From Candidatus Chlorohelix allophototropha (lineage in GTDB: Bacteria > Chloroflexota > Chloroflexia > Chloroheliales > Chloroheliaceae), in contig NZ_CP128400.1 of NCBI RefSeq assembly GCF_030389965.1, forward strand, positions 248,001-312,000: a stretch of DNA of 64,000 bases, given 5' to 3'. This document shows positions 1-64,000 of the stretch, piece after piece (within the stretch, counting starts at the first letter, position 1; the number at the start of each line of letters is the position of its first letter). A model generated the notes under the pieces. The model was not told the DNA's origin. It made no database searches and was given only the letters and a program-made list of their open reading frames with translations. A program made the translations under genes and the position numbers.

Positions 1-55
1 TGGAAGTAGTTACTTCGTTGTTATTAGTACCACCGGGGTTTATTGCTTCGCTCAT
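1..55 (-). CDS. Start of an unidentified protein (partial)
   Basis: The ATG is at 55-53 on the minus strand with an AGGAG ribosome site 5 bases upstream. Eighteen codons are visible before the window edge; the peptide begins MSEAINPGGTNNN and is polar, with no recognisable motif. It starts 9 bp after the stop of the hybrid histidine kinase and its ribosome site overlaps that stop, so the two are very likely cotranscribed and coupled. It may be a signalling partner of the kinase, but the product cannot be named from this fragment. Confidence 0.6.
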   Translation of the reverse strand, partial: MSEAINPGGTNNNEVTTS

Positions 56-63
56 ATAATCTC

Positions 64-3000
64 CTATCTGGTAGTTGTCAATTTTTGGGCTTCGAGACTC
101 TCGCGCACCGCTTCGCGAATACGCTGCGGAGTTTGCTCACCTTTGGTAAGGAAACGCGCCAACCCTTTATGAATAAAGGCGCGTTCGTCATTTGACACTT
201 CTTTAGCGCTAACCACGATAACCGGAATGTTGATGGTGTGGCGATCGGCACGCAGACGCGATAAAACCTGAAAGCCATCCATTTTTGGCATCATTAAGTC
301 CAGAACAATCAGGTCAGGTGGGTTTTGAATAGCCAGTTTCAAACCCTGATCGCCACTTGCGGCAGTTGCCACAACAAAATCCAACTCACTCAGGCTTTCC
401 TTAAGCATACGGCGTAAACTGGCATCATCATCTATTACCAGAATATTGCGTTGAGGAGCTAATGCAGTAAGGCGATTAATCATTTCTTCCAGTTTGCGCA
501 GTTCAATCGGTTTTGGTAAAAATTCGGCTGCCCCTATATTAGCGCCCATAAATTTGGTATCTAGCACCGTACAGATAATGACTGGCACATCAGTTAATTG
601 CGGATTCTCATTCAATTTGATGAGCAAATCCCAACCATCCATACGCCCTGCTAGCGTAATATCCAGCACCATTGCAATCGGCGTAATTTGCTCTACCAAA
701 CGCAAAGCCTGCTCTGCGCTACTGGCAATCTGGCAAGCATAACCGTCCTCTTCCAAATAAGTACCGATTAACTGCGCTAGGCTATTGTTATCTTCAACTA
801 TTAGGATAGTATTTTCAGCCACCTCCACTGTCAAAGGAGTAGTAATTGTTTCAAGCAATTCAGGCGGGCTATCCAATACCGCAGGAAGGGTAAAATGGAA
901 TACGCTACCTTTACTAAGTGCGCTATCCACCCAGATTTTGCCGCCATGTGCTTCTACGATTTCGCGGCTGATGGCAAGCCCTAGCCCTGTCCCACCGATT
1001 TCTCGGCGGTCACTATTATCTACTCGGAAGAATTTATTGAATAGCTGGCTTTGCGCTTCTTTGGGAATACCAAGCCCATTATCTGCTACCGAAGTTTCCA
1101 CCATCTGATTTTCATTCAGGTGCGCTCTCAAAATGATGTCCCCACCGTTGGGAGAATATTTTATAGCGTTACCGATTAGATTCGTCATGGTTTGGACAAT
1201 GCGGTCGGGGTCGGCGCGTACAAAGGGCAAGTCAACCGGAAATTCGACTTTGATGCGCTCACGTTCAACGGAGAACAAATCGAGAATAGGACGCACCAAG
1301 AAATTCAGACTCACCTCGGTGAAATTATAAACCTGCCGCCCTGCTTCCATACGTTGGATGTCTAGGAAGTCGCTGATTAAGTTGCTGAGCCGTTGGGCTT
1401 CCTTGTGGATGGTTTCTACATAAAGACGTGACTTTTCCGGGCTTACTTGACGAGTTAGCATCAGTTCTGAGAAGCCTAGCACACTTGCCATGGGGGTACG
1501 CAATTCGTGCGAAACAAGGCTCACAAATTCATCCTTGAGACGATTGACCTCTTGCTCACGGGTAACGTCACGGAAAACGCCTACTACACCAGTGACTCTG
1601 CCACTTTCAATAATCGGTGCGGCAACCAGCGAAATCATGCGGCGTTCCCCATCGGGATGGTTGATTGAGAAAATACGCGGATCGGTGGAAGTGGCGTTTT
1701 GAATAGCTTGTAGACAGGGTGAGGCTTCTAGCGGTAAGGTATGTCCTTTGCTATCCTGCATACCAAGCGCTTCCCAGTAATAGCGCTCTACCAAATCCTC
1801 TGCGGTTAACCCGGAGATTTGCTCTGCGCCGGGATTTACTGTGACTATCCGCTGTTTCAGATCGGTTGTAAATACGGCATCGGCAATAGAGTTCAAAATA
1901 AGTTGGGTGCGATTGCGCTCATCGCGAATTGTATCGAATAAGCGAGCATTTTCGATAGCTACCGCCGCTTGATTGGCAATCAGCGCCAGTACATCCTGAT
2001 CCTCTTTATTAAAAGCGCGCCCGGAAGTTTGGTCGTTTAGAATAATAGCCCCAATGGTTTGCGATTGCCAGCGTAAGGGGCTAATCAGAATGCTGCCCAC
2101 CTTTCCGGTACGCAAATCCCATGATTCTGCTAAAAAGCGGCGCAATTTCTCGGTATCCTGCTCGGTCAGGCTATTGGGGAAGTTTAGTTCTAGCAAACGA
2201 TCTTCGACCGGAAGCACCCTTGTTTCAGACTGATTAAGGTTAAATTCAAGAAATGAGGGCGCAGTCATGGATATACCGTCATGCAAATACTCTGCCATCA
2301 CCTTGATATCGTGCCTACCCTCATCCCATAGTGCAATTGCACCCCGACTGACCTGTAACAGTTTGACCGCTTCGGTGACAATCGTGGTAAGCACATCTTT
2401 CAAGTCTAGCGAGCTATTGATTGCCAACCCAATGTCGAGTAATGCTTGGTTACGCGCCAGCAACCGCTCAATTGCCTTTTGCTGCTCCTCAATCTCGCCC
2501 CACACCTGCTCCCACGTTTTTTTCGCCATTTGTAGAAGAGAATATTCCCGCAGCACTTTGCCATGTTCCGCAGCGTTTTCGAGCGCATTTTTCAGCGCCA
2601 CTATCAACGCTTCTAAATCATCCAGCAAAGCAGGGGAAAACATAGTACGCGGGCTGACAATGCAAAGTGAGGAACGCAAATCAACGGCATCGGTAAGCGG
2701 ATAATAGGCAAGATGGTAGCCTAGCGGCAAACTCGAAAGCTCTTCAATTTCGTGCGGGTCAGTAAGTAGCAGGGGGGTTTTCTGGTTTTGTAGAGTCTTT
2801 ACAAGATTAAGCAAGGAAACACTGGCAGGCAGCAGCGCATTTTTAATCATCAGCGGGGTGACGCGCTTTCCATCCCAGCGTACCAGCACAAAAGCTGTGT
2901 CAGAGCCGAGCAATTCGGAGAGAATTTCGTAAACGCGCCGAGCAATCTGATCTGGATTTAAATACCTACCAAGCGAAAGGTATTCGGCGCGAACTAGTTT

Positions 3001-3066
3001 ACCGATGCTTCCTCCCGGCAGTTCATCAAAATTTTCAGAATTCTTCTTTGATAAGTCATTCACCAT
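64..3066 (-). CDS. Hybrid sensor histidine kinase, GAF-PAS-HisKA-HATPase-REC-REC
   Basis: A 1000-residue cytoplasmic sensor kinase. Order: an N-terminal GAF-like region (about 20-165), a short coiled linker, a GAF domain (about 205-375), a PAS domain (about 385-505), HisKA with the phospho-accepting His near residue 520 in SHELRTP, HATPase_c with N box NLIGNAIKYS and G boxes DNGLGIP and GGTGLGLA, then two receiver domains (about 755-870 and 875-990). The second receiver has the DDD acidic pocket and VLDLMMPKMDG; the first has VEDN and LDITLAGRMDG. No membrane segment is visible, so the signal is probably cytosolic (small ligand, redox or light through the GAF domains). There is no output domain: phosphate probably passes to a separate partner, possibly the gene that starts at 55. 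It is divergent from uvrA. Confidence 0.93.
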   Translation of the reverse strand: MVNDLSKKNSENFDELPGGSIGKLVRAEYLSLGRYLNPDQIARRVYEILSELLGSDTAFVLVRWDGKRVTPLMIKNALLPASVSLLNLVKTLQNQKTPLLLTDPHEIEELSSLPLGYHLAYYPLTDAVDLRSSLCIVSPRTMFSPALLDDLEALIVALKNALENAAEHGKVLREYSLLQMAKKTWEQVWGEIEEQQKAIERLLARNQALLDIGLAINSSLDLKDVLTTIVTEAVKLLQVSRGAIALWDEGRHDIKVMAEYLHDGISMTAPSFLEFNLNQSETRVLPVEDRLLELNFPNSLTEQDTEKLRRFLAESWDLRTGKVGSILISPLRWQSQTIGAIILNDQTSGRAFNKEDQDVLALIANQAAVAIENARLFDTIRDERNRTQLILNSIADAVFTTDLKQRIVTVNPGAEQISGLTAEDLVERYYWEALGMQDSKGHTLPLEASPCLQAIQNATSTDPRIFSINHPDGERRMISLVAAPIIESGRVTGVVGVFRDVTREQEVNRLKDEFVSLVSHELRTPMASVLGFSELMLTRQVSPEKSRLYVETIHKEAQRLSNLISDFLDIQRMEAGRQVYNFTEVSLNFLVRPILDLFSVERERIKVEFPVDLPFVRADPDRIVQTMTNLIGNAIKYSPNGGDIILRAHLNENQMVETSVADNGLGIPKEAQSQLFNKFFRVDNSDRREIGGTGLGLAISREIVEAHGGKIWVDSALSKGSVFHFTLPAVLDSPPELLETITTPLTVEVAENTILIVEDNNSLAQLIGTYLEEDGYACQIASSAEQALRLVEQITPIAMVLDITLAGRMDGWDLLIKLNENPQLTDVPVIICTVLDTKFMGANIGAAEFLPKPIELRKLEEMINRLTALAPQRNILVIDDDASLRRMLKESLSELDFVVATAASGDQGLKLAIQNPPDLIVLDLMMPKMDGFQVLSRLRADRHTINIPVIVVSAKEVSNDERAFIHKGLARFLTKGEQTPQRIREAVRESLEAQKLTTTR

Positions 3067-3149
3067 ACCTCAAATTATAGCTATTTAAGGCTAAATGTAA
3101 AATCATAAGGTACACTTTAAAAATAGATAGCGTTAACATAAGATAAACT

Positions 3150-3161
3150 GAACAAATATTC
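3150..3161 (+). promoter_or_regulatory. Possible LexA (SOS) box upstream of uvrA
   Basis: GAACAAATATTC is one base away from the GAAC-N4-GTTC core of the Gram-positive-type SOS box. It lies just upstream of a predicted -35 of uvrA, a typical SOS gene. A single imperfect site is weak evidence. Confidence 0.3.
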
Positions 3162-3173
3162 GGGTGTTGTGGC

Positions 3174-3202
3174 TTGATTTCATTTGACTCATCTTGTAGC
3201 AT
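3174..3202 (+). promoter_or_regulatory. Predicted sigma-70 promoter of uvrA
   Basis: TTGATT (3174-3179), a 17-bp spacer and TAGCAT (3197-3202) lie 41 bp before the uvrA start codon. The spacing is ideal; the -10 match is moderate. Confidence 0.45.
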
Positions 3203-3243
3203 GTCGGGATGCATGCTAGAAACGAACAGCATTAGGAGGCTTC

Positions 3244-6147
3244 ATGCAGCACGATAAAATACTTGTGCGCGGTGCACGTGAGCATAATCTCAAAAATGTT
3301 GACCTTGATATACCCCGTGATAAATTAGTAGTAATTACCGGGCTTTCCGGTAGCGGCAAGAGCAGTTTAGCTTTTGATACCATTTATGCCGAAGGGCAGC
3401 GACGCTACGTTGAATCGCTTTCAGCTTATGCCCGCCAGTTTTTGGGACAGATGGAAAAACCCGATGTAGATTATATCGAAGGGCTAAGCCCCGCTATCTC
3501 CATCGACCAGAAGGGCACAAACCATAACCCGCGTTCAACCGTTGGTACTATCACCGAAATTTATGATTACCTGCGGCTGTTATTTGCCAGAATAGGGCAT
3601 CCCCATTGCCCCAGTTGTGGGCGTGAAATTTCGCGACAGACGGTGCAACAAATCGTAGATTCGGTAGCAAACCTAGCGGAAGGTACGCGCCTGATGGTAC
3701 TCGCGCCCTTGATTAAAGATCGCAAGGGTGAGCATAAGCATATTTTTGAAGATATTCGTAAGAAGGGCTTCGTGCGCGCCCGTGTAAACGGGCAAATCAG
3801 GGATGTGGACGAAACCATTGAGCTTGAAAAATACAAAAAGCATAATATCGAAGCGGTAATAGATCGTCTCATCATCCGGCGCGATGAGCAAGGTACCGTT
3901 CTAGATAGAAACCGTCTCTCCGACAGCATCGAAACTGCCCTCAAACTAGGGGGTGGCATCGTGCAAATCGCTATAATTGACGGCGAAGAACTGTATTTCT
4001 CTGAAAATTTCGCTTGCGTGTATTGCGGACTCAGTGTCGGTGAAATCGAGCCGCGCACCTTCTCCTTCAACACACCGCATGGCGCATGTCCCAATTGTAG
4101 CGGTTTGGGCGAAGTTATGGATTTTGACCCGGAATTGGTAATTCCCAACCGCAGCCTTTCGCTTGGAGAAGGGGCGGTAATGCCCTGGAATCGTTTGGGG
4201 CAACTGAACAGCACTTATATGACCGCCCTGTTAACGGCTGTTGGCGCACAATATGGTTTTACCTTGAAAACTCCTCTCCGGGATTTTAGCCCAGAGCAAA
4301 TGGGCATATTGCTATACGGCAATAATAGTGAGCCGCTCAAAATCAAGATGCGTACCAGCGTTACCGAAGCTTCCTTTCCGGGCGTAATCCCAGACCTAAA
4401 GCAACGCTACTCTGAAAGCGGTAGCAGCTACATGAAATTCGAGATCGAGCGTTTTATGGTGGGACGCACTTGCCCCGAATGTAAGGGCGCACGCTTGAAG
4501 CCCGAAGCTTTGGGGGTGCTGGTGGTGAGCAAATCCATTATGGAAATATCCAGTATGTCGGTGCGAGATGCGCTGGAGTTCTTCATCAAGCTATGGCCCA
4601 TTGACTTGCCGGATGGTGGCGCACACGACCTGCTCAGCGAACGTGAGCGCATGATTGGCTACCAGATTATCAAAGAAATCAAAGCGCGACTTACCTTCCT
4701 TAACGATGTCGGGCTTGATTACCTCACCTTGAACCGAGCGGCGGGTACGCTTGCAGGCGGGGAAGCGCAGCGTATTCGCCTTGCCACCCAAATCGGTAGC
4801 GGCTTAATGGGAGTGCTGTATATTCTGGACGAGCCAAGTATCGGGCTGCACCAGCGTGACAACAATCGCCTGATTCAAACCTTGCTGCGCTTGCGTAATC
4901 TTGGCAATACCTTAATCGTGGTGGAACACGATGAAGAGATGATTCGCACCGCCGATTATGTAATAGATATGGGACCCGGCGCGGGCGAGCATGGCGGACA
5001 GGTGATAGCTGCCGGTACGCTTGACGATATAATCAATAATCCGCGTTCGATTACCGGCAAATATCTATCGGGCGAGATGGAGATTAAAACCCCGGAAAAA
5101 CGGCGCAAGGGCAACGGCAAAACGCTGGTAGTAAAAGGGGCACGCGAGAACAATCTGAAGAATCTTGAGGTGGAATTTCCGCTTGGCAAGCTGATAGCCA
5201 TCACTGGAGTGAGCGGCAGCGGTAAGAGTACCCTTGTTTCTGACACGCTCTACCGCAAACTGGCACATGTCTTGTACGGTTCCAAAGAGCGCGCGGGTGA
5301 GCATGATAGCATCGTTGGCATCGAGCATTTAGATAAGGTTATTGACATTGATCAGTCACCGATAGGGCGCACGCCACGTTCCAATCCGGCAACCTATACC
5401 GGATTGTTTACCCCGATTCGCGAAATTTTCTCGAAAGTACCCGAAGCGCGTACACGCGGATACAATCCGGGACGTTTCAGCTTCAACGTAAAGGGCGGAC
5501 GCTGCGAGGCGTGCGAAGGCGATGGCATCATCAAAATCGAGATGCAATTCCTGCCCGATATTTACGTGCCATGCGAAGTTTGTCAGGGAAAACGCTACAA
5601 TCGCGAGGCATTGGAGATTCTTTATAAAGGAAAAACCATTGCCGATGTACTGGATATGACGGTGGATGAAGCAGTGGAATTCTTCTCCAGTATTCCCGCC
5701 ATCAACGGTAAATTGCAAATTTTGCATGATGTAGGCTTGGGCTATATCCGGTTAGGGCAACCGGCTACTACTCTCTCCGGTGGTGAGGCACAACGGGTCA
5801 AACTTGGCACTGAGCTTTCCAAACGCCCTACCGGACGTACAATGTATGTGCTGGACGAGCCTAGCACCGGACTGCATATTGATGATGTCTCTCGCTTAGT
5901 CACCATCCTGCAACGCTTGGTTGATGGCGGGAATTCGGTGGTGGTGATTGAACACAACCTTGATATTATCAAAGTGGCGGACTGGATTATCGACATCGGA
6001 CCCGATGGCGGTAATCGAGGGGGTAACGTGGTGGCAACCGGCACTCCTGAACATGTGGCGGGAATAGCTGAATCTTACACCGGGCAATACCTCAAGCATA
6101 TGTTTGAGGTGGAATCAGTACGACATAAGGTGAAAGTCGCCTCGTAG
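3244..6147 (+). CDS. uvrA: Excinuclease ABC subunit A
   Basis: DNA-damage recognition ATPase of nucleotide excision repair; it loads UvrB at lesions. The 967 residues are full length for the family. Two ABC modules are visible: Walker [10 protein letters not shown] near residue 33 and GVSGSGKST near 660, and signatures LAGGEAQR and LSGGEAQR each followed by a D-box ([18 protein letters not shown]). The zinc sites are present: CPSCG near 122, the CVYC...CPNC pair near 260-285 and CEAC...CEVC near 755-785. The start is fixed by an AGGAGG site 5-8 bases upstream. It is a single gene, divergent from the histidine kinase, with a possible SOS box upstream. Confidence 0.98.
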
Positions 6148-6424
6148 CTCGTTTTTGTACAAATTTAGAGAGGAAAAAGAATAAAATAGCGCGAGAGGGC
6201 AAATACATTGCAGCCTGTTGTAAATTTTGTTCGCCAAAACACTATTACCACAGGAGAAACTCGATGCATTTGCCCGCCCCACTTATAGCAATTTCCTCCA
6301 TTTTCGACCCCTATTCTCGTCTCCCAGCTACCGTGGTGAAGTCGCCGGATCAAAAAGAAAGGGTATTGGCGCGATAGCCTATAGCTTCTAGCCACTCTCA
6401 GAATGTAACCAGTATGGGTTTGCG

Positions 6425-7231
6425 CTAATGGTTGGGGAACAGTCTTTGCAAGACGTGAAGTGACCCACTAGTTGTACTAATCGTAGCTTTTATTGTAGTC
6501 GTAGCTTTTATTGTACTGGACGCACTAGAAGTGGCTGTAACCGTTGAACTGGTAAGAGTTGTTGCAGCTGTAGCAACAGTTCCGGTAATTGCCGGAGTGC
6601 TTGTAACTCCGAGTGTCGGAGTTTTGGCAGGTGCAAGGGTAGGGGTTACAGTTATATTGCCAGTGATAGTTATACCGGGTGTACCGGAACTTGCAGTTGA
6701 AATAATTGCAGTAGAAGTAGCGGTTACTGTGGCAGTAACAATGGGCGAAGGAGCCGGAGTCGGCAGTAGAGTGGGTGTAGGCGCAGGTGTGGCAGTAGGG
6801 CGTGGCGTGGCAGTAGGAATCGGTCCGGCTGTAGTGACAGTTTGTAATAAACCGGGTATGGTAGGCTTAACCACAATCTCAGGGAGTGTATTGGTAGGCG
6901 GTGGCGCACCCTGCGCAGTGGGCGAAGGGGTATTAAGGGCTGAAGAAGTGCTGTATAGAAAGATGAAGCTCAACACTATAATATATACAACAATTAGAGC
7001 CGGAAGCATAATAATAATAGCTTTGGCGGCAGTTGTACGCTGCGACCACCAACCCTGCTCCGGTTCATCACTATCCGATTGATCCTGCGGTATCTCGTAG
7101 TTATAATCGTCGTCATAATAGGTATCGGAAACAGTCGAAGGAAACCGATCAGGATCACCACCGATATTTAACGGTGGTGGCGGTTCGGGTGGTAAGGGCG
7201 GTATTTTGTAATCATCGTCACGACGACCCAT
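6425..7231 (-). CDS. Single-pass membrane protein with Pro/Thr-rich outer region
   Basis: Function unknown. From the ATG at 7231 it has an acidic, proline-rich cytoplasmic head (DDDY, PPLPPEPPPP), one membrane segment (about residues 72-97, AIIIMLPALIVVYIIVLSFIFLY) and about 170 residues of Pro/Thr/Ala-rich, probably extended and glycosylated outer tail without a fold. An in-frame ATG at 7309 would add 26 residues, but it lacks a good ribosome site and those codons contain a hairpin that looks like the carA terminator; the ATG at 7231 has GGAAG 8 bases upstream. Near the C-terminus a 16-bp element is repeated (6482-6497, 6500-6515), giving TIKAT twice. Similar Pro/Thr stalks occur in the kinase at 35134, so an envelope role is plausible. 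Confidence 0.65.
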   Translation of the reverse strand: MGRRDDDYKIPPLPPEPPPPLNIGGDPDRFPSTVSDTYYDDDYNYEIPQDQSDSDEPEQGWWSQRTTAAKAIIIMLPALIVVYIIVLSFIFLYSTSSALNTPSPTAQGAPPPTNTLPEIVVKPTIPGLLQTVTTAGPIPTATPRPTATPAPTPTLLPTPAPSPIVTATVTATSTAIISTASSGTPGITITGNITVTPTLAPAKTPTLGVTSTPAITGTVATAATTLTSSTVTATSSASSTIKATTTIKATISTTSGSLHVLQRLFPNH

Positions 7232-7281
7232 TTGTGCCGCTTCCGAAGTATAGCGCTTGAAGTCAAAAAAGCTTTGTTTAG

Positions 7282-7301
7282 AAAAGGGGTTTAAAACCCC
7301 T
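7282..7301 (-). terminator. Hairpin after carA
   Basis: An AAGGGGTTT/AAACCCCTT inverted repeat about 25 bp past the carA stop, followed on the minus strand by TTTTC. It fits an intrinsic terminator or attenuator between carA and the membrane protein gene. Confidence 0.45.
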
Positions 7302-7322
7302 TGTCCCATTCCAGATTAATTT

Positions 7323-8561
7323 CTACTTATTATTCTTGCTATCCTGTACCATCGCAATAAAACGATCGAAAAGGTATTGGTTATCCTGCGGACCGGGCGC
7401 CCCTTCTGGGTGGTATTGGACGCTGAAGACGGGCAGGGTTTCATGCGCCAATCCCTCTACCGAACCATCATGCAAATTAATCTGGCTGACGCGCCACCCT
7501 TGCGAAACGGGCACCGAATCGGCATCAACCTGAAACCCATGATTCTGGCTGGTTATATGCACTTTGCCAGTGGCAAGGTCTTTAACAGGATGATTACCCC
7601 CACGATGACCAAACTTCAAACGACTGGTGGTACAACCAATCGCCAAACCGAGTAATTGGTGTCCAAGACAAATACCAAAAAACGGTATATGCTGCGCAAG
7701 CACACCTTGTAGCGCCTCTATGGTTGTGGTATTGCGTTCGGGGTCGCCGGGACCGGGTGAACTGAACACTGCATCTGGCTGGAGCGCCATAACATCACTC
7801 AGGCTGGCAGTGTTGGGTAAAACGGTGGCGCTAACACCCCTTCTAGCCAAAGAACGGAGAATGTTTTCTTTCAAACCGCAATCTAATACCGCCATTCGCA
7901 TAGTTTCTACACCGCTCGAACCTTCAATTGAGCGGGCAGGGTAGCGATAAATCGACGGGGTAGTTACGTCAGCGACCACGTTTTTCTGGGCAGGCATCAG
8001 CGCATTTTGCGCTCTCAATATTATTTCGGCATCACTTTCTTCCGGTTTGGGGCGAACAATAACCCCCCGCATCAACCCATTAGTACGTAGGTGACGGGTA
8101 AGCGCACGGGTATCAATTCCGTAAATGCCCGGAATGCCGCGTTTTTGAAGATACCTATGCAAGCTGGTTTGCGCGCGCCAATTACTCCATTCGGGGGTGT
8201 AGTCGCGCACAATCAAGCCGCTAAGCCAGCTTTCGCGAGACTCATCATCAGCATCGATTATGCCGTAGTTGCCGATTATAGGATAGGTGAGACAGACTAT
8301 TTCGCCACGATAGCTTGGGTCGGTGCAAATTTCCTGATAGCCTGTCATACTAGTGTTAAAGACTACTTCGCCTTCGGCAACCTCAGCTGCGCCAAAGCCC
8401 CAACCTCTGAATATTCGACCGTCTTCAAGTGCCAATATTGTGGGGTTATTCAATTCTGGTCTCTCATCAGAAAATGCGGGCAGCGTTAGTAGCTTTTCAG
8501 CGCCCGCCGGGGTTTGTATGTTTTTCAATAATTCCATCGCTTCCCCGGAATCAACCGACAT
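7323..8561 (-). CDS. carA: Carbamoyl-phosphate synthase small (glutaminase) subunit
   Basis: Hydrolyses glutamine and channels ammonia to the CarB subunit, making carbamoyl phosphate for pyrimidines and arginine. The N-terminal CarA domain (about 40-175, with the FNTSMTGYQEI motif) is followed by a class I glutamine amidotransferase domain. The catalytic Cys298 sits in GICLGHQLLG, and the His/Glu pair is in the C-terminal SVQYHPEGAPGP. The 412 residues include about 35 extra at the N-terminus compared with the usual 370-390. Start: ATG with AGGA 6 bases upstream. carB is not in the window, so the two subunits are not adjacent here. Confidence 0.96.
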   Translation of the reverse strand: MSVDSGEAMELLKNIQTPAGAEKLLTLPAFSDERPELNNPTILALEDGRIFRGWGFGAAEVAEGEVVFNTSMTGYQEICTDPSYRGEIVCLTYPIIGNYGIIDADDESRESWLSGLIVRDYTPEWSNWRAQTSLHRYLQKRGIPGIYGIDTRALTRHLRTNGLMRGVIVRPKPEESDAEIILRAQNALMPAQKNVVADVTTPSIYRYPARSIEGSSGVETMRMAVLDCGLKENILRSLARRGVSATVLPNTASLSDVMALQPDAVFSSPGPGDPERNTTTIEALQGVLAQHIPFFGICLGHQLLGLAIGCTTSRLKFGHRGGNHPVKDLATGKVHITSQNHGFQVDADSVPVSQGWRVSQINLHDGSVEGLAHETLPVFSVQYHPEGAPGPQDNQYLFDRFIAMVQDSKNNK

Positions 8562-8655
8562 TTATTCCTCGTGATTTAAAAACTCTAAGAGTGCATTTGC
8601 ACCATACCAAAAATAATTTGGCAGAATTATACGCTAAAAAGCCCTTATACACAAT

Positions 8656-9177
8656 TTATTGTTCCGCTGATTCAAGTTCAGGAATGGTAGAAAGCAACCA
8701 TTTTTGCTCAGACTTAAACAAAGTAAGTACATGATCAACTGCTAGGTTAACACCATGCCCATTGGCGTGAATAGGAGCTTTTTCAAAACTGACAATTTGC
8801 TTCTCTACTTCAGCCAGCCGGCGTTTAAGGTGTTCGGCAACTTCCTGACGCGGCAAATTATCAAGAAACATCAGACCAATATCACCCGTGAAAGTCATTT
8901 GCTCAGCCGATGATAAATTTTCGCGTAATTGTTCGAGAAAGTAGTCTTCTCCGGCAGGGGTAATTGAGTAGACTTTGCGTTGTGGGCGATTTCCTTCTTG
9001 CTCAAATGTAACGGTAACATAGCCAGCTTTGGAGAGACGGTCAAGGGTGGCATAGGCGGTTGCCTTTTTCATGTTGGTAACGCGGCTAAGATTTTTCTCA
9101 ATAAATTCATTAATCTGGTAACCATGCTGGCTTTGCGCCTTCAAGATTCCCAGCAGCAGTAGCGACTGATCATCCAT
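8656..9177 (-). CDS. PadR-family transcriptional repressor
   Basis: A 173-residue PadR regulator: an N-terminal winged helix (about 1-85, with LLLGILKAQSQHGYQINEFIEKN and the wing QRKVYSITPAGEDYF) and a C-terminal helical dimerisation region (about 95-170). PadR proteins usually repress detoxification or efflux genes and are released by small aromatic or drug-like ligands. Its own promoter contains the palindrome TAGTCAATCTTGACTA, which recurs beyond the promoter of the MFS pump at 61902; autoregulation plus control of that pump is the natural reading. Start: ATG at 9177 with GGAG 9 bases upstream. It lies 95 bp upstream of carA and probably has its own transcript. Confidence 0.9.
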   Translation of the reverse strand: MDDQSLLLLGILKAQSQHGYQINEFIEKNLSRVTNMKKATAYATLDRLSKAGYVTVTFEQEGNRPQRKVYSITPAGEDYFLEQLRENLSSAEQMTFTGDIGLMFLDNLPRQEVAEHLKRRLAEVEKQIVSFEKAPIHANGHGVNLAVDHVLTLFKSEQKWLLSTIPELESAEQ

Positions 9178-9251
9178 TAATAATTACTCCACAACTTGCC
9201 GGAAAGAGGGCAATGACGGTATCTCCACGTAGCTCAATGTTTCTGATACAT

Positions 9252-9280
9252 ATTATAGTCAATCTTGACTAATTGTGCAA
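9252..9280 (-). promoter_or_regulatory. Promoter of the PadR gene with embedded operator
   Basis: On the minus strand TTGCAC (9280-9275), a 17-bp spacer and a perfect TATAAT (9257-9252). The 7-bp inverted repeat TAGTCAA-TC-TTGACTA (9256-9271) fills the spacer and touches the -10, so a bound dimer would block RNA polymerase. This is an autorepression layout. Confidence 0.75.
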
Positions 9281-9303
9281 CACATTATACATTGTATTAC
9301 GAA

Positions 9304-9319
9304 TAGTCAATAATGATTA
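9304..9319. promoter_or_regulatory. Second, degenerate PadR operator
   Basis: TAGTCAA-TA-ATGATTA: one perfect half site and a second half with 5 of 7 matches to TTGACTA, 33 bp upstream of the main operator. An alternative promoter (TTGACT 9310-9305, TATAAT 9289-9284, 15-bp spacer) overlaps it. Apart from these sites and the PadR leader, 9178-9547 shows nothing else. Confidence 0.45.
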
Positions 9320-9547
9320 TTTACACATGAATATTATACCATTAATGGATAGTAGTATCTATTCCAATAATTCAGCAGCACTGGATGTAATCAAAGCGGG
9401 TGTAAATTAGTTGGTATAATTTAGTGGAAACTTGATTGTAGGATAACCGAAAAGAAAAGTAGCACGGGAAAGGATTTTGGGGCTATTCCCGATAAACAAC
9501 CAGACCAGAACAAGCTTACTTTGTAGCTTTCCTGAATCACTATCGCA

Positions 9548-10537
9548 TTATCTGAAACGACGAGGACGCGAAAACCAAATAGCCATTCCAACCAGTAAGT
9601 TTACAAGGTTGAGTACCAGCAGCAAAGTAGATAGCACCAACGCAGACTCACGGGCAAACCCCATCTGAGCTAAAATACCGATCAAAGTCAGGTCACGCGC
9701 GCCAATCCCACTGACTGAAATTGGTATCAACCCGGCGAAAGTGGCTAGGCTACTGGCGGCTATAACTTCTAGTGGGCTTAGGTTCATTCCTATCGCAAAA
9801 GCCAGCAACCAAGTTCTCATAATTGCCGTGAACATCGTCAAGATGGTGATTGAGAGACAAGCCAGTAGATCTGAAGCCGAGGTTTTTGACAAGGGGAAGA
9901 CCAGTTTTTCCGAGCCTTCCTTGATCTTATTACCAAGAATGTGTTTAAGCAGGGATAAAAGGCGCTGTCGTAATGAAGCAAAACCGAGTATAACCAGACC
10001 CATGCCTGTGCCCACCAGCAAAAGCAACAGGGTGGGCCACTCTCCGATAAAAGCTGGACCAAGAATTAAGATGCTACCACCCGTTAGTACCAGCAAAACA
10101 ATAATATCAAAAAGACGATCCAACACCACCGATAGTAGTGATTGCCCCAACGAATGTCCCATATCTCGCAAGTGCCAAGCTTTTATCGCATCGCCAAGTT
10201 GCCCGGGTGTAAAGCTGCCAGCCGAAAGACCTAGCGCATAAAGATGGTAGGCGCGCCCGAACGACAGCGGTATGTTAAGGTTTTTTAGTAATAAACACCA
10301 CCGCCAAGTTTTAAGCAATATTATCGGAAAAATTAGCAGGATTGAAATGGCTACCAGCCACAAATTGGCTTTCAGTAACCCCTCGGCGACCTGTCCCAAG
10401 TTAAGATTCAGTCGCCACAGGAAAAACACCAGCAGGGCAGTGCCGATCAATCGCAAGAAAAGCCGCTTCCGGTTTATTTTACCGGATTTAGAAGCCTGTA
10501 CCGGGGTTATTAATTGTTCAGTTCGAGTGGAAAGCAC
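9548..10537 (-). CDS. UPF0104/AglD-type integral membrane protein
   Basis: About 330 residues with roughly eight hydrophobic segments, matching the lysylphosphatidylglycerol synthetase N-terminal-like (AglD/YbhN) family. Typical family features are LYALGLSAGSFTPGQLGDAIKAWHLR (about 100-130) and the late ISVSGIGARDLTLIG (about 275-290). Members act in lipid or glycolipid flipping and transfer; the exact role here is unknown. A GTG at 10546 is directly against the AGGA ribosome site, so the GTG three codons later (10537), 9 bases after AGGA, is preferred. It starts a few bases after the stop of the glycosyltransferase at 10555 and is almost certainly cotranscribed with it, which supports a joint role in making a cell-surface glycan. 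Confidence 0.8.
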   Translation of the reverse strand: MLSTRTEQLITPVQASKSGKINRKRLFLRLIGTALLVFFLWRLNLNLGQVAEGLLKANLWLVAISILLIFPIILLKTWRWCLLLKNLNIPLSFGRAYHLYALGLSAGSFTPGQLGDAIKAWHLRDMGHSLGQSLLSVVLDRLFDIIVLLVLTGGSILILGPAFIGEWPTLLLLLVGTGMGLVILGFASLRQRLLSLLKHILGNKIKEGSEKLVFPLSKTSASDLLACLSITILTMFTAIMRTWLLAFAIGMNLSPLEVIAASSLATFAGLIPISVSGIGARDLTLIGILAQMGFARESALVLSTLLLVLNLVNLLVGMAIWFSRPRRFR

Positions 10538-10554
10538 CGCTGGCACTCCTTAAC

Positions 10555-12147
10555 TTAATAACAGCGCAGGCTCGGTTCCTGCTGGTTTGAGGGGTCGTAA
10601 AGATAAAACCAGACTTCTAGAGGACCACGCGATTCCATGTATTGTCCTCGGCAGAAACGGGCTACAGGCACCCATCCCTCTCCCAAAGAATCGGGTAGAG
10701 CAGTAATATAAATTTTGCGCCCTTCCAGAGTTAATTTTTCTACTTGCACATCCAGCGAATCATTTTGGATGCGAATACTGCTATAGCTTGGCGCATATTC
10801 TTGCAGATAAAATATCAGGTAAGGAATCTGATCGTTAATAGCTATGGTAGTTCCGGTGTTGTTCAGATTCTGGTTGACGTAGCGTACTAGCCGTTGCCCA
10901 ATCGGCGGGCTTTCTCGATGTTCCCACGCAAGTGGCACAGTAACCATTCCCAAAACAAATGCCAGCGCTACCAACGCGCCATAAGCGGCTAATCGACCGA
11001 AAGGTAGCCCGATTGCTGCCAATATGCAAATAAGCGCTACCAACGGTAAATCATAGCGTGCTAGGTCTACATCATTTCCAAGCAAAATCCATAAAAGGTA
11101 AGGAATTCCCCACAAGCCTGCCAATATAACCATATGTCGGTTTGAAGCCTGTAACAAGCGTTTTATACCGTTTATAGACAGGAACAGCAAAGCCAAGGTG
11201 GGCAAAATCCGCAGCCAAGGTGTGCCGGGCCACCAACCGCCGAAGCCATAAACCAAAGTTGTTTCAAGCATGCGCACCGGGCGATTCAGTAAGTTATGGT
11301 CGGTTGTAATACTACCGCCCCACTCACTGTAATGTCCATTTAAGTGGTTAATAGTAGCTTCAAAAAAGCGAGAGCCTTCCAGCCAGATTTGCCAACTCAA
11401 CCATAACCCGGTTGAAATTAACAGTCCGCCCACCACCACCAGCATTAAAGCCGGATAGTTCCATCGCCCTACTTTCTGATGACGATTTTTCCAAGTAGCA
11501 TAAAACAGGGGAAGTAATAGCGTTACATAGGAAAGCCGCACCCCCAGCATTAGTCCGCCAAGCGCTGCCGCCGGTAACAGGTATTGCCAAGCTTTTTCGG
11601 ATCTAACAAGCGCACGCCAAGATAGCCAGAACATTGTCGCGCCAAGCAAAAGCGCCAGAGGGTCACTGAATATCTCGCTGCCACCCAGCCAAGAGAGGGG
11701 AACTAGTAGCCATACTACCGCTGCGGTTATTCCGGCTAACTGTACGTCTCTCTCATTGGCTCCGGTAGCTCTTTTCCACTCGATTGCTACCTTAGCCAGA
11801 GGCAAGCTTGTCAGTACCGAAGCAACTACCGACAATAGGTGCAAAGCGCCCGTTGGGTCGGAGATAAACCAGTGAAAAAGGCTTCCAAACCAGAGATAAA
11901 CCGGGTATCCGGGCCAGTGTGGGCGCATTTCGTACACCGAATAGCGCACCAGCCCGCGCGTAAAGAAAATTCCATCTCGCGACTCAACAAAATCGGGAGT
12001 GGTCAATAGCCTGAAAACCAGTCCAAGCAAACCCAGTAATATTAAAGGAAGCGTTTTAACTAAAATGCGAGAAATTTGCGTCTGCTGCGGATTTAATGCC
12101 AGACGGTGTGGAGCTTGTGTAGTTTTATTTGTGGCAGTGATACCCAA
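10555..12147 (-). CDS. PMT-like (GT-C) membrane glycosyltransferase
   Basis: A 530-residue membrane protein with about ten hydrophobic helices. The first loop carries SRDGIFFTRGLVRY and RPHWPGYPVYLWFGS, the place where GT-C/PMT enzymes keep their acidic catalytic residue. The C-terminal about 100 residues form a soluble outer domain. The family transfers sugars from polyprenyl-phosphate carriers to proteins or lipids outside the membrane; donor and acceptor cannot be told. TTG start with GGGGG 8 bases upstream. It is the first gene of a pair with the AglD-like protein at 9548. Confidence 0.78.
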   Translation of the reverse strand: MGITATNKTTQAPHRLALNPQQTQISRILVKTLPLILLGLLGLVFRLLTTPDFVESRDGIFFTRGLVRYSVYEMRPHWPGYPVYLWFGSLFHWFISDPTGALHLLSVVASVLTSLPLAKVAIEWKRATGANERDVQLAGITAAVVWLLVPLSWLGGSEIFSDPLALLLGATMFWLSWRALVRSEKAWQYLLPAAALGGLMLGVRLSYVTLLLPLFYATWKNRHQKVGRWNYPALMLVVVGGLLISTGLWLSWQIWLEGSRFFEATINHLNGHYSEWGGSITTDHNLLNRPVRMLETTLVYGFGGWWPGTPWLRILPTLALLFLSINGIKRLLQASNRHMVILAGLWGIPYLLWILLGNDVDLARYDLPLVALICILAAIGLPFGRLAAYGALVALAFVLGMVTVPLAWEHRESPPIGQRLVRYVNQNLNNTGTTIAINDQIPYLIFYLQEYAPSYSSIRIQNDSLDVQVEKLTLEGRKIYITALPDSLGEGWVPVARFCRGQYMESRGPLEVWFYLYDPSNQQEPSLRCY

Positions 12148-12240
12148 CTTTTTAACCCCCTGCTTAGGGTTTGCTACCAGCGGTAATTACCGCTGGTAGC
12201 ATTTGTCTTACAACCCTACTTACCGATATTACGGTTTAAT

Positions 12241-12777
12241 TTAAGGGCATGGAACAACAGAACCGTTATAGTCAAAGCACTGTGACGGAGTTGGTGTTGG
12301 TACTGGCGGTGGTGGTGGGGTGCTACCGCAATGTCCTGGACCGATTAAGCCATTATTGAACTGATCTAAGATACTGCCCATATTTATGGCAGCTTGATCC
12401 TTGGATTTACTACCCAGCTTATTAACCGACAACCAAGTATCCGAGTTGGCAATCGTTGTTGCTACAGCAGAATCACTTGCACCACTGGCTAAATTCAACT
12501 TAGCTGCAATCAGTTGATCCATCAAAATATAACTGGCATCTCCCTTTGGAGGGGTATTGAAAATCTTAATCAACTGGTCTTTGGAGTAGCTAACCCCGCC
12601 AATTGTAAGAGAATTAACCGGCCAGCTTTCTGGATGGGTTTTCCAGTAACCCTGGGTATAAGTGCAGTTGCCGAAAGCCACTGTACTGGCACTGGCGGGT
12701 ATAGCACTAAAGGGCACAGCAATCAATGCTAACAGCGCAATAAGCCCTAGAATAATGGCGCTTTTTTTCTTACTCAT
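12241..12777 (-). CDS. Small secreted protein with YTQGYWKTH motif
   Basis: A 178-residue exported protein. It has a clear signal peptide (KKK, then IILGLIALLALIAVPFSAIPASA, cleavage after about residue 31). Two cysteines in the mature part (CTYTQGYWKTHPESWP near the new N-terminus and GPGHCGS near 150) could form a disulfide closing a helical domain of about 120 residues. A Pro/Thr linker and a short tail with SQCFDYNGSVVPCP follow. The TQGYWKTHP motif recurs in secreted bacterial proteins of unknown role. The gene stands alone; AAAGGA lies 12 bases before the ATG. Confidence 0.72.
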   Translation of the reverse strand: MSKKKSAIILGLIALLALIAVPFSAIPASASTVAFGNCTYTQGYWKTHPESWPVNSLTIGGVSYSKDQLIKIFNTPPKGDASYILMDQLIAAKLNLASGASDSAVATTIANSDTWLSVNKLGSKSKDQAAINMGSILDQFNNGLIGPGHCGSTPPPPPVPTPTPSQCFDYNGSVVPCP

Positions 12778-13129
12778 AATAATGAAAAGTCCTTTCTGTT
12801 GTGCAATGCAGTATCTGGAAGGCTAATGGGGGAAAGGTTAAGAAGAAAAAGCAATATGTATAGACCAGACCCACTAGTTTCTCGATACCCTGTAATGACC
12901 AAGCTACGATTTGAAGAACCGACGATTTAAGACGGGACTTTCGTATATAGCCATGATAGTCGCATTAAGAAAATAAGGCTATAAGAAAGGGCAAGCCATT
13001 GGTACTGATAAGATTGGGACGTTAGTAATAGGAGTAGTCTGGTACTTTTGAGAAAGGCTAATTCCGAGGGAAAATCGGGGGGTTTGTAGGTGTAGATATA
13101 AGAAAATAAGGTTGCAAAGGAGTAAGGGT
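12778..13129. other. Intergenic stretch without a recognisable gene
   Basis: About 350 bp between the secreted protein and the recombinase remnant. I see no open frame with coding character, no convincing promoter and no clear repeat. It could hold the eroded C-terminal half of the recombinase, but no catalytic motif could be read. Confidence 0.4.
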
Positions 13130-13420
13130 AATTACTCAGGTAGGACAGATAGGGATGAGAAGCATGCCCAAGAAGGTTTGTAATATCGCATAGTCTCGCA
13201 CATCATTTGCCTTTCGGACTTCTCGTAGCAAGGCAAGTTGGTGGGTGCGCTCCAACCATTTGGGGGCGGTTTGTTGCTGCTCCTTAATAAGACTAAAGGA
13301 TTTGAAGCAATATCCTTTCTATAGGTAGCTAACTCAAAGAACTTCCGGATAGTTTTCAAGCGACGGTTTATTCTGGCGGTCAGGCTTGCTTAAGTGCGCA
13401 AGGCGTTGGGCTTAAACTAA
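13130..13420 (-). pseudogene. Decayed tyrosine recombinase (phage-integrase type)
   Basis: Read on the minus strand in two frames, the segment gives SLTARINRRLKTIRKFFELA, then TYRKDIASNPLVLLRS, then after a frameshift APKWLERTHQLALLREVRKA and NDVRDYAILQTFLGM. This is the usual layout of XerC/integrase proteins at the join of the SAM-like core-binding domain and the start of the catalytic domain (APxWLxRxxQxALLRxV...RDxAIxxxLLxTGLR). A stop precedes the first segment, a shift separates the halves, and the sequence ends in a stop just where TGLR with the first catalytic Arg should be. It is a relic of an integrated element. Confidence 0.6.
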
Positions 13421-13776
13421 GGGGCGAACTTCAAGTAGCAAGCTTTGAAACTCGCCAAGACGAAGACCCGTCATTTTAAGAAGCGGTTAGGATGGCGGGA
13501 TAGCTAGGTATAACGCATTATCATAATTTAGTCCATAAAGCTAAATATTTCAGGATTTGCACTATTTTACTAGTTCTCCTTTATCTTGAATATTATCTGG
13601 TATATATGCTAAAAATAATCTGCAAGCAGGTTGGATAATTTTACTCAATAACAGATTGTTTTCTTTACTCTCTGCCTTGATAGCTAACCCCATGTTAGAT
13701 ATACTATAATAAATGTACAGGGTCGTACAAAGATTCTAATAAATTATTTCAACCGTTTAGGTGAGGGAGTGAACAA
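13421..13776. other. AT-rich gap with the leader of the next gene
   Basis: No gene is visible. The right half is AT-rich and probably carries the promoter of the small gene at 13777; a TATACTATAAT-like stretch near 13696-13710 is a possible -10 region. Confidence 0.35.
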
Positions 13777-14073
13777 ATGCGAGAGGTAGTTAAGGATTAC
13801 CAGTTTTATCCCGGAGAATATCCGGTAGTAGTAGTGTCTAGTAAAGACAGCGTCGAGTTAGATGTTACTAATATTGTAACCAATCATAACTTGAACCCTG
13901 AAAAAACAGTGTGGATTGAGCATATCCTAGCAGAGAAAGTTCATGGAAACGACACAATTGAAGAGAATTGGGAGTTTTCATTTTGCCACAATTCGCGTGA
14001 TCGGCTGGTATTGGCAGGTCATCACAATATACCGGATTATATTGTAAAAGCTTTAGTAAGCCGTTGCCAGTAG
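13777..14073 (+). CDS. Small protein of unknown function (98 aa)
   Basis: Not recognised. It starts at an ATG with AGGGAG about 7 bases upstream and is followed by a strong hairpin terminator, so it is a well-bounded single gene. The protein is acidic and soluble with no membrane segment: a short beta-rich start (YPVVVVSSKDSVELDVTN), then VWIEHILAEKVHGNDTIEENWEFSFCHNSRDRLVLAGHHNIPDYIV. It lies next to the recombinase relic and could be cargo of the lost element, but that is speculation. Confidence 0.6.
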   Translation: MREVVKDYQFYPGEYPVVVVSSKDSVELDVTNIVTNHNLNPEKTVWIEHILAEKVHGNDTIEENWEFSFCHNSRDRLVLAGHHNIPDYIVKALVSRCQ

Positions 14074-14111
14074 TCATAATTCAGCCTTATTAAGGCAGCA
14101 CATGCTAATTA

Positions 14112-14161
14112 AAGGACATTTCAAACATTTTGCATAATGCCCATTTGTTTGAAATGTCCTT
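14112..14161. terminator. Bidirectional terminator hairpin
   Basis: A perfect 15-bp inverted repeat (14112-14126 with 14147-14161, arm AAGGACATTTCAAAC) and a 20-base loop, between two convergent genes. It can end transcription from both sides. Confidence 0.75.
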
Positions 14162-14176
14162 GATTTAAACCTCAAG

Positions 14177-15571
14177 TTAGGGTGTGGTAGTACGGCGCTT
14201 ATGTGCCAGTAGCGAAGCTAGGGCATAGGAAGCGAGATGAGTTATAGAACTATCGGCATGAATCGCCAGCATTATAGGTACTCTCGCCCCCAAGACGACA
14301 CCAACACCCTGAGCCTCAGCCAAATACTCTAGTTGGCGTGCCAAAATATTGCCCGACTCTAAATCTGGTACTACTAAAACATCAGCCAGACCTGCAACTG
14401 GCGATACTATGCCACGCTCCCGTGCTGCCTGTAGCGAAATTGCGGTATCAAAAGAAAGCGGACCATCCACTATTCCTCCGGTAATTTGTCCACGGTCAAC
14501 CATTTTGCATAAAGCAGCGGCATCTAACGTAGATTTGATTTGAGCATTTACAGTAGTTACCGCAGACAAGATGGCAACCTTTGGATTTTCGAGACCCACT
14601 ACATGTGCTAAATCAATCGCATTCTGCACAATATCGCGCTTGGTATCCAAATCAGGATAGATATTTAGCACCGCATCTGTCAGAAATAGTGGTCTGGGGT
14701 AAGTTGGTACATCCATTATAAATACATGGCTCATTCGGTAGTAAGTAGCCAAACCGGTATCAGGCGCATTAACTGCCTTCATCATATCTTCATAGGGTAG
14801 ATTACCTTTTACCAAAGCTTCAACTTCACCGGTACGTGCCAGCCTTACAGCTTCTATAGCAGACATCAAACCATACTCGGCTTCGCGAATGTTGAATTGG
14901 GTTATATCTATACTCGCGAATTCGGCAGCTTCCCTTATTTTGGTTACCGGACCTATAATTATCGGTTTAATTATATTTTTCTGAGTCGCCTCTACAATAC
15001 TAGCCAGAAAAGCCGGTTCAAGAGGATTTACCACCGCAACTGTCACCGGGTCAAGCTTAGCGGCAGCTTCAATCAAATTGCGATAGCGCGCACCATGTTC
15101 GTATAAAAATACTTCGGGAAGTATGACTCTGGGACGCTTTACTCTTTCGGTAGGTGCGATTACATCGGCGCTTCCGCTAATTACTACTTCCCCTTTTTGA
15201 TTCACGCAAGTGCAATCGAAAGTAATGCCATTGCGTTGAACATCCTTAACAACTGCTGTAATAGTAACGGTAATGGTATCGCCGAGAGCAACAGGACGTT
15301 TAAACTTTAGCGTTTGTCCCAAATAAATCGTACCCGGACCGGGCAATTTCGTACCTAGTAAAGTAGATATTAACGAACCACCCCACATGCCATGAGCGAT
15401 AATCTTATGAAACATGTCACTACGGGCGTATTCCAAATCAAGATGGGCAGGATTAACATCACCCGACATAACCGCAAAAAGTTCAATGTCTTCCTGACTC
15501 AAAGTGCGTATTAGGCTTGCAGTATCGCCTAGCTCAATTTCATCAAAAGTTCGGTTTTCAATGTATTCCAT
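14177..15571 (-). CDS. MaoC-like hydratase fused to phosphate acetyl/butyryltransferase
   Basis: A 464-residue two-domain enzyme. Residues about 1-150 are a MaoC hot-dog (R)-enoyl-CoA hydratase with the active-site pattern SGDVNPAHLD...FHKIIAHGMWGGSL. Residues about 165-464 are a phosphotransacylase of the Pta/Ptb type (VNPLEPAFLASIVEATQ, ALVKGNLPYEDMMKAV, VAILSAVTTVN, GGIVDGPLSFDTAIS, VVPDLESGNILARQL). This fusion is known in several bacteria and is usually annotated as bifunctional enoyl-CoA hydratase/phosphate acetyltransferase; it could link acyl-CoA turnover to acyl-phosphate. Start: ATG with GAGGA 8 bases upstream. No acetate or butyrate kinase gene is adjacent. Confidence 0.9.
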   Translation of the reverse strand: MEYIENRTFDEIELGDTASLIRTLSQEDIELFAVMSGDVNPAHLDLEYARSDMFHKIIAHGMWGGSLISTLLGTKLPGPGTIYLGQTLKFKRPVALGDTITVTITAVVKDVQRNGITFDCTCVNQKGEVVISGSADVIAPTERVKRPRVILPEVFLYEHGARYRNLIEAAAKLDPVTVAVVNPLEPAFLASIVEATQKNIIKPIIIGPVTKIREAAEFASIDITQFNIREAEYGLMSAIEAVRLARTGEVEALVKGNLPYEDMMKAVNAPDTGLATYYRMSHVFIMDVPTYPRPLFLTDAVLNIYPDLDTKRDIVQNAIDLAHVVGLENPKVAILSAVTTVNAQIKSTLDAAALCKMVDRGQITGGIVDGPLSFDTAISLQAARERGIVSPVAGLADVLVVPDLESGNILARQLEYLAEAQGVGVVLGARVPIMLAIHADSSITHLASYALASLLAHKRRTTTP

Positions 15572-15723
15572 AATGCTATCCTCACCTGAATAGAAGGTTC
15601 GGTAAAAAACAATCCTACAAGTACAGTATTACTCATTTTAGCCTTAAGAAAATTAGCTTTTGTGCTTATTAACGTGTAGAAATATTCCTGAAAGAAAGGT
15701 GATTCAAGGGGTTAAGAAAAACT

Positions 15724-15756
15724 AAAACGGCTCGAGACAAAACTCAGAGCCGTTTT
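15724..15756 (-). terminator. Intrinsic terminator of the apbE-like gene
   Basis: Arms AAAACGGCTC (15724-15733) and GAGCCGTTTT (15747-15756); on the minus strand it is followed by AGTTTTTC. It lies 26 bp past the stop of the gene at 15782. Confidence 0.8.
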
Positions 15757-15781
15757 ACAAATATCTATTTTTTCGGAGCAG

Positions 15782-16753
15782 TTATAATTGGATCAACTCA
15801 CCTGCGAGAGTTACAAAAAGAATAGCGTTTAAAGCCCCTCTTTGTTTTAAATTTATTTTTTCACATTGCTCCCGACCCATTATCAAAGCAGTTTTAGCCA
15901 TAACGTCTGCCATCCGTACCGTATCCGCAACCACTGTTACGGCTGCCAAACCATTATCGGAGGGTTGCCCGGTGCGTGGGTCAATCAGGTGATGGCGAAT
16001 CTGGTTATCGAGCAGCCAACTTCGTCCGGTGGTAGAAGAGGTGGCAACCGCTTTATTGGCAACTTGAAGGGTGGTTATATCTCCCGTAAAACCGGGGGCT
16101 TCGTTTTCAACAGAAACAACCCAGCCATTTTTATCCTGTGGGGGGCTGCCTTCCAGATACATATCGCCGCCAGCGCTTATCATAAAACTCTTAAACCCGC
16201 TTTTGCGCAATAAATCAGCACAGCGGTCAACGGTTGAGCCTTTTGCAATACCACCCAAATCAACTCTAACACCAGAAGCAAGCCGGATGTAACGCCCTTG
16301 TGGGTCAAATTCAATCGAGTTTTGGGTTTTACTAGGGTAGTTCTTAAAAGTCGGAGTTGCACGAGGAGCGAACAATTGGGGAGTGCCAGCGCGAAGCGTT
16401 TCAAAGCTGCGATTATAACCGGCAGATTCAAGCGCTTCCAGAATAGTAGGGTCGAAGATTCCTTCAGTTAAATCACGCATTTTACAAGCGGCAACAATCA
16501 TTTCGTACATTAGCGGGGAGGGATTTTCAAGAAACCCCCGGTTATTCAACGTACTAAGCTCACTATCTGGGCGAAACCGGCTCAGTTGCGCCTCAGTTTC
16601 GTTGAAAATTAACTCTATATTGTTAGCTGCGGCTACTGCCTTGTCAGTATCAGTCTCCGCAGCATATATAATCAATTCAATCGAAGTGTTCATTGCCCTA
16701 AAATTCAGGGACACCTCAAACAATTCTTCCGCTTTGTCATTTATGCCAAGCAT
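15782..16753 (-). CDS. apbE: FAD:protein FMN transferase (ApbE family)
   Basis: A 323-residue ApbE-type flavin transferase, which attaches FMN from FAD through a phosphoester bond to a Thr or Ser of target redox proteins. Family motifs are present: N-terminal FRAMNTSIELIIYA, VRVDLGGIAKGSTVDRCADLL (about 168-190), SAGGDMYLEG, TSSTTGRSW...HHLIDPRTGQPSDNGLAAVTV and the late ADVMAKTALIMG. There is no signal peptide or lipobox, unlike many ApbE proteins, so it either acts in the cytosol or the export signal is not obvious. Start: ATG with GGAG 9 bases upstream. It follows the membrane gene at 16793 by 40 bp; that protein is the likely electron-transfer partner or target. Confidence 0.92.
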   Translation of the reverse strand: MLGINDKAEELFEVSLNFRAMNTSIELIIYAAETDTDKAVAAANNIELIFNETEAQLSRFRPDSELSTLNNRGFLENPSPLMYEMIVAACKMRDLTEGIFDPTILEALESAGYNRSFETLRAGTPQLFAPRATPTFKNYPSKTQNSIEFDPQGRYIRLASGVRVDLGGIAKGSTVDRCADLLRKSGFKSFMISAGGDMYLEGSPPQDKNGWVVSVENEAPGFTGDITTLQVANKAVATSSTTGRSWLLDNQIRHHLIDPRTGQPSDNGLAAVTVVADTVRMADVMAKTALIMGREQCEKINLKQRGALNAILFVTLAGELIQL

Positions 16754-16792
16754 TTTGGTGCTACTCCAGTTTCAAGACTACTGTCTTGTAGC

Positions 16793-17860
16793 TTACGAAT
16801 GTCGTGATCTAACTACCGGCTGAGAATACGAAGGTCTACTTACATTCGCACCGCTACTATTAGAACTGCTGGAACCATAATAGCTGTTGCTTGTTGAATA
16901 AGGGTCTGAATTATTCATTAAATCGGAGCCCATCTTGGCTACGCCTATTCCCAAAATCACCGCGATTATCCCAAGTACGCTATACAGCACCATTTTAACG
17001 GCAGCGTTGTCAGCGGTTTGAACGTTACGATAATTGTAGGCTTGACGACTGGCTGAATTGGGTCGGCGGTTTGAGGTGGTCATAACGGTTGCGCCGTTAA
17101 CTCTTCTTGAATTTGCCGACTGTGCTGTAACTCTTGATGAATTTGAAGCCTGTACGCTAGACTTAGCCGTAGTGGGAACTTGTACCGCAGCGTTCTTGCG
17201 TTGTTGTGAACGTGACCGATACACCACAAAGCCGATAAATTGAGCCACAATCACTGTAGCAGCCAGTGCAATTACCACGAAACTCATAAGCAACCCACGT
17301 CCAACGTTAATTTGTTGGGTTAGTGCGTGTACCAGAGCCACTACAAAGAGCAAGTAATTGAAACGTTGCATCGTTTTCCAGTTCTTGCCTTTTAGTTTCT
17401 TCAGGAAGAAATTATTGGAAAGAACCAGCAGGAAAAGAATTGTTAAAGCTCCCAGCAGACCAAATATATCGCTGATACCGAATAGATTCGTTTTTATTGA
17501 ACCATCATCGTTTAAGAATAAGCCAAATAAGGTACTACCCCAACTAATCTGAAGCGCCGCTGTAAATATCACGTGAGCTATTATATTCATTGCAGCCCAG
17601 ATACCGACATCGCGCCGAGAAATCATGTTGACAGGGTTCTTGCGCACCTTCAACATATTGAGGGGACCCATTACCAGTGTAACCATAACTAGCAATAATC
17701 CAACATATCCAGTACCCAGGGTTAGAGTTTCGATAACTGATTGACCTGGTGCTGCAAGGAAGCTCGCAACGATACAACCTATAAATGTAGTACCTGCCAG
17801 ATACATATTGGTGGTAGGACGTGAAGCTTGGAGAGTGATAGGTTTATTGATAGCTGCCAT
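16793..17860 (-). CDS. Ferric-reductase-like membrane protein with Ser/Asn-rich tail
   Basis: A 355-residue membrane protein. The first about 215 residues hold six hydrophobic helices with candidate haem His residues in WAAMNIIAHVIF and YLLFVVALVHALTQQ, resembling the ferric-reductase-like/YedZ (MsrQ) cytochrome b fold. A basic, Ser/Asn-rich linker (about 215-285) follows, then one more helix (VKMVLYSVLGIIAVILGIGVA) and a Ser/Tyr-rich tail. It is the first gene of a pair with the ApbE-type FMN transferase. The linker contains NGATVMT, which recalls the S/T-GAT flavinylation motif, but no surrounding FMN-binding domain is seen. Start: ATG with GGGAG 9 bases upstream. Confidence 0.68.
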   Translation of the reverse strand: MAAINKPITLQASRPTTNMYLAGTTFIGCIVASFLAAPGQSVIETLTLGTGYVGLLLVMVTLVMGPLNMLKVRKNPVNMISRRDVGIWAAMNIIAHVIFTAALQISWGSTLFGLFLNDDGSIKTNLFGISDIFGLLGALTILFLLVLSNNFFLKKLKGKNWKTMQRFNYLLFVVALVHALTQQINVGRGLLMSFVVIALAATVIVAQFIGFVVYRSRSQQRKNAAVQVPTTAKSSVQASNSSRVTAQSANSRRVNGATVMTTSNRRPNSASRQAYNYRNVQTADNAAVKMVLYSVLGIIAVILGIGVAKMGSDLMNNSDPYSTSNSYYGSSSSNSSGANVSRPSYSQPVVRSRHS

Positions 17861-18246
17861 TAGTGCAATCTCCCAGAGTAATAATTGTGAAATTATAATA
17901 AAAAGTTTTGAATTTTAAGTCAGACCATAATCTAAATACGTGACTTTTTTCTTACTGTAATGAGTATATAAGAGAAAGATTAGAAAATTATTGGAAAATC
18001 GTTGCAGATTCTAATTTTTTGTAAAGATTCGTGGGGAAGTTTGAGACAATTTTTGTTTGTAGTCGGAAATAAGATTTTTCGAACAGCCAGCCCTAACACC
18101 TGGCTCTCCGGTGGCAAATGTTTCTTATGGAAAGCACAACACAACAACAGATAGCACTTTTATTAAAATATGCCTGCAAGGCTTCCATATTTCTGATATA
18201 ATTTTGAACTTGAAGCAAACAATACTAAAAGAGGAGAATAAATCCT
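17861..18246. other. Divergent promoter region
   Basis: About 385 bp between the divergent membrane protein and aspS genes. A TATAAT on the minus strand at 17898-17893 may serve the membrane gene. The aspS promoter lies at the right end. The middle is AT-rich without other visible signals. Confidence 0.45.
18174..18202 (+). promoter_or_regulatory. Predicted extended -10 promoter of aspS
   Basis: CTGCAA (18174-18179), a 17-bp spacer and TATAAT (18197-18202) preceded by TG at 18194, an extended -10 pattern. It lies 45 bp before the start codon. Confidence 0.6.
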
Positions 18247-20040
18247 GTGGCTAAAATTTACAGCTGTGGGGCGCTGAGAGCCGAAAACGCCGGAGAACAA
18301 GTAACGGTGCGTGGTTGGTTAAACCGCAGGCGCGATCATGGCGGACTTATTTTTATTGATTTAAGAGATCGCAGCGGCTTGGTACAGCTTAATTTTGACC
18401 CACAGCTCTCAGGTGAAGCGCATACCTTAGCTGGAGAAACTCGCAATGAATATGTGCTGGCAGCAACCGGAACAGTGGTGTTACGCCCCTCTGGTACTGA
18501 AAATTCGAATATTCCTACCGGAGAAATTGAAATATCAGTAACTCACCTTGAAATATTAAATGCCGCTAAACCGCTACCCTTTGAAATCAACGACCGTATT
18601 GAAGTTTCAGAACAATTGCGTCTTAAATATCGCTATCTCGATTTGCGCCGCCCTCGCATGCAGCGCAATATGATTTTGCGCCACAAAGTAGTCAAATATA
18701 TGCGGGATTTTCTGGATGCCCGTGGCTTTATTGAAATAGAAACCCCGATTCTGATTAAAAGTACGCCGGAAGGGGCACGCGACTATTTAGTACCCAGTCG
18801 GGTACATCCGGGTAAGTTCTATGCGCTACCACAATCTCCCCAACAGCTAAAGCAATTGCTGATGGTAAGCGGTATGGAAAAATATTTCCAAATTGCCCGT
18901 TGCTTCCGAGATGAAGATTTACGCGCCGACCGTCAGCCGGAATTTACCCAGCTTGACCTTGAAATGAGCTTTATTGAGCGCGAAGACCTTCTACAACTTA
19001 TAGAGCAGTTGTTCATCGAAATCGTAGAAAATGTAACACCCGAAAAGAAACTCAAATTCAAGCCATTCGTGCGTATGAGCTACGACGAAGCGATGGATAA
19101 ATATGGCAGCGACAAACCTGACCTACGCTTCGGGCTTGAGTTTGTTAATATTAGCGAATTGATAAAGGATAGCGAATTCAAGGTCTTTAGTGGGGCTGTA
19201 GCAGCAGGTGGACAAGTTAAAGGTATTTGCTTGCCTGGATGCGCCAACTATTCTCGCCGTGAATTGGACGGACTAGTAGATTATGTCAAGCAATTTGGGG
19301 CAAAGGGGTTGGCTTACTTGCAGTTGGAGCAGAATGGCGACATACTTTCCAGTAAATCGCCTAGCGCCAAGTTCTTTTCCTCAGAATTATTGAATACAAT
19401 AACCACGCTCTTCCAAGCTAAAGCAGGTGATCTACTGGTATTCGTTGCCGACCAACCGGAGGTGGTAGCAAATGCGCTGGGTCGCTTACGCGCTGAAATG
19501 GGTAAACGCTTAAATCTGACTGACCCTGAAGAATTGGCTTTCGCATGGGTGCTGGAATTCCCGTTGTTGGAATGGCGACCGGAAGAAAACCGCTGGGATG
19601 CTGTGCATCACCCCTTTACAGCGCCAATTCCAGAAGACCTACATTTGCTGGATACTGACCCCGGCAAAGCCCGCGCCAATGCTTACGATATAGTTTGCAA
19701 TGGTTACGAGACCGGCGGAGGTTCGATTAGAATACACCGTCGCGATGTGCAGAGTAAACTCTTTAAATTGCTCAATTACAACGAAGAACAGCAGCAAGAA
19801 CGGTTTGGTCACTTGCTCAACGCTTTCGAGTACGGCGCACCACCGCATGGAGGTATTGCTCCCGGCATAGACCGCTTAGTTATGTTGCTGGCGAGTGAGG
19901 ATAATATTCGTGATGTAATGGCGTTCCCCAAGACTCAGAGCGCCACCGACGAAATGACCGACGCTCCGAGTGAAGTTGATCAGAAACAGCTTGATGACCT
20001 GCATCTAAAGCTCGTTCCGGTGGAACAACCTCAGAAATAA
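18247..20040 (+). CDS. aspS: Aspartyl-tRNA synthetase
   Basis: Class II synthetase that charges tRNA-Asp. The 597 residues match the bacterial type. Order: N-terminal OB-fold anticodon-binding domain (1-105, [22 protein letters not shown]), catalytic core with motif 2 [23 protein letters not shown], a bacterial GAD insertion (about 290-415), and motif 3 [18 protein letters not shown]. Start is a GTG with GAGGAG about 10 bases upstream. It is a single gene ended by a strong hairpin. Whether it is discriminating for Asn-tRNA was not judged. Confidence 0.97.
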
Positions 20041-20044
20041 TCAT

Positions 20045-20079
20045 AAAAAAGCCCTTCCTCAATTGGGAAGGGCTTTTTT
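20045..20079. terminator. Terminator between aspS and the M20 peptidase gene
   Basis: A 14-bp perfect stem (20045-20058 with 20066-20079) with A-run and T-run ends, so it can work in both directions for two convergent genes. Confidence 0.85.
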
Positions 20080-20141
20080 ATTACTTAAGAATTGCAGATT
20101 AATTTCACAAAGTTAGCTAGGCAAAGTGACATTGAAACGAG

Positions 20142-21422
20142 TTATTTCTCATAGCCGCAAAATTGTAAAATGGTCAATATCAAGGTTTTGGCAGCAATTT
20201 CAAGCTCGGCGATATCAACATATTCATCCGGCGTATGTGCGTTATGGACACTACCCGCCCCATAGTGAATAGTAGGTATCTGTCCCAACCCGGTCATCAA
20301 ACGCAGGTCGCTGCCATAAGTTGCACCGTATATTTCCACATCATTACCTGTAATTGCCTTATGGGCTTCGTTCACCAACTTAACGATTGGATGTTCAAGA
20401 GCGGTTTGACCGCTGGCAAACTGTCCACCAAACCAATCGACTTGAACCGGATGCTGCTTAAGCCATTCATCAGAGCGACACACTTCTGCCAAAGTTTCTT
20501 CCAATTCTGCCCGCGCAGATTCAGGCGATTCCCCAAGCGCAACACCCAAGCGCCCTTCCGCCACCAATTCATCTGGTACGCTGCTAGACCAATTTCCGGC
20601 TTTTAAGATTCCAAGGCTAAGCGGGTATGGTAGCTCATATTTTTGCAGCAAAGGGTTATTGGTAGTGTTGCGGCGAGTTTCGAGTGCTTCAAGCGCCTGC
20701 CAGATTTTCCAGAACTTCTCGATTGTGCTAACCCCTTCTTTGCGCATACTGGCATGAGCGGAAAGTCCGGTTAGGCACAAGCGAAAGGTCAAAGCCCCCG
20801 CACAGGCAGGGATAATATCAAGCTCGGTAGGTTCGGTAATTACTGCGGCATCGGCACGGTAACCACGGCGCAAAGTAGCAAATGTACCCAAACCGCCATC
20901 TTCCTCGCCCACCACGCTTTGCAACAGCACTTTACCCTTAAGGTTTATTCCGGCAGCTTGTATAGCCTTTACTGCAAAAAGGTTACAGACCAAACCGCTT
21001 TTCATATCGCAAGCGCCGCGTCCATACACCCGGTTGTTTGCTATACGAGCTTCAAAAGGCTGGCTAATTTTCCATTGTGTCAGGTCTCCGGGAGGCACTA
21101 CATCCATATGACCGTTGAGTATCAATACAGAACCACCCTCAACGCCCCAAGTGCCTACCACCCCCCATGCTTCCTCACGTTCAACTTCCATACCCGGAAA
21201 AGCGGGGTCGGCAAGTAGTTTGGGTAAATCAATTTGCCACAGGTCGGTTTCAAAGCCACTCTCCCTGAGCATACGGTCATAGACTTTTTGCGCCTCGCTC
21301 TCAGCAGGAGAACCTGTCACGCTTGGTATCCTTATAAGGTTACGCAAGCACTCTACCATACCGTCAATATCCAGCGCGTTTAAAGCAATTTGAGTTAGCC
21401 TATCAAGTTTTATCTCAGTCAC
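20142..21422 (-). CDS. M20-family metallopeptidase/deacylase (ArgE/DapE type)
   Basis: A 426-residue zinc-dependent hydrolase of the ArgE/DapE/ACY1 family. Metal ligands and catalytic residues are visible: NGHMDVVPPG (His, catalytic Asp), GRGACDMKSG (bridging Asp), VVGEEDGG (catalytic Glu, Glu ligand), VITEPTELD and the late AGSVHNAHTPDEYV (His). The dimerisation domain lies between about 210 and 325. Substrate is open: acetylornithine, succinyl-diaminopimelate or another N-acyl amino compound; the gene is not beside arginine or lysine genes. GTG start with AAAGGA 6 bases upstream. Confidence 0.88.
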   Translation of the reverse strand: MTEIKLDRLTQIALNALDIDGMVECLRNLIRIPSVTGSPAESEAQKVYDRMLRESGFETDLWQIDLPKLLADPAFPGMEVEREEAWGVVGTWGVEGGSVLILNGHMDVVPPGDLTQWKISQPFEARIANNRVYGRGACDMKSGLVCNLFAVKAIQAAGINLKGKVLLQSVVGEEDGGLGTFATLRRGYRADAAVITEPTELDIIPACAGALTFRLCLTGLSAHASMRKEGVSTIEKFWKIWQALEALETRRNTTNNPLLQKYELPYPLSLGILKAGNWSSSVPDELVAEGRLGVALGESPESARAELEETLAEVCRSDEWLKQHPVQVDWFGGQFASGQTALEHPIVKLVNEAHKAITGNDVEIYGATYGSDLRLMTGLGQIPTIHYGAGSVHNAHTPDEYVDIAELEIAAKTLILTILQFCGYEK

Positions 21423-21523
21423 TTTTATTCCTTTCTAAACCTACTGTCGTAATCTATGATACCAAATAAAATAATTCTATTGAAAATGCTACTTACTTTT
21501 ACAAAGTAATAACCTCAAATTAA

Positions 21524-21552
21524 TTGGCATACGCCCTGCTTAATGGTATAAT
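21524..21552 (+). promoter_or_regulatory. Promoter of the FHA-FHA operon
   Basis: TTGGCA (21524-21529), 17 bp, TATAAT (21547-21552) with TG one base upstream of the -10. About 50 bp before the first start codon. Confidence 0.7.
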
Positions 21553-21602
21553 TCCACAAGTTAGGCAATGTACAAGAAGATTTAAATAATGGAGCTGCCC
21601 GG

Positions 21603-22409
21603 TTGGGAGTAATTTCAAAGCTTGAAGGAATGATGGAAACGGTGGTCGAAGGCTCTTTCAGCCGCCTGTTCCGTAACAAACTGCATCCTGCCGACATTTC
21701 AAAGCGCCTTGAGCGCGTAATGGAAGATACCAAAGAAGTAGCTTTAGGCAAAAGCTACGTTCCCAATCGCTATGAAGTATATATCAGCCAATACGATTTT
21801 GACCAGTTTGCCCCCTATAAATCTTCAATTGAAAAGGATATGGCGGAGCATGTAGTACGCTACGGGCAACAACGTCACTTTATTTTTAGCGGCGGTTCGC
21901 CCCGTGTGTGGCTTAACAGTAGCGAACAGGTAAAAAAAAGTCGATACCTCATCAAAGCCTATACGTTAGATCCCAACCAACCTCAACCAAAAGCTGCAAA
22001 TACTGCAAATGGAATTAATCAAAATCAATTATTGGAAGGCACTGCCATACTTAATATCGGTGCATTGAACGCCGAACAAAGAAATGCGGCAGGTAGTATT
22101 GCTTTTGATCGTCCTCAAGCAACTTTGACAGTTATGGGATACCGCACCGATAACCCCGATCGTCATTTCGTATTCAAGCGCGATGTTACCATCGGGAGAG
22201 GGCTGGACAACGATATAATCCTTGAAAATGACCCGCGAATTTCACGCCACCATGCACGAATAGAGTTTAAATACGGGCAATTTCTGTTAACCGACTTGAA
22301 CAGCGCCAATGGTACAAGCCTCAATGGGCTTCCTGTAACCCAGATTGTGCTAACACCCGGCGATAAAGTTTCGCTAGGCGGCTTAGAGCTAATTTTTGGG
22401 GTGGAGTAA
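21603..22409 (+). CDS. FhaA-like protein: DUF3662 plus FHA domain
   Basis: A 268-residue protein. The N-terminal about 110 residues match the FhaA_N/DUF3662 region (SKLEGMMETVVEGSFSRLFRNKLHPADISKRLERVMED, VPNRYEVYISQYDFDQF). The C-terminal 85 residues are a phosphothreonine-binding FHA domain (TIGRGLDNDIIL, RISRHHARIE, DLNSANGTSLNG). In actinobacteria FhaA links Ser/Thr kinases to cell-wall synthesis; here no kinase or penicillin-binding gene is adjacent, only a second FHA gene. TTG start with GGAG about 9 bases upstream. Confidence 0.9.
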   Translation: MGVISKLEGMMETVVEGSFSRLFRNKLHPADISKRLERVMEDTKEVALGKSYVPNRYEVYISQYDFDQFAPYKSSIEKDMAEHVVRYGQQRHFIFSGGSPRVWLNSSEQVKKSRYLIKAYTLDPNQPQPKAANTANGINQNQLLEGTAILNIGALNAEQRNAAGSIAFDRPQATLTVMGYRTDNPDRHFVFKRDVTIGRGLDNDIILENDPRISRHHARIEFKYGQFLLTDLNSANGTSLNGLPVTQIVLTPGDKVSLGGLELIFGVE

Positions 22410-22416
22410 GGAATAG

Positions 22417-22911
22417 ATGGATATATCCGTCTTTGACATTTTTATCCTAGTTTTAAGGGTTCTCCTGATATTTGTATTGTATTTCTTTCTCTTCCTGATT
22501 GTAAGAGTTATTATTCGCGAATTTAACGCCTCCACTAAACGCGCCCGTTTGGTTGCCCGCGAACTCGACGCTGCCCCCATCCCCGAACAGTATTTGTCGC
22601 CTGCCCCATCAAATTCAGGAAAATTGGTTGTTATCGAAACCGGTAATGCTACCACAGTAAAATCCGGTATGGTATTCGATTTGCGTCCGGTAATGCCGAT
22701 TGGACGGAGACAAGATAATGTAATCATACTCAATGACGATTATGTATCTACCGAACACTCGCTGATAGCTATGCGGGATGGGCAATGGTGGATTAGCGAT
22801 ATTGCCAGCACTAACGGAACGTTTCTCAATGGAGAGCGTCTTGAACAACCGCGTGCCTTACGTGCCGGAGATGTAGTGGGAATCGGACGAGTAAAATTCC
22901 GATTAGAATAG
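22417..22911 (+). CDS. FhaB-like membrane-anchored FHA protein
   Basis: A 164-residue protein with one N-terminal membrane helix (about 5-30, IFILVLRVLLIFVLYFFLFLIVRVII) and a C-terminal FHA domain (IGRRQDNVIILNDDYVSTEHSLI, DIASTNGTFLNGERL). It begins 7 bp after the upstream FHA gene stops, with GGAGTAAGGA before the ATG, so the two form an operon as fhaA-fhaB do in actinobacteria. It probably docks threonine-phosphorylated partners at the inner face of the membrane. Confidence 0.9.
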   Translation: MDISVFDIFILVLRVLLIFVLYFFLFLIVRVIIREFNASTKRARLVARELDAAPIPEQYLSPAPSNSGKLVVIETGNATTVKSGMVFDLRPVMPIGRRQDNVIILNDDYVSTEHSLIAMRDGQWWISDIASTNGTFLNGERLEQPRALRAGDVVGIGRVKFRLE

Positions 22912-23085
22912 TTACTTTTTATAGCGTTTAGCGTTATTAAATAGTGTAGCTTATTATCAATTAGCTTCATAAGGAGTTTTAAGTTATAATGTCACAAAGC
23001 AGTATCGTAGGCTATATATAGTATTACTTTAATTATAAAACCACAAATTATCGGTCTTTTATAAAAAAGAGGTTTGGTTTAATAA

Positions 23086-25083
23086 ATGGAAACTAATAAA
23101 TTCTCTAGTCTAAATGAAGAAAGAGAACAACCACCTACACGACCCAAACAAAAAAGTCTAGGTGGCAAATTCTTTGGGGTATTAGCGGCAGTGTTCCTAG
23201 TTGTCTCACTAGCCAGTTTGGGTGTTGCCAACGCTGTAATGGACATGCAGTACCAGAACAAAATTGATCAGGGTGTTAGCATAAGCGGAATTTACGTAGG
23301 CGAAATGACTCGCGATGAAGCGCGTAGCGCCATTACGAAGCAAATGCAAGGCTTCAATGATCGCCCGGTCATACTAGATTTTCAGGATAAGAAATGGCAA
23401 CCCACCCTTGAGCAATTGGGCGTAACAATAAATTATGAAGCCAGTTTGGATAAGGCTTTCGAAGCCTCCAAAAGCGGCGATTTCTTTAAGGATTTGCGGC
23501 TAGCTAAAGCGCTAAACCCTGAAACCAAAAATGTGCCGATTGAAGTTATGGTCAATGAAACCAAGCTTAATGGTTTTTTGAGTGACATCAGTGATCGTAT
23601 CCGACGAGACCCGGTAGAACCGATTATAGACATCAAAGACGGTAAGTTGGTAGTAACAGAAGGTAAAGTCGGTTTTAACGTGTTGTATGACAAAACCTTT
23701 TCTTCTATCAAAGATAGTCTGTTATCATTAAAACCTTCCTCCCAGAATCTTTTACAGGTTGGCGATATCCCTACCGTTATCAGCCAGCAGGAATTTAATG
23801 ATTTCAAAGATAAGCTCACTGCAATGGTCAGCACCCCTGTAATAGTTTCCTTCAAGGATAAATCCTGGAATATAGACCAAACGCAGTTGATGAATATAAT
23901 AAAAGTGCAGCGCACCGTTAGCGCAGCTGATCCAAAGCACTTTAGATACACTGTTGACCGCACCTTTGTTGAGAAATTTGTCACCGGCTTAGTTCCGACT
24001 ATCACTCAACAACCCAAGAACGGTGATATAACTTGGGACAGTGGCAAAATAACTATTAAAACCCCTAGCATGGACGGTCAAACTTTAATTATCGATCGTT
24101 CTATCGATGATATTGTCAAGCAAATTTCTGATCCAACACCGGACAATAGAACTGTTACATTAACAGTCGATGTAAAACAACCTGAACTTGATACTAATAA
24201 TCTCGACAAGCTCGGTCTAAAAGAAGTAATAGGCGAAGGCGTTTCCCAATGGGCAGGTTCAGCGATTGAACGCGCCACCAACATTAAGGTGGGCGCAAGC
24301 TACCTGACCGGAAAACTCATCCGACCTCATAGTATTTTCAGCTTTTTGGATGCAGTAGGAGAAATTAGCTCGGCGCGTGGCTATGTAAAAGGCTATGCGA
24401 TTATTGCCGATCAAACTACCCCTGATGTGGGTGGCGGCATTTGCCAAGTTTCAACTACCACCTTCCGCGCCGCTTTCTATGCCGGATTGCCGATTGTTGA
24501 ACGCAACGCCCATATATATCGAGTTAGTTGGTACGAAGAATTAGGAGAGCCGGTTGGTTTTGATGCCGCGGTATATCAACCGGGCGTAGACATGAAGTTC
24601 GAGAACAACACCGATAACTGGATGTTTCTCGATGCACAGATAAAAGATGGCAAACTTTATGTGCGGCTTATCGGCACTAAAGTTTCGGGGCAAACGGTTG
24701 ATTTGGTTTCGAGCGGTATAGCCAAAGTAACAAATCCGCCGCCTGACCGCTACGAAATTGACAAAACGCTTGGTCCTTTGCAAAGGAAACAAGTGGATAC
24801 GGCGCGGCGTGGTCTCACCACCCAGATAACCCGTGTAATCAAAGTTAATGGGGCGGTAGTAAAAGAGGACAAGTTCCCTACTATCTTCAGCCCATGGCCT
24901 AATATATATAAGCTAGGTCCTGCCTATGCCGGTCCCGATGGCAAACTGGTTCTAGGTCCTGATGGCAAACCAGTATTACCTACCCCAACTCCGGCGGCTG
25001 GTGATACTACACCTCCGGCGAGTACGCAGCCTGCAAACCCAGCAACGACTCCCGCGCCACCGCCCACTACCAAGAAACCGTAA
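23086..25083 (+). CDS. VanW-family membrane-anchored envelope protein
   Basis: A 665-residue protein with a short cytoplasmic head, one membrane helix (about 27-50, FFGVLAAVFLVVSLASLGVANAV), repeated peptidoglycan-binding-4/YoaR-like domains (about 60-380) and a VanW domain (about 389-520, KVGASYLTGKLIRPHSIFSF...VGGGICQVSTTTFRAAFYAGL). A G5-like segment and a Pro/Thr-rich tail follow. VanW domains are linked to the cell wall, but their chemistry is unknown. Position after the FHA operon would fit an envelope role. The start has GAGG 11 bases upstream, and a strong terminator follows. Confidence 0.9.
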   Translation: METNKFSSLNEEREQPPTRPKQKSLGGKFFGVLAAVFLVVSLASLGVANAVMDMQYQNKIDQGVSISGIYVGEMTRDEARSAITKQMQGFNDRPVILDFQDKKWQPTLEQLGVTINYEASLDKAFEASKSGDFFKDLRLAKALNPETKNVPIEVMVNETKLNGFLSDISDRIRRDPVEPIIDIKDGKLVVTEGKVGFNVLYDKTFSSIKDSLLSLKPSSQNLLQVGDIPTVISQQEFNDFKDKLTAMVSTPVIVSFKDKSWNIDQTQLMNIIKVQRTVSAADPKHFRYTVDRTFVEKFVTGLVPTITQQPKNGDITWDSGKITIKTPSMDGQTLIIDRSIDDIVKQISDPTPDNRTVTLTVDVKQPELDTNNLDKLGLKEVIGEGVSQWAGSAIERATNIKVGASYLTGKLIRPHSIFSFLDAVGEISSARGYVKGYAIIADQTTPDVGGGICQVSTTTFRAAFYAGLPIVERNAHIYRVSWYEELGEPVGFDAAVYQPGVDMKFENNTDNWMFLDAQIKDGKLYVRLIGTKVSGQTVDLVSSGIAKVTNPPPDRYEIDKTLGPLQRKQVDTARRGLTTQITRVIKVNGAVVKEDKFPTIFSPWPNIYKLGPAYAGPDGKLVLGPDGKPVLPTPTPAAGDTTPPASTQPANPATTPAPPPTTKKP

Positions 25084-25091
25084 TAGCCAAT

Positions 25092-25128
25092 AACAAACCC
25101 CCTTCTCGTTTGAGAAGGGGGTTTTGTT
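25092..25128 (+). terminator. Terminator of the VanW gene
   Basis: AAACCCCCTTCTC/GAGAAGGGGGTTTT hairpin with a 4-base loop, ending in GTTTTG. It starts 9 bp past the stop codon. Confidence 0.85.
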
Positions 25129-25154
25129 TTGAAAGATTTAAGAAAATCAGCCGC

Positions 25155-25199
25155 TTGACGGTTTTACTCTTTCAGGCTAATATTCAATAAATTAATATT
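25155..25199 (+). promoter_or_regulatory. Promoter and probable operator of the second PadR gene
   Basis: TTGACG (25155-25160), 17 bp, TAATAT (25178-25183). An inverted repeat of AATATT (25179-25184 and 25194-25199) overlaps the -10 and the start site, the position expected for autorepression. Its sequence differs from the TAGTCAA operator of the other PadR gene. Confidence 0.55.
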
Positions 25200-25213
25200 G
25201 GAGTGATTGAACA

Positions 25214-25903
25214 ATGGCTATTTCTGAAAAAATCTGGATGCCAACCGAATACGCCATACTTGGCTTGTTAATGGATGGTTCAAAGCATGGTTATGAATTG
25301 GCGCGTCGCTTTGCCCCAGAAACCGCATTAGGCACAATTTGCCACCTCGAAATGAGCATGCTTTACGCCAACCTAAAAAAGCTGCAAAAGATGGACTATA
25401 TAGAGGCTGAAATGGAGCTTCAAGGAAACCGTCCGCCCAAACGTGTTTTCAACCTGACCGGCATCGGGCGGGCTGCTTTTATCGAGTGGGTACGTTCACC
25501 TGTAGCGCGGCTTCGAGAAATCCAACCCGATTTTCTTACCAAACTCTACTTTGCTCGCCAACTTGGTACTGATGATGTGGGAGCACTCATCGGTAGGCAA
25601 ATCGAATTATGCCGTCAGGCGTTGGAACGGTTGCGGCAGGGGCATACCCTGAACGAAGAAGTCGAGGATTTATTAGACATCAGCGCCGGGAATTATAGCG
25701 GTCTGAATCTAGGCGAAGAAGAGGACTTCAGCCCGAAGGGTAAACGTAGCCATCCCAAACCGAGTGAACACGAGTTAGCCCGTGACCCCACCCCCGAAGA
25801 ACAAGAATATGTGGAACTGGTCACTAATCTACGTATTCGCCAAAATGAAGCAGTGATTGAGTGGCTGAGCGAAGCACGCCGTAAACTGGCAGGCGGCTAT
25901 TAA
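25214..25903 (+). CDS. PadR-family regulator with C-terminal Vir_act_alpha-type domain
   Basis: A 229-residue regulator: PadR winged helix (about 8-95, EYAILGLLMDGSKHGYELARRFAP, LYANLKKLQKMDYIEAE and wing GNRPPKRVFNLTGIGRAAF) and a C-terminal helical region (about 100-225) interrupted by a charged linker (GEEEDFSPKGKRSHPKPSEHE). It stands alone, divided from its neighbours by terminators and convergent genes. Targets are unknown; a palindrome over its own -10 suggests autoregulation. It is not close to the other PadR protein in sequence or length. Confidence 0.88.
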   Translation: MAISEKIWMPTEYAILGLLMDGSKHGYELARRFAPETALGTICHLEMSMLYANLKKLQKMDYIEAEMELQGNRPPKRVFNLTGIGRAAFIEWVRSPVARLREIQPDFLTKLYFARQLGTDDVGALIGRQIELCRQALERLRQGHTLNEEVEDLLDISAGNYSGLNLGEEEDFSPKGKRSHPKPSEHELARDPTPEEQEYVELVTNLRIRQNEAVIEWLSEARRKLAGGY

Positions 25904-25942
25904 ACCTAAATTAGGTGACAGATGTAGCTTGCGTTGTGCATG

Positions 25943-28900
25943 TTAAGGCATATTCTCAGCCCAATTAACCGTCATTGCCCCCATATCAGATGGTCCAGAT
26001 TGGTTATAAGTAAGCACCTTCAAGCTGGGAGTGTAAATCGGGTTGCGTTTATCATCGAATGAGAAAGTGCCAAGCACAGTATCAAGGTTTTTGGTTTTGA
26101 GCAAAGCTTCTCGAACCGCGCCTACTTCACATGAACCGGATGTTTTCATTGCATTCGCCAGTAATTGTATAGCCGCGTAAGAATTAGCTGCCCAGTCAAG
26201 TGGTATATTACCAAATTTGCTCTGGTAACGCTGTACAAAACTAGGATTTGTTACCTGTGCATTCATGTAGAACCAAGAGTTGGCAAAAATTGAACCATCT
26301 GCCACAGCGCCTCCTTTCCTGCCATAATCGGGATTATCCCACAAGTCTGAGGTTATAAATCTTACCGACCAAGGAAATCCTAGTTGGCGCGCTTCCTTCA
26401 TAATAGCAACAGTTTCATCAACCGAAGCTACAATGAAAATTTCCTCGGGGTTTTGCGGTTTTATTCGGGCGAGTGCAGCGTTGAAATCGGTCTCCCCTTG
26501 CTTGAATGACACATTTTCAACCACACTAACCCCTTTGCTTTGAAACGCAGCCTGAAAATCTTGAACATAAGCTTTATAATTGGGGGCGTCATTGTAAAAA
26601 AATGCTACTTTCTGATAACCCAACCGTTTTTTGGTTTGCTCAACCACATAATTGGTAATATATGTTTGGGAAATCTTATTGTTAAAAATGTTCTGTCCAA
26701 GTTTTCCATCGTAGTAACCTAATCCAGGGTTATTATCAGCCACTACAACCATTACCGCATCCTGAAACGAACTGGCATTTGTTTGATTGATAAACCCATG
26801 GTCAATAAGCATAGTTACTTTCTCAGTGTTTACCAATTTCTGGTATGCGGGCAATTGGACTTGCGTCCCCGAATCAGGTGAAGGGATTTCTTCAACTACT
26901 AGCTTTAGTTTTACCTTACTACCCAGCAAACCGGAAGCATTGATATCTTCGATTGCCATTTCAGCACCCTGCTGTTCAAACTTACCCCACATCCCTTGAT
27001 TACCGGTAAATGGCAGCAATGCCCCAATTTTTACCTCTCCATCCAAAATGCAAGAGGCAACCGGAGTGGGTATGGGGGGCGCAGTAATCGCCTTAACGGC
27101 TGAGGCAATCTCCGCCAGCCTGATAGTTTTATCCATACTACCGGAAGCAACCGTATTGCCATCAGGACTGAAGGCTACTGAAGTAACCGAATCGGTACTG
27201 CCTTCTACCATCAAAAGTAATTTACCACTTCCGGCATCCCAGACCCTTACCTTTTTATCGCTGCTACCGGAAGCAATGGTCTTGCCGTCGCCGCGATATG
27301 CTAGTGAAGTTACGCTACCTTCCTGACCTTCCAACGCAATTTTGCTTTTACCGCCCGGCACAGTGTAATCCCAGAGTTTGATGGTGTTATCTTTGCCACC
27401 CGTAGCCAGTTCCAGCCCATCAGGGCTGAACTCTACCGCATTGATTTCAGCTTGGAAATCTTTGATAGTATTCAGTTCTAACACTCCGCTGTTGTCAGCG
27501 TTAAGTTTCCAGATTTTTACAGTCTTGTCAGCACTGGCGCTGGCAAATGTTTTACTGATAGGACTGAATGCGACAGATTTGATTGGCGCAGAATGAGTGG
27601 TGAGCGTTGCTATTTTATTGTTGTTTTTAAGATCCCATACATTAACAGCATTATCTAAGCTACCGCTTAACACCTGCAAGCTGTCAAAGCTGAAAGCTAC
27701 CGAGGTAACTTCAGCGGAATGCCCCTTAAATTCATTTAAAAGCGTACCATCGGCTATACGCCATATCCGCACTATGCTATCCACACCACCACTGGCTAAT
27801 TTTTGCCCGTCTGGGCTAATAGCTACAGTGCTGGCGCTACCGGGCTGTCCTTGTAGCGCAAGGCTAACAGACCCGTTAGCCACATTGACTAAACGGATTA
27901 CACCGTCCTGACTAGCGGTGGCGATAGTTTTACCGTCTGGACTGTAACTGATTGCCAGAACCGGACTATTAATGTTAATAATAGTCGTATTGTTTATTAT
28001 CGTTACCTTTGGGCTGAATAAATTCACCACTAAAAGGCTGATAATTGTTGAAACTACTAGAAAAGATACCCCGCTTATCCAGGTAATCGGGCGGCGAAAT
28101 AATGGTTTGCCCCCGGCGTTACCGGATAGTCTAGGAGAACCGTTTCGCTTTGAATCCTTCCCACCATTAGGAGATTTATCCGGCGTAATAGACGAAACCT
28201 GCTCTGTTTGCCGGCTTTGGGTTTTTGCCTCAGCGGCTAACTGAGCCAGAGGAGTGGTAGGCTTTTCCTGAGAAAGTTGCTGTACCTTGCGATTTTCAAG
28301 TGCAGCTCTAAATTGCAGAGCAAAGGCGCTGGCAGATTCAGGGCGTGTGTGTGGGTCTTTGGCAGTAGCCTTCGCCAGTATCTCATCCAACATAGGCGGA
28401 TAAGCCAGACCGGGAGCGTGTTCTGATATTTTAGGCAACGGCGAGCTCAAATGCTGATGAGCCAGCGCTTCCTGATTTCCCTGAAAAGGGGGTTGCCCGG
28501 TTATAAGTTGGTAGGTGATGATACCAAGTGCATAAATATCACTAGATTTACCAGCTTTTCCGTTCCACTGTTCAGGAGCCATATAAAGGGGAGTGCCACT
28601 AGATGCTGATTGTACTTGCGAGGCTGAACCGGAAAGGAAAGCAGCCAAACCAAAATCTGCGATTAGCGGTTGCCCTGCTATATCAAGAAGAATGTTGGCG
28701 GGCTTAAGATCGCGGTGTATCAACCCTTTTTGATGGGCGCTGTCAAGAGCAGCCGCAATTTTGGTTAGAAGATTGGCAACCTCGGACAAAGGAAGCGGGC
28801 AAGATGAGCCACCAAGAGCAGGATGGAGTTTTGCGGAGAGAGTACCTCCTTCCGCCAAATCGGTAACTATATAACAAATACTATCTGAAGCTTCGAAATC

Positions 28901-29158
28901 ACTCACTCGCAGAATATTCGGGTGATGTAGTTGCGCTAGAATGCCGGCTTCAACTTTAATGGAATTGCGAATTTGAGGGTCAGCCACAAATTGCCGCTTG
29001 AGGATTTTAATTGCAACCACTCTAGGGGGGCTAAATTTTGTATCATCCGCTTGAAAAACCTCACCAAAACTTCCATTGCCCAGCGAACGAACTAAGCGAT
29101 ACCTTCCTCCAAGTAATGTGGCGGGAGTCTCGTTATTCTGCATCGAATCTTTCGACAT
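25943..29158 (-). CDS. Receptor-like Ser/Thr kinase: kinase-TM-WD40-LivK fusion
   Basis: A 1071-residue fusion. Residues about 20-290 are a Hanks-type kinase (LGNGSFGEVF, VAIKILK, HRDLKPANILL near 148, DFGLAAF, APEQW), followed by a charged linker and one membrane helix (about 357-382). Outside lie about seven WD40 repeats (about 400-692, repeated SVAFSPDGxxVASGSxDKTIRLW pattern). A complete periplasmic-binding-protein type 1 domain of the LivK/branched-chain amino acid class follows (about 700-1066, KIGALLPFTGNQGMWGKFEQQGAEMAIEDIN). It reads as a receptor kinase whose outer part binds a small ligand. An upstream in-frame start at 29317 was rejected because the ATG at 29158 has AGGA 8 bases upstream. 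Confidence 0.93.
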   Translation of the reverse strand: MSKDSMQNNETPATLLGGRYRLVRSLGNGSFGEVFQADDTKFSPPRVVAIKILKRQFVADPQIRNSIKVEAGILAQLHHPNILRVSDFEASDSICYIVTDLAEGGTLSAKLHPALGGSSCPLPLSEVANLLTKIAAALDSAHQKGLIHRDLKPANILLDIAGQPLIADFGLAAFLSGSASQVQSASSGTPLYMAPEQWNGKAGKSSDIYALGIITYQLITGQPPFQGNQEALAHQHLSSPLPKISEHAPGLAYPPMLDEILAKATAKDPHTRPESASAFALQFRAALENRKVQQLSQEKPTTPLAQLAAEAKTQSRQTEQVSSITPDKSPNGGKDSKRNGSPRLSGNAGGKPLFRRPITWISGVSFLVVSTIISLLVVNLFSPKVTIINNTTIININSPVLAISYSPDGKTIATASQDGVIRLVNVANGSVSLALQGQPGSASTVAISPDGQKLASGGVDSIVRIWRIADGTLLNEFKGHSAEVTSVAFSFDSLQVLSGSLDNAVNVWDLKNNNKIATLTTHSAPIKSVAFSPISKTFASASADKTVKIWKLNADNSGVLELNTIKDFQAEINAVEFSPDGLELATGGKDNTIKLWDYTVPGGKSKIALEGQEGSVTSLAYRGDGKTIASGSSDKKVRVWDAGSGKLLLMVEGSTDSVTSVAFSPDGNTVASGSMDKTIRLAEIASAVKAITAPPIPTPVASCILDGEVKIGALLPFTGNQGMWGKFEQQGAEMAIEDINASGLLGSKVKLKLVVEEIPSPDSGTQVQLPAYQKLVNTEKVTMLIDHGFINQTNASSFQDAVMVVVADNNPGLGYYDGKLGQNIFNNKISQTYITNYVVEQTKKRLGYQKVAFFYNDAPNYKAYVQDFQAAFQSKGVSVVENVSFKQGETDFNAALARIKPQNPEEIFIVASVDETVAIMKEARQLGFPWSVRFITSDLWDNPDYGRKGGAVADGSIFANSWFYMNAQVTNPSFVQRYQSKFGNIPLDWAANSYAAIQLLANAMKTSGSCEVGAVREALLKTKNLDTVLGTFSFDDKRNPIYTPSLKVLTYNQSGPSDMGAMTVNWAENMP

Positions 29159-29399
29159 TTTTATTATTCCTGAACATAATAGAACTTCGTGAGCTTGTTT
29201 TAAAAGGGGTTGATTGTGACCAAAGCCTAGTATTCCCTTGAGCGTAGTTCTAGGTAATTCAATTTCACAATAATTCGATATTGTATTAAATATATTTAAA
29301 ATGATAGAAAAAATCAATCGAAATATGGTAAAATTCCACTCACGTAGTAAAATGTAGGCTCAAACTTACACTAAAAAAGGGTTGGTAGCCCACTCGTTC

Positions 29400-30032
29400 T
29401 TAATATAAATCAAGCCGATAACCAACTCCTCTTATCGTGACAATGCAAGGCGCAGTATCAGACTTTAAGTCAAGTTTGTTTCTTAGAAACTTAATCAACT
29501 GTTCTATACTATTATTATATTCCTGACTATCTTGTAGCTCAGGTTCATAGAGAAATTGAGCTATTTCAAGACGAGTGCAAATATTACCGGCTTTATTGTA
29601 AAGATACTCAAATAGTTTCCAAGCATTCCCATTTAATTGAATTGATTGTGCTTTCCCCTTTTTCTCTCTGGTTACTTTCATCGTTCGATAGTCAATTTTC
29701 ACAGTAGAACGAGAACTTGGACCACGAGGTTCAGTAGGTGCGGGGTCTTCAAACCTGAAAATTATATTGGCAAATTCTAGTCTGTCACCGTGGTTTAGAA
29801 AAACATCACTTTTTATATCCCTCCCATTAACTTTGGTGCCATGGGTACTACCTAGATCACGAACACTGACCATTGCCCCAGAAAATTTAATAAGCGCGTG
29901 ATAGCGCGAACAACGCCCACTGTCTAGCACAATATTATTGTCAGTCGCTCTACCTATTCTTATTTCAGTACCTTTAAGGATATAGACTTGCTGGTTTTCT
30001 GCTACCAAACGTGGCAATATCTCATCTGTCAA
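29400..30032 (-). CDS. FHA domain-winged-helix transcription factor (copy 1)
   Basis: A 210-residue regulator: FHA domain (about 1-100, IGRATDNNIVL, RCSRYHALI, DLGSTHGTKVNG) and an OmpR/PhoB-type winged helix (about 115-210, LNGNAWKLFEYLYNKAGNICTRLEIAQFLY...IEQLIKFLRNKL...IVTIRGVGYRL). EmbR of mycobacteria combines the same two domain types in reverse order, and its DNA binding is controlled by kinase phosphorylation. It is paralogous to the gene at 36976. TTG start with GGAGG 8 bases upstream. It follows the FHA-ABC transporter gene by 36 bp and is probably cotranscribed with it; the LivK-type kinase gene comes next on the same strand, 240 bp on. Confidence 0.9.
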   Translation of the reverse strand: MTDEILPRLVAENQQVYILKGTEIRIGRATDNNIVLDSGRCSRYHALIKFSGAMVSVRDLGSTHGTKVNGRDIKSDVFLNHGDRLEFANIIFRFEDPAPTEPRGPSSRSTVKIDYRTMKVTREKKGKAQSIQLNGNAWKLFEYLYNKAGNICTRLEIAQFLYEPELQDSQEYNNSIEQLIKFLRNKLDLKSDTAPCIVTIRGVGYRLDLY

Positions 30033-30067
30033 GAATAAACCTCCATTTCTTGCAATAATAGCGACGT

Positions 30068-32800
30068 TTAGCGACGTTGCCAGCGTCTATCTTTGCGTTT
30101 TTGAAAGAATATAGCCAGTCCAAGAAAAACCACAAATAGTGTCCCCAACATCACCAAGCGCAGTAATAACTGTCCTTCTCTTGTACCATGTTCACCTCTT
30201 GAGTTTATTTCACAAGGGTTGGTGGAATAATTTCGCGGATCATATCCTTTATCCGACTCGCAAGGTACAGAAATACCCATTGTGGGCTGGGAAAAATAAA
30301 GTTGGTTCAGGTCTGCACTTGTACCTAATGCCTCTAATGACCAGCGGCTAACCGTTGCATAGCTTAAAGCTTTGCTTGGTCCGTTTAAGTCGAAGATAAC
30401 CCCCGCAAGTATAATTTGGGGGATAAGAATCACAGGTACAATGCTTATCGCCTTATCGGTATTTGAAGCAATAGTCGATATAAACAAGCCCATCCCGACA
30501 CCACCAAGCGTTGTCAGAAATACTCCTAGGCATAGCTCAAAAAAAGCAGAGAAGAACACCCCATGCGGTGGGACTCCGACAATTAGCAGCACTATTCCCA
30601 CCAGCATTAAGGTCTGTACAAGAGATAGGATAGCTAATACTATGACTTTGGATAAAATATATGGAACAACTCCCAGATTAACCATCCGTTCCCGCAAATA
30701 TATAGCGTTTTCTTTAGTGATTTCGCGAGCCGAATTATTTGTGCCAAGCCACACCCCGGCGATTGAGAGCATAAATAAAATTCGTTGCCCATCTGCCGGA
30801 GAACTACCTATATTCCAGATATTTTGCCCACCCACCATCGCCAGAATTAAGCCAATTATCGGAGCCTGTAATAATAATACCAGCAGATTTACTCTATCTC
30901 TGAACAACAATTCGATATAACGCAACGCAAGCAGACTGAACTGACGAAAAGGTTTTTGTTTCGCTATAGTCGGAATTGCCGTGGTATTTGGCTTTAAATT
31001 GAGCCGGGACTGAGGTTTGGCTATATATGTTTGGTAATCTGCAGAGCGTCTGAATTTATCTTCCCACTCTGCCGGGTTATTTTCTGTAGCCTCTAGTTTA
31101 CTGTAAATGTCGGCAAATTCGTTCACCTCGAAAAACTTCAAGGCTTCTGCCGGCGGTCCAAAATAGCAAAGTCTACCGCCTTTACCCAGAAAGGCAACTT
31201 TATCACATACATTGATATTTGCAGTGGCATGCGTAACCAGCACCACAGTGCGTCCTGCATCTGCCAGTCTGCGTAACAAAAACATTAATTTCTTGTCAAG
31301 ACCGGGGTCTAGCCCAGAGGTAGGTTCATCCAGAAAAAACAACACCGGACGCGCAATCAGTTCTGCTGCAATAGAGGCTCTTTTTCGCTGCCCACCGGAG
31401 AGTCGAGTAATCTCAACGTTTCGGCTGGAAGTTAACTCCACGTCTTTTAGAACCTCTTCTATCCTGACTTTAATTTCTGCTTTTTTTGTATCGGGGGGCA
31501 GTCGTAATTTTGCAAGATAATACAAAGCTCTTTCAACCGTTAATTCCCGATGGATAATATCATCTTGTGGAACATAGCCCAGTTGATTGCGATAGGTTGC
31601 GAAATTAACATAATAGTCCTCACCATTTATTATTACCTGCCCCTCATCTGCCGGGCGAAAGCCATTCAAGGCATCCATTAATGTTGATTTACCGGCACCA
31701 CTACCACCTACCAGCGCCACCAACTCAAGTGGTTTTATTGAAACCGAAATGTTGTTGAGTAATATTCGGGTGCTTCCGGCTTTTTTGCTCAGCGCTACGC
31801 CATCCAACCATATCTGGCTGGAATCAAACTGGGTGAGATTCTTACCATTATAAGTTAAACGATAGCCTGCAATCTGTAACTTATCTCCGGGGAAAATTTC
31901 AACCGATTTTCTGGTGACCTTTTTATCATTAATAAATGTACCGTTTGTGCTGCCAAGGTCCTGAATTTTAGCTAGATTTTGCCCCTTAGTAATGACCGCA
32001 TGGTGTGCCGAAACCTGCGGAAAGTTCAACACCACCACATTATCTGGCGTTCGTCCAATAGTAATTACTTCAAGTTCTGAGCTTATATCAAAGACCGTTT
32101 CCAAGCTTGGAATGGGTTTACCGTAATCAAGGTAGCTAAGAGTTACAATATTTCCCAGTGCATCTCCGATTCTCAATATGTCTTCATTTTTTAGAAGTAG
32201 CTCGTCTAAATGCTCACCGTTATAAATCAAGCCGTTTGTAGATTTAAGATCTCGGATAAAAAATGTATCACCACTGGCGGATAAATCGGCATGCCAACGT
32301 GAAATTACAGATACAGGAATGACAATATCATTGTCTTCCGAGCGTCCAATTCGGAATCTCGGTTTATCTAGGATATATTCTTTGGTATGTTCAATGTTAT
32401 TAATAAAGTAAGTGACTTTTAAGCGAGGTGCTTCTTTCCGCGCAAATTGGGTTTTAAGCATAGGGCTATCTGGTTCTTGAGGCTTAATGTTCTCCGAATT
32501 CCGTTGAGTTACAAAAAATGATACAACTCCCCCTAATTGTATTCTATCACCGGGTTTAACTATAGTCGTCCCCTCTCGGACTGTTCCATTAATTGTTAAG
32601 GGAGCTTCCGCCCGCAATTTTTCTATAGTTAAATTTTCTGCTTCAATAACCGCTTTTAAATGATGAGAAACCACCTCTGGATAATTTAGAACAAGGTTAT
32701 TAGTTAAATCGCTTCCTATTGTGAAAGAGGCTGTATCGGGTAAATATTCACCGATTATTCTACCGTAAGCGCTTAATACTATTTTGGTATTGTTGGTCAT
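30068..32800 (-). CDS. ABC transporter (ABCG/ABC2 type) with three N-terminal FHA domains
   Basis: A 910-residue half-transporter. Three FHA domains in a row: about 5-95 (degenerate, IGSDLTNNLVL...VSHHLKAVI, no clear N in the loop), about 130-225 (IGRSEDNDIVI, SRWHADL, DLKSTNGLIYNG) and about 245-325 (IGRTPDNVVVL, SAHHAVI, DLGSTNGTFIN). Then an ATP-binding cassette (about 345-560: GGSGAGKST, LSGGQRKR, LFFLDEPTSGLDP) and about six membrane helices of an ABC2 permease (about 640-905). Mycobacterial Rv1747 has the same plan with two FHA domains and is controlled by a Ser/Thr kinase. Substrate unknown; a lipid or glycolipid is likely by analogy. Divergent from the hydrolase at 33028. Confidence 0.93.
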   Translation of the reverse strand: MTNNTKIVLSAYGRIIGEYLPDTASFTIGSDLTNNLVLNYPEVVSHHLKAVIEAENLTIEKLRAEAPLTINGTVREGTTIVKPGDRIQLGGVVSFFVTQRNSENIKPQEPDSPMLKTQFARKEAPRLKVTYFINNIEHTKEYILDKPRFRIGRSEDNDIVIPVSVISRWHADLSASGDTFFIRDLKSTNGLIYNGEHLDELLLKNEDILRIGDALGNIVTLSYLDYGKPIPSLETVFDISSELEVITIGRTPDNVVVLNFPQVSAHHAVITKGQNLAKIQDLGSTNGTFINDKKVTRKSVEIFPGDKLQIAGYRLTYNGKNLTQFDSSQIWLDGVALSKKAGSTRILLNNISVSIKPLELVALVGGSGAGKSTLMDALNGFRPADEGQVIINGEDYYVNFATYRNQLGYVPQDDIIHRELTVERALYYLAKLRLPPDTKKAEIKVRIEEVLKDVELTSSRNVEITRLSGGQRKRASIAAELIARPVLFFLDEPTSGLDPGLDKKLMFLLRRLADAGRTVVLVTHATANINVCDKVAFLGKGGRLCYFGPPAEALKFFEVNEFADIYSKLEATENNPAEWEDKFRRSADYQTYIAKPQSRLNLKPNTTAIPTIAKQKPFRQFSLLALRYIELLFRDRVNLLVLLLQAPIIGLILAMVGGQNIWNIGSSPADGQRILFMLSIAGVWLGTNNSAREITKENAIYLRERMVNLGVVPYILSKVIVLAILSLVQTLMLVGIVLLIVGVPPHGVFFSAFFELCLGVFLTTLGGVGMGLFISTIASNTDKAISIVPVILIPQIILAGVIFDLNGPSKALSYATVSRWSLEALGTSADLNQLYFSQPTMGISVPCESDKGYDPRNYSTNPCEINSRGEHGTREGQLLLRLVMLGTLFVVFLGLAIFFQKRKDRRWQRR

Positions 32801-32911
32801 ATTTTTTCTTATTTGTTGTTATTAAGAGTGTCACTAAGCAACAAAATTATTACACAAAAAGATTAGAAACTCCAATTTAACATAAAAGTCGATTTCCCTA
32901 ATTATAGCTTT

Positions 32912-32939
32912 GCTAAGGCTTACTTAAGCGACAGTTAAG
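32912..32939 (+). promoter_or_regulatory. Three 11-bp-phased hexamer repeats (winged-helix site candidate)
   Basis: GCTAAG (32912-32917), CTTAAG (32923-32928) and GTTAAG (32934-32939) are spaced exactly 11 bp apart. A 25-bp part (32920-32944) matches 24 of 25 bases at 42686-42662. It lies 10 bp upstream of the -35 of the hydrolase gene and between it and the divergent FHA-ABC gene. Confidence 0.65.
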
Positions 32940-32949
32940 TGCAATCTAT

Positions 32950-32982
32950 TTGTCAAGTATCTTTCCAAGATATTACTAAAAT
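32950..32982 (+). promoter_or_regulatory. Promoter of the hydrolase gene
   Basis: TTGTCA (32950-32955) with TACTAA (32974-32979, 18-bp spacer), continuing AAT. It aligns base for base with the promoter of the gene at 42572, which has CTGCCA and TTCTAA at the same offsets. Confidence 0.55.
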
Positions 32983-33027
32983 GGGAGTATCGTAAAAAGA
33001 TTTAATAACTGTTTCGAATGAAAGCGG

Positions 33028-33906
33028 ATGCAAAAAATGAAAAGAAATATTTATGGCGCTATCTTTTTGTTAGTATTTGTGGTGGGCTTATCTGGGTTAA
33101 TTTCTTCACAATTTATTCTGAACAATAATATTTCTAAACAAATTAATCCAAATAATAAAGTAATCGTTTTTGTACATGGAATTCGTCCTCCCACCGATTG
33201 CGCTTCACGAGATGTAAAAGCCGATATTGGTGCAGAAACATTTGGAGAAATTAAGAAAGAACTCATCACAAAAACCGGAATAGAAGAAAACCGTTTTTTC
33301 TATTACAACTATTCATTCACTCCCTCAAATCTTTTTTTAGAAGACTGTCGTGATACTTGGGCTTCGCTTGCTACCCATACTGAAAAGTTAAACAGCTTTA
33401 TTTCCACCATCGTTCTAAAAAACTATCCTGATGCAGACATTACTTTTATTTCGCATTCGTTGGGCGGTTTATTAGTGGCTAATTGGCTTACAGCTACAAA
33501 GTCCGATTATCTTAAGCATTTAAATTCTTTGATTACAATTGATAGCCCTCTTCGTGGGGCTAGCTTAGCTGGAATCTGCGACAATTTAGCGGTTTCGTTT
33601 CTCGCGCCAGTTTGTAATGACCTCAAGTTGGGTAGTAGCACCATTCGTCAGGTAGAGCAGTTAGCCCCGTCTATCACAAAAATCTATAATATTCGAAATA
33701 TGGCGGATGCAATTGTAAAGCCTGAAGAAGCTTATCTGGATGGCGCAGCCGGAATACTCGACCTTAATGTCAGCTCCTACGGCAATTTTACTGAGCATAA
33801 CGTTGGGCTAGCACACCCCGAAGCTCTTAAATTTATCGTATCCATCGTAAACGATGCAAGAAAATTCCCCTCCTTTATCTTTGGTCGTGAAAGCGCGTTA
33901 GGTTAA
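33028..33906 (+). CDS. Exported or membrane-anchored alpha/beta hydrolase (lipase-like)
   Basis: A 292-residue protein with an N-terminal membrane or signal helix (about 6-28, GAIFLLVFVVGLSGLISSQFIL). The alpha/beta-hydrolase fold follows: FVHGIRPP oxyanion region near 48, nucleophile elbow SHSLGG near 141-146 with the central Ser, TIDSPLRGA, a likely acid in the AD or EAYLDG region and a His in the late EHNVGLAHPE. Probably a lipase, esterase or acyltransferase working outside the membrane. Two ATGs (33028, 33037) are possible and neither has a strong ribosome site. Its promoter carries the phased repeat shared with the gene at 42572. Confidence 0.8.
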   Translation: MQKMKRNIYGAIFLLVFVVGLSGLISSQFILNNNISKQINPNNKVIVFVHGIRPPTDCASRDVKADIGAETFGEIKKELITKTGIEENRFFYYNYSFTPSNLFLEDCRDTWASLATHTEKLNSFISTIVLKNYPDADITFISHSLGGLLVANWLTATKSDYLKHLNSLITIDSPLRGASLAGICDNLAVSFLAPVCNDLKLGSSTIRQVEQLAPSITKIYNIRNMADAIVKPEEAYLDGAAGILDLNVSSYGNFTEHNVGLAHPEALKFIVSIVNDARKFPSFIFGRESALG

Positions 33907-34035
33907 GCATCAAATTAGATTTCTGAAAAAATTCTCAGAAATCTTTCAGATAACCCTCTTATATCTGATCAGATTAACAAATTATGATACAGGTGTGCTT
34001 CGCAGCAAATAATTAAGTGAAAGGATAATAACGAA

Positions 34036-34785
34036 ATGACTGAAAGTAATTTTCCTGTTCCGGCTTACCAGAACAATCTTTCCGAGACTCAACTAGTCCC
34101 GATTATTGGTACTGTAAATTGTAGCGGTGGTGTGCCTTTGCTAGCTATACCGATAAAATCCGGCACTGTTCGCGCATATATTCCAGGTTTCTCTCCGGTT
34201 TTTGTTTTGGCACGTAACCCCGGTATCACCTGGATGGAAGTTGCTTTTCTCACCTCAACCGGTGACATGGTCAATGGCTGGATCGAAGCCGTGTATATAA
34301 CGGATATTTACAAAGACCAGCGCAGTGTTAATCCGCTTGATCTACGCATTTCGCAATTTGAAAATAATACCCTTCATGAAATCGCCGAGTATCGCGCCAC
34401 AATTGCTCCCGGTTGGAAACAGTCCCTTACCTATCTATGCGGATTTCTTATTCCGTTTGGAGCAGTAGGTACGATGGCTGCATTTGGTAATCACGCTTCC
34501 GGTGTAGGCGCAGGCTTAGCAGTAGCCTTGGTTGTGCTGATTGCCACGATTGTAGCACTTAAAAAATCGCATCCGGGTAAGGCAGAGTTAAAACGGCTTG
34601 AGCTTATCCGGCGAGCGCGGCAGGGATCAATCCTCAATATCAAGGAAGATGCCAGAAAAGCTATGCTGCTAACCGGGACGTTAGCAGGTTCTTTATTAGT
34701 CGGTAAAACAGCACTAGATGTGTACTTAAAAACCCGCCCTACTAAATCAGTAACCAGAACAGATATTAATATACATCGTTGGTAG
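34036..34785 (+). CDS. Membrane protein with SH3-like N-terminal domain (paralog of 40794)
   Basis: Unknown function, 249 residues. The N-terminal about 120 residues are beta-rich and SH3-like (VPIIGTVNCSGGVPLLAIP...ARNPGITWMEVAFLTSTGDMVNGWIEAVYI). Two hydrophobic helices (about 138-185) follow, then a basic Arg/Lys segment and another hydrophobic stretch. The second half of the protein at 40794 has the same order and closely similar text (ARTPNEKWFNVIYTSTIGQNVLGWIQ; later PTKS/PTKTEST, NLNVNI/DINIH), so both are one family. AAAGGA lies about 10 bases before the ATG. Confidence 0.72.
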   Translation: MTESNFPVPAYQNNLSETQLVPIIGTVNCSGGVPLLAIPIKSGTVRAYIPGFSPVFVLARNPGITWMEVAFLTSTGDMVNGWIEAVYITDIYKDQRSVNPLDLRISQFENNTLHEIAEYRATIAPGWKQSLTYLCGFLIPFGAVGTMAAFGNHASGVGAGLAVALVVLIATIVALKKSHPGKAELKRLELIRRARQGSILNIKEDARKAMLLTGTLAGSLLVGKTALDVYLKTRPTKSVTRTDINIHRW

Positions 34786-35133
34786 TATAAATCACATCTT
34801 GCACTAAGTTCAACCTTAGTGCAAGAGATCAGTAAGATTAATAATCATTAAGAATAAACCAATAAAGTTTAGTTGCTAATAAGCGATCTTTAGATTATAC
34901 TAAAGATACTATAAAGGAAATCAGAACCTCGCATCCAGCGCAATGTAGCCGATACCAGTTAATTTGAATATCTTCAACCCATGTTAGGGTTAAGTTAATT
35001 TTGCCAAAGTGAAAATAAACATTGCAGCAGGAAAATAATTGGTGAAAATCTTCACTTGTTAATATACAGTAAAATTTTTTTCATAACCGCTAAAATTAAT
35101 TTATAATTTTAGTCAGCCTTGGAGGATATTTGT
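34786..35133 (+). other. Gap with a terminator-like hairpin and kinase leader
   Basis: A perfect 11-bp hairpin (34798-34808 with 34815-34825, arm CTTGCACTAAG) sits 12 bp past the upstream stop; it lacks a T-run, so it may protect the mRNA end or pause polymerase. The rest is AT-rich leader of the kinase gene with no other clear signal. Confidence 0.55.
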
Positions 35134-36960
35134 ATGGCAGAGCGTAAACCAGGCGATATTATTCTTGGAAAATATGAGATCAAACAGCGCTTGGGTAAGG
35201 GGGGTGGGGGTGTAGTATATCTCGCCTATGAAGCATCTTTGCGTCGAAATGTAGCAATAAAAGAACTGATTAATTCCTCTGATCTTCGTCAAAGTGGACA
35301 ATTCGAAGAACTTAATAACCGCTTCGAACGTGAAGCCATTCTGAACGCACAATTCACCAGTTATCCTGTCATTACAATTTATGGTAAAGAAATTGACAAG
35401 GATGGAAATATTTTTCTGGTTATGGAGTTAGCGCCCAGAGGTTCCCTTTATGACCTATTACAAAATCGGCAGGGTAAACCAATGTCTCTGGATGAATTTT
35501 ACCCACTTGCTTACGATATTCTAAAAGCGGTCAAAGCGATTCACGCTCACCCATCCGGGATTGTACATCGGGATGTAAAGCCTTCAAACATTTTACTGAC
35601 AGACAACGGCGCAAAGTTGGCGGATTTCGGAGTAGCCCAACTGGCGGAAGAATCATCGCGTAGCCGGATTCTATCAAAAAGCCATCCCGGTACGCCGCTC
35701 TATATGTCTCCAGAACAGGAAAAAGATACTGGTTATCTGGATAATCGCAGCGACCTGTATTCAATTGGTCTGGTTTTTTATGAGATGCTGACCGGGGAGC
35801 GCTATAAGATGAAGCGCGTAATGCCGCCTAGCAAGCTCAATAGCGCTGTTACCCCAATGCTAGATTACATTATCCAGCACATGATTGAGCAAGATCGAGA
35901 TAAGCGCTACAACACTGCCGATGATATTCTTGCCGATATGGAAAAGGCAAAGCGTGGGGCGATGCCACCAGAAATGACCGTACCTAACCCCGCACCTCCA
36001 ACTGTGGTGATACCTCCAGTGCCGTCAACCTCCCCGAAACCAACAAAGAAAAAGGGTGCGCCTGTAGTGGCGATTTTAGTCGGGTTGGTGATTTTGATTG
36101 TCGCAGGGGTGGGAGCATTCTTTGCTCTTTCCAGTAATTCAGGAACTTCACAGGCAGCAGTAGCTGCGACCGCTACTTCGGTTCCAACCACAACTATCGC
36201 TGAGCCGACTGCAACCGTGACTCCCGTCCCGACTGCTACTCCGCAGCCGACTGCAACCGTGACTCCTGTCCCGACTGCTACTCCGCAGCCGACTGCCACG
36301 CCTACAGTAGCGCCAACCGTAACCCCGTTACCAACCGCTACGGTAGCAGCCACAACGGCAACCACTGCTGCGGGAACCCCGACTAACCCTGTAAGTTTAC
36401 CTTTTGAGGATAACTTTAAGGGTGGCGCAAAAGCCGACTGGAGACCTGTAAATGAGCAAGGTAACAGTAAGTGGGCAGTAGATAACGGAGGTTATACTCT
36501 CCTATCAGGTGGTAAAGGAGCAGTATTTATCGGTGACACAAGTTGGGAAAATTACAGCTTAAAAATAAAAATATGGGAGTTACCTGGGGAACTTGCTCAA
36601 GTATCTATTTTGGTGCGTTATCAGGATGAGAGTAATTACCTATATCTTAACTTAAGTGGTAATTCTGCTCAATGGATATCAATCAAAAATGGTCGCCCTA
36701 CCCTCTTAAACCGGGATGCCAAATGTTATGCATTCAATGCCTTCGGTAATTGCGGCTATCTCAGTCCCCTTGAATTAAATATAGTAGTGCAAGATACAAA
36801 CATTTATGCCTACAGTGGTACAACGGAAATAGCCAAGTTTGAAGCTACTACTGATACTAAAGATTTGATACCTCTCAAGGGTTATGCTGGTATTAGAATT
36901 GACATGAAAAATAATAATAAGCCACCCCGAATTGAGAGTGTAAAGATAAGCAAGGTTTAG
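35134..36960 (+). CDS. Membrane Ser/Thr kinase with ConA-like lectin outer domain
   Basis: A 608-residue receptor-like kinase. Hanks kinase at about 10-265 (LGKGGGGVVYLAY, VAIKEL, HRDVKPSNILL, DFGVAQL, YMSPEQE), a membrane helix at about 309-332 (VVAILVGLVILIVAGVGAFFAL), a Pro/Thr-rich stalk at about 340-420 and a 185-residue outer domain resembling concanavalin-like/DUF1080 glycan-binding folds (LPFEDNFKGGAKADWR...WENYSLKIKIW...ILVRYQDESNYLYLNL...YAGIRIDMKN). It may sense wall or extracellular glycans. The ATG at 35134 has GGAGG 8 bases upstream; a TTG at 35119 is in frame but lies inside that signal. The FHA-winged-helix gene follows 15 bp later, so kinase and regulator form an operon. Confidence 0.92.
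   Translation: MAERKPGDIILGKYEIKQRLGKGGGGVVYLAYEASLRRNVAIKELINSSDLRQSGQFEELNNRFEREAILNAQFTSYPVITIYGKEIDKDGNIFLVMELAPRGSLYDLLQNRQGKPMSLDEFYPLAYDILKAVKAIHAHPSGIVHRDVKPSNILLTDNGAKLADFGVAQLAEESSRSRILSKSHPGTPLYMSPEQEKDTGYLDNRSDLYSIGLVFYEMLTGERYKMKRVMPPSKLNSAVTPMLDYIIQHMIEQDRDKRYNTADDILADMEKAKRGAMPPEMTVPNPAPPTVVIPPVPSTSPKPTKKKGAPVVAILVGLVILIVAGVGAFFALSSNSGTSQAAVAATATSVPTTTIAEPTATVTPVPTATPQPTATVTPVPTATPQPTATPTVAPTVTPLPTATVAATTATTAAGTPTNPVSLPFEDNFKGGAKADWRPVNEQGNSKWAVDNGGYTLLSGGKGAVFIGDTSWENYSLKIKIWELPGELAQVSILVRYQDESNYLYLNLSGNSAQWISIKNGRPTLLNRDAKCYAFNAFGNCGYLSPLELNIVVQDTNIYAYSGTTEIAKFEATTDTKDLIPLKGYAGIRIDMKNNNKPPRIESVKISKV
36205..36288 (+). repeat. Two 42-bp tandem repeats in the kinase stalk
   Basis: Two almost identical 42-bp units (one C/T difference) encode PTATVTPVPTATPQ twice. 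Such a repeat can change in copy number by slippage and so alter stalk length. Confidence 0.85.
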
Positions 36961-36975
36961 AGCAGGTCTAAAGAT

Positions 36976-37626
36976 ATGGCAGAAGTTGATTACCCCCGTC
37001 TAGTAGCAGAAGACGGTGAAGTACATGTGCTGGGTGCGCCTTCAATAAATTTGGGGCGCGCCCCCGATAATCATATTGTTTTGAGAAGTGAGCGTTGTTC
37101 GCGGCATCACGCCGTTATCTCTTTCAGCAATGGGCGTTGTTATCTGCGCGACCTTGATAGTAAGAACGGCACTTATTTGAACGGGGTATTGATAAAGACC
37201 AGCCATATGCTCGCAGATGGTGACCGGATAACTATCGGAGGGCTTGTCTTTAATTTTGAAGATTTGATGATCACCAGAACCGATAGCCTAGTAATAGACC
37301 GAACAGTGTCACTTCGTAGCCGCATCTTGCCCGATCCCAATCGCTTGCAAGTAACAATAGAGCGAGAGGGTCGGCGCGAGACTTATACTCTGAACGCTAA
37401 TCAATGGAAACTTTTCTGGCTTTTCTATCAAAAATCCAGTCAAGTTGTGACAAGAGACGAAATTTCAAGAGCTATATATCCGGTCGATAACCCTAACCCA
37501 GATTTTTACGGCGGACCCATTGAAACGCATGTTTCGCGTTTGCGTAAAGCTCTAGCAATGGACAACGATAACACCGTACCCTATATCCGAGCGATTAGGG
37601 GTATGGGTTATAAACTGGAATGTTAG
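36976..37626 (+). CDS. FHA domain-winged-helix transcription factor (copy 2)
   Basis: A 216-residue paralog of the gene at 29400 with the same order: FHA (about 1-100, LGRAPDNHIVL, RCSRHHAVI, DLDSKNGTYLNG) and an OmpR-type winged helix (about 120-216, LNANQWKLFWLFYQKSSQVVTRDEISRAIY...IETHVSRLRKAL...IRAIRGMGYKL). The kinase gene ends 15 bp upstream, which suggests that the kinase and the phosphothreonine-reading regulator work as one signalling pair. The target site is unknown; the phased TAAG repeats near 32.9 and 42.7 kb are candidates. Confidence 0.9.
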   Translation: MAEVDYPRLVAEDGEVHVLGAPSINLGRAPDNHIVLRSERCSRHHAVISFSNGRCYLRDLDSKNGTYLNGVLIKTSHMLADGDRITIGGLVFNFEDLMITRTDSLVIDRTVSLRSRILPDPNRLQVTIEREGRRETYTLNANQWKLFWLFYQKSSQVVTRDEISRAIYPVDNPNPDFYGGPIETHVSRLRKALAMDNDNTVPYIRAIRGMGYKLEC

Positions 37627-37815
37627 CAAGGTTGCAAAACCGATAGCTTATTGCCAGATTTATGAAAACCTTTAACGTAGTAAATAGCTTATAACTAAAG
37701 CGGTAAAGGTTAGAGAAATCCCAAAATAAATATTAAATCCGACCAGTTGTTAGCCAAGTTGTATTGCCTGGATTTTATTAAGGTATGCCTGAATCTGGAC
37801 TGAAAGGAAATTAAA

Positions 37816-38556
37816 ATGTCTAACTATGGACAACAAATGATTAATCAGAGCAATGCGGAAGTAGTAGCACTACCGCCATTTTTACAACCGGTTGAGAAGA
37901 AATTCTTATGGTTATCAATAGGTATAACCGGAATCGCCCTATTAGTCGGAATCGCCTTTGGTGCTATTGCTTTAATCGGTGGAACAAACTCAGCCTCGTC
38001 CAGAGTGGTTGCCACAGTAGCCAATTCCACCAGTTTTTATGCCACCTCTTTTAACCAATCGGGCAGCTTTAATTCCTCTACTTACGCCGGAACAAGTACT
38101 GCTTCCCTTGGTGGGTCTAGTTCAGATGGTGGAAACCAAGTAGGTTCTGCCGATACCTCTTCTGTGAATCTGCCTGTAGCGGTTTATCCGGGCGCACGCT
38201 TAATCACCTTGAAACCCGAACAGCAAAGAGATACTGCGCTTGCGCTGGGCTTCGGCAAGCTAATGGGTTTGCGGAATACCGAGTATTACGTATTTGCAAG
38301 CAGTGACTCCAAAGATAAGGTAGCTGCCTTTTATCAACGCGAGTTTGCCAGTAAAGGCTATCAGACCGCCGCTGCCGGTACTTCAACCAATATTCAAGGG
38401 CTTGGCGCAACTAAAATCAGTTTGGCAGGGGTTAACATTGTCTCCATTGGTTTTGTAGAAGGGCAGAACAATATGAAATATATTGAAGGCAATACCAACG
38501 GATTGACCATCTACGCAGTAGTTTGGGCGGAAGGTCGCTATGAAGATTTGATGTAA
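37816..38556 (+). CDS. Membrane-anchored protein with YPGA-type outer domain
   Basis: Unknown function, 246 residues. A short head with LPPFLQPVEKK, one membrane helix (about 32-55), a Ser/Thr/Gly-rich linker (about 60-115) and an outer domain of about 125 residues that begins VAVYPGARLI and has EYYVFASSDSKDKVAAFYQREFASKGYQ. This pattern occurs in many small surface proteins with a fold of the YPGA plus FYxxEL type, without known activity. AAAGGA lies 8 bases before the ATG. It continues the row of membrane proteins next to the kinase. Confidence 0.72.
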   Translation: MSNYGQQMINQSNAEVVALPPFLQPVEKKFLWLSIGITGIALLVGIAFGAIALIGGTNSASSRVVATVANSTSFYATSFNQSGSFNSSTYAGTSTASLGGSSSDGGNQVGSADTSSVNLPVAVYPGARLITLKPEQQRDTALALGFGKLMGLRNTEYYVFASSDSKDKVAAFYQREFASKGYQTAAAGTSTNIQGLGATKISLAGVNIVSIGFVEGQNNMKYIEGNTNGLTIYAVVWAEGRYEDLM

Positions 38557-38615
38557 AACCTATTTGGGATAGGGATTTAGTAGGAAATTGGAGCGATTGT
38601 ACTATTACAAGAAAG

Positions 38616-38676
38616 AAAGGAGCGGCGCATCCTCTGCGCTACTTGTACAGGCAGGCATTGCGCCGATTGAAATATG
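38616..38676 (+). promoter_or_regulatory. Ribosome site separated from ATG by a hairpin
   Basis: AAAGGAG (38616-38622) is followed at once by CGGCGCA (38623-38629), which can pair with TGCGCCG (38659-38665). Eight bases later comes the ATG (38674). Folding the 43-base hairpin would bring the site to a normal 8-base spacing. No other ribosome site is near the ATG. Confidence 0.5.
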
Positions 38677-39612
38677 GAAAATACAATTGATGAAATTCAG
38701 CAAGCTATTGAAGCAGGCGAAATAGAACGGGCGCGTCTTTTATTGCGAGATGCCTTGAAACAACCCGATGCCAAAATCTATTACCTCGCCTCGAAAGTGG
38801 CTTTAAATGAAAATCAGCGTCAAAGTTTTCTACAGAAAGCCATTGAACTCGATCCTCAATACGCAGAGGGGAATCAGACACTAGAGCAACAAGTAAATCC
38901 GGTGGCTGTTGCTGAAACTCCTGTTCAATACCAATACGGCATGCAACCTGAAAACGCTATGACGGTTGCCCAGGCAACTGTAACTCCAGAGTACCCTATC
39001 AACTATAACCTATCTACATCGCCCCAACAGGTATATAACGTTATACAACCGGGGTATGCTATCAAAAAACCGAAATTCCCTAAAATTCTAGTTATTGGCG
39101 CACTTGTTTTAGTAGTAATCGGGGTGCTAGGTATAATTATTGCCGTAATAAGCGCCTCTAACTCTTCTTCTAAAAATTATGGCAGCTCAAGTAGCAGTAG
39201 CGGCTATAGCCGCCCAACCGCTACGCCCGACCCCAGAGTTTACATTTCTTCATATAAATGTCTAACCAGCGGTTATGCAGAGCAAATCGGTACTTACTTT
39301 GAAGCCTGTGCTGATCCATCAGATTTTTACCCGTCAGTTAATGGCAAAATCAATCTCTATTACAGACTGATTTCTAATACCAAGCCAGTCTCTGGAACAT
39401 CTGTAAATTTTAGATTTTACTCCAAATTAACCTCAGAGACATGTTCAAGTTATACAAATTCAAGTGGTATAGCTACTTGCTCTATTCCTGTAGGCGGCAA
39501 AGGGATGTTCCTATCCAGTGGCGAAACAGAAGCTTTTACAATCGTTGCCAAAGCCACCTATAGCGGTAAGGACGTTGGCGCTACTGCTTATGCCACCGCT
39601 TATGGTCAATAG
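38674..39612 (+). CDS. Paralogous membrane protein A: helical repeat head, TM, Ig-like outer domain
   Basis: Unknown function, 312 residues. The first about 75 residues form a TPR-like helical head (IQQAIEAGEIERARLLLRDALKQ...YYLASKVALNENQRQSFLQKAIELDPQ) shared with the genes at 39849 and 40794. One membrane helix (about 132-155) follows, then a Ser-rich linker and an outer beta domain (about 185-312) with four Cys that may pair (YKCLTSG, FEACADP, SETCSSY, IATCSIP). The head is of the kind used for protein contacts inside the cell, so it may bring kinase signalling to the membrane. Translation may depend on a hairpin in the leader. Confidence 0.75.
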   Translation: MENTIDEIQQAIEAGEIERARLLLRDALKQPDAKIYYLASKVALNENQRQSFLQKAIELDPQYAEGNQTLEQQVNPVAVAETPVQYQYGMQPENAMTVAQATVTPEYPINYNLSTSPQQVYNVIQPGYAIKKPKFPKILVIGALVLVVIGVLGIIIAVISASNSSSKNYGSSSSSSGYSRPTATPDPRVYISSYKCLTSGYAEQIGTYFEACADPSDFYPSVNGKINLYYRLISNTKPVSGTSVNFRFYSKLTSETCSSYTNSSGIATCSIPVGGKGMFLSSGETEAFTIVAKATYSGKDVGATAYATAYGQ

Positions 39613-39848
39613 CGAAAAGCACAATTTTCTGGAAGTAATAGGGAACAGTTAAGTTGTCCCCTTTATCAAAGAATCTGTTTAAGAAAAAGGGCAATCCGGG
39701 AAAGGCGGAAAAGCTATAAGGTCTGACGAAACTCATAGAAGGCAATGTCAATGGGTAGATTGTCCTAAGGATGGTTTAAGTTAAGACTGCTTAGAGGATT
39801 TGATTTAACAAGCGAGTTTTAAAATATTCTAAAAAGTGGAGCATAAAT

Positions 39849-40730
39849 ATGGACGAGCAGATTAAACAAGCGATTGAGGCGGATAATATAGAAGAAGCGC
39901 GCCGCCTTATCAGAGAAGCATTGCAAAATAACCCTACCGCCGACACTTATTATTATGCCGCGCGCGTAGCCTTGAATGACCAGCAGCGAGAGTCATTTCT
40001 CAAGAAAGCGTTGGAGCTTGACCCCTGGCATGAGCTTGCTGCTAATGAGTTGGAGAAACTTTCGAGCAGGCAACTAGCTCCGCTAATGGAATATACTCCG
40101 ACAGTAGCTAATCCCGCTTCTCTTGAAATACAAACTGCTATTCCAACTGTAACAGCAACGGTGGTTCATAAAAAAGGCGTACCCGTCTGGACATGGTTGA
40201 TGATGGGTGTGGCTGTGATGGTGGTTGCAGGGGTAATTATTGGCGCACTCGCGGTTGTAAGCTCTAATAACCAGAACGTATCGGCAACTGCCACCGCCGA
40301 GGCTTATAAGCTAGCCGCTACCGCTACCGCGTCGGTTCCCACACCTACGCCCAAGCCGGTTGTTATCGCCAGAAGCGTAGGGTGCTTACCTGAAATTACC
40401 GACAAGACCTATACTACCGAGCCGATGATGCAGGTTTGTGTAACACCGAAAAATCCGGGTCAATACAGTGATGTCACGGTTTATGCCCGCATTTTACAAA
40501 AACGTCAGCCTACTTCTGGACTAGGGGCATATGCTTATTTTAATTACCGATATTTTCCAGCAAGTCTAAATAGTCTTACGGATGCAGACGGCATTGCGAG
40601 AATAAGGGTCAATACCGGAGTTATCACGGTTGATTATCCGGTACGAGTAGATATCACCTTTTTTGACTCGTCTGGCAAGAAGATACAGTACACACCCAAA
40701 GCAGATGAGAATATTTTTACGCCAGAATAA
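39849..40730 (+). CDS. Paralogous membrane protein B: helical repeat head, TM, Ig-like outer domain
   Basis: Unknown function, 293 residues, same plan as the gene at 38674: TPR-like head (about 1-75, IKQAIEADNIEEARRLIREALQNNPTADTYYYAARVALNDQQRESFLKKALELDP), a membrane helix (about 117-140), an Ala/Thr-rich linker and an outer beta domain (about 175-293) with two Cys. GGAG is 9 bases before the ATG. The 236-bp gap upstream holds two TAAG hexamers 11 bp apart (39764-39769, 39775-39780) and a possible promoter TTGATT-17-AATATT (39800-39828). Confidence 0.75.
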   Translation: MDEQIKQAIEADNIEEARRLIREALQNNPTADTYYYAARVALNDQQRESFLKKALELDPWHELAANELEKLSSRQLAPLMEYTPTVANPASLEIQTAIPTVTATVVHKKGVPVWTWLMMGVAVMVVAGVIIGALAVVSSNNQNVSATATAEAYKLAATATASVPTPTPKPVVIARSVGCLPEITDKTYTTEPMMQVCVTPKNPGQYSDVTVYARILQKRQPTSGLGAYAYFNYRYFPASLNSLTDADGIARIRVNTGVITVDYPVRVDITFFDSSGKKIQYTPKADENIFTPE

Positions 40731-40793
40731 AGCTGGGTAAATCTAACGCAACCATTTGTAGCTTGGTTATTATCAAGTAGAAAGGCAAAAGTT

Positions 40794-41951
40794 ATGGCAG
40801 AAAATAATATTGAGATTCGCAACGCAATTGACTCATTTGAAATTGATCAAGCCCGCAAATTATTACGCGATGCCTTTAAGCAAAACCCTGATGGCGAGAC
40901 TTATTACCTAGCTTCCTTGGTAGCCATCAGTGAGAGCCAGAAAAAAAGCTTTCTGGAAAAAGCCATTGAGCTTGATCCTTTTCACGAGGAGGCACACCGG
41001 ACACTTGAAAATAAGACCGTTACCTTGGATAAACCTGTAATTCCTGATCGTAAAGAGGATAAATCTGCTGCCATTTTGAGGCAGGTTAAGGAGGAAGCCA
41101 CCCGCAATTTGGAGCAGGTAACAGACAGTAAGGTCGTGCCACTCAAGCCGGATGATCAGCGTCTGGATATGCTAGTGCAAATCCAGAATGGTGAACAGCT
41201 TTATATAACTGGCACAGTAGTCAGCACCGAGCGTTATAACCTCTTTACCATTCCTCATGTAAAAGGAATGGTGTGTGCTAGCGTTCCACCAAGTGCAAAC
41301 TTGATTATGATTGCACGTACCCCCAACGAGAAGTGGTTCAACGTGATTTATACCAGCACCATCGGTCAGAATGTGCTGGGTTGGATCCAGTCTCCGGCAA
41401 TTGAGAAGATAAGTTTGCTTGAAAAGGAAGTTAATCTGCTGGATTTACCTATTACCAATTTTGAGTATAACAACCGGGATGAAGTGGTAGAGCTTTTAAA
41501 GCGCGATCGCAAACCGTGGCTTATACCGTTAAGAATAATTCTGGGGATAATCACGGCTTTCCTGGCTATAATAGGTATTGCACTAGTTTCTACTGAATCC
41601 AGCTACTCTTATTATTCTGAAAGATACTATTCAACTGGAAATGGCACTGCCGGAGTAGTGGTATTAGTAATAGCTGCTTTATTCCTAGTAGGGTTTATTC
41701 TTACTTTCACTGCCTTTAAGGGCATTAGATTTCCCAAGTTAGAGCGGGAGCGAATTAATCGCATACGCCGGAGCAAGCAGAGTGAAGGTGAGAACCGACG
41801 TGAGGACATGTTTAACGCTGCAAAAATTGCGGCGGGAGTGGCTGCAACCGGGTTAGCTGCTACGGTTGGGGTAAAAGCCTTGTTCAAGTCTATGCCCACT
41901 AAAACTGAAAGTACAAGCAATCTTAATGTGAATATCCGAGATCAACGCTAG
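40794..41951 (+). CDS. Paralogous membrane protein C: helical repeat head fused to SH3-like membrane module
   Basis: Unknown function, 385 residues. It joins the TPR-like head of the two preceding genes (about 1-75) to the SH3-like and two-helix module of the gene at 34036 (about 130-385), so it is a bridge between two local families. The second half has GTVVSTERYNLFTIPHVKGMVCASVP, the WFNVIYTSTIG...GWIQ stretch, two hydrophobic helices (about 240-310) and a late hydrophobic segment. AAAGG is 9 bases before the ATG; the gene starts 63 bp after the preceding stop and is probably in the same transcript. Confidence 0.75.
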   Translation: MAENNIEIRNAIDSFEIDQARKLLRDAFKQNPDGETYYLASLVAISESQKKSFLEKAIELDPFHEEAHRTLENKTVTLDKPVIPDRKEDKSAAILRQVKEEATRNLEQVTDSKVVPLKPDDQRLDMLVQIQNGEQLYITGTVVSTERYNLFTIPHVKGMVCASVPPSANLIMIARTPNEKWFNVIYTSTIGQNVLGWIQSPAIEKISLLEKEVNLLDLPITNFEYNNRDEVVELLKRDRKPWLIPLRIILGIITAFLAIIGIALVSTESSYSYYSERYYSTGNGTAGVVVLVIAALFLVGFILTFTAFKGIRFPKLERERINRIRRSKQSEGENRREDMFNAAKIAAGVAATGLAATVGVKALFKSMPTKTESTSNLNVNIRDQR

Positions 41952-42260
41952 CTAGAAAACCATTGAAGGTAGTGGATAAGTCATTCAAAAACTAGGGGCA
42001 ATGTGTTAGCTTCCCGAACGTTCAGCCTTGAAGGGTTGTACCGATTTGAACCGCTGGAACGTAACCGGGGCAGCCTTTATGCACCAGACGGTAATCTTGA
42101 AAGAGTCTAAAATTAAGTATAGGCTCATAAAGCCTGTGTTTTGCTTAGCGATACAAACTGCCGCCTATAAGACGGCAGTTTGAAACCGATTAAAATGCGA
42201 AGTGGTTATGCAAAAAGCTTGGGGGGGAAATTTCAGAGCTTATTAAATGGGATAACTAAA
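41952..42260. other. Gap between convergent genes with one hairpin
   Basis: Holds an inverted repeat AAACTGCCG/CGGCAGTTT (42155-42163 with 42173-42181) that may end transcription from either side, though T-runs are short. Nothing else is recognised. Confidence 0.5.
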
Positions 42261-42572
42261 TTAAGCTGCTTTGTCTGCTGGCAAAATACGGTGTTTGAGT
42301 TTCTTTTTGATAGTCCGAAGAGCTTTAGGGTTTTTATATATGGTGATAATTGATTGCTGATTTGCGCTTAAAAGAACAGTGACACCTATCAGTTTTTGTA
42401 CCCAGTCCAAGTTTCGATCTTCTCTAGGAATATCTCTTTCACCTAAGAAATAAAAGCAAATACCTGTTTTTCTCTCAATGCGACCATGGTTTAGGATATA
42501 ATATATTTCTTGCTGGTTGAAATTCCTTTGTCGCATACGACGAGTCGCATGATAAGTTAAGCCTGCTTCCAT
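42261..42572 (-). CDS. DUF4258-like small protein
   Basis: 103 residues. YHATRRMRQRNFNQQEIYYILNHGRIERKTGICFYFLG and the late VTVLLSANQQSIITIYKNP follow the pattern of DUF4258 proteins (H-ALxRMxxRxI...VLxxG...VVxxxxxxVITVY), small proteins near the RelE/BrnT toxin folds. No antitoxin partner gene is adjacent. Start: ATG with AGGA 8 bases upstream. Its promoter region (42622-42694) is homologous to that of the hydrolase at 33028, including three phased hexamers, so both should be controlled by the same activator. Confidence 0.6.
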   Translation of the reverse strand: MEAGLTYHATRRMRQRNFNQQEIYYILNHGRIERKTGICFYFLGERDIPREDRNLDWVQKLIGVTVLLSANQQSIITIYKNPKALRTIKKKLKHRILPADKAA

Positions 42573-42626
42573 TTTTGATATCCTTTCAGTTATAATGCTA
42601 ACTAATCTTCTTTATTTGCTCTAATT

Positions 42627-42694
42627 TTAGAAAATTTCTGGGAAAATATTTGGCAGATACCTTGCACTTAACTGTCGCTTTAGTAAATCTTATG
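42627..42694 (-). promoter_or_regulatory. Phased hexamer repeats and promoter of the DUF4258-like gene
   Basis: Read on the minus strand: CATAAG (42694-42689), CTAAAG (42683-42678), GTTAAG (42672-42667), each 11 bp apart. CTGCCA (42656-42651) and TTCTAA (42632-42627) follow at the same offsets as in the hydrolase promoter. Two copies of one regulated promoter. Confidence 0.65.
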
Positions 42695-43074
42695 TAAGCC
42701 GTGATTAGAAACAGTTTCGGTATGAAAATTCTGAGAAATGGTAAGAGATAAAGAACAAATCGGTGGTTTTTGTTGAGCGATATTAAGAAATGCTCTTCCG
42801 CAACTTCGATACTGTTTGCGAAATCAGCTTTTATCCCTAATTTGGAGTAATTACGCAGGTCCTTGACAAGGCTGTAAAATAAAAAGTCTGATAGCAACAG
42901 AAGAATTGCAACTAAGAACCGAAAATGCCGCACAGACACTGGCTATAAGCTCAGTAACTGCTCCAATCATCGTGCACACTGGTTCCCTTAAAGCGGGATA
43001 CGCAAAAATTTCTAAGCCAGTTATTGGCTCGCTGGGATTATTCTATGACCATTACGACTCTATTGCACCAACGA

Positions 43075-43111
43075 AAAAAAAGGACGAACATTGAAAGTTC
43101 GCCCTTTTTTG
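43075..43111 (-). terminator. Terminator of the molybdenum hydroxylase operon
   Basis: An AAAAAAGGACGAAC/GTTCGCCCTTTTTT hairpin with one G-U pair, just past the stop of the last gene at 43125. T-runs on both strands. Confidence 0.75.
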
Positions 43112-43124
43112 AATTTTCGCTATA

Positions 43125-43985
43125 TTAGCTTGCTAACGCCGCTTTGATAGCGCGTTTGGCAAACACGTCCGCCATCGCCCTACGATATTCGTGTGAACCA
43201 TGCAAGTCCGAGAGTGCATCCACATCGGTGGCGCTTCCGCTACAAGCTGCCTCGATTGTAGCATCGTCAAGCTTCTTGCCAACCAATGCGTTTTCCACTA
43301 CTGCGCTGCGCATCGGAATCGCTGCCAGACCGCTAAAACCAATCGCGGCGCTGGTGCAAACACCATTGCCATCGACCCCGATAATCGCTGCCGCCCCAAC
43401 CACCGAATAGTGACTGGCTTTGTTGGCAAGCTTCTTGTAACTTGATTTCTTACCCGCCGGAGTAGGGAAGCTGATTTCGGTAAGGATTTCACCCGGTTCA
43501 ATGCTGGTAGTCAGAATGGATACGAAGAAATCGCTCAAGGCTACTACGCGCTCACCCTTGCTACTCTTGAGAGTAACGCTGGCATCCAGAGCCAATAATA
43601 CGGCGGGAAGGTCGCTGGAGGGGTCGGCGTGTACGGTGCTGCCGCCGATAGTACCCCAGTTTCGCACCTGAACATCGCCGATAACGCTGGCGGCTTCCGG
43701 TAGAATAGGAGCTTTCTGCTTGAGCAAGTCGCTAGTTTCAATCGTGTAGTAATTGGTCATTGCGCCGAGTTTAATCCTGCCACCCTCTTCCTTAATATAA
43801 GAAAGTTGGCTGCGCAAGCCCTTTATGTCGATCAGAACGCCCGGTTGAGCAAGACGCAAGCGCATAGCCGGAATAAGGCTATGCCCACCCGCCAAGATTT
43901 TGGCGTTATCGCCATGTTCGGAAAGAAGCGCAAGTGCCTCATCCAAACCGGCGGGAGCAAAATATTCAAAAGTGCTAGGTATCAT
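43125..43985 (-). CDS. FAD-binding medium subunit of a molybdenum hydroxylase
   Basis: A 286-residue CoxM/CutM-type subunit that passes electrons from the iron-sulfur subunit to FAD. Typical text: FEYFAPAGLDEALALLSEHGDNAKILAGGHSLIPAMRLRLAQP (FAD-binding, AGGHS) and VQVRNWGTIGGSTVHADPSSDLP (second FAD motif TIGGS). Last gene of the operon, 12 bp after the large subunit gene. Full length for the family. Confidence 0.93.
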   Translation of the reverse strand: MIPSTFEYFAPAGLDEALALLSEHGDNAKILAGGHSLIPAMRLRLAQPGVLIDIKGLRSQLSYIKEEGGRIKLGAMTNYYTIETSDLLKQKAPILPEAASVIGDVQVRNWGTIGGSTVHADPSSDLPAVLLALDASVTLKSSKGERVVALSDFFVSILTTSIEPGEILTEISFPTPAGKKSSYKKLANKASHYSVVGAAAIIGVDGNGVCTSAAIGFSGLAAIPMRSAVVENALVGKKLDDATIEAACSGSATDVDALSDLHGSHEYRRAMADVFAKRAIKAALAS

Positions 43986-43997
43986 CTATTTTCTCTC

Positions 43998-46325
43998 CTA
44001 TTTTCCGTGGATTGCGCGCCACAACTTCTCAGGGCGCAACGGCATATCTATATCTTTTATTCCGGTATTAATCAAAGCATCCATTAGCGCATTCACCACG
44101 CAAGGAGTGCTGGCGATAGTACCTGCCTCGCCTACGCCCTTTACGCCCATCGGATTAACCGGGCTAGGTGTACAAGTGCTACCGAGTTCGAAGTGCGGCA
44201 GTTCGGTGGCATTCGGTACGGTATAATCCATCAAAGTACCGGTTACCAACTGACCGTCACTATCGTACACTACTTCCTCATACAAAGCTTGGGCGATACC
44301 TTGCGCCAAGCCGCCATGAACCTGTCCTTCCACTAGCAAAGGGTTGATCTGGTTGCCCACATCGTCCACCGCTACATACTTGAGGAATTTCACCTCGCCG
44401 GTGTCGGCATCAATTTCTACCGCGCAAATGTGCGTACCGAACGGGAAGGTAAAGTTGGTAGGCTCAAAGAAGCGAGTGGATTCCAAACCCGGTTCGATAC
44501 CATCGAACGGATTTACATAGGCACGAAATACCACTTCCTGAATCGTCACGCTTTTACCACCGGCAGCGCCCTTCACCGTATATTTGCCGGTATCGAATAC
44601 CACATCTTCCTCACTGGCTTCCAGCATAGAGGCAGCTATCTTGCGAGCTTTTTCTTTAACGGTTTCTATTGCCATTGCCAACGCCGCGCCACCAACCGCA
44701 GTACCGCGACTACCGTAAGTTCCTAAACCATAGGATGTATTGCCCGTATCGCCGTGCTTAACGATAACGTCGTTATAATCCAAGCCGAATTCGGTTGCGA
44801 CCATCTGGGCAAAGCTGGTTTCCTGTCCTTGACCATGGGGAGAAGCGCCGCTGAATACGGTGGCTTTCCCGGTTTTCTCAAAGCGCAGGGTGGCAGATTC
44901 CCAACCGCCACTGGTAAACATGCCCTTGCTAGGACCCATGCCACAGACCTCAGAATAACTGCTCATCCCGATACCAACGTAACGACCGTTGGCGCGAGCA
45001 TCTGCCGCCATTTTCTGCATATTGGCATAATCAAACATTTCCAGCGCTTTGTCCAACGCAATATCATAATCGCCGCTGTCGTAGGTAAGCCCAACCGGAG
45101 TGGCAAAGGGGAATTTTTCTTTGGGAATAAAATTCTTGCGGCGGATTTCTGCCTGATCCATCCCAAGTTCATTCGCCAACAAAGTGACTATGCGCTCGAT
45201 GAAATAGGTTGCTTCAGGGCGACCCGCGCCTCGGTAGGCATCGGTTGAAACCTTGTTGGTAATGACGTTATAAACCTTGAAATAAGCGGCGGGCATATCG
45301 TATGCGCCGGTTGCCATCAAGCCGGTAAGGGCAGAGATACAGGCAGTCAGCACCTGATAATAAGCGCCTATATCCTGATATGCGGTAATATCAATGCCGA
45401 GAATTGTGCCGTCTTTATTGGCAGCAATGCGCACATAATCTATCTGACCGCGCCCGTGAATCATAGATGCCAACGATTCACTGCGGGTTTCGCTCCATTT
45501 TACCGGACGACCTAGCTTGCGGGCGGCATATGCACAAACCAATTCTTCAGGGTAGTAATTAAGTTTTGCGCCAAAACCGCCACCTACTTCCGGTGCAACC
45601 ACTCGCACCTGATGTTCGGGGATGCTCAAGGTTAATGCCAAGAAGGTTCTGGTATAGTGCGGAATCTGGGTGCTGGTATAGAGGGTAAGCGCATCCTCGC
45701 CTTTTTGCCAAACCGCCACGCAACCGCGCCCTTCCATTGGGCTAGGGGCAAGGCGTTGGTTGTTAAAGCGCTGCTCCACGATTACTTCCGCATTGGCAAA
45801 AGCTTCTTTAGTCTTGGCAGCATCGCCAAATTCGAGCGTTGCACCGATATTGTTGGGAATGCCATCGTGTACCAGCGCGGGTAAACCCTTCGCCGCTTCT
45901 TCAATATCAACTACTGCGGGAAGTTCTTCATATTCCACACTTATAAGCTCAGAAGCATCGCGAGCAGTGGCGCGGTCATCGGCAATTACCACCGCGACTA
46001 CTTCACCGACATAGCGAACTTTATCACTGGTAATGGCAGAATGAGGGGGAATTATACAATTAGCTCCAAACGGCACTGCAACCATCTCACCAGCTTTACC
46101 CTTCAAATCTTCGCCCGTCAACACCGCCAGAACGCCGGGGTGCTTTTTAGCGGCAGAAGTATCAATGCTTTTGATACGAGCATGCGCATAATCGCTGCGT
46201 AAGAAGTGGGCATAGGACATATTTACAAACTTGAAATCATCGGTATAGCTGGCATTACCGGTGATAAGGCGGGGGTCTTCTCGGCGCTTAATGCGTGCGC
46301 CGACCATACCGGAAATAGCTCCCAT
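43998..46325 (-). CDS. Molybdopterin large subunit, form-II CODH/xanthine dehydrogenase type
   Basis: A 775-residue CoxL-family catalytic subunit binding the Mo-pterin cytosine dinucleotide. The active-site loop near residue 361 reads AYRGAGR, the form II signature, not AYRCSFR of true form I CO dehydrogenases, so CO oxidation should not be assumed; an aromatic, purine or other hydroxylation is equally likely. The conserved catalytic Glu lies in the late GVGEAGTIAS. Other family blocks: GGGFGAKLNYYPEE, RVVAPEVGGG, GQETSFAQMVA, VAVDDVGNQINPLLVEGQVHGGLAQGI. It sits between the small and medium subunit genes. Confidence 0.93.
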   Translation of the reverse strand: MGAISGMVGARIKRREDPRLITGNASYTDDFKFVNMSYAHFLRSDYAHARIKSIDTSAAKKHPGVLAVLTGEDLKGKAGEMVAVPFGANCIIPPHSAITSDKVRYVGEVVAVVIADDRATARDASELISVEYEELPAVVDIEEAAKGLPALVHDGIPNNIGATLEFGDAAKTKEAFANAEVIVEQRFNNQRLAPSPMEGRGCVAVWQKGEDALTLYTSTQIPHYTRTFLALTLSIPEHQVRVVAPEVGGGFGAKLNYYPEELVCAYAARKLGRPVKWSETRSESLASMIHGRGQIDYVRIAANKDGTILGIDITAYQDIGAYYQVLTACISALTGLMATGAYDMPAAYFKVYNVITNKVSTDAYRGAGRPEATYFIERIVTLLANELGMDQAEIRRKNFIPKEKFPFATPVGLTYDSGDYDIALDKALEMFDYANMQKMAADARANGRYVGIGMSSYSEVCGMGPSKGMFTSGGWESATLRFEKTGKATVFSGASPHGQGQETSFAQMVATEFGLDYNDVIVKHGDTGNTSYGLGTYGSRGTAVGGAALAMAIETVKEKARKIAASMLEASEEDVVFDTGKYTVKGAAGGKSVTIQEVVFRAYVNPFDGIEPGLESTRFFEPTNFTFPFGTHICAVEIDADTGEVKFLKYVAVDDVGNQINPLLVEGQVHGGLAQGIAQALYEEVVYDSDGQLVTGTLMDYTVPNATELPHFELGSTCTPSPVNPMGVKGVGEAGTIASTPCVVNALMDALINTGIKDIDMPLRPEKLWRAIHGK

Positions 46326-46379
46326 ATATATTTATAACCTCCTCGTTATTATGAAACTGGGTTTTACCCCGATACTGCT

Positions 46380-46859
46380 TTAGGCTTTTGCTGCGGAATT
46401 TTTAGCGGCGTGTTGTACTGCTTTCACAATGTTTTGGTAGCCGGTGCAGCGGCACAGATTACCTTCAATACCCTTGCGGATTTCTTCTTCGGAGGGGTTA
46501 GGATTGCGTTGCAAAAGCTGTTCGCTGGATAGAATCATGCCCGGTGTGCAATAACCGCATTGCAAACCGTGTTCTTCCCAGAAACCTTCCTGAAGCGGGT
46601 GCAATTTCCCATCTTCAGCCGCCAGACCTTCAATGGTGGTAATTTCCCCCCCATCTGCTTGAACTGCAAAGGCAGTACAACTTTTTATGCTATTACCGTT
46701 TAGAAGAACTGTGCATGCACCACACTGGCTGGTATCGCAGCCGATATGGGTTCCGGTCAATGCTAACTCTTCTCGCAAAAAATGAACCAACAAAGTGCGT
46801 GGTTCAACGTCACGAGTATAAGTAGTCCCGTTTACGGTCAATGTAATAGTCCTCTTCAC
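46380..46859 (-). CDS. [2Fe-2S] small subunit of a molybdenum hydroxylase
   Basis: A 159-residue CoxS-type subunit with two clusters: the plant-ferredoxin-like site [15 protein letters not shown]...SC (about 39-62) and the C-terminal four-helix site [11 protein letters not shown]...CRCTGYQNI (about 100-140). It carries electrons from the Mo centre to the FAD subunit. Gene order small-large-medium here differs from the medium-small-large of classic cox operons. Confidence 0.94.
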
Positions 46860-46880
46860 GAGTTTTACTCCTCTTACTAA

Positions 46881-47375
46881 CTAAGATTGAATACCAGGAT
46901 TTACTACTTCTTTATTAAGCATATCTTGATTATAAGGTTGCTTTTCGACACTTTTAAAAAAGTTCCCGATCAGCAATTTGGCGAGCGGTGAGAGCATGCG
47001 GGTTCCAATATCTGCAAGTTTCCCACCAATATGCACTTCACCTTTGTATTTAACTAAGGTATAGAGCTTATTGCCTGCGTCAAATTCCTCAAAATCAAAA
47101 ACAGCTTGACCTTTGAGGTGGCTATGCGTACCGCCACCTTCTATTGATAAAATATAGTGGAAAGGTTTTTGAATTTCTGTAAGGCGAAGTATTCCGTTGT
47201 AGGTTCCTTTAATCGAACCAACCCCAATTTTCAAGGTGGCTTCATATTCTTCAGGGGAAATTTGAAGCAGTTTTTCACAACCGGGCAGAGATTTCTCTAG
47301 AATTTCTCTGTCCATAATCTTGTTCCAAACAAGCTCAGGAGGCGCTTTTAATTTATAATCGCCGTTGATTTCCAC
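46881..47375 (-). CDS. CoxG-type SRPBCC protein
   Basis: A 164-residue SRPBCC/START-like protein of the CoxG family (MEINGDYKLKAPPELVWNKIMDREILEKSLPGCEKL...GSIKGTYNGILRLTEIQKPFHYIL...LADIGTRMLSPLAKLLIGNFFKSVEKQ). CoxG proteins go with CODH-type operons; they have been linked to membrane attachment or quinone contact. It lies 21 bp upstream of the iron-sulfur subunit gene. Confidence 0.88.
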   Translation of the reverse strand: MEINGDYKLKAPPELVWNKIMDREILEKSLPGCEKLLQISPEEYEATLKIGVGSIKGTYNGILRLTEIQKPFHYILSIEGGGTHSHLKGQAVFDFEEFDAGNKLYTLVKYKGEVHIGGKLADIGTRMLSPLAKLLIGNFFKSVEKQPYNQDMLNKEVVNPGIQS

Positions 47376-47431
47376 CTAGTAAAACCTTCTAAAGTATTCG
47401 GGTGGGTTATTTTTTAATACTGCAAACTGCC

Positions 47432-47899
47432 CTAATAATGAACGGCAGTCTCTAGACGTGCCAAGATTTCTTCAAAAGCTTCTTGTATTTTGTGCTTGAA
47501 ACCTTCAAAGGCAGCATTAAAAAGGGGATTACCGGCATCCATATTGAGCCGATAGTTGAGAATAGTCCTAGTGCCTTCGGGATGGCTATCTGTGCCTTCT
47601 TCAGGTTCAACCTCGTCAGGGTGCTTTAGCTCGAAGGTTCCTTCAACTGTTTTGACCAGCTTATTCTCAACATTAAAATTGCTGCTGTAATTGTGGATTA
47701 TATCGTTAAACATAAGTTGGGCATCGTGCAACCCTTTTAATATCGCAAAATCCACCATTACTGCAACATCGAAGAGCGCTACGCCAACCTGCTCAAATTT
47801 TTCTGCTTGAACCGCATTTTTCCATGCTTCCGCGCTAAAAAGTGATTTCCACACTTCTTCGCGGTCAATTTTCATAGGAACGTTACCGTTGATTTCCAT
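47432..47899 (-). CDS. Second SRPBCC protein of the operon
   Basis: A 155-residue protein that begins like CoxG (MEINGNVPMKIDREEVWKSLFSAEAWKNAVQAEKFEQVG) and ends with an amphipathic helix (FNAAFEGFKHKIQEAFEEILARLETAV). Its middle is more acidic and diverged (ELKHPDEVEPEEGTDSHPEG). Likely an SRPBCC partner that arose by duplication of the CoxG type; its exact job is unknown. Confidence 0.72.
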   Translation of the reverse strand: MEINGNVPMKIDREEVWKSLFSAEAWKNAVQAEKFEQVGVALFDVAVMVDFAILKGLHDAQLMFNDIIHNYSSNFNVENKLVKTVEGTFELKHPDEVEPEEGTDSHPEGTRTILNYRLNMDAGNPLFNAAFEGFKHKIQEAFEEILARLETAVHY

Positions 47900-47949
47900 A
47901 GCCGTAGTTCTTTTTAGTATTTTTTGCCAGATTAGTATTGTTTAAATCG

Positions 47950-49014
47950 CTATTTGCGCCCGTAATCCGGGAAACGAAAAGCCATTTCGCGGATAAATAA
48001 CCCACCGTGACCCATCCGGGCAATATCCCGGTTGGTTAACCGCTCTCCGGCACAAAACCGAGCCAAAAATAGATCACCCAATGTAGTCTCCGAGAACATG
48101 CCACAGCTTGCTAAACCAAATATTGCCATTTCGTCCCAGTAAGCTAACCAAAAGAGTGTTCCGGGGTGGGCGGGCGCTCCTTGACGTTCCATCCGCGCCC
48201 CCACTTCTTGCAATGCGCCAAAGATGGGATCGAGCGGATCGGAGGAATGACCCCCCACATGCAATACCAGTTCTGCTCCTTGCTGCTTAAATGCCCTGAG
48301 TCTTTCCACTAACTCGGATTGGAGACTTTGCACTTGCTGTACACCCAAGTTTTCTGCCCCAAACCAATTCAATTTGTTACGTACAGAATCTACAAAGCGT
48401 TTACGTACCGATTCTTTAAGAACTTCTCGGTAAATTACCCCGATTTTTCGTGGCAAGAAGGGTTTTACATCGATGATTGGCGCACCCTCACAAATTAGTG
48501 ACGCTGTTCGCAGGTGTTCTTCGGGATAGACCAGCGTGGTAACTTTAGCGCCCGCTACCTCTCTCCCGGCTTCAATTGCCATATGATTGTAAAGGGTAAA
48601 AACCGCTACTCCGGGTAATTCATTCAAGCGCTCCAACCGCTCCAGATCAATACTCAGCAACCCTCGTGCTGTAGCAAGTAGATTATAGCGGCTTTCGCTC
48701 GGTCCTGAAAGTTCCACGCCAGAACCTGCGACCATTTGTGCAAGCGCCAAGCCTGCGGCATCTTCGCCGACATCGCCTGCCCCCGGTACAATTAAGTGCA
48801 GTTCAAAACCTTGTGGGGCATTAGTCCCCAGACTCTTTATTGCCGCTCTGGTTTCAACATTATCAGATAATATCTGACCTTTGCGGAAAAGATAACCGCT
48901 ACCTTTACCGAAATCAGGAACATTTGCAGCCACAACTTTATTTTGCAACTCAGGCAAAACAAGTTCAATAGGGACCGCATTTATACGCGCAAGCGGCAAA
49001 GTAATTACTTCCAA
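47950..49014 (-). CDS. Molybdopterin-binding (MoaB/MogA-like) protein
   Basis: A 354-residue protein, first of the operon. The C-terminal half has the shape of molybdopterin-binding MoCF domains (VLHVGGHSSDPLDPIFGALQEVGARMERQGAPAHPGTLFWLAYWDEMAIFGLASCGMFSETTLGDLFLARFCAGERL). The N-terminal half (VPGAGDVGEDAAGLALAQMVAG...SRYNLLATARGLLSID) matches a domain common in such proteins. Probably helps build or insert the cofactor of the downstream hydroxylase. TTG start. A good promoter lies 108 bp upstream. Confidence 0.75.
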   Translation of the reverse strand: MEVITLPLARINAVPIELVLPELQNKVVAANVPDFGKGSGYLFRKGQILSDNVETRAAIKSLGTNAPQGFELHLIVPGAGDVGEDAAGLALAQMVAGSGVELSGPSESRYNLLATARGLLSIDLERLERLNELPGVAVFTLYNHMAIEAGREVAGAKVTTLVYPEEHLRTASLICEGAPIIDVKPFLPRKIGVIYREVLKESVRKRFVDSVRNKLNWFGAENLGVQQVQSLQSELVERLRAFKQQGAELVLHVGGHSSDPLDPIFGALQEVGARMERQGAPAHPGTLFWLAYWDEMAIFGLASCGMFSETTLGDLFLARFCAGERLTNRDIARMGHGGLFIREMAFRFPDYGRK

Positions 49015-49121
49015 TTTCCCGCCTATCTTCGCCGGTAAATTGTGATGCTATCTTAAATAACAGATGAAGGTATTTGTTTGGTTGCTTGTAAAGTTCTCTC
49101 CGTCAAGCCCTTATGGTCAGG

Positions 49122-49150
49122 ATAGTAGCAGATGTATACCGATTTGTAAA
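49122..49150 (-). promoter_or_regulatory. Promoter of the molybdenum hydroxylase operon
   Basis: On the minus strand TTTACA (49150-49145), 17 bp, TACTAT (49127-49122): five of six matches in each box. The leader is about 100 bases long; no riboswitch-like fold was recognised in it. Confidence 0.65.
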
Positions 49151-49216
49151 GTAAAATGCGATTAGCAAGCTCTAAAAGGCATACAATATAGGAAAAAGTT
49201 ATTTAAAATAAAAAGA

Positions 49217-49290
49217 TCGGGGCGAGAGGATTCGAACCTCCGACTTCTTGCTCCCAAAGCAAGCGCTCTACCGGGCTGAGCTACGCCCCG
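49217..49290 (-). tRNA. tRNA-Pro (UGG)
   Basis: The minus strand folds into a standard cloverleaf: acceptor stem CGGGGCG/CGCCCCG, D arm with AGCTCAG, anticodon stem CTTGC/GCAAG with the loop TTTGGGA (anticodon TGG), T arm with GGTTCGAATCC. The discriminator is A and CCA is not encoded; a T-rich stretch follows directly. Confidence 0.97.
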
Positions 49291-49306
49291 ATTATTCGGT
49301 TCGCTT

Positions 49307-49335
49307 AGAATAATGCAACCTGCCTCAAAAGTCAA
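49307..49335 (-). promoter_or_regulatory. Promoter of tRNA-Pro
   Basis: Minus strand TTGACT (49335-49330), 17 bp, TATTCT (49312-49307), 17 bp before the tRNA. The rest of 49336-49548 holds the leader of the CHAD gene and shows nothing more. Confidence 0.75.
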
Positions 49336-49548
49336 GGCGAGATCACTATCTCAGCCGGGATGATACTGTCTAGAATAGGGAACGTTTGCTAAAATAGTTG
49401 GAGAGAAAAAGAAAAAATTTTGATTACAATTTTACAGTTTAGTTTGTAGAGCAGTTTCTGACCGACAAGCTACCGAAATGGGCAGAGCCGTACCGATTGG
49501 AAATATTTATTAGGCTTAGAACTGCACGTCTTTTAATAAGGAAAGAGA

Positions 49549-50559
49549 ATGCAAGAAAATGAATTGGAAAATGAAAAAGACCAACTTTCTCACTTATTAA
49601 TTACTAATAACCCTCTTATTAATGCTTCTACTGAATTCAAACTACATTCTGAAATGCTCATGTCTGAGGCAGGTCGCCAAATATTAAGGCGTAATCTGAA
49701 GAAATTCTTGGAAAATGAAACGCTTGCACGTGACGCAAATGACTCGGAAGGGGTACACAATATGCGGGTGGCGACTCGGCGACTCCGCGCAACTCTGAAA
49801 TTGCTAGAAGAAAGCGTCTTTGATCCGGTAATAACGCGCCGTTTCAGAAAACATCTGCGCAAACTGGCAAACGCTTTGGGCGCAACCCGTGATAGTGATG
49901 TATTGCTACAACACCTCAATGAATATATAAGCCAGCAACTTCCTGAAACTCATACGCAACTGGAAGAATTCCGCCAAGCCATCGTTAAAATAAATCAAAA
50001 AGCCCGCGTTGCGATGCTTGATACATTAGGAACTAAAGCTGTGCAACGGCTTTTGCTTGAATTAGAAGCACTTATCGAAACGTACGGAAAAGGGGAACTA
50101 AAACCGAGAATAGCTGAACATGAGGTTGCACCAACCCTAGTACGACACTTTGCGGGTAGTTTTATTTGGAAAAGTTATGAGGCGGTGCTGGCATACGAAA
50201 CTGCAATGCCTGCTCCTTTACCTGTATTACATCGGTTGAGAGTGGCATGCAAAAAATTCCGTTATACCCTTAATTTTTTCGAAGAGGCTTTACCAGAAGA
50301 AGCGCACACACTAGTTGATAAAGTATCCCATATTCAGGATTATCTAGGGCAAATGCAAGATCATTGGGTAGGTATTGCGCGGGCAGAACATTTACTTTTG
50401 AAACACCCCGATAATGAAGCTATTTTGCATTATCGGGATGAACGTTTGGCAGCTTTGGAAGAAAAGAGAAATGGGTTTGAGTTGATTTGGAAGAAACTGG
50501 TTGGTGAAGCATTCAGGCAAAATCTGGCAATGGTTATAGCCGGAGTAAGTAAAAGCTAA
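49549..50559 (+). CDS. CHAD-domain protein
   Basis: A 336-residue helical protein of the CHAD family. Two repeats carry the conserved basic/His residues: VHNMRVATRRLRATLKLLE (about 64-82) and LHRLRVACKKFRYTLNFFEEALPEEA (about 227-252). CHAD domains bind inorganic polyphosphate; here there is no CYTH triphosphatase domain fused or adjacent, so it is probably a polyphosphate-binding protein rather than an enzyme. AAGGA about 7 bases before the ATG. Confidence 0.9.
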   Translation: MQENELENEKDQLSHLLITNNPLINASTEFKLHSEMLMSEAGRQILRRNLKKFLENETLARDANDSEGVHNMRVATRRLRATLKLLEESVFDPVITRRFRKHLRKLANALGATRDSDVLLQHLNEYISQQLPETHTQLEEFRQAIVKINQKARVAMLDTLGTKAVQRLLLELEALIETYGKGELKPRIAEHEVAPTLVRHFAGSFIWKSYEAVLAYETAMPAPLPVLHRLRVACKKFRYTLNFFEEALPEEAHTLVDKVSHIQDYLGQMQDHWVGIARAEHLLLKHPDNEAILHYRDERLAALEEKRNGFELIWKKLVGEAFRQNLAMVIAGVSKS

Positions 50560-50713
50560 TATCCTACGAATCGCGCTGTACCCCATCCTGAGCCACCTCA
50601 GAGAATTACCTATACTCCCTCTCTGGACAGCTATTTAGCTACTATAGTTTGACAAGCGCGGTTGGGTAACTTATATTAACCCGCTGTTAGCTTGAAAATT
50701 CAGGAGTGTATAT

Positions 50714-52261
50714 TTGGTAGAGACTAAGGGGCAGCTACAGGTGACGTGGCTTCTCCCGGCACAAAACTTCATAAAGCAACGAGAGAATACGCTTGTCTGG
50801 TTGACGCTGGGATTATTGACTCTAGTGGGATTAGGGTTGCGCCTTTATCACATCGAGAGTATTCCGGCGGTATGGGACGAAGTGTTCAACTACAATGTCG
50901 CGCGGCAAGACCTTTCTACTATTGTAAACACTGTTTCAAATGCAATCGAACCGCCCCTATATTATTTTCTGTTTCGCCTTTGGGCTTTTCTTTGCGGGGG
51001 CGCGAATAACGAATTTAACGTGCGCTTCCTCTCGGTGCTGATTGGTACTGCTACTATCCCGGTTTCTTACTGGCTGTTCCGGCAATTGGTTGAGCGTTGG
51101 TGGGCATTGGCGGGCGCTGCAATGGTAGCAGTCAATGGCTACCATCTTTACTATTCGCAATATGCCAAGAACTATGTGCTGGTAACGCTTTTCGCCTTTG
51201 CTTCGCTGGCACTATTTCTGCAAATCATCTCGGATTTCAAGCCGGGCAAATTTGGGCTGGATTGGCGTTGGGCGGTTTGGGCTTTGCTTAATACCCTGAT
51301 TGCCTATACCCATTATTTTAGCGTATATGTGGTAATCGGCGAATATGTGACGTTAGCGTTGCTAATAGTAATTGGTAGACTCCCGCGCCTGCAAACTTTG
51401 CTCTATACTTTCGGTTCCCTGCTGGCATCATTTATTTTGTACTTGCCGTGGCTACCTGTAGCGTTGCGTTCTCTACATGAGCGGGTTTCAGACCCGGGCT
51501 GGTTGTATTACAAGCTCGATTTTGATTTCTTTTACCGTCAAGCAGCAGGGTTTCCTAATTTGTTTCTAGGCTTGCCGCTAAAAGATGAATGGTTACTTCG
51601 CATGGCTTTGGCGCTGGTGGTAGGGGGTGCGACGGCAGGTTATGCCGCATGGCGTTTGCGCCGACGCACCACTGGCAAAAACCGAGTGTTGGCTTTGTGG
51701 ATTCTATTGCCTGCCATTATCACTCCCTATATCGGGGTAATGATTTATACCAACAGCCAGCTTGAAACTCGGAACTTTCTGGGCGGGGCTGGCGCGACAA
51801 TCTATACGTTGCTCTTGTTGATGGGTGAGCGTTTATGGCAATGGAAACGTTTGGCAGGCGCGGTAGTTTTACTCTTTTTTTCAGTAATCTCGATTTATAG
51901 CCTCCAATATTATTACCGTACTGCTACACATGGGGATGATTACCGCGTGATGGTGGCACAAATCCGGCAATTGGAAAGCCAACAGCCTCGCCCTGTTCTG
52001 ATGATACCGATGAAACCGGTTGAGGATGTTTTGCGCTTCTACATGCGAGATGATGAATTGACAGATATTTTGCGTTTGCCCCAACCACCAGAATCGGCGA
52101 CAGTGCCGCCGCAAGGGTTGGTGATTGCGCTTGACCAACGGTTTGCTGACCTTGATTGGGATATAAAACGACTCATCGGACATCTCCAGACCTATAACCG
52201 TAAGATGGGGCAGTACCCATTTCCCGGCGCTCAAGTATTTTACTTTCTCCCTCCCGAATAA
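50714..52261 (+). CDS. PMT/ArnT-like (GT-C) membrane glycosyltransferase
   Basis: A 515-residue membrane protein with about ten helices. The first outer loop has IPAVWDEVFNYNVAR with the acidic pair expected at the active site and AIEPPLYYFLFRLW, a family block. A C-terminal outer domain follows (about 410-515). It probably moves a sugar from a lipid carrier to a surface acceptor. TTG start with AGGAG 7 bases upstream. It is the second such enzyme in the window and not closely similar to that at 10555. It precedes bchM by 240 bp on the same strand. Confidence 0.82.
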   Translation: MVETKGQLQVTWLLPAQNFIKQRENTLVWLTLGLLTLVGLGLRLYHIESIPAVWDEVFNYNVARQDLSTIVNTVSNAIEPPLYYFLFRLWAFLCGGANNEFNVRFLSVLIGTATIPVSYWLFRQLVERWWALAGAAMVAVNGYHLYYSQYAKNYVLVTLFAFASLALFLQIISDFKPGKFGLDWRWAVWALLNTLIAYTHYFSVYVVIGEYVTLALLIVIGRLPRLQTLLYTFGSLLASFILYLPWLPVALRSLHERVSDPGWLYYKLDFDFFYRQAAGFPNLFLGLPLKDEWLLRMALALVVGGATAGYAAWRLRRRTTGKNRVLALWILLPAIITPYIGVMIYTNSQLETRNFLGGAGATIYTLLLLMGERLWQWKRLAGAVVLLFFSVISIYSLQYYYRTATHGDDYRVMVAQIRQLESQQPRPVLMIPMKPVEDVLRFYMRDDELTDILRLPQPPESATVPPQGLVIALDQRFADLDWDIKRLIGHLQTYNRKMGQYPFPGAQVFYFLPPE

Positions 52262-52501
52262 TGCTATTTCTTCTAGTAGTTCGTACTACATACTTCTTTT
52301 ACTCACTCTGCTATATTCAGGATAATGTGGGCGAGTAGTATCAAGGTCGCACTACGCCAACTAACTAGGCTAGTTTGCTTGCCTTATAGCCTCACTCGAA
52401 ACTGGTTTATATTCCACTATATATAAATTTCCCGTTACGGGTCGCTTAAATGCGGTCTTTTTTCTGTATTCCTCATATTTTAAGGAAGCGAGGATTTGTG
52501 G

Positions 52502-53224
52502 ATGGCAGTAGCCGACGCGCCTGAGCATTACCCGCTTGACACCCGCAAGCTTGAACTGCGCCGCTATTTCGGAGTCGATGGTTATGAACGCTGGCGCAAG
52601 ATATATGGCAGTGAGAAAGTCTCCTTTATTCGTCGTACCGTGCGCGAAGGACATAACGCAATGGTAGCCCAAGCCTTAGCATGGGCTTGGGAAAATGGTT
52701 CAAATCAACGTGTGCTAGATGCCGGATGCGGACCCGGTCTAGTTTCCAGAGCGTTGGCGCGTGCCGGTTGTACGGTAATAGGCTGTGACCTAGCAGAACA
52801 AATGGTTGAAACCGCCGCGCAACTTGCCGCTGAAGAACCACCGGAAATAGCACAGCGCATGAAATTTGTAGTATCCGATCTTGAGTCTATTGGTAATCTC
52901 GTACAGGAGCAAGTTGATCTGGCAATATGCCTAGATGTGTTGATCTACTATCCCGAAGACCAATTTGGGAAAATTATGAAACATCTTACCGCTTTGACTC
53001 CTAATCGCCTTATCTTTACATATGCTCCTGCTCATCCTGTTTTTAAGGCAATGCACCGGATTGGCAGGCTATTTCCACGCGGACATCGCTCCACCAGTAT
53101 GCAAATTATTGGCGAAGCGGCGGTACGGCGTGGGCTTGCTACGGCTGGATTGGAACTTTCACGCCAGCATCACTTCAGTAAAGGTTTTTACCATGTAGTG
53201 CTGGCTGAAGCTATCAGGAGATAA
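52502..53224 (+). CDS. bchM: Magnesium-protoporphyrin IX methyltransferase
   Basis: Transfers methyl from S-adenosylmethionine to the C13 propionate of Mg-protoporphyrin IX, the step after Mg chelation in bacteriochlorophyll synthesis. The 240-residue protein has the BchM/ChlM signature YFGVDGYERWRKIYGSEKVSFIRRTVREGHNAMV, the SAM-binding VLDAGCGPGLVSRALA and CDLAEQMVE, and the late RGHRSTSMQIIGEAAVRRGLA. The ATG at 52502 lies 8 bases after GAGGA; a TTG two codons earlier is too close to that site. bchH starts 3 bp after its stop, so the two enzymes are translated together, and consecutive steps are coupled. Confidence 0.93.
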   Translation: MAVADAPEHYPLDTRKLELRRYFGVDGYERWRKIYGSEKVSFIRRTVREGHNAMVAQALAWAWENGSNQRVLDAGCGPGLVSRALARAGCTVIGCDLAEQMVETAAQLAAEEPPEIAQRMKFVVSDLESIGNLVQEQVDLAICLDVLIYYPEDQFGKIMKHLTALTPNRLIFTYAPAHPVFKAMHRIGRLFPRGHRSTSMQIIGEAAVRRGLATAGLELSRQHHFSKGFYHVVLAEAIRR

Positions 53225-53226
53225 AA

Positions 53227-56200
53227 ATGAAATTTGTTTTTCTGCTTATAGAGAATAGTGTACAAAGTGCCGCCGAACGTGCCGCTGCGGAAGTTACCCG
53301 TAAACACGGCATAAAGCTCGATTTGAAATTCTGGACACTGCGACAATTAAGCGAAGGTTCTCCGGGTTGGCCCGAGTTTGAACAGGACTTCAAAGAGTGC
53401 GATATGTTCGTAGGGAACATGGTCACGCTGTCACATCAGGTTGCAGGAGTAGAAAAAATAATCAAGCAATACGGGCCATTGAAGCCCGAACGCTCGATTG
53501 TAATTATGAACTCGATGCCCTCTCTGATGAATCTGACTCGGTTAGGCGATTTTGAGTTTAATCGTTTGCTCCAGTTCATGAAGAATAATCCGGTTGCTAA
53601 AATTTCCGGTTTTGTGGGTAGCTTGAAGCGCTTAGTTACTAAAGACGGACGCGCCGAAGCCAAAGTTGAAGAATTGGAAGATATTGACCCAGATGAGGGT
53701 ACCCCGCGCCGCCGCTTGAAACGTCACAAGGCGGTCAAGAAGGGCATGCACAACGGAATGGTCAACCTCATGCGTACCCTTCCCAACATTCTGAAACTGC
53801 TCCCCGGTCAGGCTCAGGATGTACGCGCTTACCTAATGATTATGCTCTATTGGGTGAATAGCTCGCCGGAAAACCTTGAGGAGTTTTTCAAATTCGCCAT
53901 TGACCATTACATCCCTTCATACAAAGGACCTAAGCTCAAATCCAAAGACCCGGTAATCTACCCGCGTCTTGCTATCTTCCATCCCGACGCGCCCGATAAA
54001 ACTTGGGAAACCCGCGATGATTACGATAAATGGCTGGCAAAGGCGCATCCCAAGCAAGCGGGAAGACCCCGTGTGGGCATCGTGGTTATGCGTGCGCTCT
54101 ATCTTGCCGGAAATCGTCGCCATATTATTGAACTGATTAAGCAACTGGAAGAAGCCGGCGCAGAAGCAGTGCCATGCTATGCGGCAGGTTTGGATTTCCG
54201 CCCTACTATCGAGAATTATTTTCTGGATGAGGACAAGAAGGGGCATGTAACCCCGACTGTTGATTTGGTAATCAACATGAGTGGTTTCTCCTTAGTCGGT
54301 GGTCCTGCCGAAAACGATGCTTCGGCGGCAGTTGCCCAGTTTAACCGCGTAAATCGTCCGCTGTGGTCGGTTATTTCGCTGTTCTTCCAAAGTGAGGAAG
54401 ACTGGAGAGCAAGTCGAACAGGCTTGAACCCGGTACAGGCTGCGCTACAGGTGGCAGTCCCCGAACTGGATGGCGCTTCTGAACCGCGCGTATTTGCGGC
54501 GGGCGTAGAGCGCGGACCTGATAAAAGCATGTATCCGCTACCGGATGAGGTTAAAAGACTGGCGCGAAGGGCAGCGCGACAAGCAACCCTATCGCACGTA
54601 CCGAACCACAGCAAAAAAATCGCGGTGGTGCTTTTCAGCTTCCCCCCCAACAAAGGCAACGTAGGTACTGCTGCTTATTTAGGGGTATTTGAAAGCATTT
54701 ATCGCCTCATGAAACGCCTGAAACAAGAAGGCTATAACGTCGAAGTACCCGCTAATGCGGAGGAATTACGCAATCAGGTAGTGGAAGGCAACTCGGCTGC
54801 TTATGGAACCAGCGCAAACCTTCACACTCATTTGAGTGTTACCGATTACCAACGTCACTTCCCTTATTGGAGTGAAATCGAGCCTTATTGGGGACCACCC
54901 CCCGGCGCGTTGCTGAGCGATGGTAGCGGTATGCAAGTGCTTGGTCGCCAATTTGGAAACCTGTTGGTGGGTATCCAACCCTCTTTCGGCTACGAAGATG
55001 ATCCGATGCGCCTCTTGATGGCTACCAATGCTTCACCGCATCATGGTTTTGCCGCTTTCTATGCCTATCTGGATAAAATCTGGCGAGCGGATGCGGTGCT
55101 TCATTTCGGGACACACGGCGCAATGGAGTTTATGCCGGGCAAGCAAGTGGGTTTGAGCGCGAAATGTTGGCCCGATCGCTTAATCGGTGATTTGCCTAAC
55201 TTCTATCTATATAGTGTCAACAACCCTTCCGAAGGTACTATCGCCAAGCGGCGCGGCTACTCTACGCTTATCAGCTACCTTTCGCCGCCGATGGAAACTG
55301 CCGGATTGTATCGCCAACTAATCCAGCTAAAGGATACGCTCAATGTATTCCGTAAAGCTCTGGGAGATGGCTATACTTTTAAGGCACGTGCTGAGAAGAC
55401 AGCACAAACCGATGCAGCGGATAGCGGCGGAGATAAAGAGCAGGGTCATCTGGAAATGCTGATTGAATCTATCGTGGAACAGGCTGAGGCAATCAACCTG
55501 AGACCGCGTGATGTTGACCCGCGCAATGAACCAGAAAAATATTCGTTGGCATTGTACAACGACTTGCTGGAAATTGAAGAACGCCTGATACCGAGTGGTT
55601 TGCACATCATTGATGAAGCGCCTGATGTGGCGATGCTTGGTGATATGCTCAACTCAATCGGCAGTTTCTCACGCGGGAAACCCGGTAGCGATGAAGAAGC
55701 GCAAGCTCTAACCGAGTTGATTGCAACCGGATTGGGCTTTGATCTTGAAGAAATCCGCGAAAAAGCGCGTGAAGATAACAATTTGTTAGCGCGCTGGGAG
55801 AAGATCGAGCATATTCAACGGCAGTCACTCAAGATTTTGGTGGAAGGCTTGGCGCAAGGGCATACCGAGAAGTCAGTAAAAGATGCAGCACGTTACTTGC
55901 ACTCAATGGCAAGAGTTGAGACGCATCACAGCGAACCAATGTTTGAATATCTGGCAGAAGTGGCTGAAACCCTAAAGCATAATGCCGAAATCAAGCAGAT
56001 TATACGCGCCTTCAACGGCGAATATATCGAGCCTAGCCCCGGCAACGATATTGTGCGCAACCCAGAAGTGCTACCTACCGGACGCAATATTCACGGGTTA
56101 GACCCGGCGTTAGTGCCAAGCCCAATCGCCCGCCGCAACGGTGAGCGCAGCGCAAAGGCAATGCTAGATCGCGCCCGCGAAGAAATTAACTTGCCGGAAG

Positions 56201-57351
56201 GTCAGTATCCCGAAACTATCGCAATGGTATTGTGGGGTACTGATAACATCAAGAGTGATGGTGAAGGCGTAGCCCAAGCGCTATATCTGCTTGGCACACG
56301 CGCCACTACCGATGGCTTGGGCAAGATTAGCAATGTCAAGTTGCTCTCCCTTAAAGAACTTGGTCGCCCTCGCATTGATATTGTGTGTACGGTCAGCGGT
56401 ATTTTCCGCGACCTGATGCCAAACCAAATGGAGTTGATCGACCGAGCGGTGCGACTGGTAGCGCAAGCGGATGAGCCAGTTGAAATGAACTACGTGCGCA
56501 AGCATGTTTTGGAAGAGGTTTCCAAAGGCATGACTTTCGATGAAGCCTGCGCTCGCGTTTTCAGCAATGCGCCGGGTCAGTATGGCGCAAACGTCAACTT
56601 TATGGTGGACAATTCCAGTTGGGAAAATGATGATGAGTTGAGTGAAGCCTTCCTGAATCGCAAGAGCTTTGCTTACGGCATCAAGAGCGGTGGCGAAAAT
56701 TCCCGCAAACTGATGGAAGCTGCTCTCACCCGCGTTGAATTGAGTTTCCAGAATGTGGATAGTGCTGAAGTCGGTATCACCGATGTGGATCACTATTACG
56801 AGTATCTGGGTGGCGTGACCAAAGCGGTAGAAAAGCTGACAGGTGGGAAGAAACCGGCGGCGTTGGTTGCAGATAGCATCTCCTCTACTAGTGGCGGGTT
56901 AAGTCAGGGCAACGGTATCAAATCGCTAGATGAAGCGGTACGGCTAGAATCTCGCACCAAACTGCTGAATCCAAAATGGTACGAGAGCATGCTCAAATAC
57001 GGCTACGAGGGTGTGCGAGAAATCGAAACCCGCGTCAGCAATACTTTCGGCTGGAGCGCAACTGCCGGTGCAGTAGATAATTGGGTTTACAGCGATATTG
57101 ACCAAACTTTTATCGCCGATGCCAATATGCGCGAAAGGCTGACCGAGATGAACCCTTACAGCTTTAAGGGCATCGTGGGCAGGTTGCTGGAAGCTAACGG
57201 GCGTGGTTTCTGGGAAGCCGATGCCTCCACTATTGAACGACTCAAAGATATTTATGCCGGTCTAGAAGATGAAATCGAAGGACTTGGCGAAAAAGGCTCC
57301 GGTATAATGGGCGCAAACCCTAACGCACGTACTGCCGGGCGCAACCTTTAA
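53227..57351 (+). CDS. bchH: Magnesium chelatase subunit H
   Basis: The porphyrin-binding catalytic subunit of Mg-chelatase, which with BchI and BchD inserts Mg into protoporphyrin IX. The 1374 residues begin with the BchH-type DUF3479 domain (about 1-165, VGNMVTLSHQVAGVEKII...IVIMNSMPSLMNLTRLGDF). The CobN/Mg-chelatase core includes HFGTHGAMEFMPGKQVGLS (about 626-645) and SVNNPSEGTIAKRRGYS, the late NTFGWSATAGAVDNWVYSDIDQTFI and a C-terminal NPNARTAGRNL. It is somewhat longer than the usual 1200-1300; a charged stretch near 725-745 is a likely insertion. AGGAG precedes the ATG. bchI and bchD are not in the window. Confidence 0.95.
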   Translation: MKFVFLLIENSVQSAAERAAAEVTRKHGIKLDLKFWTLRQLSEGSPGWPEFEQDFKECDMFVGNMVTLSHQVAGVEKIIKQYGPLKPERSIVIMNSMPSLMNLTRLGDFEFNRLLQFMKNNPVAKISGFVGSLKRLVTKDGRAEAKVEELEDIDPDEGTPRRRLKRHKAVKKGMHNGMVNLMRTLPNILKLLPGQAQDVRAYLMIMLYWVNSSPENLEEFFKFAIDHYIPSYKGPKLKSKDPVIYPRLAIFHPDAPDKTWETRDDYDKWLAKAHPKQAGRPRVGIVVMRALYLAGNRRHIIELIKQLEEAGAEAVPCYAAGLDFRPTIENYFLDEDKKGHVTPTVDLVINMSGFSLVGGPAENDASAAVAQFNRVNRPLWSVISLFFQSEEDWRASRTGLNPVQAALQVAVPELDGASEPRVFAAGVERGPDKSMYPLPDEVKRLARRAARQATLSHVPNHSKKIAVVLFSFPPNKGNVGTAAYLGVFESIYRLMKRLKQEGYNVEVPANAEELRNQVVEGNSAAYGTSANLHTHLSVTDYQRHFPYWSEIEPYWGPPPGALLSDGSGMQVLGRQFGNLLVGIQPSFGYEDDPMRLLMATNASPHHGFAAFYAYLDKIWRADAVLHFGTHGAMEFMPGKQVGLSAKCWPDRLIGDLPNFYLYSVNNPSEGTIAKRRGYSTLISYLSPPMETAGLYRQLIQLKDTLNVFRKALGDGYTFKARAEKTAQTDAADSGGDKEQGHLEMLIESIVEQAEAINLRPRDVDPRNEPEKYSLALYNDLLEIEERLIPSGLHIIDEAPDVAMLGDMLNSIGSFSRGKPGSDEEAQALTELIATGLGFDLEEIREKAREDNNLLARWEKIEHIQRQSLKILVEGLAQGHTEKSVKDAARYLHSMARVETHHSEPMFEYLAEVAETLKHNAEIKQIIRAFNGEYIEPSPGNDIVRNPEVLPTGRNIHGLDPALVPSPIARRNGERSAKAMLDRAREEINLPEGQYPETIAMVLWGTDNIKSDGEGVAQALYLLGTRATTDGLGKISNVKLLSLKELGRPRIDIVCTVSGIFRDLMPNQMELIDRAVRLVAQADEPVEMNYVRKHVLEEVSKGMTFDEACARVFSNAPGQYGANVNFMVDNSSWENDDELSEAFLNRKSFAYGIKSGGENSRKLMEAALTRVELSFQNVDSAEVGITDVDHYYEYLGGVTKAVEKLTGGKKPAALVADSISSTSGGLSQGNGIKSLDEAVRLESRTKLLNPKWYESMLKYGYEGVREIETRVSNTFGWSATAGAVDNWVYSDIDQTFIADANMRERLTEMNPYSFKGIVGRLLEANGRGFWEADASTIERLKDIYAGLEDEIEGLGEKGSGIMGANPNARTAGRNL

Positions 57352-57378
57352 GCTGAATGAGAACCTTTCATAAATAGA

Positions 57379-57451
57379 CCAGTACCTTAAAAGCTCCTTC
57401 GTGTTAAAGTTTTAGTGACTAAACTAAAACCAAACACGATAGGAGCACTGG
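57379..57451. repeat. Long imperfect inverted repeat after bchH
   Basis: Outer arms CCAGT/ACTGG, then GCTCCT/AGGAGC, TCGTGTT/AACACGA and an inner TTTAG/CTAAA around a short loop. It starts 27 bp past the bchH stop. It could end or protect the bchMH transcript, or be the end of a decayed mobile element. Confidence 0.5.
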
Positions 57452-57630
57452 AATAATTCCCTACCTGACCTGACCATTAATCGTTCCCTCGCTTAGATCA
57501 AAAAATGGCGTAAGCGTCTGAAAAAATACCACCAAATGACCATTCCATTTTGATCAGCCAAAAACGGGTCTGATAGCCTGTTGTAAGTTGGTCAATGGGT
57601 GAGATTTTTGCTATACTACTTAACACTTCG

Positions 57631-57700
57631 CGAGTTTGGGTTTCATTTGACCTTTCCAACAAAATTTGCACAATTTATTGTACAAATTCTCTCAAACTCG
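57631..57700. repeat. Nested inverted repeat upstream of the DICT gene
   Basis: Outer arms CGAGTTTG (57631-57638) and CAAACTCG (57693-57700). Inside, an AATTTG-ACAAT/ATTGT-CAAATT pair matches in 11 of 12 bases. The position, about 130 bp before the next gene, allows a regulatory role. Confidence 0.45.
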
Positions 57701-57833
57701 TTTTGAGGTTGATCAGACTCTAAAATTTGCTAAAACCATTTGATCGTCACCTAAATATAAACCAATAAATCATCGCGATATTATTAGGCATTTATAAATT
57801 TCGCAGGAGTGGTTTTTTCGAAAGGCTCTCAAG

Positions 57834-58772
57834 ATGAAAAAACCTTTGAATTTATCGCTTTTTCAAGCGCTTAAAAAAGTGCTGAAAGATGAAATTGAGA
57901 TAATTGAACTGCCTAAGCCCACCCTAATTGAAATTAGCCATGTTTTGGAAGACACTGTTATTAGTAACAAACTACCTGCAATGGTTTTTACCGGCTTTCA
58001 AGAGAGCAAATATTGGCTAAAAGAAATCAAGCGTTACCGGGAGTTAGCCGGAATAGCACATTCAGTTGCCGTATTTTCAGGTCCTCCTATAGGGGTTTCT
58101 CCAAATTCTAAAACAAACCATGAGATTCCCTTTCCCGGATCAGCCGAAGATTTAACTGCAAATACTATCAATATTACGCTGGCTGATAACGATTCTATGC
58201 GGCAGGAATGGTTTCTAATAGTGCTAACTAAAGAATTTAGCGTCCTTTTGTGTGGTCTGGATAAGCATGAGCCGGTTTCAATGGAAGCAGAGCGGAAGTT
58301 CGAGACGATTATATCTTTCGATCCGGCAGTGATAACAATTGCTCTTGCTTTAATCGAATCTGTACTGGAACATTATCGCCCCGAAAAGCTTAAAATAGTG
58401 AAAGAAGGCAGTAAAAATTTCCCGCCTTGTTTACCCACGCCCAAATATCTTTCGATTATTACTTCAAAGTTTATAGAACAAGCTGCTTTCTATCGTCCCT
58501 TACTACGCCGACTTGATCAGGAAATTGCGATGCGCGCGACCATAAATCGGCTACTACACGAGGCTGGACAACCTATCACTTCACTTTTGATGCAGCTTGA
58601 ATTATTAAAGGGCGAGAAATTCCTTAATATTGAGGACTTGAATACTTTACTCTCTTTGAGTGAACGCCTGAAGGGGATTTTAGACCAACTTTCGAAAGTT
58701 AGCGAGTTCAAAACAGAAAGTTTTGATGGTTTTCTATATCTTGATATTAATAAACCTCTATTTGAAGTATAA
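57834..58772 (+). CDS. DICT-domain sensory protein with orphan HisKA-like helix
   Basis: A 312-residue soluble protein. The first about 190 residues resemble the DICT sensory domain (VFTGFQESKYWLKEIKRYRELAGIAHSVAVFSG), found in diguanylate cyclases and two-component proteins and frequent in cyanobacteria. The C-terminal about 70 residues look like the dimerisation helices of a histidine kinase (RATINRLLHEAGQPITSLLMQLELLKG, with His where the phospho-His stands), but no ATPase domain follows. It may be a truncated kinase or a scaffold that contacts another kinase. Its place after bchH is suggestive of pigment or light control, but this is inference. The start has AAAGG about 10 bases upstream. 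Confidence 0.55.
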   Translation: MKKPLNLSLFQALKKVLKDEIEIIELPKPTLIEISHVLEDTVISNKLPAMVFTGFQESKYWLKEIKRYRELAGIAHSVAVFSGPPIGVSPNSKTNHEIPFPGSAEDLTANTINITLADNDSMRQEWFLIVLTKEFSVLLCGLDKHEPVSMEAERKFETIISFDPAVITIALALIESVLEHYRPEKLKIVKEGSKNFPPCLPTPKYLSIITSKFIEQAAFYRPLLRRLDQEIAMRATINRLLHEAGQPITSLLMQLELLKGEKFLNIEDLNTLLSLSERLKGILDQLSKVSEFKTESFDGFLYLDINKPLFEV

Positions 58773-58855
58773 GCAAAAACCAACATTGGATAGTTTGCTC
58801 GAATTTATCTATACTATCAAGAATTATAATTCTGCTTTCAAGGAGGAAAGCCCGA

Positions 58856-60022
58856 ATGCCTCAAAAGCCCGAGGTGGTAGTGGCTGGGCTACTATGCCTA
58901 GATATAATTCCCTCCCTGCTGAGTAGCGATACCAGCGCCTTGCTTTTGCCTGCACACGTCACTGAAGCCGGTCCACTAACCCTTGCCCTAGGTGGGGTAG
59001 TTGCCAATACCGGACTAGCCCTCTACAAACTTGGTATTACGCCGCGACTGATCGGTAAAATCGGTGCGGATACTACTGGTGAGATTATCCGGCAGCTTTT
59101 CAAAGCCTATGCGCCTGACCTTCCTGATAACCTATTAGTTTCGCCCGGTGACAACACTTCATATTCTATTGTTCTGAATCCACCCGGTTCAGACCGCGCT
59201 TTCCTGCACAATCCCGGTTGTAATTCCAGCTTTACAGCACAAGATATTGATATTGAATCGCTGGCGGAGGTACGTTTATTCCATTTCGGCTATCCCCCTC
59301 TTATGCAGAGGCTCTACCGGGACGAAGGGAAGGAATTAATCGAACTATTCAAGCGAGTCAAGGCTACCGGAGTTACTACCGCCCTTGATATGGCAATGCC
59401 TGATATGAGTGGATCTGCCGGGCAGGTAAACTGGAAGCGGTTGTTGGAGCAGTTGTTACCCTATGTTGACATTTTCCTGCCCGGTTTAGAAGAGATGCTA
59501 GTATTGTTCAGGGAAACGGAAAAGTTGGCGGAAGGTGCTACCCCTGAAGTGGTCGGGGCTTTAGCTGCTCAATTGCTAGAAATGGGCGCAAAAATGGTCG
59601 GATTAAAAGCGGGAGAACGCGGGATGTACCTACGCACTGCCGGAACAGAAAAGCTGGCAGGGTTAGGCAGGGCAGCGCCACTTGACCTAACGCTTTGGGC
59701 GAATCGTGAATTGTGGTCGCCCTGTTTCGCCACTCAAGTGGTCGGTACTACCGGCTCAGGTGACTCTACTATCGCCGGGTTCTTTCTAGGCTTACTACAT
59801 GAAATGTCGCCAGAGGAAGCCTTGCGAACCGCCTGTGCTACCGGCGCTTGTAACGTTGAAGCCGCCGATGCCTTGAGCGGGGTGCGCAGTTGGTCGGAAA
59901 TAAAAGCCCGGCTAAGTGCGGGTTGGTCTCAATTGGAACTTAATTTTGAATCACCGGGCTGGCTTCGGAATACCGCTTCGGGTATTTGGTATGGTCCCTA
60001 TGATAAACTAAACCAAGGGTAA
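58856..60022 (+). CDS. PfkB-family sugar kinase
   Basis: A 388-residue ribokinase-type kinase: N-terminal VVVAGLLCLDIIPSL, the GGVVANTGLALYKLG block (sugar binding), GKIGADTTGEII, and the C-terminal TTGSGDSTIAGFFLGLL with the catalytic Asp and anion hole. Substrate is unknown; with the isomerase and aldolase that follow it probably phosphorylates a ketose. A strong AGGAGG lies upstream of the ATG. First gene of a three-gene operon ended by the hairpin at 61538. Confidence 0.9.
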   Translation: MPQKPEVVVAGLLCLDIIPSLLSSDTSALLLPAHVTEAGPLTLALGGVVANTGLALYKLGITPRLIGKIGADTTGEIIRQLFKAYAPDLPDNLLVSPGDNTSYSIVLNPPGSDRAFLHNPGCNSSFTAQDIDIESLAEVRLFHFGYPPLMQRLYRDEGKELIELFKRVKATGVTTALDMAMPDMSGSAGQVNWKRLLEQLLPYVDIFLPGLEEMLVLFRETEKLAEGATPEVVGALAAQLLEMGAKMVGLKAGERGMYLRTAGTEKLAGLGRAAPLDLTLWANRELWSPCFATQVVGTTGSGDSTIAGFFLGLLHEMSPEEALRTACATGACNVEAADALSGVRSWSEIKARLSAGWSQLELNFESPGWLRNTASGIWYGPYDKLNQG

Positions 60023-60091
60023 TAAACCCATCACATGAGATTTTCCTGTAGCAAAAAATCAAGTTAATTGGTGGTGTCATTATGATACTAA

Positions 60092-60652
<561 letters not shown>

Positions 60653-60672
60653 CACAAAGGAGATAAAGACTG

Positions 60673-61512
60673 ATGTCTGCTGAAACCGGCAAAGCTCTAC
60701 GCTATAGCCGCATTGTAAACCCTCAAACCGGGAGGGCAGTTCTGGTTGCACTCGATCATGGGTTGCACCTAGGCGCAACTCCCGGACTTGAAAACCCATC
60801 TGCCTTGATGAAAACGCTGGCGGATAATGGGGCAGATGCCTTCTTGTTAGCGCCGGGACTACTGCGCGACTACCGTCCGGTAGCTGAAGCATTAGGACGT
60901 AAAGCGCCTGCGGTCATTGTGCGCCTTGATTGGGCTAATATGTGGCGTTCCCCTGACGAACTCGGTTTTCCGGAAGGGCGTACTCGCTTGATTGCCTCAG
61001 TGGAAGATGCCTTGCGTTATGGTGCGGATGGTGTGCTGGTCTATTATTTCATGGGTTTAGATAATCCAGACGCGGAAGCGGAACTGGTTATGAATGTTGC
61101 ACAAGTAGCTAGAGACTGCGAACGTTTGGGGATACCCTGCTTTATCGAACCGATGGCACGTGGTACTCGCGTTGGTCAGGCTATCTATAGCCCAGATTAC
61201 GTAAAAATCCACGTGCGCCAATCTGTGGAAATAGGAGCGGATGCTATTAAAACAGATTACACCGGGGACAGCGCCAGTTTTAAGGCGGCGATCAATGGGG
61301 TGGGACGACCTGTGTTTATCGCGGGTGGTCCGAAAACCAGCGGGGTACGGCAGGCGCTAGAAATGGTATCAGGTGCCTTAGAGGCAGGCGCGAAGGGAAT
61401 CTTCTTCGGGCGTAACATCTTCCAAGCGAAAGACCCCGCGCGAATGATGCAAGCCAGTGCCCGGCTGATTCATGATAATATCAGCATAGACGAAGCCCTA
61501 AGTTTACTTTAA
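60673..61512 (+). CDS. DhnA/LsrF-type class I aldolase
   Basis: A 279-residue (beta/alpha)8 aldolase of the DhnA/LsrF family: LVALDHGLHLGATPGL, VRLDWANMW, GADGVLVYYFMG, FIEPMARGTR, the Schiff-base Lys in GADAIKTDYTGD (near 195) and phosphate-binding FIAGGPKTS and AKGIFFGRNIFQ. It probably cleaves the phosphorylated sugar made by the upstream kinase. The true substrate (fructose bisphosphate or another ketose phosphate) is not decided by sequence. AAAGGAG before the ATG. Confidence 0.88.
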   Translation: MSAETGKALRYSRIVNPQTGRAVLVALDHGLHLGATPGLENPSALMKTLADNGADAFLLAPGLLRDYRPVAEALGRKAPAVIVRLDWANMWRSPDELGFPEGRTRLIASVEDALRYGADGVLVYYFMGLDNPDAEAELVMNVAQVARDCERLGIPCFIEPMARGTRVGQAIYSPDYVKIHVRQSVEIGADAIKTDYTGDSASFKAAINGVGRPVFIAGGPKTSGVRQALEMVSGALEAGAKGIFFGRNIFQAKDPARMMQASARLIHDNISIDEALSLL

Positions 61513-61537
61513 CCCCACTCCCAAGTAACCAACCTGA

Positions 61538-61573
61538 TTAAGCGCTTCCGATTTTGCACCGGAAGCGTCTTAA
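61538..61573 (+). terminator. Terminator of the sugar operon
   Basis: Arms TTAAGCGCTTCCG (61538-61550) and CGGAAGCGTCTTAA (61560-61573, one G bulged) with an ATTTTGCAC loop, 25 bp past the aldolase stop. Confidence 0.75.
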
Positions 61574-61829
61574 TTGTAACTTATAATAGCCCCAAGAATT
61601 CGGACGCGAAATGACAGGGAATTAAGGTGATACAATTGGTAAATGACACCCAGAAAAAGTTACAAACCCGAATTTAAGGTACCCTGCCCGACGCTCTCGA
61701 CGAGACCACTCCGCGGCTCTCAAAGCTCAGCACAAAAAAGAAATCGAACAACTTCACGCTCGAACAGAATGAATTTGATCGAATGGGATAATGGAACAAA
61801 GGAAAATACAGCGAGAGAAGGATAATCCC

Positions 61830-61858
61830 TTGACTCCCGTTGTCAAAAGTGCTAATAT
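61830..61858 (+). promoter_or_regulatory. Promoter of the MFS pump
   Basis: TTGACT (61830-61835), exactly 17 bp, TAATAT (61853-61858). The expected start of transcription is near 61865, at the edge of the operator. Confidence 0.75.
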
Positions 61859-61866
61859 ACAAATAA

Positions 61867-61896
61867 TAGTCAATCTTGACTAGTCAATAACGAATA
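61867..61896 (+). promoter_or_regulatory. PadR operator of the MFS pump
   Basis: TAGTCAATCTTGACTA (61867-61882) is identical over 16 bp to the operator in the promoter of the PadR gene at 9177. A second half site TAGTCAA (61881-61887) overlaps it, forming the extra palindrome TTGACTAGTCAA (61876-61887). It lies right after the predicted start of transcription, so binding would block the pump gene. Confidence 0.75.
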
Positions 61897-61901
61897 ATAG
61901 A

Positions 61902-63377
61902 ATGCTTGTAGAGTTGAGGAAATATAACACAAAAGAAATGAAACAGCAGAAAGTAAAAGAGAAAAAAGAGCAAACCCCAGAAGCTAAAATGCAACGTAGG
62001 GTGCTAACCGTGCTATTTTTTGGCGTTCTAATGGGCGCATTGGATATTGCTATTGTAGGACCTGCCTTATCCGCCATCGGTGAGTCGTTCAATGTTGATG
62101 AACGCGGGCTGGCATGGGTCTTTACCATGTATGTGCTGTTCAGCCTGATTTGCAGCCTGATCATGGGCAAATTGAGTGATCGTTACGGTCGCCGTAATAT
62201 CTTCTTGATGAACATCGCAATTTTTGGAGTAGGTTCGCTGGTTGTAGCACTCTCTCCTAATCTAGCAGTAATGCTGGTCGGACGCGCCCTACAAGGTGGC
62301 GCAGCTGGTGGTATCTTCCCGGTTGCGAGCGCGATCATCGGCGATATTTTCCCGGCAGAACGGCGCGGGCGCGCCCTTGGTCTAATCGGCGCAGTTTTCG
62401 GCATCGCCTTTATCATTGGTCCAATTATCGGTGGTGTGCTGCTACTAGCGGGCTGGCACTGGTTGTTCCTCATAAATATCCCCATATCAGCAATAGTTTT
62501 CTGGTATGGCTTGAAAACTCTACCTGTGCTTAGCACCGGCGTTAAATCGGGGCGTTTCGATATATCCGGTACTATTTTTCTGGCAATCTGGATTACAGGC
62601 TTAACGGTTGGGGTAAGCCAGATTGATGCCAAAGATTTGATCGGCAGCCTCGGTACACCATCAGTCTGGATATTCTTGCTAGTAGCATTGGTTGGTTTAC
62701 CCTTCTTCTTCTTCGCAGAGAGAAGAGCGCTAGACCCGGTAATGCCTCCGCAATTAACCGCTTCGCGACAGCTAATTCTGGCAGGTATTCTAGGAGCAGG
62801 TATTGGTTTAGGCGAGGTAGCCACCGTCTTCTTGCCACCATTAGCAGTAAAAGCCTTCGGCGTAACCGAGAGCGTTGCCAGTTTTCTGATGCTGCCGCTG
62901 GTAATGGCAATGGCTTTTGCCTCCCCGCTAACCGGGCGCATGCTGGACAAATTCGGCTCAAAAGCGGTGCTGGTAGTCGGTAACTTGATTGCTACAGTTG
63001 GGTTCGCCTTGCTGATTGTAGCCGGACAAACCATGTGGGGTTATATCCTCGCCAACATTATCATCGGTTTGGGAATGGGCGCGGTACTGGGTTCACCTTT
63101 ACGCTATATAATGCTGGCGGAAGCGCCCCTAAAATTCAGAGCTTCGGCGCAAGGCTTGATAACGGTGTATACCGGAATCGGGCAAATGCTAGGCAGCGCC
63201 TTGGTGGGAGCAGTTGCTTCCAGCCATGGAGGGGTTGATGGCTATATGCTGGCTTTTCTAAGCGTGGGCGTACTCTCGGCAGTGATGGTTGTGATAGCGC
63301 TCGGTTTGAAAGGTCGTCATATTGAACATGGCACCACCGAGAAAGTCTCAGAAGAATCAGAATTGGTTAGAAGTTAA
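61902..63377 (+). CDS. DHA2-type MFS efflux transporter
   Basis: A 491-residue membrane protein with about fourteen helices, of the EmrB/QacA drug:H+ antiporter family. Blocks: GALDIAIVGPALSAIGESF (motif D1 variant, TIV changed to AIV), GKLSDRYGRRNIFLMN (motif A), GRALQGGAAGGIFPVASAIIGDIFPAERRGRALG (motifs B/C region), GPIIGGVLL. It has a basic N-terminal head. The ATG at 61902 lies only 5 bases after the operator and lacks a ribosome site; the ATG at 61938 is an alternative and would shorten the head by 12 residues. Probably repressed by the PadR protein at 8656. Confidence 0.9.
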   Translation: MLVELRKYNTKEMKQQKVKEKKEQTPEAKMQRRVLTVLFFGVLMGALDIAIVGPALSAIGESFNVDERGLAWVFTMYVLFSLICSLIMGKLSDRYGRRNIFLMNIAIFGVGSLVVALSPNLAVMLVGRALQGGAAGGIFPVASAIIGDIFPAERRGRALGLIGAVFGIAFIIGPIIGGVLLLAGWHWLFLINIPISAIVFWYGLKTLPVLSTGVKSGRFDISGTIFLAIWITGLTVGVSQIDAKDLIGSLGTPSVWIFLLVALVGLPFFFFAERRALDPVMPPQLTASRQLILAGILGAGIGLGEVATVFLPPLAVKAFGVTESVASFLMLPLVMAMAFASPLTGRMLDKFGSKAVLVVGNLIATVGFALLIVAGQTMWGYILANIIIGLGMGAVLGSPLRYIMLAEAPLKFRASAQGLITVYTGIGQMLGSALVGAVASSHGGVDGYMLAFLSVGVLSAVMVVIALGLKGRHIEHGTTEKVSEESELVRS

Positions 63378-63406
63378 GCGTTACCTGAACTAGTTGGAAT
63401 ATAAGC

Positions 63407-63429
63407 AAGGGGCATAAAAGCCCCTTTTT
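63407..63429. terminator. Terminator between MFS gene and the nuclease-like gene
   Basis: AAGGGGC (63407-63413) and GCCCCTT (63420-63426) with a T-run on the plus strand, between two convergent genes. Confidence 0.75.
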
Positions 63430-63436
63430 TGATTCA

Positions 63437-64000
63437 TTATTCGATAGCGCCTGCCATAAAAAGCAAACGGCGTAGAATCGGGGTCAGTTGGCTGGCAGCG
63501 GTGGGACCGGGCAATAAAGGCAATTGCCCGAAACGGTATTCGTCATGCTCAAGCCGATTAGGGAAATCGGGGAAAATCGCCCAAGCGGCAATTACCGCAC
63601 GGGCGGGTGTGCTGGAAAGCACATCCGAGCGGGTGAAATCGCGGATACTATCGCGGTACTGGTACTTGGCATAAAGGGTGCGCGAGTCACGGCTATAGGT
63701 TGCATCAAAGATAACAATGCGGGGTACACGCTCCCCTTCGCTGAATATTTCGATAGCTATATCCGGGCGACGCTTAGTAGAGCCGAAACCTTGGGGCGAA
63801 TAGTAGCCGTAGTATAAAGGGCCATCACTCGGCAATTGATCTTCGCGCCCACGATATTCCCGATCATAATATACCACTACCCGCTTGCCTAGCGAGGATA
63901 ATAATTCCATCGAACCGCCGCTATTCAGGATATAGTTAAAGCGGGTATTCTTGCTCAAAATCGAATTTAGGTTAACAGGTCGCCCCTCTTTAGCTACAAC
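63437..64000 (-). CDS. Nuclease-like protein, C-terminal part (cut by window edge)
   Basis: The frame stays open to position 64000, so only the C-terminal about 188 residues are seen. The order RPDIAIEIF...PRIVIFDATYSRDSRTLYAKYQYRDSIRDFTRSD resembles the PD-(D/E)XK core of DUF2357-type proteins, which are often linked to McrBC-like restriction genes. The usual Lys of DAKY is Thr here (DATY), so activity is doubtful or the fold differs. A TTG at 63958 could be mistaken for a start, but the upstream frame is coding (VVAKEGRPVNLNSI). The 5' neighbour, outside the window, would decide the function. Confidence 0.6.
   Translation of the reverse strand, partial: VVAKEGRPVNLNSILSKNTRFNYILNSGGSMELLSSLGKRVVVYYDREYRGREDQLPSDGPLYYGYYSPQGFGSTKRRPDIAIEIFSEGERVPRIVIFDATYSRDSRTLYAKYQYRDSIRDFTRSDVLSSTPARAVIAAWAIFPDFPNRLEHDEYRFGQLPLLPGPTAASQLTPILRRLLFMAGAIE

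Follow-up and report, generated by a model that had tools for sequence, protein, structure and literature searches.

Direct repeats of 11 bp form the pho box of PhoB, an operator of the OmpR/PhoB class. In Mycobacterium tuberculosis, one report describes the PhoP operators as 7-bp repeats with a 4-bp spacer (PMC4832192). Regulators of the SARP/EmbR type combine an OmpR-type winged helix with a BTAD domain, and SARP promoters have 11-bp repeats that stop 8 bp short of the -10 element (PMC10936776). EmbR of M. tuberculosis contains a winged helix, BTAD and FHA, in this order, and is controlled by the kinase PknH (PMC4601284), while Rv1747 is an FHA-ABC transporter with the kinase PknF (PMC3908365). 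Here we describe a duplicated intergenic segment with 11-bp repeats in a gene cluster that encodes Ser/Thr kinases, an FHA-ABC transporter and two FHA-winged-helix proteins.

The genome of 'Ca. Chlorohelix allophototropha' L227-S17 has 6,086,194 bp in 5 contigs (replicons of 2.96 Mb, 2.45 Mb, 375 kb, 241 kb and 55 kb; PMC10972752), and the window, the whole 64,000-nucleotide stretch analysed, covers positions 248001-312000 of contig C2. Two intergenic sites in the window were aligned over about 108 bp. Copy 1 (32897-33005, + strand) is located upstream of a gene for a lipase-like alpha/beta hydrolase (PGAP1/DUF676-like by Pfam; 33037-33906, +) and is divergent from the FHA-ABC operon, while copy 2 (42602-42709, - strand) is located upstream of a gene for a DUF4258 protein (42261-42572, -; Pfam). 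In BLASTN, 85 bp align at 78% identity (E 6e-11). The local alignment scores 76, while about 3,000 random segment pairs from the window score no more than 31, and 73 of 104 positions are identical overall. Judged from the alignment, the two sites are certainly diverged copies of one ancestral segment, so the hexamers they contain count once, not twice. The first-pass annotation had presented them as one promoter found twice, and as independent sites they do not hold up. It had also described an alignment that continues without gaps past the best-matching part; this is correct, and the similarity is longer than was claimed. Even if every regulatory reading fails, the segment is a well-documented local duplication.

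The homology ends about 30 bp ahead of both likely start codons (33037 and 42572), and both copies lie at an equal distance ahead of a gene and in the same orientation relative to it. For the lipase-like gene, the position of the ribosome-binding site makes 33037 the likely start rather than 33028. Homology extending across the ribosome-binding site as far as the start codon was also considered and rejected, since its score was no better than that of the window's other start regions. The two genes are unrelated, as the annotation had stated. No homologue of the lipase was found in the 40 relatives searched. The DUF4258 protein has homologues (56–59% identity) in the family relative "Chloroflexi bacterium 54-19" (MKTJ01; G003 below) and in a further relative, G004, and neither orthologue has the repeat box ahead of it.

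The repeat box itself was confirmed by reading the sequence. In copy 1 the three TAAG-like hexamers are GCTAAG (32912-32917), CTTAAG (32923-32928) and GTTAAG (32934-32939) on the + strand, and in copy 2 they are CATAAG (42694-42689), CTAAAG (42683-42678) and GTTAAG (42672-42667) on the - strand, at 11-bp steps in both. The agreement of 24 of 25 bases also stands, at the core TTACTWAAGCGACAGTTAAGTGCAA (32920-32944, +). Nowhere is the segment better conserved than in this core (24/25 compared with 73/104 overall; permutation p 0.013, or 0.022 with a shorter block), and such clustering of matches is moderate evidence that selection may have acted on it. CTTAAG is self-complementary, and the core therefore has an inverted-repeat reading (ACTTAA-N7-TTAAGT in copy 1) beside that of a direct repeat; a single base interrupts this inverted repeat in copy 2.

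The self-match at lag 11 in the two 39-bp boxes is 16/28 and 15/28, with shuffle means of about 7, and the boxes beat shuffles at p ~0.0015 and 0.007 with any lag of 5–16 allowed, values that apply to boxes picked out of 64 kb. In order to compare, background rates were taken from samples of 464 kb of this genome and 523 kb of G003. A lag-11 self-similarity of 14/22, as in the boxes, is reached at 38 places in the 464 kb, and exact 4-mer triples occur in the window 1–5 times per spacing. By itself, the 11-bp periodicity of the window boxes is at background level in this genome, and the special status that the annotation gave to it is lost. The weaker hexamer pair reported at 39764-39780 is present, with CTAAG at 39766 and, 11 bp further on, TTAAG at 39777, but as a single pair it is within chance.

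The annotation also placed a -35 and a -10 at equal offsets in both sites. A spacing of 21 bp separates TTGTCA (32950) from TAAAAT (32977), and scanning for sigma-70 promoters gave no match at the proposed elements of either site. TAAAAT itself (32977-32982, +, in copy 1; 42624-42629, -, in copy 2) is a conserved, possible -10. The chance that the segment has a promoter function is about even. A promoter shared by both genes is plausible, because the copies precede genes, the homology stops about 30 bp before the starts, the box is the best-conserved part and TAAAAT is kept. To call it a regulated promoter found twice is an overstatement, given a single duplication, no regulon and DUF4258 orthologues that lack the box. 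An RNA leader was rejected as a reading of the segment, as there is no Rfam match and no stable common fold (fold z -1.3 and +0.5).

Exact matches of the 18-mer core were found only at copies 1 and 2 in the 6.09-Mb genome. None was found in the genome and viral collections, from which the window's own genome is possibly absent, and the segment was not found among plasmids. A search with a profile built from the two copies, run on the genome and on eight relatives, revealed no further copy. Weak profile matches at C2:1812677 and C1:776163 and in relative G002 were rejected on inspection: the best weak match lies within an HD-GYP-like coding frame, the G002 pair lies within a methylase-like frame, C1:776163 lacks the box, and none of the weak matches inspected has the box ahead of a gene. 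The pattern WAAG-N7-WAAG-N6-TTAAG has 3 occurrences genome-wide, one of them outside the two copies, compared with 5 for the reversed control. Counted by hand, pairs of TTAAG in the genome number 8 at 11 bp, 14 at 10 bp, 18 at 12 bp and 11 at 13 bp, with no excess or preference at 11 bp. A genome scan for the three hexamers had been proposed as a check; it did not give the many random copies that would speak against the annotation, but it gave no regulon either. By these pattern searches, there is no sign of a genome-wide set of sites. A regulon of the OmpR/PhoB type would have several operators ahead of genes, and here two copies and one further match were found in 6.09 Mb.

Two FHA-winged-helix proteins are encoded nearby, as the annotation had reported, each with FHA followed by Trans_reg_C (FHA E 1e-22, Trans_reg_C E 2e-12; Pfam). 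The gene for protein 1 (29400-30032, -) follows that of an ABC transporter carrying three FHA domains (30068-32800, -; Pfam), in a series of genes that point away from copy 1. Protein 2 (36976-37626, +) is 40% identical to protein 1. Homologues of full length occur widely across the class, for the most part at about 30% identity, and the only close one is that of protein 2 in G003 (41%). The GR, SR.H and N.G motifs of the FHA domain are invariant, and the PDB relatives include the Rv1747 FHA domain and EmbR. Like EmbR, the two proteins combine in a single chain a winged helix and an FHA domain that has the residues for binding phosphothreonine. No BTAD domain is present; Pfam gives FHA and Trans_reg_C only.

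Compared with the described systems, the segment resembles SARP (AfsR) promoters in that its direct repeats, spaced by one turn of the helix, lie ahead of what would be a weak core promoter. One of the SARP-type spacings (11 or 22 bp) is present, at 11 bp, with self-similarity at background. However, GTTAAG ends at 32939 and TAAAAT begins at 32977, which leaves about 37 bp instead of the 8 bp of the SARP rule, and the SARP-type target proposed in the annotation does not fit (PMC10936776). The cluster's candidate regulators share with EmbR the FHA domain, the OmpR-type winged helix and the link to kinases (PMC4601284), but have FHA first and lack BTAD. Because of the 37-bp gap, the domain order and the absence of BTAD, we do not assign the locus to the SARP or EmbR systems, although it could work in a similar way. 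With OmpR/PhoB operators the segment shares 11-bp direct repeats, and the candidates carry the corresponding Trans_reg_C domain; unlike that class, there are no genome-wide sites and an FHA domain takes the place of the receiver domain. The predicted FHA-ABC transporter (30068-32800) adjoins Ser/Thr kinases, an arrangement reminiscent of Rv1747 and PknF, and, unlike Rv1747, is accompanied by FHA-winged-helix proteins. Further along, at 25943-29317 (-), one protein consists of a Ser/Thr kinase, seven WD40 repeats and Peripla_BP_6 (Pfam), and might sense a small molecule directly.

A possible link between the box and these proteins comes from G003. The two-copy profile has a weak match there (13 bits, E 0.87), immediately 3' of the FHA-winged-helix homologue, which reads TGCCAGCTAAC TGCCAGCTAAC TGTCAGGTAAC, that is, three near-perfect 11-bp direct repeats containing GCTAAC/GCTAAC/GGTAAC at 11-bp steps. 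This triple, GCTAACTGCCAGCTAACTGTCAGGTAAC, is located in the gap that separates the FHA-winged-helix homologue from the gene after it, 99–131 bp from the start of the latter. No other lag-11 triple of at least 18/22 (threshold 0.82) starts a new place in the 523 kb of G003 sampled, and the triple has TAACTGTC in common with the window box, on opposite strands (p 0.028 against shuffles). Searching five genomes (about 35 Mb) for a pattern of three SNTAAS at 11-bp steps gives five matches, located at four places, and 0 for the reversed control. Copy 1 and the G003 triple are among these places, and since the pattern was drawn up after both were known, its rarity counts as evidence and these two matches do not. 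At the other two places, no FHA-winged-helix gene was found within the 1.5 kb read. No clear comparable 11-bp triple flanks FHA-winged-helix loci outside G003, the genes of the window included and copy 1 excepted. Seen in a single relative, where it may be a slippage repeat, the G003 triple is suggestive of a link to the regulator. G003 also contains a four-fold 11-bp tandem, GGTAAGGRAAG (G003:C55:27709-27747), between peptidase-like and thioredoxin-like genes, with no FHA-winged-helix gene near it. For the gene behind the FHA-winged-helix homologue, homology to the 37816 gene of the window seemed likely by eye and was dropped, as BLASTP gave no match.

The explanation that we tentatively prefer as the best overall, at somewhat under an even chance, is a duplicated promoter with a repeat box, for which the FHA-winged-helix proteins are the candidate activators and the kinases the gate. 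An intergenic segment of about 108 bp would have been duplicated inside the gene cluster, leaving one copy about 30 bp ahead of the lipase-like gene and the other at a similar distance ahead of the DUF4258 gene. The segment would be a weak promoter with TAAAAT as -10 and no good -35, and its upstream direct-repeat box would recruit an OmpR/PhoB-type winged-helix activator; the cluster's two FHA-winged-helix proteins are the candidates, and the cluster kinases may gate them through phosphothreonine. What is observed is the duplication, with its uniqueness, its position and its unevenly distributed conservation, as well as the domains of the neighbouring proteins, while promoter activity, activator binding and kinase gating are what we infer from them. 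Taken alone, control by the FHA-winged-helix proteins is a reasonable though doubtful hypothesis. For the phosphothreonine-gated activator suggested by the annotation, the G003 triple offers the independent support of a single case, against which stand the missing regulon and the other loci without a triple. A broader proposal, which we regard as unlikely, is that the FHA-first winged-helix proteins of Chloroflexota are phosphothreonine-gated factors that act on three 11-bp TAA(G/C) repeats by their own clusters, and that the duplication captured a second gene. If true, this would provide a first candidate for the DNA target of the FHA-first winged-helix proteins; two of these are encoded in this cluster, and related ones occur in many other Chloroflexota. 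It would also give a compact model of Ser/Thr kinases directly controlling transcription, and a clear case of a gene gaining regulation by capturing a copied promoter.

The main rival is a neutral duplication in a rearrangement-prone cluster, without a shared regulatory role and with a coincidental 11-bp repeat, which is quite possible if not probable. The background-level periodicity, the absence of other sites in the genome and the other local paralogues of the cluster all agree with it, and copy 2 adjoins a scarred stretch with a short relic that is also found beside a transposase-like remnant on chromosome 1. The better conservation of the core (p 0.013–0.022) argues against it and would have to be due to chance or partial gene conversion; the same distance and orientation of both copies ahead of a gene and the retained TAAAAT are not expected either. 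A shared promoter read by another regulator, an OmpR/PhoB response regulator or a palindrome-binding protein instead of the FHA-winged-helix proteins, would suit the inverted-repeat reading of the core, imperfect as this is in copy 2. We consider it distinctly unlikely, for a general regulator should have more sites, and the G003 triple beside an FHA-winged-helix homologue would then be a coincidence.

The inverted arrangement around 32.9–42.7 kb, together with a lipase that is absent from all relatives searched, might suggest a mobile island of 9.7 kb with the copies as its terminal repeats, facing inward. No transposase or integrase is among the genes identified between the copies, no target-site duplication was seen outside the repeat ends when the flanks were read by eye, and genes of the FHA/kinase theme are present to either side of copy 1, so that a mobile island is very improbable. 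Still less credible is a coding origin, in which a gene was duplicated and the segments are its 3' ends. An open frame of 113 aa (42598-42939, -) encloses copy 2, the same-frame translations of the copies are alike with stops at nearly the same place, and mismatches fall 8/8/14 by codon position, a weak bias. This origin was rejected, as the core of copy 1 has an in-frame stop and the frame has no Pfam match and no relatives other than the second copy and the 86-bp relic to which it is antisense. Lacking both a Pfam match and an independent relative, the frame is probably not a gene.

The relic (42846-42931; 86 bp) is 91% identical to C1:2116490 on chromosome 1, beside the transposase-like remnant. 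On the + strand it appears to resemble the start of a transposase gene, and the chromosome 1 counterpart has no Pfam match. Elsewhere in the cluster, the proteins at 38674, 39849 and 40794 have a similar N-terminus by eye, and those at 34036-34785 and 40794-41951 are paralogues (28% identity, E 3e-17). Such local paralogues indicate that the cluster has grown by local duplication.
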